DNA of 45,855 nt. Origin: Bacteroidales bacterium (lineage in GTDB: Bacteria > Bacteroidota > Bacteroidia > Bacteroidales > UBA1715). The notes beneath the pieces are model-generated. The model did not search any database, had not been told where the DNA came from, and worked only from the letters and a program-made list of their open reading frames with translations. Shown here one piece after another: positions 1-45,855 of this stretch. Position 1 is the stretch's first letter. Each line of letters starts with the position of its first letter. The position numbers and the translations under genes are program-made. Where the stretch lies: assembly GCA_027858745.1 (NCBI GenBank), contig JAQICB010000148.1:1-45855 (forward strand). The letters are read 5' to 3'.

Positions 1-442
1 TTTTCTGTACATCAGCAAAATAATTGTTTTTTGTGAATATATTCATGTGTGTATGTTTTTTTTACGGACATCACAAATATGTTGTCATATTTGTTTTCTA
101 TTCAAAAATACAAAAAAAAGGGGAAATGTGAGTAATTTGGAAGATTTTTTATTCTGTCTACAATATACTCGTGTACTTTAATGAATGGAGGGTTTGTGCC
201 AATACTTCTATAATAAAATTGAGTTCTCTCTATTGTATACGTACCTAACGAAAAGGACGAAAATCTTGTATTTTGTATTTTTGTCTTAGTCGTTTATTAA
301 GCGTTTATAAACGCTTATAAACGTTTAATAAAACGCTTTTTTCAAAAAAAATTATATATGACTACGTGTTAACGTAATATAATCTCCGGCACAAACTTTA
401 TTAATTATTTTATTGACAAATAAAAAATAACATTATTTATTC
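1..442. other. Gene-free leader region
   Basis: No convincing coding region is visible here. The stretch is very AT-rich. It holds a 9-bp inverted repeat with a 4-nt loop at 73-94 (ACAAATATG/CATATTTGT), the nested palindromes at 291-342, and a TTGACA box at 413-418 that sits about 17 nt before TTTATT and could drive the structured RNA that follows. Any gene upstream lies outside the window. Confidence 0.6.
291..342. terminator. Nested palindromes, possible terminator
   Basis: A perfect 20-bp palindrome (298-317, TAAGCGTTTATAAACGCTTA) is extended by CGTTTA (291-296) and TAAACG (318-323) into a longer stem with one bulge. A competing stem pairs AAGCGTTT (299-306) with AAACGCTT (332-339) and runs straight into a T tract, which looks like an intrinsic terminator on the + strand. 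A dimeric regulator site is the alternative reading. The gene it would serve is not visible. Confidence 0.4.
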
Positions 443-566
443 ACTTCAAGACGAAGAATGTGGGGTGAGCTCTCGGGATAACGTGCTTCGATGGTCAGTC
501 TCGCAACGGGAGTCGACGAAACAGCGGTAAAAGTGAATTCTGTCACTCGGTCACTTAGTCTGAGTA
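443..566 (+). ncRNA. Candidate structured small RNA, possibly 6S-like
   Basis: This GC-richer island in AT-rich DNA can fold as a long rod. ACTT..AGAC near the 5' end pairs with GTCT.GAGT near the 3' end, and GTGA (465-468) pairs with TCAC (551-554). A large central internal loop follows, then an upper stem in which TTCG (487-490) pairs with CGAA (517-520) and CTC pairs with GAG below an apical loop. The 3' side of the bubble can form its own small hairpin (GTGA/TCAC). A TTGACA box at 413-418 with an AT-rich -10 region precedes it. A rod with a central bubble is the 6S RNA architecture, but I folded it by eye only, and no clear T-tract terminator follows. The ATG at 491 of the ORF track lies inside this element and is unlikely to be a real start. 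Confidence 0.4.
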
Positions 567-652
567 AACAAAAAAAAGAATTTATCATCAAACCATTACG
601 CTGTTTGTGGAATAATATGTATTTTTACGGTAAACATAAAAGCGATATTTAT

Positions 653-2641
653 ATGAGGTTACAGTACAGATTGTTGACATTTTTTTTAAGTTTTTTTTTC
701 ATATTATTTTCAGTTCAGATTTTTTCAAACACAAATCTAGATAGTGCGTCAGTATATTCTCATGCAGAAAGTGCACCAATGGGTGTTCGTTCGAACCCTC
801 GCGATTTATCAAAATATTTAACCAAACCATTCTCTGATGATGCAAGTAAGATTTTATCTATATCGTATTGGATAGCACAAAATATTTCCTACGATATATC
901 GCTGCACCATCCTGCAACATATACCTCAAAAAAAGTATTGCAATCGGGTACTGCAAAAGCAGATGGTTTTGTACAATTATTTGTTGATCTCTGTACCTAT
1001 TCCGATATTCCTGCTATTGCTGTTTATGGCTACAAACGAAATTTCGACCAGATGCCGGGCGATACACTTTTTCGTTCAAATCATGTTTGGGCACTGGTAA
1101 AACAAAACCGAGATTGGCATATATACGACCCAGCTCTTGCAAGCGGTACGGTTTCGTTTAAAAAAGATTTATTTGCCGATGTTGGAAAATCTTCTCAAGA
1201 TATTGTTATACCAATTGAACAATTAAAGTATACAAAGAAATTTAATCCGGTCTGGATTGACATTGCTCCTGAGAAGGCAGCTCTTACCCACCACCCGATT
1301 ATACCACTGTTTCAATTATTAAAATATCCTGTTCACATTCAGACATTTGCAAAAGGAAACAAAGCAGTATCATCATATCTTTCAAAAAACGAAGGAGAGA
1401 ACATTAAAAACAAAAAAATAGACTCATACGCAGAAAATCCTCCTGCAGAACAATACGTTACTACAGCCGAAGAAAGTGTTCGTCACAATCCATACAATGC
1501 ACGAGACATGGCGTATTTATATTACAAATCAATACACTTGCACAAAAAGGACACCTACATACCCGAAACCGAAAGTTTCATAGGATCTTTTGATGTTTTG
1601 CAACCAATGAGGAAGCACGCATATATTGCCGATTCATTATTTGAAATTGCTGAAGACAATAACGAACGCGAATATGATATACTCAAAGCTCGAAGTGAGC
1701 GGTGGGAAGACTCGTTAATCAACAAAAACAAAATGTACACAAAAATACTAAAAACACGTCTTCGTGAAAATGAACAATACATTAAAAAAATAAACCGTGT
1801 ACAAGACAAACTCAACAAAAGTTTAGTTGAAATAACAGAAAACACAGGTATTCATCCTAACGAAATTATTGAAAACACTAATCGTCCGGCACAAAAGGAT
1901 AATGATGAAATGTATTCTGCCTATTTCTTAAAAAAACAGATAGATTCTTTATCTTTAGTTGCAGATAGTACCTTGCAAAAATTTTATTCGCGTGAAGACA
2001 AAGTATTTGCTGATTTATATGGCGGCAGTAGAAAAAATCAATACCACATCAGCATTTGTTACCAAAACATTTCGGAACAATTGCAGGGAATACTCCAATA
2101 TAAAAAAAATAATATTCAATTGGTCTATTATTCCGAAGACACCATAATAAAACCAAAACTTGAGCAAAATTTAAAAAAAGCCGAAAAATTACGCAAAGAA
2201 TTTTTAGATGCATTTATTCCTGCTCTCGAAGAGTATCAAAAATCATGTTTCGATATTGTAAAGAACTACACCGATATTATGTCTGAACAATTAGAATTAA
2301 TTGTTGAACTCAAAGAAAATTCGGTTAAAGAAAAAAACGAAGATAATATATACAGGCAAACGGTCGAAAAATTCGAAGATAATATGAGAGAAATGGCGAA
2401 AATAATTACCGTTCAGCAAGAGCAAATTACAATACTCGCAGAAATGCTCAAAAAAGAAGTACACGATATGAATAGTACATTATCATATTTAGAACGTGAA
2501 GAAGACTACGAAAAAATACGAAACGATACCTACGAAACATTCATAGAAAACCGAGCAGACATGGAGGAAGAAATGCTCGACCGCATAAGCGACGAAGTTG
2601 GAGATGTATTAAAAATCCTCACAAAAATGCTTGAAAAATAA
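653..2641 (+). CDS. Secreted transglutaminase-like protein with coiled-coil C-terminus
   Basis: The ORF is open from 491, but the first ~42 codons lie in the structured RNA island. The ATG at 653 gives a good signal peptide (MRLQYRLLTFFLSFFFILF), so I place the start there; 617 is the alternative. After export comes a transglutaminase-like fold: SYWIAQNISYD, then GTAKADGFVQLFVDLC where the family has a G-x-C-x-G-[YF] nucleophile segment, then SNHVWALV (His) and HIYDPALASG (Asp). The Cys is replaced by Ala, so enzymatic activity is doubtful and a binding or scaffold role is more likely. The C-terminal ~350 residues are Glu/Lys-rich, predicted coiled coil, without recognised domains. The 3' end overlaps the next gene by 11 nt, suggesting co-translation with the hemerythrin/LuxR pair. 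The function is unknown. Confidence 0.75.
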   Translation: MRLQYRLLTFFLSFFFILFSVQIFSNTNLDSASVYSHAESAPMGVRSNPRDLSKYLTKPFSDDASKILSISYWIAQNISYDISLHHPATYTSKKVLQSGTAKADGFVQLFVDLCTYSDIPAIAVYGYKRNFDQMPGDTLFRSNHVWALVKQNRDWHIYDPALASGTVSFKKDLFADVGKSSQDIVIPIEQLKYTKKFNPVWIDIAPEKAALTHHPIIPLFQLLKYPVHIQTFAKGNKAVSSYLSKNEGENIKNKKIDSYAENPPAEQYVTTAEESVRHNPYNARDMAYLYYKSIHLHKKDTYIPETESFIGSFDVLQPMRKHAYIADSLFEIAEDNNEREYDILKARSERWEDSLINKNKMYTKILKTRLRENEQYIKKINRVQDKLNKSLVEITENTGIHPNEIIENTNRPAQKDNDEMYSAYFLKKQIDSLSLVADSTLQKFYSREDKVFADLYGGSRKNQYHISICYQNISEQLQGILQYKKNNIQLVYYSEDTIIKPKLEQNLKKAEKLRKEFLDAFIPALEEYQKSCFDIVKNYTDIMSEQLELIVELKENSVKEKNEDNIYRQTVEKFEDNMREMAKIITVQQEQITILAEMLKKEVHDMNSTLSYLEREEDYEKIRNDTYETFIENRADMEEEMLDRISDEVGDVLKILTKMLEK

Positions 2642-3353
2642 CACATTCAATATGAGATTGTTTACAAAAGACAACAAAATAATATCGATAGCACGAAAAA
2701 ATTGCCATATACTTCCGGTTCTCAATCGTTTTGACATTCAGCCCGGATTACACGATTACACTATTGAAAAAATGTGTGCAGAAAAGAATATTAATGTTCA
2801 TTTTTTTCTTGCCATAATAAATACCTATGTATACCCACACTATTTTCCTCAAAAAGAACTCATTTCTTTTAGTCCCGATTTGATTATCAGCTACTTACTC
2901 AAAACGCACACGTATTACACAGAATATATAATTCCCGCTCTCGATACAAGTTTTAATTCACTTTTAGAAAGCACCTCCGAAAATTCAGACATTCATTTAC
3001 TGAAAACATTTTACGAAAATTTCAAAACAGAATTTTTAGCTCACAATCAGTCAGAAGAAGACTATCTATTTCCGTATATCAGGAAATTAGTAAGCGATTC
3101 ATCTATCGCTGACGGCAGGTTGGAGCATCAAACATTCGAAACAGAACACGAGCAAATTGAGGATAAACTACAGGATCTCAAAAATTTATTGCTTAAATAT
3201 ATTCAAACAGATTACAACACCAATTTGTACAACGAATTTATATGCAAACTATACATTTTGGAAAAAGATGCGAACGACCACTCGCGAATTGAAGATGCTA
3301 TATTATTACCAATAGCGCGCCAAATAGAAAAGAAGAGTATTAATGAAAACTGA
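2631..3353 (+). CDS. Hemerythrin/HHE-domain protein, ScdA/RIC-like
   Basis: The protein is 240 aa and cytoplasmic, with no signal peptide. The N-terminal ~60 residues (ILPVLNRFDIQPGLHDYTIEKMCAEKNI) resemble the ScdA_N/DUF542 domain of the iron-sulfur repair proteins YtfE/ScdA, but the Cys-Cys usually found in that domain is absent. The rest is a four-helix HHE (hemerythrin-like) domain with candidate di-iron ligands in HTYYTEY, FLAHNQSEEDYLFPY, HQTFETEHEQIED and DHSRIEDAILLPIA. Such proteins bind a di-iron centre and act in nitric-oxide/oxidative stress repair or as redox sensors. The gene overlaps both neighbours by 11 nt (2631-2641 and 3343-3353). Pairing with a LuxR regulator is a familiar Bacteroidota arrangement and suggests a redox- or NO-sensing module. 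The family call is firm; the role is inferred. Confidence 0.8.
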   Translation: MKNNTFNMRLFTKDNKIISIARKNCHILPVLNRFDIQPGLHDYTIEKMCAEKNINVHFFLAIINTYVYPHYFPQKELISFSPDLIISYLLKTHTYYTEYIIPALDTSFNSLLESTSENSDIHLLKTFYENFKTEFLAHNQSEEDYLFPYIRKLVSDSSIADGRLEHQTFETEHEQIEDKLQDLKNLLLKYIQTDYNTNLYNEFICKLYILEKDANDHSRIEDAILLPIARQIEKKSINEN

Positions 3354-3948
3354 AATTTGCATAATTCATAATTCGCATATCATTCAAAAGGGACTGGAAG
3401 CTCTCATTGAAGCTATATCTCCTCTCCCATGTACAATAATAAAACACCCGAGCGATTTACATGCATTTCAATTTGCTTCGCAGAAAAAATTCATCATTTT
3501 TGCCGAAAGAGATATCTCACAAGAATATCACCAAGCTTTGCATAAAATAAACGAAAAAAACACCCTTTTTTTCGTTCAAATAATTGATGAAAATCAACCG
3601 ACTAATACCAATGAAAGTGAATATATAATCACCCACTATTCCGACATTGAAGAAATTGCCGAAATCATTGAATCGGTTGAGAAAGAGCAAGACACACACA
3701 AAAATGAAATACACGAAAACAATGAAAATTTAACCATACGCGAAAAAGAGATTTTAAAACATGTGGCTATGGGCTTTTCGAATAAAGAAATAGCCGAACA
3801 ATTATTTATAAGTGTACATACTGTTATAACCCACCGGAAAAATATTGTAGAAAAAACAGGAATCAAATCAATTTCGGGTTTAACTATGTATGCAATTATG
3901 ACAAAAATTATTAATCCAGATACAATTGACATGTCAAAATTAATATAA
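3343..3948 (+). CDS. LuxR-family regulator with degenerate receiver domain
   Basis: The protein is 201 aa. The C-terminal ~65 residues form a clear LuxR/GerE helix-turn-helix (LTIREKEILKHVAMGFSNKEIAEQLFISVHTVITHRKNI). The N-terminal ~115 residues have the size and hydrophobic pattern of a receiver domain, but the acidic pocket is missing: the start reads CIIHNSH instead of the usual [IV][IV]DD, and no phosphoacceptor Asp is in the expected place (FIIFAERDIS). It is therefore probably controlled by something other than phosphorylation, plausibly by the overlapping hemerythrin partner (11-nt overlap). It is a DNA-binding transcription factor with unknown targets. Confidence 0.85.
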   Translation: MKTEICIIHNSHIIQKGLEALIEAISPLPCTIIKHPSDLHAFQFASQKKFIIFAERDISQEYHQALHKINEKNTLFFVQIIDENQPTNTNESEYIITHYSDIEEIAEIIESVEKEQDTHKNEIHENNENLTIREKEILKHVAMGFSNKEIAEQLFISVHTVITHRKNIVEKTGIKSISGLTMYAIMTKIINPDTIDMSKLI

Positions 3949-4003
3949 AAAAATTAGGGTGATTTTTTATACCTCATTTTTCTTATTTTTTCGCATAAAA
4001 AAG

Positions 4004-4011
4004 TATTTTTG
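4004..4011 (+). promoter_or_regulatory. lpxD promoter, -7 box TATTTTTG
   Basis: TATTTTTG matches the Bacteroidota -7 consensus TAnnTTTG and ends 17 nt before the lpxD ATG. No clear -33 TTTG is present. The implied leader is only about 10 nt. Confidence 0.5.
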
Positions 4012-4028
4012 TAGACAAATTACAAGTT

Positions 4029-5057
4029 ATGGAATTTACGATAAAACAAATAGCAGATTTTTTACAAGGAGATATTGAAGGTGGCGATTCTATAAAAATC
4101 AACAATCTTGCAAAAATTGAGCAAGGTGAAACCGGAACGCTCTCATTTTTAGCTAATCCTAAATACACACAATATATATACACCTGCAAGTCATCGGCTG
4201 TCATAGTCAATAAAGACTTTAAGCCGGAACAAGAAATTGCAGCAACTCTTATTCGCGTAGACGATGCATATTCGTCTTTTGCGAAAATGCTTACCTTATT
4301 TTCCGAGCAAAAACCACCAAAAGGTATTTCTCGCAAAACAAAAATTCACCGTTCGGCAAAAATCGGCAAAAATGTATTTATTGGCGATTTTGTATCTATT
4401 GCAGAAGGAGTAACTATTGGAGACAATACTATTATTCATCAAAATGTTACCATATATAAAAATGTAACAATAAAAAGCGAGAGCTTAATATACGCAGGCG
4501 TTCAAATAATGGAAAACTGCGAAATAGGAAACAATTGCATATTGCTTGCCGGTGCAATTATCGGATCAGACGGATTTGGCTTTGCTCCGGTAAAAGATGG
4601 TGAATATTTAAAAATACCACAAACCGGAAATGTCATTCTCGAAGATAATGTTGAAATAGGTGCAAATTCTACAATTGACCGGGCAACAATGGGGTCGACA
4701 ATTATTCGTAGCGGAGCAAAAATCGATAATTTAATTCAAATCGGTCATAATTGCGAAATTGGTTCAAATACCGTTATTGCAGGGCAAACAGGAGTTTCGG
4801 GTTCAACACGAATCGGCAAAAACTGTATGATTGGCGGACAAGTTGGTATTGCCGGGCATTTACACATTGGAGACAATGTTATGATTGCCGCTAAATCAGG
4901 CATTATGGTAGACATACAAGACAATGAGTTCCATATGGGTGTTCCAAGTTTTGACGCACGTAAGTATAAAAAATCGTATTTATATTTCAAAAATTTCGAT
5001 AAAATAGCAAAACGTATTTCGGAACTCGAAAAACAAGTAAAAGACTTAAAACAGTAA
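4029..5057 (+). CDS. lpxD: UDP-3-O-acylglucosamine N-acyltransferase LpxD
   Basis: LpxD transfers a 3-hydroxyacyl chain from ACP to the 2-amino group of UDP-3-O-acyl-glucosamine in lipid A synthesis (cytoplasm). The 342-aa length is normal. The N-terminal ~95 residues form the uridine-binding domain (TIKQIADFLQGDIEGG, LSFLANPKYTQYIY). A long left-handed beta-helix of hexapeptide repeats follows (IGDNTIIHQNVTIYKNVTI, IGKNCMIGGQVGIAGHLHIGDN), with the catalytic His in NLIQIGHNCEIG. The C-terminal helix (ISELEKQVKDLK) is the trimerising/ACP-binding tail. It is followed after 41 nt by PPi-PFK. The lpxA/lpxC neighbours often found with lpxD are not here. Confidence 0.95.
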   Translation: MEFTIKQIADFLQGDIEGGDSIKINNLAKIEQGETGTLSFLANPKYTQYIYTCKSSAVIVNKDFKPEQEIAATLIRVDDAYSSFAKMLTLFSEQKPPKGISRKTKIHRSAKIGKNVFIGDFVSIAEGVTIGDNTIIHQNVTIYKNVTIKSESLIYAGVQIMENCEIGNNCILLAGAIIGSDGFGFAPVKDGEYLKIPQTGNVILEDNVEIGANSTIDRATMGSTIIRSGAKIDNLIQIGHNCEIGSNTVIAGQTGVSGSTRIGKNCMIGGQVGIAGHLHIGDNVMIAAKSGIMVDIQDNEFHMGVPSFDARKYKKSYLYFKNFDKIAKRISELEKQVKDLKQ

Positions 5058-5098
5058 AAAAGATATTTAGTAACTAACACTTATAAAAATAATTAAAT

Positions 5099-6751
5099 AT
5101 GGCAATTAGTGCATTACAAAAAGAACGAAGAACATATGTTCCCAAACTACCTAAATCATTACAATCTTTTGTAAAATTAGTTGATGAAAAAGCGACGGAA
5201 TCAATTGCTGATCAAGATGATATCAAATCACTGTTTCCTCATACCTACGGTATGCCGTTAATATCTTTCGAAGAAGCTGAAACCGACACTAAATACCCGG
5301 TAAAAAACGTGGGTGTAATTCTTTCGGGTGGTCAAGCTCCGGGAGGGCACAATGTAATTTCAGGAATTTTTGACGGATTAAAAAAATTAAATCCTAACAA
5401 TAAATTATACGGTTTCCTCGGCGGACCGGGTGGATTAGTTGACCACACATATATTGAACTAACCAGCGACATTGTAGATGAGTACCGAAATACCGGTGGA
5501 TTCGACATTATTGGTAGCGGACGCACAAAATTGGAAGAAACAGCTCAATTTGACAAAGGTGTGGAAATTTGTAAAAAATTAGATATTTCTGCTCTTGTTG
5601 TTATTGGTGGCGACGACTCTAACACAAATGCATGCGTACTTGCAGAATATTATTTACAACAAAACTCCGGCGTTCAGGTTATTGGTTGCCCAAAAACAAT
5701 TGATGGCGACCTTAAAAACGAAATGATTGAAACATCATTTGGTTTCGACACGGCATGTAAAGTTTATAGCGAACTTATTGGTAATATTCAACGCGATGCA
5801 AATTCTGCAAAAAAATACTGGCACTTCATTAAATTAATGGGGCGGTCTGCATCACATATTGGTCTTGAATGTGCCTTACAAACACAACCAAACATTTGCA
5901 TTATTTCTGAAGAAGTAGAGCAAAAACAAATGACTCTTGATGATGTGGTTACCTCCATTTCAGAAATTGTTGCAAAACGTGCTGCAAACAACGAAAATTT
6001 CGGTACCGTATTAATTCCTGAAGGGCTTATTGAATTTATTCCTTCATTAAAAACACTTATTGCCGAATTAAATGATACAATGGCAGAGCATGAAACGTAC
6101 TTTAATTCATTACAAACTGATGATGATAAATTTCAGTTTACTAATGAAAAATTAAATGCTGAATCCTCAAAAATATTCAGCACACTACCTCAAAACATTC
6201 AATATCAACTATTAGCAGACCGTGATCCACACGGAAACGTTCAGGTTTCTAAAATTGAAACAGAAAAAATGTTGATTGATATGGTAACAGACAAATTACG
6301 CTACTGGAAATCAGAAGGTAAATTTAAGGGTACTTTCAACGCACAAAACCATTTCTTCGGATATGAAGGACGATGTGCTTCTCCGTCAAACTTTGACGCA
6401 GACTATTGCTATTCACTTGGCAACACAGCTGCGGTATTGATAAGTGCAGAAAAATCTGGTTATATGGCATCAATACGCAATTGCAAAGATGCTGCAGACA
6501 ATTGGATTGCGGGTGGTGTTCCGATAACTATGTTAATGAATATGGAACGTCGACATGGAAAAATGAAACCGGTAATTCAAAAAGCATTGGTAAAATTAGA
6601 CGGCAAACCATTTAAATTCTTCGCATCGAGACGTAATGAATGGGCAGAAAAAACATCATACATCTATCCGGGTCCTATCCAATATTTCGGACCATCTTCA
6701 GTATGTGACCAACCAACACAAACATTATTGTTGGAACAAGAAGGTAAATAA
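5099..6751 (+). CDS. pfp: PPi-dependent 6-phosphofructokinase
   Basis: The enzyme converts fructose-6-phosphate plus PPi to fructose-1,6-bisphosphate and Pi, a reversible glycolytic step typical of anaerobic Bacteroidota. The length (550 aa) fits the long PfpB-type clade. The substrate motif reads VVIGGDDSNTNA; the second Asp of GGDD replaces the Gly of ATP-dependent enzymes, and PKTIDGDL carries the Lys typical of PPi users. LSGGQAPGGHN at the start of the fold and GRSASHIGLECALQ for sugar phosphate binding also fit. It may be transcribed with lpxD and ends at the strong terminator at 6765-6790. Confidence 0.93.
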   Translation: MAISALQKERRTYVPKLPKSLQSFVKLVDEKATESIADQDDIKSLFPHTYGMPLISFEEAETDTKYPVKNVGVILSGGQAPGGHNVISGIFDGLKKLNPNNKLYGFLGGPGGLVDHTYIELTSDIVDEYRNTGGFDIIGSGRTKLEETAQFDKGVEICKKLDISALVVIGGDDSNTNACVLAEYYLQQNSGVQVIGCPKTIDGDLKNEMIETSFGFDTACKVYSELIGNIQRDANSAKKYWHFIKLMGRSASHIGLECALQTQPNICIISEEVEQKQMTLDDVVTSISEIVAKRAANNENFGTVLIPEGLIEFIPSLKTLIAELNDTMAEHETYFNSLQTDDDKFQFTNEKLNAESSKIFSTLPQNIQYQLLADRDPHGNVQVSKIETEKMLIDMVTDKLRYWKSEGKFKGTFNAQNHFFGYEGRCASPSNFDADYCYSLGNTAAVLISAEKSGYMASIRNCKDAADNWIAGGVPITMLMNMERRHGKMKPVIQKALVKLDGKPFKFFASRRNEWAEKTSYIYPGPIQYFGPSSVCDQPTQTLLLEQEGK

Positions 6752-6764
6752 AACAGAGAATTAT

Positions 6765-6790
6765 AAGAGCCCGAAAATTTCGGGCTCTTT
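6765..6790 (+). terminator. Intrinsic terminator after PPi-PFK
   Basis: AAGAGCCCGAAA and TTTCGGGCTCTT form a 12-bp stem with an almost closed loop, followed by a short T run. It lies 13 nt after the PPi-PFK stop and separates it from ndk. Confidence 0.85.
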
Positions 6791-6828
6791 GTATATACAT
6801 TATATTGATAACTATTTAAATTTAAATT

Positions 6829-7272
6829 ATGGCTGAAAATATTTCGTTTACAATGATTAAACCCGATGGAGTTAGAAACGGACACATCGGTTCTATTTTA
6901 AAAATGATTACAGATGCAGGTTTCCGTATTGTTGCGTTGAAGTTTACACGCATGAGTGCCGACAAAGCAGGAAAATTTTATGATGTTCACAAAGAACGAC
7001 CATTTTACGGTGAATTAATTGAGTTTATGACATCTGGTCCTATTGTGGCAGCTGTGCTCGAAAAAGACAATGCAGTAGAGGAGTTCCGAAATCTTATAGG
7101 AGCAACAAATCCTGCAGAAGCTGCAGAAGGCACTATTCGTAAATTATATGCAACATCAATTGGTGAAAATGCCGTACACGGTGCTGATAGCGACGAAAAT
7201 GCACAACGCGAAGCATCATTCCATTTCGCACGCAGTGAATGGTACGACAAAGACGGAAAATGTATGGGATAA
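6829..7272 (+). CDS. ndk: Nucleoside diphosphate kinase
   Basis: Ndk moves the gamma phosphate between nucleoside tri- and diphosphates through a phospho-His. The ~147-aa length is normal. Family signatures are [15 protein letters not shown] at the N-terminus, [28 protein letters not shown] and the active-site segment [21 protein letters not shown], where the His is the phosphorylated residue. It is a monocistronic gene between two terminators. Confidence 0.96.
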
Positions 7273-7296
7273 GTTTTTCAATACATATTACATTAT

Positions 7297-7332
7297 AACC
7301 TGAGTTCGACGTAATTTTTCGAGTTCAGATTA
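7297..7332 (+). repeat. Dispersed hairpin repeat, copy A
   Basis: This full 36-nt copy reads AACCTGAGTTCGACGTAATT then TTTCGAGTTCAGATTA. The two arms CTGAGTTCG and CGAGTTCAG pair over 9 bp if two G-U wobbles are allowed, so it folds as RNA from this strand but poorly from the other. It lies 24 nt after the ndk stop, sense to ndk, and just before the terminator. Confidence 0.85.
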
Positions 7333-7336
7333 ATAT

Positions 7337-7372
7337 AAAAAAAGGAAATCAATATATGGTTTCCTTTTTTTT
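7337..7372. terminator. Bidirectional terminator after ndk
   Basis: AAAAAAAGGAAA pairs with TTTCCTTTTTTT around an 11-nt loop. T runs on either strand allow it to end ndk (+) and any transcript crossing the DUF4249-like relic from the right (-). Confidence 0.75.
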
Positions 7373-7438
7373 GTGTAGAAACGAGAAAATTTTCAAGCTC
7401 TCTTTTGTTTTATATTTTTGTTATACAGAAACATCTTT

Positions 7439-7700
7439 TTACCAGTCTTCAACACTGTTTTTCTCTTCATCAGCTTCCTGTGCAAGAGCACGTAAGTCTT
7501 TATATACCATTTATTTTGTGGTAACTGCATGAGCTGAAAAAAATCCTAAACCACCGTTCGTTACATTTGTTGAAATATTGGCAGGAATCATTCTTTTTTC
7601 ATGAAAATTAAATACCAGCGCACTTATGTTGGTTATCATACGGCAGCCTTGTTTTGCCATTACCATATACTTTATGAAAAATCCAAAAAAAGGCGGATTA
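7439..7700 (-). pseudogene. Relic of a DUF4249-like C-terminus
   Basis: The minus frame reads PANISTNVTNGGLGFFSAHA VTTK, stop (TAA), then in the same frame MVYKDLRALAQEADEEKNSVEDW, stop. The N-[IV]-x-N-G-G-L-G-F-F pattern resembles the C-terminal end of DUF4249 lipoproteins, which partner TonB receptors in Bacteroidota. The single in-frame TAA could come from a CAA Gln codon. No N-terminal part, signal peptide or start is present, because kdsA occupies the upstream DNA. I read it as a decayed gene remnant. The exact right edge is unclear. Confidence 0.45.
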
Positions 7701-7745
7701 TAATACAGATAGTACACTTTCTGCAATTCCCCCTCCCAAGAAAAT

Positions 7746-8573
7746 CTATTGTATTGCCTTTCGAATTGCAATTAATTTTTGCATTAAGCCTTCTAATTGA
7801 TCTAAAGGCAACATATTAGCACCATCCGATTTTGCTTCTGCAGGATTGGGATGTGTTTCAATAAATAATCCATCGACACCAACAGCAACACCTGCTTTTG
7901 CAATAGTTTCTATTAATTGCGGCAATCCGCCCGAAACACCGCTATCTCGGTTTGGTTGCTGGAGCGAATGGGTAATGTCCAGCACAACGGGATGTCCCAA
8001 TGATTGCATAATGGGAATATTGCGATAATCTACCAATAAATCATGATAACCGAACATGGTTCCCCGATCGGTTAAAATAACCTGTTCGTTACCCGAATCC
8101 AGGACTTTTTGAGCAGCCCATTTCATTGATTCTGCCGACACAAATTGTCCTTTTTTAATATTCACAACCTTTCCGGTTTTCGCTGCAGCAACCAAAATGT
8201 CAGTTTGCCGGCACAAAAAAGCAGGGATTTGTAATATATCAACATATTCCGCAGCAAATGCAGCTTCTTCAGCAGAATGAATGTCCGTAATAAGTGGCAC
8301 TGAAAAGCGATTTCCGACATCGGCAAGCATTTGTAATGCTTTTTCATCTCCGATTCCCGAAAATGAATCCAATCGGGAACGATTTGCTTTGCGGTACGAT
8401 GCTTTAAACACAAAAGGAATTTCCAATTTTTCGCATATTTGCTGAATTGTTTCCGCTGTTTGTTCTAACACATCTTTGTTTTCAACAACACAAGGACCGG
8501 CACAGACAAAAAAATTATCTGAATCGTACAATTTCATATGCGGTATGCGAGAAAGAATTGTTTGTGTTTCCAT
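7746..8573 (-). CDS. kdsA: 3-deoxy-8-phosphooctulonate synthase (KdsA)
   Basis: KdsA condenses PEP with arabinose-5-phosphate to KDO-8-phosphate for the LPS core (cytoplasm). The 275-aa length is usual. Signatures are FFVCAGPCVVENKDVLEQTAE, FKASYRKANRSRLDSFSG, TDIHSAEEA, KKGQFVSAESMKWAAQKV and VGVDGLFIETHPNPAEAKSDG in the right order. The gene starts 10 nt after rarA stops and is the last gene of a cdaA-rarA-kdsA operon on the minus strand. Confidence 0.96.
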   Translation of the reverse strand: METQTILSRIPHMKLYDSDNFFVCAGPCVVENKDVLEQTAETIQQICEKLEIPFVFKASYRKANRSRLDSFSGIGDEKALQMLADVGNRFSVPLITDIHSAEEAAFAAEYVDILQIPAFLCRQTDILVAAAKTGKVVNIKKGQFVSAESMKWAAQKVLDSGNEQVILTDRGTMFGYHDLLVDYRNIPIMQSLGHPVVLDITHSLQQPNRDSGVSGGLPQLIETIAKAGVAVGVDGLFIETHPNPAEAKSDGANMLPLDQLEGLMQKLIAIRKAIQ

Positions 8574-8583
8574 AGTATTTCAA

Positions 8584-9867
8584 TTAAAATGAGTACCGAG
8601 ATTTCCATAGAGCATACATCTGTTTTTTTAGCTGCTCCTCCTTCGGATTATCCGCTGGTTTCCAAAAATTTTTATTCGTAATTTCCTGTGGCATAAAATC
8701 CTGATCAGCAAAATGACCGGGAAAATCATGCGAATATTTATAACCTTTGCCGTAATCCAATTTTTCCATTAATGATGTTGGTGCATTTCGTAAATGCAAA
8801 GGAACAGGTAAGTTTCCGGTTTCTTTTACCATACGTATTGCTTCATTTATTGCCAAATAAGTAGAATTACTTTTCGGAGAAGTCGCTAAATACACGGTTG
8901 TTTCGGCAAGAATTATCCGTGCCTCGGGCATCCCCAACACACGAACAGAGTCAAAACAGGTTTGTGCCAACAATAAAGCATTCGGATTGGCAAGCCCCAC
9001 ATCTTCAGAAGCTGAGATAAGCAATCTGCGAGCTATAAACACAATATCCTCACCACCTTCTAACATACGTGCAAGCCAGTAAATTGCCGCATTGGGGTCA
9101 CTTCCGCGAATACTTTTGATAAAGGCGGAAATTATATCATAATGCTGTTCACCATCTTTGTCATACAATGCAATATTCTCTTGTAATGTTTTCGTTACCA
9201 TTTTATTGGTAATAACAATAGTTTCATCAGAAGTATGGGCATTCAGAATAATTTCGAAAACATTATATAATTTTCGTGCATCCCCCGACGAAAAGCGTAA
9301 CAAAGCCTCATCTTCCTCTATAGAAACCGATACTTTTTTCATCACCGTATCTTTCTCCAAAGCCCGTTGCAGCAAGAGCCGTAAATCGTCAGCTTCGAGA
9401 GATTTCAGGACATACACTTGGCAGCGAGACAGCAAGGGAGAAATAACCTCAAAAGAAGGATTTTCGGTTGTGGCACCAATAAGAGTAACCGTACCATTTT
9501 CCACCGCACCCAACAAAGAATCTTGTTGCGATTTACTAAATCGGTGAATTTCATCGATAAACAAAATCGGGTTTGCCGTATCGAAAAATTGAGTTTTCGA
9601 AGCTTTATTAATTACCTCACGTACATCCTTCACCCCGGAATTTATAGCACTCAAAGTATAAAAAGGTCTGTCGAGTTCGTGTGAAATAATGTGTGCAAGT
9701 GTTGTTTTTCCCACCCCGGGCGGTCCCCACAAAATGAGAGAAGGTAACCGTCCGGATTCTATTGCATTACGAAGTACAGCACCTTTTTCAACAAGATGTT
9801 GTTGTCCGATATAATCGTCCAAAGAACGTGGACGCATACGTTCTGCTAAGGGTTGGTTGTGACTCAT
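8584..9867 (-). CDS. rarA: Replication-associated recombination protein A (RarA/MgsA)
   Basis: RarA is an AAA+ ATPase of the clamp-loader superfamily acting at stalled replication forks. Its start overlaps the cdaA stop by 4 nt. Seen in order: RMRPRSLDDYIGQQHL, Walker A GPPGVGKTTLAH, Walker B ILFIDEIHRFSKSQQD, sensor 1 GATTENPSFEV, arginine finger LLSRCQVY, sensor 2 GDARKLYNVFE, and the C-terminal tetramerisation region (SIRGSDPNAAIYWLARMLEGGED). The 427-aa length is typical. Confidence 0.95.
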   Translation of the reverse strand: MSHNQPLAERMRPRSLDDYIGQQHLVEKGAVLRNAIESGRLPSLILWGPPGVGKTTLAHIISHELDRPFYTLSAINSGVKDVREVINKASKTQFFDTANPILFIDEIHRFSKSQQDSLLGAVENGTVTLIGATTENPSFEVISPLLSRCQVYVLKSLEADDLRLLLQRALEKDTVMKKVSVSIEEDEALLRFSSGDARKLYNVFEIILNAHTSDETIVITNKMVTKTLQENIALYDKDGEQHYDIISAFIKSIRGSDPNAAIYWLARMLEGGEDIVFIARRLLISASEDVGLANPNALLLAQTCFDSVRVLGMPEARIILAETTVYLATSPKSNSTYLAINEAIRMVKETGNLPVPLHLRNAPTSLMEKLDYGKGYKYSHDFPGHFADQDFMPQEITNKNFWKPADNPKEEQLKKQMYALWKSRYSF

Positions 9868-10658
9868 TTTGTATCTTTGCGATTATGTTTAATCATAACA
9901 CTTTTTAATTCCGACCGAGAAGACACAGGATGAATTGTCCCATTAAAACAATACGACACATGTCCCGTTTGTTCCGAAACCACAAGAATAACAGCGTGTG
10001 TTTCTTCACTCATACCGATTGCAGAACGGTGACGCATTCCATATTGTACCGGCAAGTCAGACCGTTCCGAAGATGGAAGCACACATTTTGCCGCTTTTAT
10101 TCTATTTCCGGCAATTATAACCGCTCCATCATGAAGAGGACTATTTTTAAAAAATATTGTTTGCAATAATATCGAATTCACATCAGCATCGAGCGGTTCA
10201 CCACTTTGAATGATTGCCGAAAAATCCACCTCCGAAGAAAATACAATTAAAGCTCCTGTTTTCGATGATGCCATAATAAATAAGGAATCAACAATAGCAT
10301 CAATATCAGTTTTCGACGCATAGTTTACATCCCCCCCCAAAAGTTTTCCTAAAGCAAAACGCTTATTGGTGAAAAAATAACGAGTGCCGAGAATTAACAA
10401 AAAACGTCTAATTTCTTGCTGAAATACAACAATCAAAGCCAAGACACCAACCCCAATAAACTGTCCTAAAATATTGGACAATAACTCCATATGTAAAGAG
10501 TGAACAATTCGCCACACTACATAAAAAGACACAATACCAATAAAAATACTCATTGCCGCCGTGCCACGAATTAATCGATAGAGCTGATATAACAGTATCG
10601 CTACCAGAAAGATATCAAGAATATCGAGAAGACGAATGCTTATAAATTGTAAAATCAT
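9864..10658 (-). CDS. cdaA: Membrane diadenylate cyclase CdaA
   Basis: CdaA makes cyclic di-AMP from two ATP at the inner membrane. The protein is 264 aa, with about three N-terminal membrane helices (residues ~5-80, LLDILDIFLVAILLYQLYRLIRG) followed by the DAC domain. The active-site motifs are DGAVIIAGNRI and the RHRSAIGMSE version of the RHR motif. It is the first gene of the minus-strand operon and overlaps rarA by 4 nt (ATGA), so their translation is probably coupled. The cdaR-type regulator found beside cdaA in Firmicutes is absent. Confidence 0.93.
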   Translation of the reverse strand: MILQFISIRLLDILDIFLVAILLYQLYRLIRGTAAMSIFIGIVSFYVVWRIVHSLHMELLSNILGQFIGVGVLALIVVFQQEIRRFLLILGTRYFFTNKRFALGKLLGGDVNYASKTDIDAIVDSLFIMASSKTGALIVFSSEVDFSAIIQSGEPLDADVNSILLQTIFFKNSPLHDGAVIIAGNRIKAAKCVLPSSERSDLPVQYGMRHRSAIGMSEETHAVILVVSEQTGHVSYCFNGTIHPVSSRSELKSVMIKHNRKDTK

Positions 10659-10676
10659 ATACTAATTTTTGAACTC

Positions 10677-10684
10677 CAAAGGTA
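10677..10684 (-). promoter_or_regulatory. cdaA promoter, -7 box TACCTTTG
   Basis: On the minus strand TACCTTTG matches TAnnTTTG exactly, and a TTTTTG stretch lies just upstream. It ends 18 nt before the cdaA ATG, implying a leader of about 10 nt. Confidence 0.5.
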
Positions 10685-10881
10685 CAAAAAGTTTAAAAAC
10701 CATGATTCGTTTTATAATTATTTGTGAAAGGGTTTTATTGAAGGAAATAGAATTGTTTCTATTCTCGTTGCTCATCATATAAATTTTCTAAAAATGAAAG
10801 TTTTGATTTGAATTTTTCTTCAGTTAATTTATTGAAATATGCAATTTTTATTCTTCATTCTCAAAAAATGTTTACCATAAA

Positions 10882-11391
10882 TTACTCCTCAATTTTCAAT
10901 TTCTTTTTCACAAAATCACGGAGTGTACCTTTCTCTTGCATAGTAATGTATTTTTCTATTTTTTTATCTTTTTCGATGCTGGCTTTGTTTTTTTGATAAT
11001 ACTCAATAACTGCTTCTATGCCGGCAATATTTCCTTCGAGTTTGCTGTCCGTTCCCGATTGTAATGACTGACGAGTCCAACCGCCCATAAAAATAATAAG
11101 AGCATGAGGAGAAGTTCCCATAAAGCTAACAATCTTATCGTTCAGCTCAATAGTCACGTTGGGTGCACCAACAATCCAGGTAAACAAAAACTTTTGCACC
11201 TTTTCACGTTTATTCTGTTGTTCAGAAAGCGGCACGGCAATCAACCAATCGACCGAAGCAATAATTTCATCTTCATATTGCGCATAATCTTCAGCTTTTT
11301 CTAATGAGTAATTGGTAGGAATATCTACTGTTTGGGCAAAACTTGACACAGCAAATAAAAAACACGCAATGGTGCAAAACATCTTTTTCAT
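10882..11391 (-). CDS. Small secreted protein, unknown function
   Basis: The protein is 169 aa with a clean signal peptide (MKKMFCTIACFLFAVSSFAQ, signal peptidase I cut after AQ). The mature part is mixed, with a hydrophobic stretch (HALIIFMGGW) in the middle and a Lys/Glu-rich helical C-terminus (KKIEKYITMQEKGTLRDFVKKKL). I do not recognise a domain with certainty; it looks like a conserved periplasmic protein of Bacteroidota. It stands alone, with copy C of the dispersed repeat upstream and a 223-nt gap downstream. Confidence 0.75.
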   Translation of the reverse strand: MKKMFCTIACFLFAVSSFAQTVDIPTNYSLEKAEDYAQYEDEIIASVDWLIAVPLSEQQNKREKVQKFLFTWIVGAPNVTIELNDKIVSFMGTSPHALIIFMGGWTRQSLQSGTDSKLEGNIAGIEAVIEYYQKNKASIEKDKKIEKYITMQEKGTLRDFVKKKLKIEE

Positions 11392-11453
11392 AATGGTATA
11401 TTTTAAGGTTTATTTTTTTGATTAGTTCTTAAAATTACATTTTTTTCGCTTAT

Positions 11454-11501
11454 AAACAGCAATCTTCATCTGAAAAATTATATCGAACTCAGGTTATAAG
11501 T
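11454..11501 (-). repeat. Dispersed repeat, copy C, variant form
   Basis: Read on the minus strand: TTATAACCTGAGTTCGATAT then AATTTTTCAGATGAAGATTGCTGTTT. The left half is identical to copy D, and the right hairpin arm is replaced by TGAAGATTGCTGTTT, the same 15 nt found at the very end of the window. The TAA stop codon of the upstream membrane-protein gene is part of the repeat (TTATAACC). It is sense to that gene. Confidence 0.75.
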
Positions 11502-12567
11502 CAGACTCATGAGATTTTTTCATTTTTTCAATAAAATCATATTTAATTTGACGAGCCTTCCATCTATTGCGAGCATATGTTCGCATATCAGGAATCTCAT
11601 CTTTTTCATCCATTATTTCGAGTCCTAACAAGGTTTCTATGACATCTTCCAATGTCACCAATCCATCTACACCACCGTATTCATCAACCACTAAGGCAAT
11701 ATGTTCTTTTTCTTCGAGTAATTTTTTCCAAACATTAAAAAGTTTCATCGAATCCGGTACAATAATAATAGGACGAATAATATCCTGAACACGAAGTTCG
11801 TGCTTATCTTCGGCAAGTTTTTCAAATACAGTTTGGCGAAATACATAACCACTAATATTTTCTTCATTTTGAGAATACACGGGTATTCGAGAAAAACGTA
11901 AATAACTTTTATTTTCCAAAAAACTATCGAGCGACAACTGTTCGTCAGCAACAACCATAACCACCCGCGGGGTCATAATATCGTTTACTCGAACATTTTT
12001 AAGTTTTAAAATATTCTGCAAAATATGATATTCATTCTCGCTAATAGAACCTTCGTGAGCACCAATTTTTGCCATAGCAGAAATTTCTTCACGAGACACC
12101 TGTTCGTGTGTTTTTTTTCCGGAAATGAGAGCCGTAATAAACCCCGATAATACAACCAAAGGATAGGTTATAATAATCATAACATTGATAACATATGCGG
12201 TAATTTTCCCCAAATGTTTCCAATAGCGAGCACCAATAGTTTTGGGAATTATTTCGGTAATAACCAATATAAGAATTGTTAAAATTGCTGAAGCAAGTCC
12301 GAAATACGGTTCCCCGAATACTTTTACAGCCTGCGCTCCAACACCTGCAGCACCAATTGTGTGAGCAACCGTGTTGAGTGATAATATTGCCGATAATGAT
12401 TTGTCAATATCTGTTTTGAGACGAATAAAGATTGTAGCCCATGCTTTATCTTCTTGTTTTTTTACAATTAAAAATGATTCAGAAGTTGATAACAACACCG
12501 ATTCCATAATAGAACATACAAACGAAACAAACAGAGCAACAAATAAATAAAAGAATAATAAAGCCAT
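11494..12567 (-). CDS. CNNM/CBS-domain membrane protein (hemolysin C/CorC family)
   Basis: The protein is 357 aa with three to four N-terminal membrane helices in a CNNM (DUF21) domain (residues 1-175: FYLFVALFVSFVCSIMESVLLS, LASAILTILILVITEIIPKTIGA, INVMIIITYPLVVLSGFITAL). A CBS pair follows (residues ~190-330: VRVNDIMTPRVVMVVADEQLSLDSF and EKEHIALVVDEYGGVDGLVTLEDVIETLLG). CNNM/CorC proteins are linked to Mg2+ and other cation export, with the CBS pair sensing nucleotides. The C-terminal CorC_HlyC domain of longer homologues is missing. The stop codon lies in a dispersed repeat. The substrate is not determinable from sequence. Confidence 0.88.
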   Translation of the reverse strand: MALLFFYLFVALFVSFVCSIMESVLLSTSESFLIVKKQEDKAWATIFIRLKTDIDKSLSAILSLNTVAHTIGAAGVGAQAVKVFGEPYFGLASAILTILILVITEIIPKTIGARYWKHLGKITAYVINVMIIITYPLVVLSGFITALISGKKTHEQVSREEISAMAKIGAHEGSISENEYHILQNILKLKNVRVNDIMTPRVVMVVADEQLSLDSFLENKSYLRFSRIPVYSQNEENISGYVFRQTVFEKLAEDKHELRVQDIIRPIIIVPDSMKLFNVWKKLLEEKEHIALVVDEYGGVDGLVTLEDVIETLLGLEIMDEKDEIPDMRTYARNRWKARQIKYDFIEKMKKSHESDL

Positions 12568-12838
12568 TATGAATTTTATTAAAAATAAGAACGCGTAAAA
12601 TACATCTTTTTATGTAATTTCCATCAGCCCTAAATATTTTTTAACTTTGTTAAGATTGCAAGGTATTTCATAATTATTCGTATAAATATAAGATAACAAC
12701 TTTTTTCTTTTCCAATTATTAAAAATATATGCATAATATATCAAATCCACATATTTTTAGAATTACCCTCTGATTCTTTTGTGGTTTCATAAAATAAGTC
12801 AATTTTGTCTTAACTTATTGTCAAGACAGAACAAATAT
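12568..12838. other. Non-coding interval between the CNNM gene and glyA
   Basis: No ORF of note. It must hold the minus-strand promoter of the CNNM/CBS gene, but no clean TAnnTTTG is seen in that direction. Present are a 13-bp palindrome TTAACTTTGTTAA (12641-12653), which also contains a plus-strand TAACTTTG box with no gene behind it, and an inverted repeat TGTCTT/AAGACA (12806-12828). Confidence 0.5.
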
Positions 12839-12873
12839 AAAAAAAAAGCACCTCATATTGAAGTGCTTTTTTT
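12839..12873 (-). terminator. Terminator downstream of glyA and repeat B
   Basis: AAAAAAAGCAC and GTGCTTTTTTT form a stem, with further pairing of T-C-A and T-G-A around the loop. On the minus strand it follows glyA and repeat copy B; T runs exist on both strands. Confidence 0.75.
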
Positions 12874-12884
12874 ATTCATTTTAT

Positions 12885-12997
12885 AACCTGAGTTCGACGT
12901 AATTTTTCGAGTTCAGATTAGCTCCGCTGAGCTCGTCCTTTGTCCTCGGTTGATATAAAAAGCTGTTTATCAAGGCAAATTATATCGAACTCAGGTT
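12885..12997. repeat. Dispersed repeat, composite copy B with 13-bp inverted ends
   Basis: A full 36-nt repeat (12885-12920, + orientation, same sequence as copy A) is followed by a 64-nt spacer and an inverted partial copy. The ends AACCTGAGTTCGA (12885-12897) and TCGAACTCAGGTT (12985-12997) are perfect 13-bp inverted repeats, giving a 113-bp MITE-like unit. The spacer carries its own short stem AGCTC-CGCT-GAGCT and GGTTGATATAAAAAGCT, which echoes the flank of copy E. No ORF is inside. The copy nearest glyA is sense to glyA. Confidence 0.8.
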
Positions 12998-13015
12998 TAT
13001 ATGTTTCGACTATAA

Positions 13016-14302
13016 TTACACATCACCTTTAAACATAGGGAATGCATTCATCATTTCATTTACCTGTTTTTTAACCGTAGAAATAATAGATGAATCTTCA
13101 TGATTCGATAAAACAGAATCAATAAAATTGACAACCTTAATAATATCCTGCTCAACCAACCCCCGAGTTGTAATCGCGGCAGTTCCCACACGGAAACCCG
13201 AAGTTGTAAACGGGGTTCGACTATCAAATGGCACCATATTTTTATTAATAGTAATATCAGCTTGAACTAAAGTGTTTTCGGCAACTTTACCGGTCATGTC
13301 AGGAAATTTCGAACGAAGATCAATAAGCATTGAGTGATTATCGGTTCCGTCAGAAATTACTTTATATCCCTTATCAACGAACTGTTGAGCCATTACCGCC
13401 GCATTCTTTTGCACCTGAATCATATAATTTTTATATTCATCTGTTAATGCTTCACCAAAAGCAACAGCCTTAGAGGCAATTACATGTTCGAGCGGGCCAC
13501 CTTGAATACCCGGAAAAACAGAAAAATCAAGCATTTGCGTAATCGTTTTCAAATTGCCTTTCGGTGTTTTCACCCCCCACGGATTTTCGAAATCCTCTTG
13601 AACAAGAATTAAGCCACCACGAGGACCACGAAGCGTTTTATGAGTTGTTGTTGTAACAATATGACAATGAGGAAAAGGATTATTCAAAAGCCCAGTTGTA
13701 ATCAATCCGGCAGGATGAGCAATATCAGCCATTAAAAGTGCCCCAACTTTATCTGCAATAGCTCGCATGCGTGCGTAATCCCAATCGCGAGAATAAGCAG
13801 ACGCTCCGGCAATAAGCATTTTTGGTTTCACCTTCAAAGCAGTTTTTTCCATATCATCATAATCAACACGTCCGGTTTGTTCATCAACCTTATATGCAAC
13901 AGGATTGTAAAGGATACCCGAAGAATTAACCGGAGAACCATGTGATAAGTGACCACCATGCGATAAATCAAACCCCATGAAGGTATCTCCCGGTTTAAGC
14001 ACCGTTAAAAAAACCGCCATATTTGCCTGAGCCCCCGAATGAGGCTGAACATTTGCCCAAGTGGCACCAAATAATTTCTTCGCACGGTCAATTGCCAACT
14101 GCTCAGTTTGGTCAACAACCTGACATCCGCCATAATATCGTTTTCCCGGATAGCCCTCAGCATATTTGTTTGTCAAGCATGAACCCATAGCGTCCATTAC
14201 CTGCGTACTTACAAAATTTTCTGATGCAATTAGTTCAATACCCTCTTTTTGTCTTTGATGCTCATTCTGAATAAGATCAAAAATGATTGAATCTCTGTTC
14301 AT
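13016..14302 (-). CDS. glyA: Serine hydroxymethyltransferase
   Basis: GlyA interconverts serine and glycine with tetrahydrofolate, the main one-carbon source; it is a PLP enzyme in the cytoplasm. The 428-aa length is normal. Signatures are [48 protein letters not shown], the PLP-Lys motif [15 protein letters not shown] and the C-terminal [15 protein letters not shown]. It is a single-gene unit with its own -7 box upstream and a repeat plus terminator downstream. Confidence 0.97.
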
Positions 14303-14339
14303 TAAATATATTTTTTTTGTAACACATTAATAAGTTCCA

Positions 14340-14347
14340 CAAAAATA
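14340..14347 (-). promoter_or_regulatory. glyA promoter, -7 box TATTTTTG
   Basis: On the minus strand, TATTTTTG fits TAnnTTTG and lies 37 nt before the glyA start. No obvious -33 TTTG is present. Confidence 0.5.
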
Positions 14348-14522
14348 TAAAATACTCTCATGTATCATAAAAAAATGCGCAAGAGATATTAACAGGTTGT
14401 GAGATATTGATTGTGTCATTTTCATTGTGCCTTATTTTACGGGCAGTACAGGCACACGAGTTATCAATATCTTTATTACTCAGAAGCTACACAACAGATT
14501 GATCTCTTGGTTACTCTCACAC

Positions 14523-15551
14523 TCAGTCACTCACATTAAACTGATACACCGTTTTTTCCACATAGGGAGAATTGGGGAAAATAACAACCGAAGGAAAACC
14601 CGGTTCACGTATCGCATTGGTATACGCCTGCGTTTCTATACACAAACCTTGATGTTGCACAAAATACCCTTCTAAAAAATTTCCGGTATAGCACTGCACC
14701 GCAGGTTGAGTGGTACACACCTGTAAAGATATTTCGGTATCGGGTGCGTACAAATATGCTGCGAGACGCATGACATCAGAAGATTCATGTTTCAATACAA
14801 AACAATGGTCGAGTCCCTGTGCTCGTCGTTTTTGTTCATTTGCTGTTTCAAGTACCCTGCGGACAGATGTCAGACTACGTAAATCCATACCGTCTTCCAC
14901 TGGCACACTATTTCCGATTGGAATACCGTCTGCAGTAACGGGCAAAAAAGAATCAGCAGCAACCAACAGTTGGTGTTCTAAAACCGTTTTTCCAACACTA
15001 CCGGACAGATTGAAATAACTGTGTTGTGTGAAATTAGTCACTGTTGACATATCCGTATCTGCATAATATTCCACAACTAATTCATTCGATTCCGTAAGTG
15101 TATATTGTACCCGAATATTCATATTTCCGGGATACCCCGCCTCTCCATCTTTTCGAAACCGAGACAAAACCAGAGCCTCCTCTCCTGCATGTGTCCGTAT
15201 TTTTTCAATATCCCAGAACGATTTGTGAAAACCCACCGAACCACCGTGCAAATGATTTTCACCATTATTCTTTTCGAAGCTATACTCTTTTCCGTCAATC
15301 ACACATCTTCCTTGGGCGATTCGATTGGCACACGGACCAATAAGAGCCCCAATAAAAAAAGTGTCGGCACAATACTCATCAATAGAATCATATCCCAACA
15401 CAACATTCACAAAATTATTGTGTTTATCGGGAACACGCAATTGTGTAATAATTCCTCCATAGTTAATGGCATATAATTCCATTCCTTGTGAATTTGAAAT
15501 AACATATTCATTCACTATCATTCCGTTCGACAAAGTTCCAAATTTATTCAT
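14523..15551 (-). CDS. galM: Aldose 1-epimerase (mutarotase)
   Basis: Mutarotases interconvert alpha and beta anomers of aldoses, here probably galactose, glucose or xylose released by the upstream hydrolases. I choose the Met at 15551 (MNKFGTLSNGMIVNEYVISN); the upstream MLPYYMLFFGN lead overlaps the leader and is not family-like. Family features are INYGGIITQLRVPDK, VLGYDSIDEY, IGPCANRIAQGR, FEKNNGENHLHGG (catalytic His), NFTQHSYFNLSG (second His) and the late Glu in GLCIETQAYTNA. No signal peptide is visible with this start, suggesting cytoplasmic action. It is the last gene of the seven-gene operon. Confidence 0.92.
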   Translation of the reverse strand: MNKFGTLSNGMIVNEYVISNSQGMELYAINYGGIITQLRVPDKHNNFVNVVLGYDSIDEYCADTFFIGALIGPCANRIAQGRCVIDGKEYSFEKNNGENHLHGGSVGFHKSFWDIEKIRTHAGEEALVLSRFRKDGEAGYPGNMNIRVQYTLTESNELVVEYYADTDMSTVTNFTQHSYFNLSGSVGKTVLEHQLLVAADSFLPVTADGIPIGNSVPVEDGMDLRSLTSVRRVLETANEQKRRAQGLDHCFVLKHESSDVMRLAAYLYAPDTEISLQVCTTQPAVQCYTGNFLEGYFVQHQGLCIETQAYTNAIREPGFPSVVIFPNSPYVEKTVYQFNVSD

Positions 15552-15589
15552 ATTACCAAAAAATAGCATATAATACGGCAACAATTCTT

Positions 15590-18391
15590 TTATAAAGAAA
15601 CCGATACTTTTTTACCGGTATACACTACCGATGTGTCAATAACAGAGCTGATAGGAACACCTTTTCCTTTTGTTTCATCAACCACAACAATATTGAATAC
15701 ACGCGACTCGAGCATTCCATTAAAAGAACCATTCTGTTCACCAATTTCAAGGACTTTTTCGGCATCATTCCATGAAAAGGAAATTGTTGCATATTCACCA
15801 TTTTCATAATTATATCCATCATTTTCATCTTCGTACAAAACAAAATTTCCATCAGCTCCGGGATAAATACGAATTTCAAGCGTATCTGCTGTTTTTTCTG
15901 TTGCATATTGTACAAAAGGCCCCATAGGCACAATAGAACCTGCGGGAACATACAGTGGCATTGTAGCAATCTGAGCATCTGCCGTAATTGTCCGGCCACC
16001 CTCATATTGTTTTCCGGTCCAGAAATCGAACCATTTCGGAGCCAAAGGCAGATAGACCTGACGCGTTGTTTTACGTTCTTCGGTGTGTTGTTCCATGGCA
16101 AAAATTTCCGGTGTTTTCCATTGCAAAATCATACGAGCCGCTCCGGTAGATGTGTTTTCAGTTTCCAATTCAAAATTATAGGTTTTTCCACCTTCAAGCT
16201 CAATTACTTCAGTATACTGTTCTACACTTTTGTACACCATCTCCAATTCTTTCCCGTTAATTCTAATACGTTTTGCATCAAACGATTTCAGATGAAATTG
16301 ATATGGCCCTGATTCTTTCGGGGTTAATTGTGCAGTCCATTTTATAGAAAACATTGAATCGGTAACATAATCAGGACGCCCCGTATACCAAAACACATCA
16401 ACCTGAGAAACCACGGTATCTAAGCCAAGATTGGTATATTTAGTATCTTTATAAAACTGAGCATGTAAGCCTTGTTTTCCATCCTCAGTACGAAACACTT
16501 CTGCAGGAATATCGACACACGCTATTGGGGGCGCATATTTTTGATATTCAGTAACCGGACAAGCCAAAAACGAAGGCCCGAACATAAACTGATTATCAAT
16601 ATCGTAACATGCGGTATCATCAGTATAATCCATTGCAAGACCACGCATAAGCGTATACGAATTATTCGTAATATTCCATGCTTGTGAATAAATATACGGC
16701 AAGAGACGATATCTCAAATTATCAAATTTAATTAAGACCGGCATAAACTCACCCATTTCCCATATTTCACGAGGTGTTTCAGAACCATGCGAACGAAAAA
16801 TTGGGGTAAACGCACCAAATTGAAACATACGTGTATATAATTCCTGATAGGCAGGATCTTTACCGCCATTAGAAAACACACCACCATACGATCCCAAAAC
16901 AAAAGCACCAATATCGAAAGTCCAATACGGCACACCAGACATACAATGGTTAACACCGGCAGCAATTTGATCTTTATACACCGTCCAATTTGCACCAATA
17001 TCTCCCGACCACGTTACCGCACCATTACGCTGTTGCCCCGCAAAAGCAGACCGAGTAAGAATAAACGAACGTTGTGTTGTTTCTGCACGAATAAGTTTAT
17101 ACAATTCATCAGTCATTACCAAAGAAAAGGTATTCAAATAGCGGTCAAACGAACCCAGATGATTCGAACCAAGTTTTTTCATCTCATATTCAGTAGACTC
17201 TTTCGTCAGTGCATTGACCACATCAGGTTCAGTAGAATCAATCCACCAGCCGTCGAGCCCTTTACTCCACAAACCCTTTTTGAGATATTTAAAATACAAG
17301 CGAGTAGCTTGCGGATTGTAGGCATCATAATATTTAAATCCTGCCCATCCAACAGCGGGATATAAAAATCCCTTTTCGAGCATTTCCTTATAAATAGGCG
17401 TATTCGGACCTAAAGCAGGCCAAATAGAAATAATTGCATGAAAATTCATATTATGCAAAGAATCCATCATACGAGCAGGTGTAGGAAACAGAGATTTATC
17501 AAAAAACATACCGCTCCAATTGTCTGCACCATTCCAATAATCCCAATCTTGAATCATACAATCAATAGGGATATTCAAGTCACGATATTTTGTAGCCACA
17601 CTTAAAATTTCAGTTTGCGTATCATAATGCTCTTTACTTTGCCAATAACCATACGCCCATTTCGCAAACATGGGTGCGTGACCCGACAAATACCTATATC
17701 CGGCAATAACATTATCAGCCACATCATCAGCAATCAAATAATAATCAATCTTATCAGCAACATCCGATAAAAAATAGGTTTGCTCTCCACTATCATCAAA
17801 AATTACTTTCGAATAATTATCCCACAAAATACCATATCCTGCAGTAGACCACAAAAAAGGCACAACCGCATCAGTATTCGTTTGCACCAATTTTACAAAT
17901 TTTCCACGATAATTCATATATCCATATTGATGTTGCCCCAAGCCATACACAGCCTCCTCATCAGATAAAGAAAAAAATTGTCGTACCGTCCACGCTTCTT
18001 CGTTGGGAGAAGAATAGCGTTCGAAAGCGCAACCACCCTTTTCTTGAAGAATGATAGAACCATCAAGACGAGTATACACGACATCGCCAGTTTTCACTGA
18101 AGCCTCCACTATCAATTTATCAGATTTGAGCGTAATTATCGAACCCGATTGATATGCAGAGAAAGGAATATCAGGCACCGAGTCGATTATCACTACCAAA
18201 CTAGTTTGACTTACCGAATCATTCAACACAGATTTTTGCACTCGTACGATAGCAGTATCATAAAATTGCAAAGAGTACGAAATTGAATCAACAGAAAACT
18301 GTACACCATTTTTGATTTCCGTAAAATTCTTTTGAGAACATTGCGTGAGGGTTATAATAACAAGCGCAATAAATACGATTTTTTTAATCAT
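15590..18391 (-). CDS. GH31 alpha-xylosidase-like lipoprotein with C-terminal-region PA14 insert
   Basis: The 933-aa enzyme has a lipoprotein signal (MIKKIVFIALVIITLTQC). Layout: N-terminal GH31 beta-sandwich (~25-220), (beta/alpha)8 barrel (~230-590) with nucleophile Asp ~385 in GWWIDSTEPD and acid/base Asp ~464 in WSGDIGANW. A PA14 domain follows (~635-765: GPYQFHLKSFDAKRIRINGK, GAARMILQW), sitting between the barrel end (FLACPVTEY) and the distal beta-sandwich (RQVYLPLAPKWFDFWTGK). GH31 enzymes of this type remove alpha-1,6-xylose from xyloglucan oligosaccharides; the surrounding xylose genes support this, but alpha-glucosidase activity cannot be excluded. It lies 27 nt after the xylose transporter gene. 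Confidence 0.88.
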   Translation of the reverse strand: MIKKIVFIALVIITLTQCSQKNFTEIKNGVQFSVDSISYSLQFYDTAIVRVQKSVLNDSVSQTSLVVIIDSVPDIPFSAYQSGSIITLKSDKLIVEASVKTGDVVYTRLDGSIILQEKGGCAFERYSSPNEEAWTVRQFFSLSDEEAVYGLGQHQYGYMNYRGKFVKLVQTNTDAVVPFLWSTAGYGILWDNYSKVIFDDSGEQTYFLSDVADKIDYYLIADDVADNVIAGYRYLSGHAPMFAKWAYGYWQSKEHYDTQTEILSVATKYRDLNIPIDCMIQDWDYWNGADNWSGMFFDKSLFPTPARMMDSLHNMNFHAIISIWPALGPNTPIYKEMLEKGFLYPAVGWAGFKYYDAYNPQATRLYFKYLKKGLWSKGLDGWWIDSTEPDVVNALTKESTEYEMKKLGSNHLGSFDRYLNTFSLVMTDELYKLIRAETTQRSFILTRSAFAGQQRNGAVTWSGDIGANWTVYKDQIAAGVNHCMSGVPYWTFDIGAFVLGSYGGVFSNGGKDPAYQELYTRMFQFGAFTPIFRSHGSETPREIWEMGEFMPVLIKFDNLRYRLLPYIYSQAWNITNNSYTLMRGLAMDYTDDTACYDIDNQFMFGPSFLACPVTEYQKYAPPIACVDIPAEVFRTEDGKQGLHAQFYKDTKYTNLGLDTVVSQVDVFWYTGRPDYVTDSMFSIKWTAQLTPKESGPYQFHLKSFDAKRIRINGKELEMVYKSVEQYTEVIELEGGKTYNFELETENTSTGAARMILQWKTPEIFAMEQHTEERKTTRQVYLPLAPKWFDFWTGKQYEGGRTITADAQIATMPLYVPAGSIVPMGPFVQYATEKTADTLEIRIYPGADGNFVLYEDENDGYNYENGEYATISFSWNDAEKVLEIGEQNGSFNGMLESRVFNIVVVDETKGKGVPISSVIDTSVVYTGKKVSVSL

Positions 18392-18418
18392 AAGACATAC
18401 TTTATATATAAAACAAAA

Positions 18419-19816
18419 CTATTTTTTCTGTACCCATAATTGCTCGATTTCTTCTAAGGTTTTTCCTTTTGTTTCAGGCACCATTTTCCAAACGAACAGC
18501 AAGGAAATCAGACTCATAACCCCATAAAAACTATAGGTAAAGCCACCACTAAACTCCATCATTGACGGATAGGTAGAAGAAATAAAATAATTTGCAGACC
18601 ACTGAGCAGCAACAGCAATTGCCACTGCACGTCCTCGAATGTTATTTGGAAAAATTTCGGCTATCAACACCCAACAAATCGGCCCCCACGACATCATAAA
18701 CGAAGCTGTATAAATAATAATAAATATCAAGGTACTAATTCCAATAATATTCATAAAAGACAAAATACCAATTGCAAACATTCCGATTGCCATTCCGATA
18801 GAGCCGACCATCAACAAAGGTTTTCGTCCCCACCGGTCAACCGTAAGAATAGCCAATACCGTAAATGCCACATTTACAATACCCATAACTACCGTCTGCA
18901 ACATTGATGCATCCTTATCTGCCCCCATACTTTCAAAAATACGCGGAGCATAATACAAAGCCACATTTATACCCACAAATTGCTGAAATACAGAAAGAAG
19001 AATACCAATAATAATTACTACTTTCCCATATGCAAACAAATCTGTTGTATTGTGTTGAATTGTACTTTTAATATCCTGTAAAATTTCCTGAGCTTTTTGA
19101 ACACCATTGATGCGAGACAAGACACCCAAAGCATCCTTTTCGCGATTGACCAGGGTTAAATACCGCGGTGTTTCAGGAACAAAAAATAAAAGAATACCAA
19201 ACAAGCCGGCAGGAATAGCTTCGGAAAGAAACATACGTCTCCAACCCACTTCATTAATCCAATCCAAAGACTGACCGTTAGCAATTCCCCAATTTACAAA
19301 ATACACGACCAACATACCAAAAATAATGGCAAACTGATTAAGAGAAACCAGTCTGCCCCTAATATGTGCAGGTGCAATTTCGCCAATATACATCGGGCAA
19401 ACGGCAGAAGCTAGACCCACACCGATTCCACCGATTATACGATAAAAATTAAACATCAACAATACTCCAAGCGTCGGCTCCCCCTTCGTAAAAAAGAGAA
19501 ATTCCGGAAAACTGGAACCAAAAGCAGAAAGAAAAAACAAGAACGCCGCTACAATCAAAGACCGTTTCCGCCCAATTTTTAACGCAAAAATTCCGGAAAT
19601 CAACCCACCAATAATACAGCCTATCAATGCACTTGATGTTGTCGCACCATGAACCCATGTGCTTAAACCCAAGCTATTTACAAGATATATTTGAATGGAT
19701 TTTTCCGCGCCCGAAATTACTGCAGTATCATAGCCAAACAGTAATCCACCAAGTGTTGCAACTAATGTAATAGCAACTACATACACCATATTGCCTTGAT
19801 TTTGTTGAGTATTCAT
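18419..19816 (-). CDS. xylE: D-xylose/H+ symporter, MFS sugar porter
   Basis: The 465-aa protein has twelve expected membrane helices. Sugar-porter motifs are GGLLFGYDTAVISGAEKSI, KIGRKRSL, GGIGVGLASAVCPMYIGEIAPAHIRGRLVSLNQFAIIFG, VPETPRYL, QQFVGINVALYYAPRIFESMG, DRWGRKPLL and the terminal VPETKGKTLEEIEQLW. The close likeness to XylE and the adjacent xylA-xylB (10-nt gap) make xylose the likely substrate. It would bring xylose freed in the periplasm into the cytoplasm. Confidence 0.9.
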   Translation of the reverse strand: MNTQQNQGNMVYVVAITLVATLGGLLFGYDTAVISGAEKSIQIYLVNSLGLSTWVHGATTSSALIGCIIGGLISGIFALKIGRKRSLIVAAFLFFLSAFGSSFPEFLFFTKGEPTLGVLLMFNFYRIIGGIGVGLASAVCPMYIGEIAPAHIRGRLVSLNQFAIIFGMLVVYFVNWGIANGQSLDWINEVGWRRMFLSEAIPAGLFGILLFFVPETPRYLTLVNREKDALGVLSRINGVQKAQEILQDIKSTIQHNTTDLFAYGKVVIIIGILLSVFQQFVGINVALYYAPRIFESMGADKDASMLQTVVMGIVNVAFTVLAILTVDRWGRKPLLMVGSIGMAIGMFAIGILSFMNIIGISTLIFIIIYTASFMMSWGPICWVLIAEIFPNNIRGRAVAIAVAAQWSANYFISSTYPSMMEFSGGFTYSFYGVMSLISLLFVWKMVPETKGKTLEEIEQLWVQKK

Positions 19817-19826
19817 AATTGTATGG

Positions 19827-21155
19827 TTAAATATATGTACTAATCAGTTGCTCAAGATATTCTTGTTTTCCACTTCGTAATTCAGGTTCACCAACTTCAA
19901 GAGCATGAGCATACAAGTCAGACATTTGCAACTTACCACGCTCAAAATCAAAACCTTTACCCGAACCAAAAGACGAATATCGTTTATTTCGCATATCAAG
20001 ATACGGAGAATTTTTCAAAATATCATCCGCAATTAGAAGTGCACGAGCAAAAGTATCCATACCAGAAATATGTGCAATAAACATATCCTCCACATCTGTT
20101 GAATTTCGACGAAGTTTTGCATCAAAATTAATTCCACCATCGGAAAAACCACCAGCTTGCAAAATTTCCAACATTGCTTCGGTCACCTCATAAATATTTG
20201 TAGGAAATTCATCCGTATCCCATCCATTTTGGTAATCACCTTTATTTGCATCAATAGAACCTAATTTTTGGGCATCAGCAGCCATACGTAATTCGTGAGC
20301 AAAAGAATGTCCTGCTAAAGTAGCATGATTTACCTCAACATTAATTTTGAAATCATCTGCTAGACCTTGTTTTTCGAGAAATCCCATTACCGTTTGACTA
20401 TCAAAATCGTATTGATGTTTTGTTGGTTCCATTGGTTTGGGTTCAATTAAAAATGTTCCGGTAAAACCATGTTGACGACCATAATCGCGAGCCATACGTA
20501 AAAATTGTCCCATATGATCCAATTCTTTTTTCGTATTAGTATTATGCAAACTCATATACCCTTCGCGACCGCCCCAAAAGACATAGCCGGTACCACCTAA
20601 AGCAATAGTTGCATCAATAGCATTTTTAACCTGAACCGCAGCATTCGAAAGCACATTAAAATCAGGATTTGTAGACGCACCATTCATATAGCGAGGATTA
20701 CTGAACACGTTTGCCGTTCCCCACAATAATTTAACACCCGAAGCTTTCTGCATTTGTTGAGCTTTTTCGACTAACACCGCCAATCGTTTTTCAATATCGA
20801 AAACCGATCCTTCATCTCCGGCAACGTCAGTATCGTGAAAACAATAGTACGGCACACCAAGTTTAGTAATAAACTCAAAAGCAGCATCCATACGATTTTT
20901 TGCAGCGTCAAGCACATTTCCCGCGGCATCCCAAGGAAATTGCTTTGTTCCCGGACCAAAAGGGTCATCACCTGCACCACAGAACGTATGCCAATATGCA
21001 ACAGCAAATCGCAAATGCTCTTTCATTGTTTTTCCATTAACTACACAATTTTCATCGTACCATTTAAAAGCTAAAGGATTTTTAGAATCTTTTCCTTCGA
21101 ACGTAATTTTCGAAATATTTTTAAAATATTCAGTATTACCTATTAATACAGTCAT
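19827..21155 (-). CDS. xylA: Xylose isomerase
   Basis: XylA converts D-xylose to D-xylulose. The 442-aa length is that of the longer class II enzymes. Visible are [16 protein letters not shown] (catalytic His), [60 protein letters not shown] (metal-binding Glu), [22 protein letters not shown] and [15 protein letters not shown]. It is the fourth gene of the operon, 11 nt after xylB. Confidence 0.97.
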
Positions 21156-21166
21156 AATTATATTTT

Positions 21167-22657
21167 TTATTGATTAATTATTATTTGTAATAAATTTTGT
21201 TTCCATTTTTCATATGCCTCTTTTGTTTCTTGCACCTTGTACAGATTTGGTTTCACACACATAGTTTGGTGCAAACCAACAAAAGCCTCGTTGAACGAAG
21301 CATAATATCCATAACCAACAGCAGCGCCGCGTGCAGCACCAATAGAACCGTCGGTATTGTATAATTCAATTGAAGCTCCCGATACATTTGCAAGTGTTTC
21401 TCTAAAAATCGGACTCAAAAACATATTTGCTGTTCCTGCTTTTATCACATGCGGCTGAATACCAATTTCTTGCATAATCTCCATTCCATACATAAAAGAA
21501 AAAACAATTCCTTCTTGTATAGCACGAAACATATGAGCCGTCGTATGTTGTCCAAAATCAATTCCCATAAAATGCGAATCAACAACCTTGTCCTCAAAAA
21601 TTCGTTCTGCACCATTACCAAAGGGCAACACCGATAAAGAAGACGAACCTATCGGTATACGTTCTGCCTCAGCATTCATTTGTTCATACGAAAATTGAGA
21701 TTGTCCAATATATCTTCGTACCCAGGAATTCAAAATTCCTGTTCCGTTAATACACAACAAGACACCAAGACGCACCACATCGGGAGAATGATTAACATGA
21801 GCAAATGTATTTACCCGTGATTTTGGATCATATTGCAAGGCATCACTTACGCCATAGACAACACCTGAAGTCCCTGCTGTTGTCGCTATCTCACCGGGCT
21901 CGAGAACCGCCAGAGAGAGAGCATTATTCGGTTGATCACCGGCACGATACGTCACCTTCACCTCTTTCGACAAGCCCAATTCTTCGGCAACCGAAGATTG
22001 TATTGGAGCTTGTATACCAAACGTGTCCGTTACAGATGCAATAAGGGAGGAATCTATACCATATTCTGCAAGAACAATATCGGACACTTTTGATTGTTTA
22101 AAATCCCATAAAATGCCTTCAGAAAGACCACTAATTGTTGTTTGAATTTCACCGGTCAAACGCATAGCGATATAATCGCCCGGGAGCATAATTTTATGAA
22201 TTCGTTCATAATTCTGCGGTTCATGTTCCTTAATCCACTTCAATTTTGAAGCAGTAAAATTTCCCGGAGAATTAAACATATGTGAAAGACATCGTTCTGC
22301 ACCAATATGTTCAAACGCCTGTTTGCCAATTTCGGCAGCACGACTATCGCACCAGATAATTGCAGGACGAATAACCTCCTTGTTGGCGTCAACACAAACC
22401 AAACCATGCATTTGATACGAAATACCAATAGCTTTTATCTGAGATGCATCAATCTGAGCTGAATGCAACACTTCTGCCAAAGCTTCCTTCGTATATTTCC
22501 ACCACATTTTTGGATCTTGTTCTGCCCAACCCGGATGTTGTGCAACAATTTCCATTTCTTTCTTCGGATGAAATGCAGTTGCCACACATTCTCCTGTTTC
22601 GGCTTTTACGAGAGAAACCTTAACCGAAGAACTTCCTATATCAAAACCTAAAAACAT
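21167..22657 (-). CDS. xylB: Xylulokinase, FGGY family
   Basis: XylB phosphorylates D-xylulose to xylulose-5-phosphate, feeding the pentose phosphate pathway. The 496-aa length is normal. Motifs are [16 protein letters not shown] (phosphate 1), [61 protein letters not shown] (ADP/sugar site) and the C-terminal [23 protein letters not shown] and [14 protein letters not shown]. It sits between the GH31 gene (10 nt) and xylA. Confidence 0.96.
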
Positions 22658-22667
22658 CTTATATATA

Positions 22668-25478
22668 TTATTTTTGTAATTGAATACTTATTTGTGAACC
22701 ATCATATTTCACTTCGTGCGAAATTGCTGGACTGTCGAATCCTACCGCATTATCCGGTGTCACATAGACTATTTTAAATATTTGTTTTTCCAACATTCCT
22801 TCATACGAACCTTTTCTGTTTCCAATAACTAATTCAGCAGTTTTATCGGTATATAGAAAAGGAATATATACATATTTTCCTTTTTCATAATCATATGTCA
22901 CACTTGCATCAGAATACAACTCGAACCGTGCATCTGCACCGGCATATACATACACGGTAATCACAGAATCAGGGTATTGATTGGTATATTGCATTTCAAC
23001 ACCTTTTGGAATAATTGAACCTGCTTTTACATATATCGGCATTCTTTCGTATGGTGCATCTGCAACAATTTCTTGTCCGCCTTGCATACTTTTTCCAGTA
23101 TAGAAATCATACCACCCGGTTGTTTTTGGCAAATAGACCTTACGTTTTCGTGCTTTATATTTTGTAACCGGATTTATCAACAAAGAAGGACCAAACATAT
23201 ACTGATTCGTAATATTCAAAACTTGAGAATCATGAGAAAAATCCATTACCAAACCTCTCATTATAGTATAATCTTTATGGTAGGAATCAGCTGCAAGTGT
23301 ATAAATATATGGCATTAAAGCATATCGCAACTTATCGTAATACACCATAGAAGAATGAGCAGGGTGCCCTTCGGGAGACACATTAAAAATTTCTCGGTAC
23401 GGATATTCGCCATGCGAACGAAATAAAGGACAAAACGCACCAAATTGAAACCAACGCGTTTGGAGTTCTCTCCATTCAGCAAGATTTTCTTTATTTGGTT
23501 CTTCATACCTTTTTTCTACCGAAAAACCACCAATATCCATTGTCCAATACGGCAAGCCCGAGATACAATAATTTACACCCACCGAAATTTGATCGTGTAA
23601 ATCACTCCAACGCGATACAATATCACCACTCCAGTTTGCCGCAGCATACCGTTGTTGTCCTGCATATGAAGAACGAGTAAGAATAAACACCCGCATATTT
23701 GAATCAACTTCTCGTTGTGATTCATAGACCCCTTTTGCATTTAACAGAGAATAGGCATTGAAATACTCCTCACCGGTTCCCATATGATTTGGAGACATAT
23801 TTTTCTTCCGTTCCTTAATAGAAATATTCGAATGCATATCAGGTTCCGTTGCATCAAGCCACCACGCATCGAATTTTTTATCATAAATTGGTTTTATATG
23901 CTTCCAAAACATATCACGAGCACCCGGACTAAACACATCATAAAAAGTATTTTGATATCCGGGATACACCCAATCAAGACGTTCTTTTTCAATATTGCGC
24001 ATAAACAAATAGCCATGTTCCTTCATTTCCTCGTAATGAGCAATACCCTTATAATATTTAGGCCAAATCGAAATCATAACACGAGCATTCATATCATGCA
24101 CCTCATTTACCATTTGCTCAGGTTCAGAAAAACGAATAGAATCGAAGGTTTGACTTCCCCACTTATCTTCCGGCCAATAAAACCAGTCGAGAACAATATT
24201 ATCTATCGGAATGTTTTTCTGACGATACGTTCGCAGCACATCCAATAATTCATCTTGCGTTTTATACCGCTGACGACTTTGCCAAAAACCCAAAGCCCAT
24301 TTTGGCATTATTGGAGCTTTTCCGGTCAATGTACGATATCCGCCTATTACATCATCGGCATTATCACCCTTAATAAAATAATAATCAATTGCATCACCAG
24401 CTTCAGAGTATAAAGACAAACGCATTTGTTCTTCCGGCGGAAGCGGATTAAGATGTTTAACACTCAGAAAGCCACCGTCCACAATCCACTCAAGTCTAAA
24501 TGCATACTTCTCCCCTTTTTTCATTTCAAGTTCAAAAGGACGAGACCATGGATTCCAATTTTGTCGCCACACATCGTACACACATTCACCATCAACATAC
24601 AATTTTATATAACTAGAACCATATAATAAAAATTTATGAATCCCCTCAACATCCGAAGAAATATATCCTTCCCATACCATAGCTCCTTTCGATTTCACCT
24701 CATCAGTCAGAGACATTTGAGCTTCCTCTTCCAAAAACATATAATCAATGACCGATGATTGTTCTGTTTTTACAACAGAATTATCAATTATAGTTTTCTT
24801 TGTAAGCCCCCCTTTATTTCCCTCAGCATCATATAAAGTAAGATTTGAAATATTCTGATATTCCCGTTTATCCCCAAAACGGGTAATAGAATAATTATCC
24901 CACAATAAACCATAGTTCTTATTTGAATACAGAAAAGGAACACAAGAAACTAAATTATGCTGAGCCAATTCCACATCTTTCCCCTTATAATTCATATATC
25001 GGTGATGCTGAGCACCCAATCCGTAAAAAGCCTCATCATCGGGAGATTCAAAAACTTGCTGAATTTCGTAATAATCTGCTCCTTCAGTTTGCGACTTTTT
25101 CATCCATTTACCCCCACCAATTTTTTCTTGTAATAACACCGCACAGGACGTATCTTTAAAACACAGTTCTCCGGTTTTGGAATTAAGCGTAACCAATAGC
25201 TCCGAGGTTTTTACAAAAATAGTATCATCTTCCGTTTCAACCTCCCAGTCGGTATATATTTCTTCCTGCGACACCACCATTAAACTGGTATCGTGTAAAA
25301 CTGTTCCTGGAGCAGCAGCAGTAACACGAATAATTGTAGGCGAAATCATATGCAAACTAATATCAAATGAATTGACCCGAACTGTAATTGAAGAATCATC
25401 TTTTTCGTAGGAACTTGAAGCACAAGACATCATAGCATATAAACTTACAAAAATGAGAATGTGGTGTACTACTTTCAT
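22668..25478 (-). CDS. GH31 alpha-xylosidase-like lipoprotein with N-terminal PA14 insert
   Basis: The 936-aa lipoprotein (MKVVHHILIFVSLYAMMSC) consists of an N-terminal GH31 beta-sandwich (~30-205), an inserted PA14 domain (~215-350: GAMVWEGYISSDVEGIHKFLLYGSSYIKLYVDGE), a barrel (~375-700) with nucleophile Asp ~542 (WWLDATEPDMHSN) and acid/base Asp ~619 (NWSGDIVSRW), then distal beta-sandwiches. An N-terminal PA14 insert is the architecture of characterised xyloglucan alpha-xylosidases such as Cellvibrio CjXyl31A and Bacteroides BoGH31A. It differs from the second GH31 in this operon, whose PA14 is after the barrel. It begins 1 nt after the GH2 gene ends. Confidence 0.9.
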   Translation of the reverse strand: MKVVHHILIFVSLYAMMSCASSSYEKDDSSITVRVNSFDISLHMISPTIIRVTAAAPGTVLHDTSLMVVSQEEIYTDWEVETEDDTIFVKTSELLVTLNSKTGELCFKDTSCAVLLQEKIGGGKWMKKSQTEGADYYEIQQVFESPDDEAFYGLGAQHHRYMNYKGKDVELAQHNLVSCVPFLYSNKNYGLLWDNYSITRFGDKREYQNISNLTLYDAEGNKGGLTKKTIIDNSVVKTEQSSVIDYMFLEEEAQMSLTDEVKSKGAMVWEGYISSDVEGIHKFLLYGSSYIKLYVDGECVYDVWRQNWNPWSRPFELEMKKGEKYAFRLEWIVDGGFLSVKHLNPLPPEEQMRLSLYSEAGDAIDYYFIKGDNADDVIGGYRTLTGKAPIMPKWALGFWQSRQRYKTQDELLDVLRTYRQKNIPIDNIVLDWFYWPEDKWGSQTFDSIRFSEPEQMVNEVHDMNARVMISIWPKYYKGIAHYEEMKEHGYLFMRNIEKERLDWVYPGYQNTFYDVFSPGARDMFWKHIKPIYDKKFDAWWLDATEPDMHSNISIKERKKNMSPNHMGTGEEYFNAYSLLNAKGVYESQREVDSNMRVFILTRSSYAGQQRYAAANWSGDIVSRWSDLHDQISVGVNYCISGLPYWTMDIGGFSVEKRYEEPNKENLAEWRELQTRWFQFGAFCPLFRSHGEYPYREIFNVSPEGHPAHSSMVYYDKLRYALMPYIYTLAADSYHKDYTIMRGLVMDFSHDSQVLNITNQYMFGPSLLINPVTKYKARKRKVYLPKTTGWYDFYTGKSMQGGQEIVADAPYERMPIYVKAGSIIPKGVEMQYTNQYPDSVITVYVYAGADARFELYSDASVTYDYEKGKYVYIPFLYTDKTAELVIGNRKGSYEGMLEKQIFKIVYVTPDNAVGFDSPAISHEVKYDGSQISIQLQK

Positions 25479-25479
25479 A

Positions 25480-28374
25480 TTATTTTATTGATTGGATTAT
25501 ACAATTTTCAGACTTAAGATGTTTGGCAGTTGCTGTAAGCTTAATGATGCCGGTTTCATGAGTCGATTGCACAAGCACCTGAGCCAAACCATTAAACACA
25601 TTTCGCTTCCATCCTTCATGCGGATAGATAATGCGAATTAATCCCGGGTCACGATTTGGCATTTCCCATGGATTTTTCCTGCGTAATTTTTGCCCTATCA
25701 CACAATATTCGTTTTCCCCTGTCTTCACAATCGAATGATCTAAAACAAAAGATAGATTCGGATCATCAGTCGGGATATTCGCACGAATTAGATGTCCGTT
25801 AATATAGAGCGATTGATTTTTCAATATACTTTTCGAAAAGAAATTTACCTGTGCGTCACCGGGCAAAGAATCAATAACAAAAGTTCCGCGAATAATTAAT
25901 AAAGTATCGGTATATTCTTGCCAATCGTCACTTTCGGCGGAAAAGGCATCACGCCACGAACTATAATCATATCCATGTGCAACTTCGGGTCTGTTTTTAA
26001 GATGAGCAACAGGTAACTCTTGCAATCCGGACATTTCAATTATAGCGAAGCTATCTTGAAATATATCCTGTTCGTGACTTAAAGGATTGCCATTACCAAC
26101 ACCGATAATTTTTCCCGGACCATCTATACTAAAATGTATAGGAATATGAGCGTCCGGAACGGGATTACCCTGTTTATCAACAACAGAAACTGTTACAATC
26201 GCCATATCTTGTCCGTTTGCCGCAACATTTGTTTTATGAGCATTCAATACAATTTTTGACGGTTTGCCACTGGTGTGTAAAACCTGTTCACACAATTGTA
26301 TATCCATCGACACCGACGCATCTGTCCTATCGCCATAGGCATAGGCAATCAAGGTTCCCGGATCTACGTATACCGGCCATGTAATATGCCCATTAAACGG
26401 CATCGATTTCCGTCCCAAACTCACATTATTACGTATCAGCTCAACCTCTTTACAATTACTATACACAAGCAAATCAATGGTATCACCCGGAGTTCTGTTC
26501 CAATGACTTTCCACATGCACCACAGGTTCGGGGTTTCGAGGCCACCAAGACTTTAAATAATAAGCATTATCTTTCGGGAAACCACAGAGATCAAAAATCC
26601 CGAATTGCGACACAACCGCCGGCCAGCCGTAAGGAGTTGGTTCTCCTCGATAATCAAACCCGGTCCAATAGAACAATCCCGCGAGAAAATCACGCTCGTA
26701 AAAAAACTTCCAAGCACCCTCCATTCCATCATCATATAAATTTTTAGGAGCTAACCAGCACTTATCATCACGAGTTTCATAGATTCCACGAGTACGAACC
26801 GTATTGCTCTCCTCGGTTCCAATACTCGGTTGCCACGGAAACAATGCATGATGCTTATCAATATCTCCATGTCGCAAATAATTGTATCCCATAACCTGTA
26901 CTTTTGTACCAATTCCGGTATCCCACCCACCACTAATAGCTACAGTAAAATACCGAGACGAATCAAGTTGATGAGCATAATGTTGCATACGTTCAATAAT
27001 ACGAGCACCTTTCTCGCTCCCCTCAATTTGCCATTCCTCATTTCCGAGCGACCAAATAAAAACAGACGGATGATTACGATCACGCATGATTAGTTCACGC
27101 ATATGATATGTATGATATTCATTAATTCCCATTAAACGAAGTTCATTCATAACCAACATTCCCAATTCATCACAAATCTGCAGCAAATCAGGGCTTGGAG
27201 GGTTATGTGCGGTGCGAATAGCATGTACCCCAAAGTCTTGCAATTGTTGAATACGCCACTTTTGTAATTCGTACGGAATAGCAACGCCGACACCGGCATG
27301 ATCTTGATGCACACACACACCCTTCACTTTTACCTGCTTGCCGTTTAAGAAAAAACCACTGTCGGCGGAAAAACGAAGATTCCGAATTCCGAACTCAGTA
27401 CGATAATCATCAAGCACCGTATTGTTCGACAAAATACGTGTGTGCAAGACATACAGATACGGATTCTCCAAAGACCATTCTACCGGATTATCTACTATCG
27501 TATTCACAAAAAACTCAGCATTGTCTCGTGCCCGAATTGTTCCCGTTTTTTGAGAAACAGATTGCACTTTTTCTCCTTTACTATTATATATAGTATGCTC
27601 AATAAGACATTCTGCATCCGAATTATAGTCATTTTGAACAGTTGTACGAATAGAAACCTCCGCGAGAGCATCAGTATGATTTGTTGTCACAAACGTTCCA
27701 TATTGTGCGACATGAAGCGGTGAGGTTTTTACCAGACGAACATTACGATATATTCCCGCCCCTTCGTAAAACCAACCCTCTTCGAAGCCTGCATCCACAC
27801 GAACTGAAATGACATTATTTCCACCAAAATTCAAATATTCAGTAATATCATAGTCAAAACTCGTATAGCCGCTTTGTTCCGTTCCAAGATAAAAGCCATT
27901 CACAAACACCCGAGAATTTCGATACACCCCCTCAAACTCGACACGAATTCGTTTACTTGTATCAGAGAGCGGAATAAAAAAAGATTTTCGATACCAGCCA
28001 ATATTATGTTCCGGGAAATATTTCCCGATAGCTTTAGAACCGTGACTATTAGAACCACGAGCATCAAAAGGCAAGGTCACACACCAATCATGCGGCAATT
28101 GAACTGTTCGCCATGCCCGATCATCAAATTTTTCAGAAGCAGCTCCGTCGCCATATCCTGTTTTGGCCAAATACGAAAAATGATTTGTACCAAAATTAAA
28201 ATCTTGATGAACATCACAAGCATGTCCTAATGCAAATTTCCAATCGAAATTAAAATCAATTATTTTTCTTTTTTCAAAATTTTGTGAAAATGTTTGCAAG
28301 GTGCACAAACAAAAACCCACGCAAAATAAAAAAGGCAACAAGCTGATTTTATGCAATTTAAACAAGCACCCCAT
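25480..28374 (-). CDS. Exported GH2 beta-galactosidase
   Basis: The 964-aa first gene of the minus-strand operon has a signal peptide (LPFLFCVGFCLCTLQTFSQ). Order: GH2 sugar-binding domain (~35-215), immunoglobulin-like domain (~220-335), TIM barrel (~340-620) with acid/base Glu ~446 in SLGNEEW and nucleophile Glu ~521 in IGTEESNT, then DUF4982-like and Ig/Big-type C-terminal domains (CKEVELIRNNVSLGRKSMPFNG; ANGQDMAIVTVSVVDKQGNPVPDA). In xyloglucan loci such as Bacteroides ovatus XyGUL1 a GH2 removes beta-galactose from side chains; I infer the same here. Other GH2 specificities are possible. Confidence 0.88.
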   Translation of the reverse strand: MGCLFKLHKISLLPFLFCVGFCLCTLQTFSQNFEKRKIIDFNFDWKFALGHACDVHQDFNFGTNHFSYLAKTGYGDGAASEKFDDRAWRTVQLPHDWCVTLPFDARGSNSHGSKAIGKYFPEHNIGWYRKSFFIPLSDTSKRIRVEFEGVYRNSRVFVNGFYLGTEQSGYTSFDYDITEYLNFGGNNVISVRVDAGFEEGWFYEGAGIYRNVRLVKTSPLHVAQYGTFVTTNHTDALAEVSIRTTVQNDYNSDAECLIEHTIYNSKGEKVQSVSQKTGTIRARDNAEFFVNTIVDNPVEWSLENPYLYVLHTRILSNNTVLDDYRTEFGIRNLRFSADSGFFLNGKQVKVKGVCVHQDHAGVGVAIPYELQKWRIQQLQDFGVHAIRTAHNPPSPDLLQICDELGMLVMNELRLMGINEYHTYHMRELIMRDRNHPSVFIWSLGNEEWQIEGSEKGARIIERMQHYAHQLDSSRYFTVAISGGWDTGIGTKVQVMGYNYLRHGDIDKHHALFPWQPSIGTEESNTVRTRGIYETRDDKCWLAPKNLYDDGMEGAWKFFYERDFLAGLFYWTGFDYRGEPTPYGWPAVVSQFGIFDLCGFPKDNAYYLKSWWPRNPEPVVHVESHWNRTPGDTIDLLVYSNCKEVELIRNNVSLGRKSMPFNGHITWPVYVDPGTLIAYAYGDRTDASVSMDIQLCEQVLHTSGKPSKIVLNAHKTNVAANGQDMAIVTVSVVDKQGNPVPDAHIPIHFSIDGPGKIIGVGNGNPLSHEQDIFQDSFAIIEMSGLQELPVAHLKNRPEVAHGYDYSSWRDAFSAESDDWQEYTDTLLIIRGTFVIDSLPGDAQVNFFSKSILKNQSLYINGHLIRANIPTDDPNLSFVLDHSIVKTGENEYCVIGQKLRRKNPWEMPNRDPGLIRIIYPHEGWKRNVFNGLAQVLVQSTHETGIIKLTATAKHLKSENCIIQSIK

Positions 28375-28398
28375 AAATTTTATTTAGATAATTCTTTA

Positions 28399-28406
28399 CA
28401 AATATA
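28399..28406 (-). promoter_or_regulatory. Promoter of the GH2-xyl operon, -7 box TATATTTG
   Basis: The minus-strand TATATTTG is an exact TAnnTTTG match, 24 nt before the GH2 start. The palindrome at 28417-28429 sits just upstream, overlapping where the -33 element should be. Confidence 0.55.
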
Positions 28407-28416
28407 CTAAAGTTTG

Positions 28417-28450
28417 CGTATAAAATACGATAAGTAGGCGTAAAAATTAC
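28417..28450. promoter_or_regulatory. Paired palindromic sites in the divergent promoter
   Basis: CGTATAAAATACG (28417-28429) is a perfect inverted repeat with 5-bp arms. GCGTAAAAATTAC (28438-28450) repeats its left half and contains a GTAA/TTAC palindrome. The GCGTA starts are exactly 22 bp apart, about two helical turns, so two dimers could bind the same face. The location between the divergent operons suggests an operator, perhaps for the Nudix-type regulator at 38058. Confidence 0.45.
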
Positions 28451-28462
28451 AATAACTTTTTA

Positions 28463-28470
28463 TATATTTA
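28463..28470 (+). promoter_or_regulatory. Possible promoter of the barrel/lipoprotein/GH5 operon
   Basis: TATATTTA differs by one base from TAnnTTTG and lies 52 nt before the first barrel gene. The weak match is consistent with an activated or repressed promoter. Confidence 0.3.
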
Positions 28471-28522
28471 CACAATATTTAAAAAAGAGAGAATATATAC
28501 CTAATATACATAATCAAAAATT

Positions 28523-30373
28523 ATGCATCGTATTATCATATTCATCATTACATTATTTGTGTGTTTTCATTCCTCCCTATATGCAGGAACTGGACAACCA
28601 AAAACAGAAAAAGATAGCTTGCAAAACGATTTTGTCGAACGCAAGCCATTAAAACGATTTTACATCAACGGTAATTATCGTGGCATGCTTTACTATCGCA
28701 ATCTGTCTGAATTATTTGACGGATCATATGCAGAAGAAAAAATGTTACTCAGCACCAACGACGGCGGGCGCAATCCACAACTCCAATTAGACATATCGGG
28801 CAGACCAACAGCAAGAACATACTTTCATACCGATATATTTCTATATTCTCCCATGCAAGGATTAGGGTACAACACCAACGAATCAGGCTTATCACTAGGC
28901 GTAAATATTGATGGAAACATCAACACAAACCACGGAAACATTTCATTTCGTCTCGGTGGTATTCAATACACAAAACTTTCAAGACTCAGCCTTTGGAGTA
29001 GCGAAAACAATGGAGAGAGTTTATTCGAAAAAAATCCGTGGGACTATTTCCAAACCACTGCACAAAACTACGAATCATATTACGGGCAAGGAACAATGCT
29101 CCGTTCGTTCCGATGGGGCAATCAGTTTGTGCAAGGACTAACAGTAACCATGAATGACATTCCCGGTAATTTTGAAGCAAAAGCATTGATTGCAAAAACC
29201 CCCAATAATGGCGGACAAGCCTCGTACCTCAACACCATTCCCGACATTTCATACGGTGGAAGTGTTATCAGACATTTCGGACAACATTATGTAGGCATCA
29301 ACACCTATCAATCTATTTCGAAATCAGACAGCATCAATGGTAAATTTGTAGGATACCGGGTATACTCAACCGATTTTAGTGTAAACTTGTGGGATAATGA
29401 CCTTACTTTTTCAGGAGAAATTGCTCACGGACAAAATGTACAATCCTCCGACATGAAAATGAGAACAGGAAATGGAATTGATGCCAAAATTCTTTCGAGA
29501 CGAAATTTACTTACTTTCCCAATTACATTACACGGCTATTACATTGAACCCGAATTTATAAATCTTAACGGCGGTTTTAAAACTTTTCTTGAAGATGCAA
29601 CCGGTTTCAACGGTGAAGGAGGATCGTCGAATCCAACCGGGGCGTATATGTCTGATGTGGATTACATCAATGGAAACCGAAAAGGAATAGACCTTCGCAC
29701 AGAATTTAACATAGCAGGACTCAAAATAAATGTAGCAAGCGGGGTTTCGCAAGAACTCGAACAGCGAGCTTCAACTATTTCGTATGTGCACCGCATTAAC
29801 GGATTGGTTTTCTCACGCATTTTCCAATACCAATCAAATATTGGTCCCGACAGCACATTCTACACTTATTTTAGAGGATATTATGAAGAACGCTCAATAG
29901 ACACAACTCACGCAGATTTTGCAGGAACACCCATACATTTTGCTGTATCAGAATGTAATTTAAAATACAAATTTTTTCTATTCGACAAACCAGTTTATGT
30001 ATTCTATTTAGCATCAATTACCACAACACAAAATGACTTTTCCGCGATTCCGGTAGGCAAAGAAAAAGCATTTGTGCATGCACACTATCACGAATTAGAG
30101 GCATACTTTACTATTACCGAAAAACTAGTATTAACCAGTTATCTCGGATATGAAAATATAAATGGCAACGAGGTCTTACAAGCTCCTACATTGAACAGTT
30201 CGAGAAAATTCAACCAAACAGGCAAATCTCTTGGTCTCGGATTAGACCTTGTGGTCGGACATTTAATTAATTTAAACTTACGTACTCGATGGTTTACGTT
30301 TAACGACACCTACTCGAGTGACAGTCATTACAATGGATTTGAAAGCTCACTGGAAATGAAAATATTCTTCTAA
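28523..30373 (+). CDS. Outer-membrane beta-barrel protein, SusC-unrelated, paralog 1
   Basis: The 616-aa protein has a signal peptide (MHRIIIFIITLFVCFHSSLYA). The mature protein is rich in alternating hydrophobic/polar strands and aromatic residues and ends in Phe-Phe (SSLEMKIFF), as outer-membrane barrels do. It has no carboxypeptidase-regulatory domain, TonB box or plug. It opens with RFYINGNYRGMLYYRNL, matching ITFNGTTRGMMEHNWL at the same place in the next gene, and later segments (SFRLGGIQYTKLSRLSLW, YYGQGTMLRSFRWG) align loosely with that protein. It is the first gene of the plus operon, coupled to the next by TAATG. A porin-like role for oligosaccharides is inferred from context. Confidence 0.7.
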   Translation: MHRIIIFIITLFVCFHSSLYAGTGQPKTEKDSLQNDFVERKPLKRFYINGNYRGMLYYRNLSELFDGSYAEEKMLLSTNDGGRNPQLQLDISGRPTARTYFHTDIFLYSPMQGLGYNTNESGLSLGVNIDGNINTNHGNISFRLGGIQYTKLSRLSLWSSENNGESLFEKNPWDYFQTTAQNYESYYGQGTMLRSFRWGNQFVQGLTVTMNDIPGNFEAKALIAKTPNNGGQASYLNTIPDISYGGSVIRHFGQHYVGINTYQSISKSDSINGKFVGYRVYSTDFSVNLWDNDLTFSGEIAHGQNVQSSDMKMRTGNGIDAKILSRRNLLTFPITLHGYYIEPEFINLNGGFKTFLEDATGFNGEGGSSNPTGAYMSDVDYINGNRKGIDLRTEFNIAGLKINVASGVSQELEQRASTISYVHRINGLVFSRIFQYQSNIGPDSTFYTYFRGYYEERSIDTTHADFAGTPIHFAVSECNLKYKFFLFDKPVYVFYLASITTTQNDFSAIPVGKEKAFVHAHYHELEAYFTITEKLVLTSYLGYENINGNEVLQAPTLNSSRKFNQTGKSLGLGLDLVVGHLINLNLRTRWFTFNDTYSSDSHYNGFESSLEMKIFF

Positions 30374-30417
30374 TGAAAGCACATAAAAAAAATATGCATA
30401 CTAACTTACCTTATAAT

Positions 30418-32112
30418 ATGAAAAAAATTCATCTTATTCTCACGTTTACATTTTTGTGCATAGCATCATTTGCACAAAATGAAAAAATTACATTCAACGG
30501 AACAACTCGCGGAATGATGGAGCACAATTGGCTTCCTCCCTCAGACACACTTAATATTGATAACAATATTGGTGGCGACGCATTAGTTGATTTACGATTA
30601 AATATATTACCCATAGAAAATATTCGAGTAAGTGCAACATTACGCTTGAAAAACGAAATTGGCGGATTTTGGGGGCAAGGAGCCGGTCTGGAATTACGGG
30701 AAATATACATAAAAGGCGTAGCCGGAAAATACTTTAAATACAAATTTGGCGATATTGATCACAAAATGACCCCCTATACCCTTTTTAATAATGAGGGAGA
30801 ATTTTCTCAATTTGACCCGGAAATATTTAATGATATTCGCTCAATTCAATTACAAGAAAACTTTAATTACGGAAACGCATGGCGACAGCAAGGCGGTATG
30901 CTTTCGACGCGATTAGGATTCGATTCATTTATTCACACAAGCGACCTCAGTGCTTTTGTGTTTCGCAATAGAAGCTTAAGCGATGGCGTAACCCCCGATA
31001 GATTACAAGGCGGTGCTCAAGCATACATAAACATTACCGAGACATCACACATCGGTATTAATTATATTAACTTATTTGATTTGCCCAAAACCGTTTCAAA
31101 TTCCGAACACGAAAAATACAATAACGATGTAACTTCGATTAGCATGAATATTGATGCATCTTTTTTTACAATTATTGGTGAAGCAGGTACGTCGGGCATT
31201 CATTATATTGACACAAATAATGTAAACACAATAAATCGAGAAGGAAACTTTTTTGAAGTTGGAATACAAAAAACACTTAAGTCAAACCGCCTTACTCTTT
31301 CGGGAACATTCCGAAGAGTGAGCGATGATTTCTTTAGTGCCGGTGCACAATCAAAACGCATTGATTATTCTCAAACACCGGAATTATTTGAAACCGTTTC
31401 ACCAAATATGTATACCCGTTCGGTAAATTTATTGGATATGATAAAAGATGCGAGCGTATACAATCAAACAATTACTCCTGAATTAATGGCATATAACCCT
31501 GTTTACAATCACGTTACACCATACGGTCAGGCTACACCAAACAGACAAGGTTTCACCTTTAAAGCAGACTATACCGACAGTCTCCATACATACACATCTC
31601 AGCTCGGTCTTCAATTACTCCGTAATGTTCGTGGCGAAGGAACAGAAGAGCTTCGTAATTATATCTTAGCACAATGGGATAACAAAATAAATCTCCACAC
31701 ACTATTTGATTTACAAAAAACCCTTGCACTTACCGGTGGTGTACAATATGCACGTTCAGACAGAGACGGCTTAGGATTGGTCTCGGATGTAAATCTACGC
31801 AGCACATCATGTGATATTGGTGTTGAGAAAGAACTTGTAAATCGTTTTGATGTACTAATCGGGGCACATTATTTAGTTTACAAAGGAACCGAATATTTGA
31901 GTATTCGTAACGAATTTAATGTCATTACCGATTACAATCTACAAACCTACGACGGAACACAAGGTTTATACTCTATGGGCTTTCGCTATCGATTTAACGA
32001 TAACATTTTTCTTACCTTGCAAGGAAATCAATTCAACTTGTTCGATGCAAAAAATTCAGATAATGACTATCAAATCAACCAAGTTTTTATATTATTTAAT
32101 TTGATGTTTTAA
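30418..32112 (+). CDS. Outer-membrane beta-barrel protein, SusC-unrelated, paralog 2
   Basis: The ORF opens at 30373, sharing TAATG with the previous stop, but MKKIHLILTFTFLCIASFAQ at 30418 is the better signal peptide start; translation could be coupled from the upstream ATG. The mature part (~545 aa) is strand-rich with many aromatics and ends VFILFNLMF, a barrel-like terminal Phe. It shares the NG..RGM opening with paralog 1 and the run QQGGMLSTRLGF resembles its YGQGTMLRSFRWG. It has no plug or TonB box. With paralog 1 it occupies the place where a SusC transporter would be expected. The family is not recognised. Confidence 0.7.
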   Translation: MKKIHLILTFTFLCIASFAQNEKITFNGTTRGMMEHNWLPPSDTLNIDNNIGGDALVDLRLNILPIENIRVSATLRLKNEIGGFWGQGAGLELREIYIKGVAGKYFKYKFGDIDHKMTPYTLFNNEGEFSQFDPEIFNDIRSIQLQENFNYGNAWRQQGGMLSTRLGFDSFIHTSDLSAFVFRNRSLSDGVTPDRLQGGAQAYINITETSHIGINYINLFDLPKTVSNSEHEKYNNDVTSISMNIDASFFTIIGEAGTSGIHYIDTNNVNTINREGNFFEVGIQKTLKSNRLTLSGTFRRVSDDFFSAGAQSKRIDYSQTPELFETVSPNMYTRSVNLLDMIKDASVYNQTITPELMAYNPVYNHVTPYGQATPNRQGFTFKADYTDSLHTYTSQLGLQLLRNVRGEGTEELRNYILAQWDNKINLHTLFDLQKTLALTGGVQYARSDRDGLGLVSDVNLRSTSCDIGVEKELVNRFDVLIGAHYLVYKGTEYLSIRNEFNVITDYNLQTYDGTQGLYSMGFRYRFNDNIFLTLQGNQFNLFDAKNSDNDYQINQVFILFNLMF

Positions 32113-32129
32113 TACCAAAAAATACCATT

Positions 32130-33116
32130 ATGAAACAATTGATAACATATATTTTTGCACTAACAATAGTGGTAAATTTTGTGAGTTGTGAAAAAGAAGA
32201 TCCTGTCGGTCCTGATATTGTAGATTTGTATGGCGGATTTAAAATTCTCGACTCACTTTCTATTCCAAGTGCCACCATAGATTTTTCAACTACAGACTCC
32301 ATTCGTTTTGGTGGCACGTGGACCACACAAAACCAATGGCTCCTTACCATTACCGGACGAAAATCAGGAGCAATAAAAACACTGTCGGGAAAAACAAAAA
32401 TACTCGACACTACAATAGCTACGTGGAATGGTACAGCCGATAATATATTCTTTCAAAAAGAAATATGCGATGTTTCACTCTCATTTACCGGACAAGCCGA
32501 TACAATGAAAAGCACTGTTGAGATAAGCGGTTTGCACAATTACCAAGAAGACGGAATTGTTGTACACAATTTTGAAATATCTACAATCGATGTTTGGCCC
32601 GGAACTCAAACAAACGGAACCGGAACACTCATAACAGAAGGTGTAATTCCTCAAGGTGATACATACTTAAATCTTGAAGGATCTGAACCGGGAAATGCGT
32701 GGTACATCGCAGGGCTTCCACCATTTCAAGCTTCTGAACTTACCGACTCAGATTATTTACCATTTAACGATGCAGATACCGCAACAACTTACATTAACTT
32801 TTTTGTTCGCGGAAATGGATATCCCGAAACATTTGTAACACTCCAAACCAAAGAAGACGATAACGAAAACGGTACACATGAAGAAGCAAGCGAAGATTCA
32901 TACACTCATCGGTATCAAGTTACGGGTACCGAATGGAAAAAAGTTTCGATACCTCTATCTGCATTAACAAATGATGATGCCGCTGTGGGAAACAATATTC
33001 AAGAAATTAGCAAAATAACAAGCGTATATGTCATGCTATTTTCGGCAGGAACCGCAAATCCAACTCTCGGATGCGATATTGACTTTATTATATTAACTCA
33101 AGGAGCACCATTGTAA
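32130..33116 (+). CDS. Surface lipoprotein with C-terminal glycan-binding-type domain
   Basis: The 328-aa lipoprotein signal (MKQLITYIFALTIVVNFVSC) is followed by EKEDP; acidic residues directly after the lipid Cys are the surface-export signal of Bacteroidota. The N-terminal half (~25-145) looks like a small beta-sandwich. The C-terminal half (~150-325) resembles a carbohydrate-binding jelly roll: TYINFFVRGNGYPETFVTLQTKED, YQVTGTEWKKVSIPLSAL, and a final Asp-rich strand GCDIDFIILTQ. The position between the barrels and the enzymes suggests a surface glycan-binding protein. It is not a SusD homologue (no TPR helices). Confidence 0.65.
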   Translation: MKQLITYIFALTIVVNFVSCEKEDPVGPDIVDLYGGFKILDSLSIPSATIDFSTTDSIRFGGTWTTQNQWLLTITGRKSGAIKTLSGKTKILDTTIATWNGTADNIFFQKEICDVSLSFTGQADTMKSTVEISGLHNYQEDGIVVHNFEISTIDVWPGTQTNGTGTLITEGVIPQGDTYLNLEGSEPGNAWYIAGLPPFQASELTDSDYLPFNDADTATTYINFFVRGNGYPETFVTLQTKEDDNENGTHEEASEDSYTHRYQVTGTEWKKVSIPLSALTNDDAAVGNNIQEISKITSVYVMLFSAGTANPTLGCDIDFIILTQGAPL

Positions 33117-33136
33117 AATCGGAAAATATATTCATT

Positions 33137-34924
33137 ATGAAAAATAAAATATTACTTATCAGTTTCGGTACAATTCTCATGATGCTTAGCTCGTGCGTTC
33201 ATTTTGTTCCGCTCGCATTAGATACCTCAGAAGACAATGACCCATATTATGTTACAACTTCGAAAAAAAACAGTGATTATAGCGACAAATTTACCGCAAC
33301 CGATATATTCACTGATGTGATAAAAAATACCTGGGGTTTAGAAAAAGATAATTGTCGCGAATTTGTCGTCGTAAATGATGTAAAAAAAGCCGGCAGTTCA
33401 TCATTACACATGAAATGGAATCAATCAGAAAAAGGTTGCGGGTGGATAGGTGCCGGTTTTGCTTGGAACAATTGGCAAATTGTAGATATGTCGGACATTA
33501 TAGATACCTGGGGACTTCGATTTTACATTCGCAGCATAGAAGGCACGGTGAATTCTATTCCCATCATGATAAATTTTCTTGATGAATCAAACAAATCTTC
33601 AGAAACAATTACGGTTAATTCAATGTTTTACGAAGGAACAGAGATAACAGAAGAATGGAAAGAAGTAATTATTCCCTTGAGCTACTTTCGAATTATTGAA
33701 AACGGATTGAACCCATCGGAAATAACACAATTAATTCTAGGATTCAACGGAACTGCCGAATTTTATTTCGATGAATTTCAGCTTATTGAATTAGAAGAAA
33801 GTCAACGCAATCCGCAAAAAAGTCAAGTAACCACAACACAAAAAAGTCAGAAAACATCCCCATCAAGTGGATTTACGGCTACCGATATTTACACCGATAT
33901 GCTCAAAAACACCTGGGGCGCTGAATCTGATGCCTGTCGAGAATTTAACGTGGTAAATGATATTAAAAAAAGCGGTGCTGCATCCCTCAAAGTTGTGTGG
34001 GATAAAACCAAAGCGGAATGCGATTGGATTGGCGTAGGATGGAATTGGAACAATTGGCAGCCAACAGATATGTCAGACATCCTAGACACTTGGGCACTTC
34101 GTTTTTTTGTAAGAACCGTAGAAGGAACCATGGATAATATACCAATAGGAATGACTTTTTTAGACAAAGGTGAATTATCCTCAGAAACCGTATTTCCTGT
34201 TGACATTTTTTACGAAGGATCGGGTATCAACGAAGAATGGAAAGAGGTTATAATTCCGCTCAGTTATTTTCAAATAAAAGAACTTGGGCTAAATGCTTCG
34301 GGAATTAAACAATTAGTTACTTTTTTTGATGGCAATACCGGGGGTTTGTACATTGATGAGCTACAGTTTATTCAAATTACTGAACAAAATAAAGAGAGCA
34401 AAAGTGAAAACAACACTGGCATTCCAACAAAAATATATGCAGACAAACTTTCACACGAATGGGGCTTTGAACCCGAAGACTGTAAAACAATATCTGTAGT
34501 TACAAGTCCCATTAAAAAAGGCAACTCAGCCCTTCATATGAAATGGGATGCCGAAATGTGCAGTTCAGACATTCGCATAGGTTTTGCGTGGAACAACTGG
34601 CACGTAGTTGACATGACACAACACATTCAAACCTGGGCTCTGTCTTGTTATATTCGCACCACCGGCTTGTCAGTAACATCACTCCCGCTTACCATACAAT
34701 TTTCCGACAGCTATTACAAGGAATCCGAGGCAGTTACTGTATCTGCAAAATATAGCACCAAAAAAGAAATAACAGAAGAATGGACGCAAATAATTATTCC
34801 TCTCTCTGATTTTAAAATATTTCAAAATGGTCTTAATCCGAAAGAAATAATACAAATCATTATTAATCTTGATAAAGATGCAGACATCTATCTTGACGAA
34901 TTACACCTCATAGAAATACAATAA
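33137..34924 (+). CDS. Lipoprotein with three tandem CBM11-like domains
   Basis: The 595-aa protein has a lipoprotein signal (MKNKILLISFGTILMMLSSC). Three repeats of ~170 aa start near residues 52, 245 and 428. Each has F/I-T-A-T-D-I-Y-T-D, N/S-H-T/E-WG, a Cys in D-x-C-R/K-x-[FI], a second Cys near W-I-G-x-G, A/N-WNNW followed by DMSD and TW-[AG]-L-R-F, and WKEVIIPLSYF..GLN. The layout matches the CBM11/CIA30 jelly-roll fold that binds beta-glucans. The two Cys per repeat may form a disulfide. Repeats 1 and 2 are joined by a Gln/Lys/Ser/Thr-rich linker. The likely role is multivalent glucan capture at the cell surface. Confidence 0.72.
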   Translation: MKNKILLISFGTILMMLSSCVHFVPLALDTSEDNDPYYVTTSKKNSDYSDKFTATDIFTDVIKNTWGLEKDNCREFVVVNDVKKAGSSSLHMKWNQSEKGCGWIGAGFAWNNWQIVDMSDIIDTWGLRFYIRSIEGTVNSIPIMINFLDESNKSSETITVNSMFYEGTEITEEWKEVIIPLSYFRIIENGLNPSEITQLILGFNGTAEFYFDEFQLIELEESQRNPQKSQVTTTQKSQKTSPSSGFTATDIYTDMLKNTWGAESDACREFNVVNDIKKSGAASLKVVWDKTKAECDWIGVGWNWNNWQPTDMSDILDTWALRFFVRTVEGTMDNIPIGMTFLDKGELSSETVFPVDIFYEGSGINEEWKEVIIPLSYFQIKELGLNASGIKQLVTFFDGNTGGLYIDELQFIQITEQNKESKSENNTGIPTKIYADKLSHEWGFEPEDCKTISVVTSPIKKGNSALHMKWDAEMCSSDIRIGFAWNNWHVVDMTQHIQTWALSCYIRTTGLSVTSLPLTIQFSDSYYKESEAVTVSAKYSTKKEITEEWTQIIIPLSDFKIFQNGLNPKEIIQIIINLDKDADIYLDELHLIEIQ

Positions 34925-34960
34925 AAAGCATAAAACGTAAACCATAAAAACACCTCTGTT

Positions 34961-36199
34961 ATGAAGCATTTTTCAAATTATACCTTCTCTCTTATAATTC
35001 TAATGTGTACAACACTTATTACAAGTATAGGGTTTGCACAAGACAAAGCCTTATTTCCCTCATACAACACTGCTCCTCTTCCACCGGACAGCACCGAAAT
35101 GTCGAGTAATGCTTGGGAAATTGCCGCTCAAATGGGCTTAGGGTGGAATATTGGCAACACATTAGAAGCAACCGGGGGCGAAACAGCTTGGGGGAATCCG
35201 CAGGTAACAAAAAAACTTATTGATGAAGTAAAGAAAAACGGATTCAATTCAATTCGTATTCCCTGCGCATGGGATCAATATACAACGAGCAGTAAAACCG
35301 TAAAAATAAAAGAGTCTTGGTTTAAACGTGTACAAGAAGTTGTAGATTATTGCATTGAAAACGATATGTATGTTATACTTAATATACACTGGGATGGCGG
35401 CTGGCTCGAAAATAACTGCACGCCCGACAAACAAGTAGAAAATAATGCAAAACAACAAGCTCTCTGGGAGCAAATTGCGTCCTATTTCCGCGATTACGAC
35501 GAACGACTTCTGTTTGCCGGAACAAACGAACCCAATGTGAACAATGCAGAACAAATGGCAGTGTTACACTCCTACTTACAAACATTTATTGATGTAGTTC
35601 GTGCAACCGGCGGACGAAATGCATACCGAGTTCTCATTGTTCAAGGACCGTCTACCGATATTGAAAAGACCAATTCGCTGATGAAAACCTTACCAAAAGA
35701 CACGGTAAAAAATCGATTAATGGTCGAAGTACATTACTACACCCCCTTCAATTTCTGCGGGCTTACCGAAAATGCAGACTGGGGGCGTATGAATTATTAT
35801 TGGGGCAAACCGTATCTATCAGAAACCGATACCCTTCGAAATCCGACTTGGGGAGAAGAAGATGCTGCCGTTAAATATATGGCAATGATGAAAGAACAAT
35901 TTGTAGAAAAAGGTATTCCGGTAATTTTAGGTGAATATGGAGCAATACGACGAACAATGTTACCCCAAGATATTGTACAAACAAACCTCAATTCTCGTGC
36001 ATATTATGTGAGATATATTACACAACTAGCTATAGAAAATGGTCTAATTCCATTCTATTGGGACGAAGGTAGTCTTAAAAATCACGGATTTGGTATATTC
36101 AACCGACATACCGGAAAAGTTTTTGATTACCAAATGCTCAATGCAATAATTCAAGGAGCACGAACTGCTGACAATTATTATGACCTGAATTCGATATAA
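34961..36199 (+). CDS. GH5 endo-beta-glucanase, GH5_4-like (xyloglucanase candidate)
   Basis: The 412-aa enzyme has a signal peptide ending near GFAQ. The catalytic domain (~45-400) has LGWNIGNTLEATGGETAWGNPQ and SIRIPCAWDQY, NIHWDGGWLENN, acid/base Glu ~190 in LFAGTNEPN, VEVHYYTPFNF, nucleophile Glu ~325 in VILGEYGAIRR and FYWDEGS. These fit GH5 subfamily 4, which contains Bacteroides BoGH5A and other endo-xyloglucanases alongside cellulases. There is no linked CBM; binding is probably done by the lipoproteins upstream. The last codons (DLNSI) and the stop are encoded by a dispersed-repeat fragment, so the C-terminal tail is recently altered. Confidence 0.9.
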   Translation: MKHFSNYTFSLIILMCTTLITSIGFAQDKALFPSYNTAPLPPDSTEMSSNAWEIAAQMGLGWNIGNTLEATGGETAWGNPQVTKKLIDEVKKNGFNSIRIPCAWDQYTTSSKTVKIKESWFKRVQEVVDYCIENDMYVILNIHWDGGWLENNCTPDKQVENNAKQQALWEQIASYFRDYDERLLFAGTNEPNVNNAEQMAVLHSYLQTFIDVVRATGGRNAYRVLIVQGPSTDIEKTNSLMKTLPKDTVKNRLMVEVHYYTPFNFCGLTENADWGRMNYYWGKPYLSETDTLRNPTWGEEDAAVKYMAMMKEQFVEKGIPVILGEYGAIRRTMLPQDIVQTNLNSRAYYVRYITQLAIENGLIPFYWDEGSLKNHGFGIFNRHTGKVFDYQMLNAIIQGARTADNYYDLNSI

Positions 36200-36222
36200 T
36201 TAATTAACTTAAAACCTGAAGT
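36183..36222 (+). repeat. Dispersed repeat, partial copy G at the GH5 stop
   Basis: ACCTGAATTCGATATAATT differs by one base from the left half of copies C and D; a second AACCTGAAG begins 21 nt later. The right hairpin arm is missing. The repeat supplies the last GH5 codons and the TAA stop. Confidence 0.55.
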
Positions 36223-36231
36223 GTTAACATC

Positions 36232-38037
36232 TCACTCAACAATAACTTTTTTATCTTTCGGATATTTAACCGAATAGGTAAGCTTTATCTCTTTGTTTCC
36301 ATGAGCTTGTAAATCTGTTTTCCATTCCACTTTTCCGGTTTCTGAATTATACGTCCCTCCAGACAATTCAATAATCTCAACCGTTATCTCTTTGTGTTTG
36401 GACACAGGAACCTGATCGAATATTTTTGTAGTAATCGGATACGATTTATTATTCCGTACTCGTATGGTATATCCAATAGTTTCTGTTGTGTTTGAACCAA
36501 TAAATTGACGCTTCGAAAAATCCCTCATTTTTTCACGTTCGATGCTTATATTATTATCTATACCAAATGAAATTTCCATAGTATCTTTAAATTGTTCGGT
36601 ATATATTTCTGTTTCTCCCACATAGGCATTTTCCATATAAATATGTGCCATACCGTCAATAAATTCAGCACTGTACCAGTCGCTTATTTTGGCAATTAAA
36701 AAAACATGTTCAGACAATTTTGGAATACTTTGATATTCAAAATTGGCAGATAGAGATGCTTGTTTATAGTTAATAGTTGTTTTTTTATTATTGGATACAA
36801 TCGTTTGCTTTACCTCAATACTATATTCATTAGATATTTCTCGTTTAGAAGTAATAGTTAATGGGGCAGAAAAGTCATCTGCATTTTTTATTGTTGTTAT
36901 TAACATCACACCATTGGCGCCACGACTACCATACATTGCTGTTGCAGAGGCATCTTTGAGCACCTCAACATGAGCAATTTCGGAAGGGTCTATATTGGAA
37001 ATACTTTTTTGCGGCACGCCGTCAACAACATATAAAGGTGTAGCATCTCCGATAGTACCTCTTCCGCGAATTAACACTTCGGGCTCCTCTTCAATCTCAT
37101 TATATGCAAAATCTTTTGATTTCTCTGCTGCATACATACCGGGTTTTGATACCATTGCTCTGCGAATTTCAGGATACAAATATTCCAAATAATACGGATG
37201 TAGTTCCGGTAAAATAGCAGAAATATCAGTCTGAGCAGTCGACAAGACAATATATACATCTTCCCAATCAACACCGGTGTTTTGTTTAATATTAGCTTTA
37301 TACGTAATATCGAGCGGTTTATTTAAGCTGACAAACCGAATATCGTATGAAGGGTACCATGTTGCGTTTTTAACTAAATAATTCAGCTTCAGAGATATAT
37401 TTTTTTCTTGTTTAGATTCGACCGTAACCAAAACGGTTCCCGAAGGTAATTTCGATTTACTATTAAGCGAAATTAATTGATTGTTTAATTTTAGAATTTC
37501 ATCTTTATATTCATTTATTGCACGATTTCGTTTCAACACCTCAAGATAAAGTAATTCAAGATTTGAACCAAAAAAAATATGGAGTGATTTAAAAGTCTCA
37601 GGATTAATTCCCTGTTCTTTTCCGCCAACTACTTTATTTGAATGCAAGAACTCTATTTTATCCTGAGCAATCCTCACATACGTTTTTTCATCTTCAATCT
37701 GAGCTTTAAGCTTTTCTATTTTAGAATTAATATCTTCAATATCTTTTCGTTTCTCAAGTTCATTAATAAAATCATGCTGATGTTGCACCGAAATGATGGT
37801 ATATCCGGCTCCACCCTCAACCCGAATACTTTCTTTTAAAATATAAGGAGAAAGACCCGTGAATTTCACAATAGTTTGTCCCGATAGCACCCGACACGCA
37901 CCTTCTCGTTGAACCTGTGCATCTTGTGTAAATACGGTAACTTGTGTGATTTTCGAATCGATTTCTTGTTCTTGTTGTGCAAAAGAACTAAAAGATAAAC
38001 TGCATACCAATACACATAAAAAAATAAACTGTTTCAT
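36232..38037 (-). CDS. DUF4139 (MuiA-like) protein with inserted SusC-type plug motif
   Basis: The start at 38037 gives the signal peptide MKQFIFLCVLVCSLSFSSFAQ; the ATG at 38058 overlaps the Nudix stop (TAATG) and may couple translation. Order: N-terminal DUF4140-like part with a coiled coil (~40-205), the DUF4139 beginning (SLKLNYLVKNATWYPSYDIRF, ~230-300), an inserted segment (~335-397) with RGRGTIGDATPLYVVDGVPQ and HVEVLKDASATAMYGSRGANGVMLITT, then the rest of DUF4139 (~400-600). The insert is the TonB-receptor plug signature of SusC-type proteins, but no barrel follows. Mucoidy-inhibitor-like proteins are of uncertain function. Possibly it contacts TonB-family or receptor partners. Confidence 0.8.
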   Translation of the reverse strand: MKQFIFLCVLVCSLSFSSFAQQEQEIDSKITQVTVFTQDAQVQREGACRVLSGQTIVKFTGLSPYILKESIRVEGGAGYTIISVQHQHDFINELEKRKDIEDINSKIEKLKAQIEDEKTYVRIAQDKIEFLHSNKVVGGKEQGINPETFKSLHIFFGSNLELLYLEVLKRNRAINEYKDEILKLNNQLISLNSKSKLPSGTVLVTVESKQEKNISLKLNYLVKNATWYPSYDIRFVSLNKPLDITYKANIKQNTGVDWEDVYIVLSTAQTDISAILPELHPYYLEYLYPEIRRAMVSKPGMYAAEKSKDFAYNEIEEEPEVLIRGRGTIGDATPLYVVDGVPQKSISNIDPSEIAHVEVLKDASATAMYGSRGANGVMLITTIKNADDFSAPLTITSKREISNEYSIEVKQTIVSNNKKTTINYKQASLSANFEYQSIPKLSEHVFLIAKISDWYSAEFIDGMAHIYMENAYVGETEIYTEQFKDTMEISFGIDNNISIEREKMRDFSKRQFIGSNTTETIGYTIRVRNNKSYPITTKIFDQVPVSKHKEITVEIIELSGGTYNSETGKVEWKTDLQAHGNKEIKLTYSVKYPKDKKVIVE

Positions 38038-38057
38038 AAAATTTGGTTTAGTGATCA

Positions 38058-38741
38058 TTAAAAATCAAAGGTATAACCTTTTTCAACTAATGTTTCATAT
38101 TTCTTTTTATTAAACGAATAAAGATTCGCCGCACGATGCGATACATTTTTCTGCTTTTCTTTTAAATCTTTTAAAATACCAATTTTAGCAAGTTTTTTCC
38201 GAAAATTTCGATTATCAATCTTTTTATTCAAAATTGCTTCATACAATGTTTGCAATTGGGTAATAGTAAATTTTTCCGGCAACAAATTATACCCGATTGG
38301 TTCGTAACGCACATGTTTTCGAAGTTTTATTAATGCAGCATCAAATATTTCTGTATGATCAAAAGGTAATTCAGGCACCTCATCAACCGAAATCCAACGT
38401 ACGTCTTGAGCATCGGCTCCAACATCAAGTTTATAATCAGAACTATTTATCAGTGCATAGTAACCAATGGTTATAACTCGTCGTTCAGGATAACGGTCAA
38501 TTTTCCCAAATGCACCAACTTCACGCAAAAACACATTTTTCAGTCCAGTTAAATCTTTTAATCGGCGGGCGGGAACGTGTGTCAAATCTTCGTCAACATA
38601 CACAAAACCACCGGGTAGCGACATCATTCCTTTACAGGGCTCAGTATTTCGTTTAATAAATAATGCTTTTAACTTTCCTTCGTCAAACCCGAATATTACA
38701 CAATCTATTGATAGATTATCAATTAAGAGACTCTCTTTCAT
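38058..38741 (-). CDS. Nudix-fold transcriptional regulator (AraR/NrtR type)
   Basis: The 227-aa protein has an N-terminal Nudix fold (~8-140: SIDCVIFGFDEGKLKALFIKRN, MSLPGGFVYVDEDL) and a C-terminal winged helix (~150-225: FTITQLQTLYEAILNKKIDNRNFRKKLAKIGIL). The Nudix box GGFVYVDEDLTHVPARRLKDLTGL lacks the REUxEE catalytic glutamates (RRLKDL), so it probably senses rather than hydrolyses. This is the architecture of NrtR-family sugar regulators, including the AraR arabinose regulator of Bacteroides. Close to the xylose genes, it is a good candidate for the xylose/xyloglucan regulator. It is followed by the DUF4139 gene with a 1-base stop/start overlap. Confidence 0.85.
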   Translation of the reverse strand: MKESLLIDNLSIDCVIFGFDEGKLKALFIKRNTEPCKGMMSLPGGFVYVDEDLTHVPARRLKDLTGLKNVFLREVGAFGKIDRYPERRVITIGYYALINSSDYKLDVGADAQDVRWISVDEVPELPFDHTEIFDAALIKLRKHVRYEPIGYNLLPEKFTITQLQTLYEAILNKKIDNRNFRKKLAKIGILKDLKEKQKNVSHRAANLYSFNKKKYETLVEKGYTFDF

Positions 38742-38808
38742 ACATAAAATTTTTGATAAAAATACACAGATATTTTTTGAACCGAAATATTTATTACACT
38801 TTTTAATA

Positions 38809-38816
38809 TAAGTTTG
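38809..38816 (+). promoter_or_regulatory. GH29 promoter, -7 box TAAGTTTG
   Basis: TAAGTTTG is an exact TAnnTTTG match, 23 nt before the GH29 start, in the divergent gap with the Nudix regulator. No -33 TTTG is evident. Confidence 0.5.
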
Positions 38817-38839
38817 TAGATAAATAGTATATTGTAATA

Positions 38840-40147
38840 ATGAAACTGACTTTTGTACCTTTTATTATAGGAATATTATTCTCGTTTAATTTATCTGCTC
38901 AATATACCATTCCCGAAAAAATGGAATGGTGGTATCACGATAGATTCGGTATGTTTATTCATTTTGGCTCATATTCACAATATGGACACGGCGAATGGGT
39001 TCAGTTTTTAGATTCTATTCCCAAAGAAGAGTATCAAACAACAATTACTCAAAAATTTAACCCAATACAATTTAATGCAGCACACATTGCTCGCCTTGCC
39101 AAACAAGCAGGAATGAAATACATTATTATCACAGCGAAACATCACGAAGGGCTCGCAATGTGGAGAACAGAAGCTTTAAGTTTTACAGATTATACCGGAA
39201 CAAAAATTTTTGATATATACAACTATGTGGGTGTTAAACGCGATTTGTTAATGGAACTCAAATTAGAGTGTGAACGTCAAAATATCAAATTTGGTTTATA
39301 TTATTCTATTCTCGATTGGAATCATCCTTCACAGGAAGCTTTTGCATATTTTTCACGTTTTCATACTCTTGACGACAAACCGGAATATGTAGACGATATG
39401 AAAAAGCAAGTCAAAGAATTAGTTGACCGCTACTCTCCTGCTATTCTATGGTTTGATGGCGATTGGTGCAACGACACTACTCCGGTAACACGTACAGATT
39501 GGTGGAACAAAGCCGATGCGATTGATTTGTACAATTACGTTATATCACTCGATTCAACTATTATAGTAAACGAACGAGTAAAACGCGAGTGTGAATTAGG
39601 TGATTTTATGTGTCCGGAAGAAAAAATTCCGAATGCTCCCCTGCCCCGACAATGGGAAACCTGCCAAACAATGAATGGAGGATGGGGCTATACAATTTCG
39701 AAAGAAGATGAATACAAATCGGTTGACACACTTATTCAGGAATTACAAATAATTGTTTCCCGCGATGGTAATTATTTACTTAACATTGGTCCCAAAGGTG
39801 ACGGAAGTATTCCCCGACAAGATATACAAATATTAACAGCTATTGGCAGTTGGATGCAAACATACGGTGAAAGCATTTACGGTGCGGGTCGCAGTCCGTT
39901 TACAGAAGAACCCGAATGGGGATGTTATACCACTAAACCGGGAAAATTATATGCTCACATACAAACACTTCCCAAGGATCGTAGACTTGTAATTCCATTA
40001 GAAAATGCGAGCATTTCATCCGCATATGAATTATCCAATCCTACAAAACAGTTAGATATTCAACATACAAAATCCGATATACTAATTACATTACCCGAGG
40101 AATTACCCGACAATCCGGTAGTATTAATTACCTTCAATTCTATGTAG
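38840..40147 (+). CDS. GH29 alpha-L-fucosidase
   Basis: The 435-aa enzyme has a signal peptide (KLTFVPFIIGILFSFNLSAQ). Family features in order: WWYHDRFGMFIHFGSYSQYG, KQAGMKYIIITAKHHEGLAMW (paired His, ~101-102), FGLYYSILDWNHP and the nucleophile Asp ~206 in AILWFDGDW, then GDGSIPRQDIQILTAIGSWMQTYGESIYG. It removes alpha-L-fucose; with the neighbouring enzymes it would act on fucosylated xyloglucan side chains. No fucose catabolism genes are visible in the window. It is a single gene, divergent from the Nudix regulator. Confidence 0.93.
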   Translation: MKLTFVPFIIGILFSFNLSAQYTIPEKMEWWYHDRFGMFIHFGSYSQYGHGEWVQFLDSIPKEEYQTTITQKFNPIQFNAAHIARLAKQAGMKYIIITAKHHEGLAMWRTEALSFTDYTGTKIFDIYNYVGVKRDLLMELKLECERQNIKFGLYYSILDWNHPSQEAFAYFSRFHTLDDKPEYVDDMKKQVKELVDRYSPAILWFDGDWCNDTTPVTRTDWWNKADAIDLYNYVISLDSTIIVNERVKRECELGDFMCPEEKIPNAPLPRQWETCQTMNGGWGYTISKEDEYKSVDTLIQELQIIVSRDGNYLLNIGPKGDGSIPRQDIQILTAIGSWMQTYGESIYGAGRSPFTEEPEWGCYTTKPGKLYAHIQTLPKDRRLVIPLENASISSAYELSNPTKQLDIQHTKSDILITLPEELPDNPVVLITFNSM

Positions 40148-40251
40148 AAATTGTGCGAAGATTATAGTTTTTCCCATATTATTTAAGACGTTATCATTTG
40201 GTTAAATGTTAGGTCACATAATAAATTGGGTGGCTACATAGCTTTTTATAT

Positions 40252-40287
40252 TAACCTGAACTCGAAAAATTACGTCGAACTCAGGTT
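40252..40287 (-). repeat. Dispersed hairpin repeat, copy E
   Basis: On the minus strand: AACCTGAGTTCGACGTAATT then TTTCGAGTTCAGGTTA. It matches copies A and B except one base that restores pairing, giving a 12-bp stem with two G-U wobbles. It follows the response-regulator terminator by 32 nt and is sense to that gene, antisense to the converging GH29 gene. Confidence 0.85.
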
Positions 40288-40319
40288 TTCTATAATTCTC
40301 CTTCTTTTATTTCTATAAC

Positions 40320-40350
40320 AAAAAAAGAGGAACCCTTTCGGATTCCTCTT
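40320..40350 (-). terminator. Terminator of the response regulator gene
   Basis: On the minus strand AAGAGGAA pairs with TTCCTCTT, with added C-G pairs toward the loop, followed by a T7 run. Confidence 0.75.
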
Positions 40351-40400
40351 GAACAGAATTACATATTATACGGGGGTAAAAATATGTAATCTTTTAAATA

Positions 40401-41081
40401 TTATTTGCTCACAAATTTATATCCGACTCCTTTAATTGTTTTAATATATGTATCACCAATTTTTTCGCGAATTTTTCGAACATGTACATCAATTGTACGG
40501 TCGCCAACAAAAATCTCGGTTCCCCATATTAAATTATACATTTCCTGACGGGTAAACACAACACCGGGTTTTGATGCTAGTAAATTAAGAATTTCAAATT
40601 CTTTTTTAGGCAAAAACATTTCTTCTCCCTGCAAAAACACCAAGCGTTGATTTCGGTCAATGGTAATACCGCCAAAATCAAGAATATTTTCTGCCATCGT
40701 TTTCGGCGACATTTTTCGTTTGAGCAAGGCATTAATACGTGCAACCAACACTCGCGGTCGTATAGGTTTAGTTATATAATCGTCTGCCCCAACTTCAAAG
40801 CCTGCAATTTGCGAATAATCTTCGCTTCGAGCTGTTAAAAACACAATAATGGTATGCTCAAATTCGGGATGAGCACGCAATTCACTACAAATTTCAACGC
40901 CATCTCCTTCAGGCATCATAATATCTAACAATATTAGATCGGGCCGCTCAGACAATGCTTTTTTGAAAGCATCTTTACCATTTGTTGCGGATATTACTAT
41001 AAAACCTTCTTTCGATAAATTGTATTCTAAGAATTCAATTATATCCGGTTCGTCGTCTGCTATTAATACTTTATAACTCAT
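40401..41081 (-). CDS. OmpR/PhoB-family response regulator
   Basis: The start at 41081 gives MSYKVLIADDEPDIIEFLEYNL; the ORF track's 41123 adds an unlikely lead. The receiver domain (~1-120) is complete: DDE pocket, phosphoacceptor Asp in LILLDIMMPEGDG, Thr in VFLTARS and Lys in YITKPIRP. The C-terminal winged helix (~135-226) ends RTIDVHVRKIREKIGDTYIKTIKGVGYKFV. It resembles PhoB/PhoP-type regulators. No histidine kinase gene is next to it in the window. It diverges from the TonB receptor gene, which may be a target. Confidence 0.88.
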   Translation of the reverse strand: MSYKVLIADDEPDIIEFLEYNLSKEGFIVISATNGKDAFKKALSERPDLILLDIMMPEGDGVEICSELRAHPEFEHTIIVFLTARSEDYSQIAGFEVGADDYITKPIRPRVLVARINALLKRKMSPKTMAENILDFGGITIDRNQRLVFLQGEEMFLPKKEFEILNLLASKPGVVFTRQEMYNLIWGTEIFVGDRTIDVHVRKIREKIGDTYIKTIKGVGYKFVSK

Positions 41082-41186
41082 GGCTACAAATCTATAACTG
41101 AAATGTAAACTCGAATTTACCAACGTGTTATTTATATGTTAATTTTTTCCAACTTATTTACACCTCATTACGCATTAAAAAAACAA

Positions 41187-41210
41187 ACCAAACACTAAAA
41201 ACCAAACACT
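41187..41210. repeat. Direct repeat ACCAAACACT upstream of the TonB receptor
   Basis: ACCAAACACT occurs twice, 14 bp apart in phase, in the intergenic region between the response regulator and the TonB receptor. OmpR-family proteins bind direct repeats, so this could be a binding site; a Pho-box-like sequence was not seen. Confidence 0.3.
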
Positions 41211-41285
41211 TACAGAAAAATCGAGCATTTTTAAAACTTAATAGTTTATTAAAATTCACATAAACTACGAATAAAATACATGCTA

Positions 41286-41293
41286 TAGTTTTG
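41286..41293 (+). promoter_or_regulatory. TonB receptor promoter, -7 box TAGTTTTG
   Basis: TAGTTTTG matches TAnnTTTG and lies 38 nt before the receptor start codon. Confidence 0.45.
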
Positions 41294-41331
41294 TTCCCGA
41301 ACAGATTTATTAATTGTATAAAAAAATATAA

Positions 41332-44067
41332 ATGAAAAGATTATTAGTATTACTTACAATGGGGTTAGGAAGTATTATAGGAGTATCACAACCAAGTATG
41401 ATTCAAGGAACAATATTAGATGCACAAACGCAAGAAGAATTAATTGGAGCAACAATATTTTTAATGGAAAATGAAACAATAGGCACAATGAGTAACTACG
41501 ACGGCACATTTGCACTGGACGTTCAGCCCGGCACATATACCGTTGTTTGTACCTATATAACATATGAAAATCAAGTACGAGAAAATATCACCCTAAAAAA
41601 AGGTCAAACTATTACTCTTAATTTTAACTTATCTATTGCCGCAGTAGAAATGGATAAAGTAGTAATAACGGCTCGTGCTAACAAAGAAAGTGAGATAATA
41701 TCGTTACTCGAGCAAAAAAACGCAACAGTAATGCAATCAAGTATCGGTGCACAAGAACTTTCCCGAAAAGGTGCATCGAATGTTGCCTCGGGAATTAAAA
41801 AAATGTCGGGGATTTCTATGATAGGCAGCAACCAATTATTTGTACGCGGTTTGGGTGACCGGTACAATAAAGCTTTATTAAATAATATGCCTATTCCCTC
41901 ACCTGATCCGACAAAAAAAGTAATTCAATTAGATCTTTTTCCGAGTGATGTGGTAAAAAACATTGGCGTTCATAAAGTATATTCAGCAGAATATTATGCA
42001 GATTATTCGGGAGCCTTAATTAATATTGAAACCAAAGATTATCCCGACAAAAAATTTCTTACCATTGGTGGAGGTATTGGATATAATAATCAAACTACCG
42101 GGAGAAATTTTATTGAAGCATATTCAGAAACCGATAATTTTTTGGGATTTGATGTGCAGCAACGAAATGAAATCCTCCCGGAGGAATACAAAATTGTTAA
42201 CCGAAATCAAAACAGCAAAGAATTATCTCGCGATATATTTTCGACTCACTTTGGCGATGTGCAATACAATGCACTACCCGACATTTCTCTAAATATAAGC
42301 GGTGGGAATTACTATATACTCAAAAACGGAAAATTCGGAGTGCTTTTTTCATCATCATTTTCCAACGATTATTTATTTGAAGATTATGTATATAATGCTC
42401 AACTTAAAGCAGACGGAACTATTAAAAATAAATTTCACAAAGACACATATACCTATTCAACACAATTCACAAATTTACTCAGTGCCTCATACATTTCGCA
42501 CAAAGGTGGGGTTATCAAAGCAAATATATTTTACACCTCGGAAACCGAAAATGTTGCTGAACTTAAATATGACGGCTGGGACAATGAAGGAGACTCTCTG
42601 TTTATTCGAAATTACAATTTCTCGAACAACCGTTTATATTATCTGCAAATCTTAGGAGACAAAGCTATTACGAGTAGCACATCATTGTCGTGGGACGCAG
42701 GATATTCACAAGCTGAATCATTTATTCCGGACAGACGACAAACGACCTACATTAAACAAAATAATAATTGGTATCTTTTTGCACTCAACCAGCAAGAAAC
42801 AGCACGTTTTTTTACCGACCAACAAGAATCGACCCTGAGTGGCTCGTTGAAAGGAAATTATCATCCGCAAAACGAATCGTATGAGATTTCAACCGGTATT
42901 GAAAGTAGCTATACAATGAAAGATTTTAATTCGTACGTCTATTTTTACGATATTTCTGCGGTGCAAAATATTGTTACCAACCCATACACACCACTGGATA
43001 TTTTTTCCGAAGAAAATTTTGAAGCAAATAATATATACATAAAAAACGGTAACAGCTATCCCATGCTATATACCGGTCAAAAACTTTTGGGAGCAGCATT
43101 TGCTTCCATAAACTATGAACCTAACGAACAAACCACCATTAATTTTGGACTTCGCTATGAATATGCGGACATAACTGTAACAGATTATAATCAAATAGGT
43201 ACGGCAACAGAAATACCATTGACCTCACATGATATATTTCCGACATTAAATATAAAATATAGCCGTACAGAAAATAAAAACATACGACTTGCGACAAGCA
43301 AAACTATTACCCGTCCCGGTTTTTACGAAAAATCTCCGGCAAGTGTTATACCCGCTTACGGCGAACCAAAAACCGAGGGTAATAAAAATTTAGAAAATGG
43401 CTACAACTACAATCTTGACCTGAAATATGAAATATTCCCCAAAACTGGAGAAATAATGTCTCTCGGCATATATGGAAAAATATTGGAAAATCCTATCGAA
43501 ATGATTAGTAAACCGACCGGGGGAACAATTATGTACTCATTCAAAAACACGGAACGAGGATATGCGACAGGAGCTGAAATCGAAATCAAAAAAATTAGAC
43601 ATGAACAATTTTTTGTTGGCACAAATGCAGCATATATATATACCTTTATTCGGGTTCCCGACAATGCAAACGAAACCGAAAAAACACGAGCAATGCAGGG
43701 AGCTTCACCCTATCTTATAAATGCAGATGCCGGATACCAATTTACATACGGAGAAAATGAAAAACACACTTCAAGCATAGCTCTTGTCTACAATGTATAT
43801 GGACAACGATTATATGCTGTGGGGAGCGGTGGCATGGGCAGTATTTTCGAAAAACCATTTCATTCACTCAATTTGGTTATAAAAAACAAACTGTCTGAAG
43901 TATGGAATGTTAATCTCAGCATTAAAAACATACTCTATCAAGAACAAACATATGTTCAGGGAGTAAATTACAATTTAGATACTAAAACATACGAACGATT
44001 CGAAACTTTGAAAAACTTTGAAAAAGGAATATCAGCAAATATAGACATCTCTTATACAATTAATTAA
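41332..44067 (+). CDS. TonB-dependent outer-membrane receptor with CarboxypepD_reg domain
   Basis: The 911-aa protein has a signal peptide, then a carboxypeptidase-regulatory-like domain (~25-105: IQGTILDAQTQEELIGATIFLMEN, GTYTVVCTYITYE), a plug (~120-235: KGASNVASGIKKMSGISMIGSNQLFVRGLGDRYNKALLNNMPIPSPDPTKKVIQLDLFPS) and a 22-strand-type barrel ending in FEKGISANIDISYTIN. The RGLGDRY / PSPDP / LDLFPS plug belongs to a receptor group distinct from SusC. No SusD follows; the partner is a beta-helix-like lipoprotein 31 nt downstream. Control by the divergent PhoB-like regulator and a phosphate- or metal-related substrate are possible but unproven. Confidence 0.88.
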   Translation: MKRLLVLLTMGLGSIIGVSQPSMIQGTILDAQTQEELIGATIFLMENETIGTMSNYDGTFALDVQPGTYTVVCTYITYENQVRENITLKKGQTITLNFNLSIAAVEMDKVVITARANKESEIISLLEQKNATVMQSSIGAQELSRKGASNVASGIKKMSGISMIGSNQLFVRGLGDRYNKALLNNMPIPSPDPTKKVIQLDLFPSDVVKNIGVHKVYSAEYYADYSGALINIETKDYPDKKFLTIGGGIGYNNQTTGRNFIEAYSETDNFLGFDVQQRNEILPEEYKIVNRNQNSKELSRDIFSTHFGDVQYNALPDISLNISGGNYYILKNGKFGVLFSSSFSNDYLFEDYVYNAQLKADGTIKNKFHKDTYTYSTQFTNLLSASYISHKGGVIKANIFYTSETENVAELKYDGWDNEGDSLFIRNYNFSNNRLYYLQILGDKAITSSTSLSWDAGYSQAESFIPDRRQTTYIKQNNNWYLFALNQQETARFFTDQQESTLSGSLKGNYHPQNESYEISTGIESSYTMKDFNSYVYFYDISAVQNIVTNPYTPLDIFSEENFEANNIYIKNGNSYPMLYTGQKLLGAAFASINYEPNEQTTINFGLRYEYADITVTDYNQIGTATEIPLTSHDIFPTLNIKYSRTENKNIRLATSKTITRPGFYEKSPASVIPAYGEPKTEGNKNLENGYNYNLDLKYEIFPKTGEIMSLGIYGKILENPIEMISKPTGGTIMYSFKNTERGYATGAEIEIKKIRHEQFFVGTNAAYIYTFIRVPDNANETEKTRAMQGASPYLINADAGYQFTYGENEKHTSSIALVYNVYGQRLYAVGSGGMGSIFEKPFHSLNLVIKNKLSEVWNVNLSIKNILYQEQTYVQGVNYNLDTKTYERFETLKNFEKGISANIDISYTIN

Positions 44068-44098
44068 CTATTTATTTATTTTTTAAAATTTAAAAACA

Positions 44099-45373
44099 AT
44101 GAAAAAAGTACAATTACATGTAGCTATTGCAGCTATCAGTTTAGTTTTAGGCATGATGCTCACATCGTGTAAAGACGACCCGGAAAATCCGGAAAACAAC
44201 GCAGACACAGTTCTCACAGGAAAAATTACTGAGGACTTAACGCTTACCAGTGATCAAACATGGTATTTACGTGGAGATGTACACGTGGTGGCACCGGCAA
44301 TCTTAACAATTGAGGAAGGTGCCCAAATCGTCGCACAATCAGACGTTATTACCTATTTATTGATTGAACAAGGAGCGAAAATTGAAGCAGTCGGATCTGC
44401 TGCAAAACCTATCGTTTTTACTGCTGACGTGAAAGAAAGCGGTGCATGGGGATCTATTCACATTTGTGGTAAAGCTCCTATTAACGTAGAAGGTGGTGCA
44501 GGTTCTTCAGAAATTGGTGATGCAGCTTATGGAGGAAGTGCAGCTGACGACAATTCAGGAATAATGAAATATTGTATACTTGAATACACCGGAACAAGTT
44601 TAGATGAAGAGCACGAATCTAACGGCTTATCGCTTTACGGTGTTGGAAACAGAACAACACTTGAGTATATTCAAATATATAAAGGTGATGACGACGGAAT
44701 TGAGTTTTTTGGTGGTACCGTAAACATTAAATATACAATGGTGTATGGTGCAAAAGACGACAGTTTCGACTGGACACAAGGTTGGTCAGGAAAAGGTCAA
44801 TATTTATTGGCAAAACAAATAGCAGGTATGGGAGATCGTGGTTTTGAAGGTGATAACAACTCAAAAAACAACGCAGTAAGTCCGTTTGCAAACCCTACAT
44901 TGGCAAACATAACCTTAGTCGGTGGATATGAATTAAGCGACAATGCCGGAATATATGGCATGAAACTTCGTGAAGGGACAAAAGGTAAAATTTACAACGC
45001 TGTTGTTACCGGTTTCGACAAACGTTCTATTCATGTTGAGCATAACCAAACACTTACAAACGTTAACAACGGCGACTTAGTTGTTGATTATGCAGTTGTA
45101 AATTCTGATGTTTCTGATGCAGCTATTAAATATTCAGTGTCAAAAGTTATGGACGGAGACACAGAAATTGACGACCCGAATGGTCCAACTGTTGAAGAAA
45201 ACAAAAAATTCGAAACATCAACAAACGTTAAAGTCGAAACAGTTGCAAAATCTACGTCTGCAACATTTACCGGTGGTAAAGATGTGAGCATTGATGATTC
45301 ATGGTTCGAATCTGATACAAACATCGGCTCAGGAGACTCGTGGTTAAACGGCTGGGCACGTATAGATTTTTAA
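44099..45373 (+). CDS. Surface lipoprotein with beta-helix-like repeats
   Basis: The 424-aa lipoprotein signal ends at MMLTSC, followed by KDDPENPEN, an acidic surface-export signal. The body has parallel beta-helix-like turns (ADTVLTGKITEDLTLTSDQTWYLRGDVHV, AILTIEEGAQIVAQSD, IKYTMVYGAKDDSFDWTQGWSGKGQY, GDRGFEGDN, PTLANITLVGG). Such proteins are often paired with this receptor type in Bacteroidota. There is no enzyme active site I can name. It is co-transcribed with the TonB receptor and ends at a strong terminator. Confidence 0.8.
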   Translation: MKKVQLHVAIAAISLVLGMMLTSCKDDPENPENNADTVLTGKITEDLTLTSDQTWYLRGDVHVVAPAILTIEEGAQIVAQSDVITYLLIEQGAKIEAVGSAAKPIVFTADVKESGAWGSIHICGKAPINVEGGAGSSEIGDAAYGGSAADDNSGIMKYCILEYTGTSLDEEHESNGLSLYGVGNRTTLEYIQIYKGDDDGIEFFGGTVNIKYTMVYGAKDDSFDWTQGWSGKGQYLLAKQIAGMGDRGFEGDNNSKNNAVSPFANPTLANITLVGGYELSDNAGIYGMKLREGTKGKIYNAVVTGFDKRSIHVEHNQTLTNVNNGDLVVDYAVVNSDVSDAAIKYSVSKVMDGDTEIDDPNGPTVEENKKFETSTNVKVETVAKSTSATFTGGKDVSIDDSWFESDTNIGSGDSWLNGWARIDF

Positions 45374-45393
45374 TAATATAAATGGAAATTCTT

Positions 45394-45428
45394 AAAAAAA
45401 GGCGGTTTTTTAAACCGCCTTTTTTTTT
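45394..45428 (+). terminator. Terminator of the receptor/lipoprotein operon
   Basis: AAAAAAAGGCGGTTT pairs with AAACCGCCTTTTTTT, giving a strong GC stem with a T9 tail, 20 nt after the stop codon. Confidence 0.9.
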
Positions 45429-45736
45429 GTCATTTATGATTATCAGTCCAATACACCACAACCATTAATAATTAACCATTTTATCACGTCTACTTTGGGG
45501 TTTATGCTTGTGGGATATGATTTATCTAAACCTCAAAACCTGAGTTTACACACTGAGCTATTTATTTCGCCCACTTCGGGACTATAACATCGGAGAAGCA
45601 ACAAAGCACATCATCCTGAGAGCCCTCCTTAATTTTATTGTTACAAAATGTAGAGATTACCACACTCTACTACCTTTCGTTCGCAAATAACGTAGTAGTG
45701 TGAAGGTTGTTCTTTTTGGAAGAAAATATATCTAAT
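45429..45736. other. Non-coding 3' region with a long inverted repeat
   Basis: No ORF is convincing. AACCTGAGTTTA at 45537-45548 is a short relic of the dispersed repeat. CACACTCTACTAC (45661-45673) faces GTAGTAGTGTG (45692-45702), an 11-bp stem with a 2-nt bulge and an 18-nt loop, without a T tract. Its role is unknown. Confidence 0.5.
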
Positions 45737-45855
45737 AACCTGAGTTCGATATAATTTTTTAGGTTCAGAACGCTTATAAATAGTGAGGTTCAATCAAAAA
45801 TAATGAAATAATAACGGCTTATTTTAAATTATTTTTGAGCTGAAGATTGCTGTTT
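45737..45855 (+). repeat. Dispersed repeat, copy D, extended form cut by the window edge
   Basis: AACCTGAGTTCGATATAATT then TTTTAGGTTCAG (45737-45768) matches the family, with a weaker right arm. About 70 nt later the sequence ends in TGAAGATTGCTGTTT, the same 15 nt that follow the left half of copy C, so D looks like a longer version of that element. It is sense to the preceding lipoprotein operon. Confidence 0.65.

Follow-up and report, generated by a model that had tools for sequence, protein, structure and literature searches.

An internally deleted copy of a probable IS982-type MITE next to glyA in a Bacteroidales genome

The 113-bp span at positions 12885-12997 of the window, i.e. of the whole stretch of 45,855 nucleotides analysed here (bases 1-45855 of contig C108 in a genome of 2.92 Mb and 169 contigs), is in all likelihood an internally deleted copy of an IS982-type MITE that was moved in trans by a DDE transposase of the IS982 family. 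This assignment is based on the terminal tip and, in two genomes, on the target rule that the element has in common with IS982 elements of related Bacteroidales. The family to which the copy belongs is a non-coding element of about 300 bases that is present at well over a hundred places of the genome.

Anatomy and copies of the element

The features of the window that are relevant to this interpretation are the following.

12886-12996, plus strand: MITE core of 111 bp by the IS982 convention (start at ACC), left end at 12886
12881-12885, no strand: left target-site duplication TTATA, including the first A of the 13-mer as first delimited
12997-13001, no strand: right target-site duplication TTATA, from the sequence and the 5-bp TNNNA rule
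12886-12897, plus strand: left terminal inverted repeat ACCTGAGTTCGA, with the same tip on IS982 copies
12985-12996, minus strand: right terminal inverted repeat ACCTGAGTTCGA, from the sequence
12888-12916, plus strand: left subterminal stem CTGAGTTCGA / TCGAGTTCAG, from the fold and from solo copies
12920-12937, plus strand: internal hairpin AGCTC-CGCT-GAGCT followed by CGTC, inside a segment of about 32 bp
12977-12983, plus strand: deletion scar AAATTAT, of which the full-length element has two copies at a distance of 183 bp
7297-7331, plus strand: second copy, left end only
11460-11495, minus strand: third copy, shortened right end
36182-36201, plus strand: decayed right-type end
40253-40287, minus strand: 35-bp mini form AACCTGAGTTCGACGTAATTTTTCGAGTTCAGGTT, flanks not matching
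45737-45855, plus strand: longer copy truncated by the contig end, right end present
13016-14302, minus strand: glyA, serine hydroxymethyltransferase, with the MITE just after its stop codon
12841-12873, minus strand: terminator-like stem and T-run beyond the MITE, probably the glyA terminator

The non-coding 113-bp span comprises the MITE core and a flanking A and T. Its perfect 13-bp inverted ends, AACCTGAGTTCGA at 12885-12897 and TCGAACTCAGGTT at 12985-12997, lie exactly where the preliminary description had placed them, and their inverted match extends imperfectly to 21 bp with two mismatches (AACCTGAGTTCGAcgTAATTT / AACCTGAGTTCGAtaTAATTT). The internal hairpin was likewise confirmed at 12920-12933, and the spacer of 64 nt is correct only if the 36-nt dispersed repeat at 12885-12920 is regarded as the left unit, the distance between the 13-bp ends being 87 nt. 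The segment of about 32 bp that carries the hairpin is missing from some copies (L100:4488, L107:7100, L106:10656, L112:14270 and L053). When folded as a single strand, the 113 nt reach -41.4 kcal/mol, compared with -21.2 for shuffled sequences (z -6.0), and the left subterminal stem forms 10 bp as RNA, including two G-U pairs. A search of the element against Rfam yielded no family close to its gathering score.

The 13-mer of the ends occurs in 172 exact copies in the 2.92-Mb genome, whereas the reversed pattern used as control gave none, and the ends are therefore far beyond chance. Statistics on pairs and flanks were obtained from 1.16 Mb of sequence, window included, that had been picked for containing ends. 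The 189 ends located therein are of two types, left (AACCTGAGTTCGACGTAATTTTT) and right (AACCTGAGTTCGATATAATTTTT), which consistently differ in having CG or TA after the 13-mer. Defining an element by facing ends less than 600 bp apart resulted in 41 pairs of 81-297 bp, each of which consists of one left and one right end, and a full-length cluster of 290-297 bp provided a 296-bp consensus whose length is insufficient for a transposase gene. The family is hence short, non-coding, bounded by terminal inverted repeats and dispersed in many copies, as is characteristic of MITEs. A small non-autonomous element had been among the initial proposals, to be abandoned if the genome contained no further paired copies and orthologous sites showed no length variation; many further pairs were found, along with length variation among the copies and the target-site duplications described below.

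Moreover, of the 105 contig ends examined, 25 terminate within the MITE, which thus accounts for some of the fragmentation of this assembly. MITE sequences of up to 100% identity are located on L053 and L061, both of which have been assigned to other members of the Bacteroidales (GH48; Prolixibacteraceae GH41), where they occupy contig ends and have flanks without a match in the window genome; these cases represent either horizontal transfer or co-assembly chimeras. Diverged relatives were detected in another genus of the family (L240 and other sites of G002 and G005), with 72-74% identity over approximately 160 bp of the interior, and a contig of the Flavobacteriaceae (L057:6546-6580) contains three tandem copies of the tip AACCTGAGTTC ahead of a MITE-like end.

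Target sites and the probable link to IS982 transposases

Counting outwards from the 13-mer, the fourth base is T at 183 of 188 ends and, with the element starting at ACC, flanks of the form TNNNA are present at 180 of the 188 ends and on both sides of 38 of 40 pairs. An exact 5-bp duplication was observed for 20 of the 40 pairs, compared with 2.8 in shuffled pairings (maximum 9), and a duplication with at most one mismatch for 32 pairs, compared with 13.4. The excess is restricted to 5 bp, no other duplication length being overrepresented. The family accordingly has the target-site duplication of a MITE, which in the window copy is TTATA on either side. A 3-bp duplication had been our first reading of the flanks and was rejected: the two readings are inseparable by sequence alone, and the 5-bp TNNNA reading is the more economical one, which also accounts for the near-invariant T and A. 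Since elements of the IS982 family begin with AC (PMC7335449), the A that opens the 13-mer may be assigned to the target. Exact duplications depend on the length of the pair, with 9 of 14 up to 130 bp, 9 of 17 in the middle range and 2 of 9 above 280 bp, a distribution that recombination between long copies or misassembly of short reads would produce. The half of the pairs without an exact duplication counts against the IS982 model, which needs recombination or misassembly as an extra assumption.

The published end motif of IS982 elements is AC(N)6T(N)5TT, and target duplications of 2-10 bp have been reported for the family (PMC7335449). The MITE end ACCTGAGTTCGAYRTA fits this motif with AC, T9 and T15 and carries A instead of T at position 16; it was counted as an IS982-type end on the basis of agreement at all but the last base. 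The tip AACCTGAGTTCGA borders IS982 transposase genes in other Bacteroidales, namely at L063, whose transposase matches NF033520 (E 3e-46), and in the genomes G046, G004 and G001. G046 provides two loci (L042 and L044) with ends on both sides of the IS982 gene, in G004 the tip is situated at contig ends, of which one encodes an IS982-like C-terminus (NLIAGLIAYCFLPKKPAI), and G001, a member of the same genus as the window genome, shows a match of 12 of the 13 tip bases beyond a C-terminal IS982 fragment (L087). Altogether, one or both ends of the IS982 elements of four other genomes agree with the MITE in 12-13 of 13 bases. Likewise, the first target position is T at 15 of 16 ends in G004 and G046 (background frequency of T 0.35), and the target rule of the MITE holds for IS982 copies in G004, G046 and G001; IS982 ends with an AACG tip (the right end of L063, L064 and L076) do not follow it. 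Considering these data, a transposase of the IS982 family would recognise the ACCTGAGTTCGA ends in trans and would insert the MITE at a TNNNA target, duplicating those 5 bp.

A protein search of the window's assembled genome, which is incomplete at multi-copy repeats, revealed no IS982 transposase, and the single weak hit of a family-model search turned out to be an IS5-family transposase with different ends. Multi-copy insertion sequences tend to be missing from such assemblies. With no IS982 gene in the assembly of this genome, we infer the mobilising enzyme, which may have been lost or, since multi-copy elements break contigs, may be absent from the assembly. The interior of the MITE contains no IS982 coding remnant and has nothing recognisable in common with the IS982 elements seen beyond about 20 terminal bp; direct descent from one of them is, with the similarity confined to these tips, no more than a possibility.

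Mobilisation by another DDE family, for instance by the IS5-type element of the same genome (L074), is improbable. An IS5-family transposase is indeed encoded in the genome and its ends, (TTAA)GGTGAGTTCTAAAAATT, have TGAGTTC in common with the MITE, but both the tip and the flanking TTAA are unlike ACCTGAGTTCGA and TNNNA, while IS982 elements provide the near-identical tips in four genomes and, in G004 and G046, also the target rule.

The preliminary description had also proposed a REP doublet (BIME), i.e. two opposed palindromic REP units that are spread by a RAYT, a Y1 tyrosine transposase. The MITE resembles the GTAG and CGTC REPs (PMC3733652) in being a short intergenic palindrome, often between convergent genes, with a paired inverted layout and, behind its hairpin, the CGTC that tags one REP superfamily, and genes of the Y1/RAYT type are present in the genome. 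Its ends, however, are not two REP units but differ consistently and pair as the left and right terminus of a single element, they match those of IS982, a DDE-type element, and the CGTC hairpin, with a loop of 4 nt (4-5 nt in described families), has a stem of 5 bp instead of 8-9 bp. Furthermore, a target duplication is not expected from RAYT/Y1 chemistry, and the 5-bp duplications already largely refute this reading. Mobilisation by a RAYT finds no support at the best RAYT locus either, the one examined for this link: this locus (L175) carries no MITE end within 1.5 kb and no CGTC hairpin. A REP doublet is thus very improbable. The internal hairpin was also considered as an independent mobile CGTC REP and rejected, as it occurs in this genome almost exclusively inside the MITE.

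Sequences related to the inner hairpin were noticed elsewhere. In G009, at least five different genes (L222-L226) appear to begin with a 37-bp motif that is about 89% like the inner hairpin segment, and read on the other strand (ATGAACCGAAGTACAAAGTACGAGCTCAGCGGAGCTAAA) this motif gives them the common N-terminal sequence MNRSTKYELSGAKK. Two sites of G000 (L238 and L239, on C90 and C92) have, just past a stop codon, a related sequence of about 25 bp, GTGTTTGTCTNNNAAANTACAAGTT, immediately ahead of the inner GCTTCGCTGAGCTC hairpin, which suggests a second repeat family.

Internal deletions and mini forms

Apart from one deletion of 183 bp, the window copy is identical to the 296-bp consensus. 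AAATTAT is present at both borders of the deletion, providing 7 bp of microhomology at the junction, and an identical 113-bp copy is located at another genomic site (L104:9730-9842). Other short classes, of 125 bp (five copies) and 219 bp (two copies), have junction repeats of their own, TTTAT and AAATAATTTAA. Most single-deletion copies with few mismatches show a junction microhomology of 3-11 bp, where random deletions average 0.8, no junction being readable in poorly fitting copies that lack the 32-bp hairpin segment or have more than one change. The 113-bp form would accordingly have arisen from a full-length copy that lost 183 bp between the two 7-bp repeats, probably by slipped replication with the assistance of the palindromic structure. 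The series documents with unusual clarity a stepwise shortening at short direct repeats, from 296 to 219, 125, 113 and 35 bp.

The smallest members are 15 single units of 34-35 bp in which an end and its inverted partner are separated by about 9 bp; the 35-bp mini form is the left arm with its inverted subterminal copy, occurring alone. An exact 5-bp duplication flanks 8 of the 15, compared with 1.5 expected, a count that is somewhat favoured by the listing of partner sequences after inspection of the data. A deletion at TCAG would convert the full element into most of these mini forms. Two of them (L145:13509-13543 and L146:16104-16138) end in CAGATT, a sequence from inside the left end of the MITE, directly against an exact duplication and are poorly explained by a plain left-right deletion. 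It is conceivable, if rather doubtful, that the 35-bp form is itself mobile and that the transposase can accept, in place of a terminal end, the inverted copy of the tip that lies subterminally. If so, IS982-type MITEs can shrink to REP-like palindromes that still transpose. The shortening of the copies suggests one route to REP-like palindromes that is free of a RAYT.

The glyA locus and comparison with known systems

At the glyA locus, the MITE separates the gene from the terminator-like stem. Because of this position, the glyA transcript probably includes it as a hairpin in its 3' untranslated region, and the RNA copy would, as modelled, form a long hairpin. With respect to the genomic placement, 33 of 34 pairs with genes on both sides are located outside genes according to a crude gene caller, 16 of them between convergent genes. 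The strong fold on both strands, this distribution and the location in front of the terminator would also be compatible with a regulatory or terminator-like RNA that is kept by selection in the glyA mRNA and elsewhere, its mobility being long past. There is, however, no element downstream of glyA in relatives, copies are found at numerous unrelated genes, where they decay freely and have acquired a variety of deletions, and the intergenic bias is already expected from selection against gene disruption, so that this alternative has hardly any probability. In the nearest genomes (G001 and G009), which are about 75% identical at glyA, the MITE is absent and an empty site is not defined at base level.

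The IS982 elements of Bacteroidales (L063, G004, G046 and G001) and the MITE have identical or nearly identical tips of 12-13 bp, but the former encode a transposase and measure 0.75-0.87 kb where complete; that of L063 is flanked by an apparent 8-bp duplication (TATTGATA). MITEs derived from IS982 elements are already known from Cardinium, in which MITECca01, of about 240 bp and with 169 copies, was derived from the IS982-family element ISCca4 (PMC9769881). Both elements are non-coding, mostly intergenic and found in Bacteroidota, their similarity to IS982 elements is limited to the ends, and IS982-type ends are described for MITECca01 as well. MITECca01 differs in that its parent is present and shares a few more internal bases with it, whereas the MITE of the window has no parent in the assembly and shows graded deletions down to 35 bp. 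The latter is a new family of such elements and, judging from a limited literature search, its TNNNA rule, its series of deletions and its mini forms seem to be new. These data add a further well-documented family with a strict TNNNA target rule to the IS982-type MITEs.
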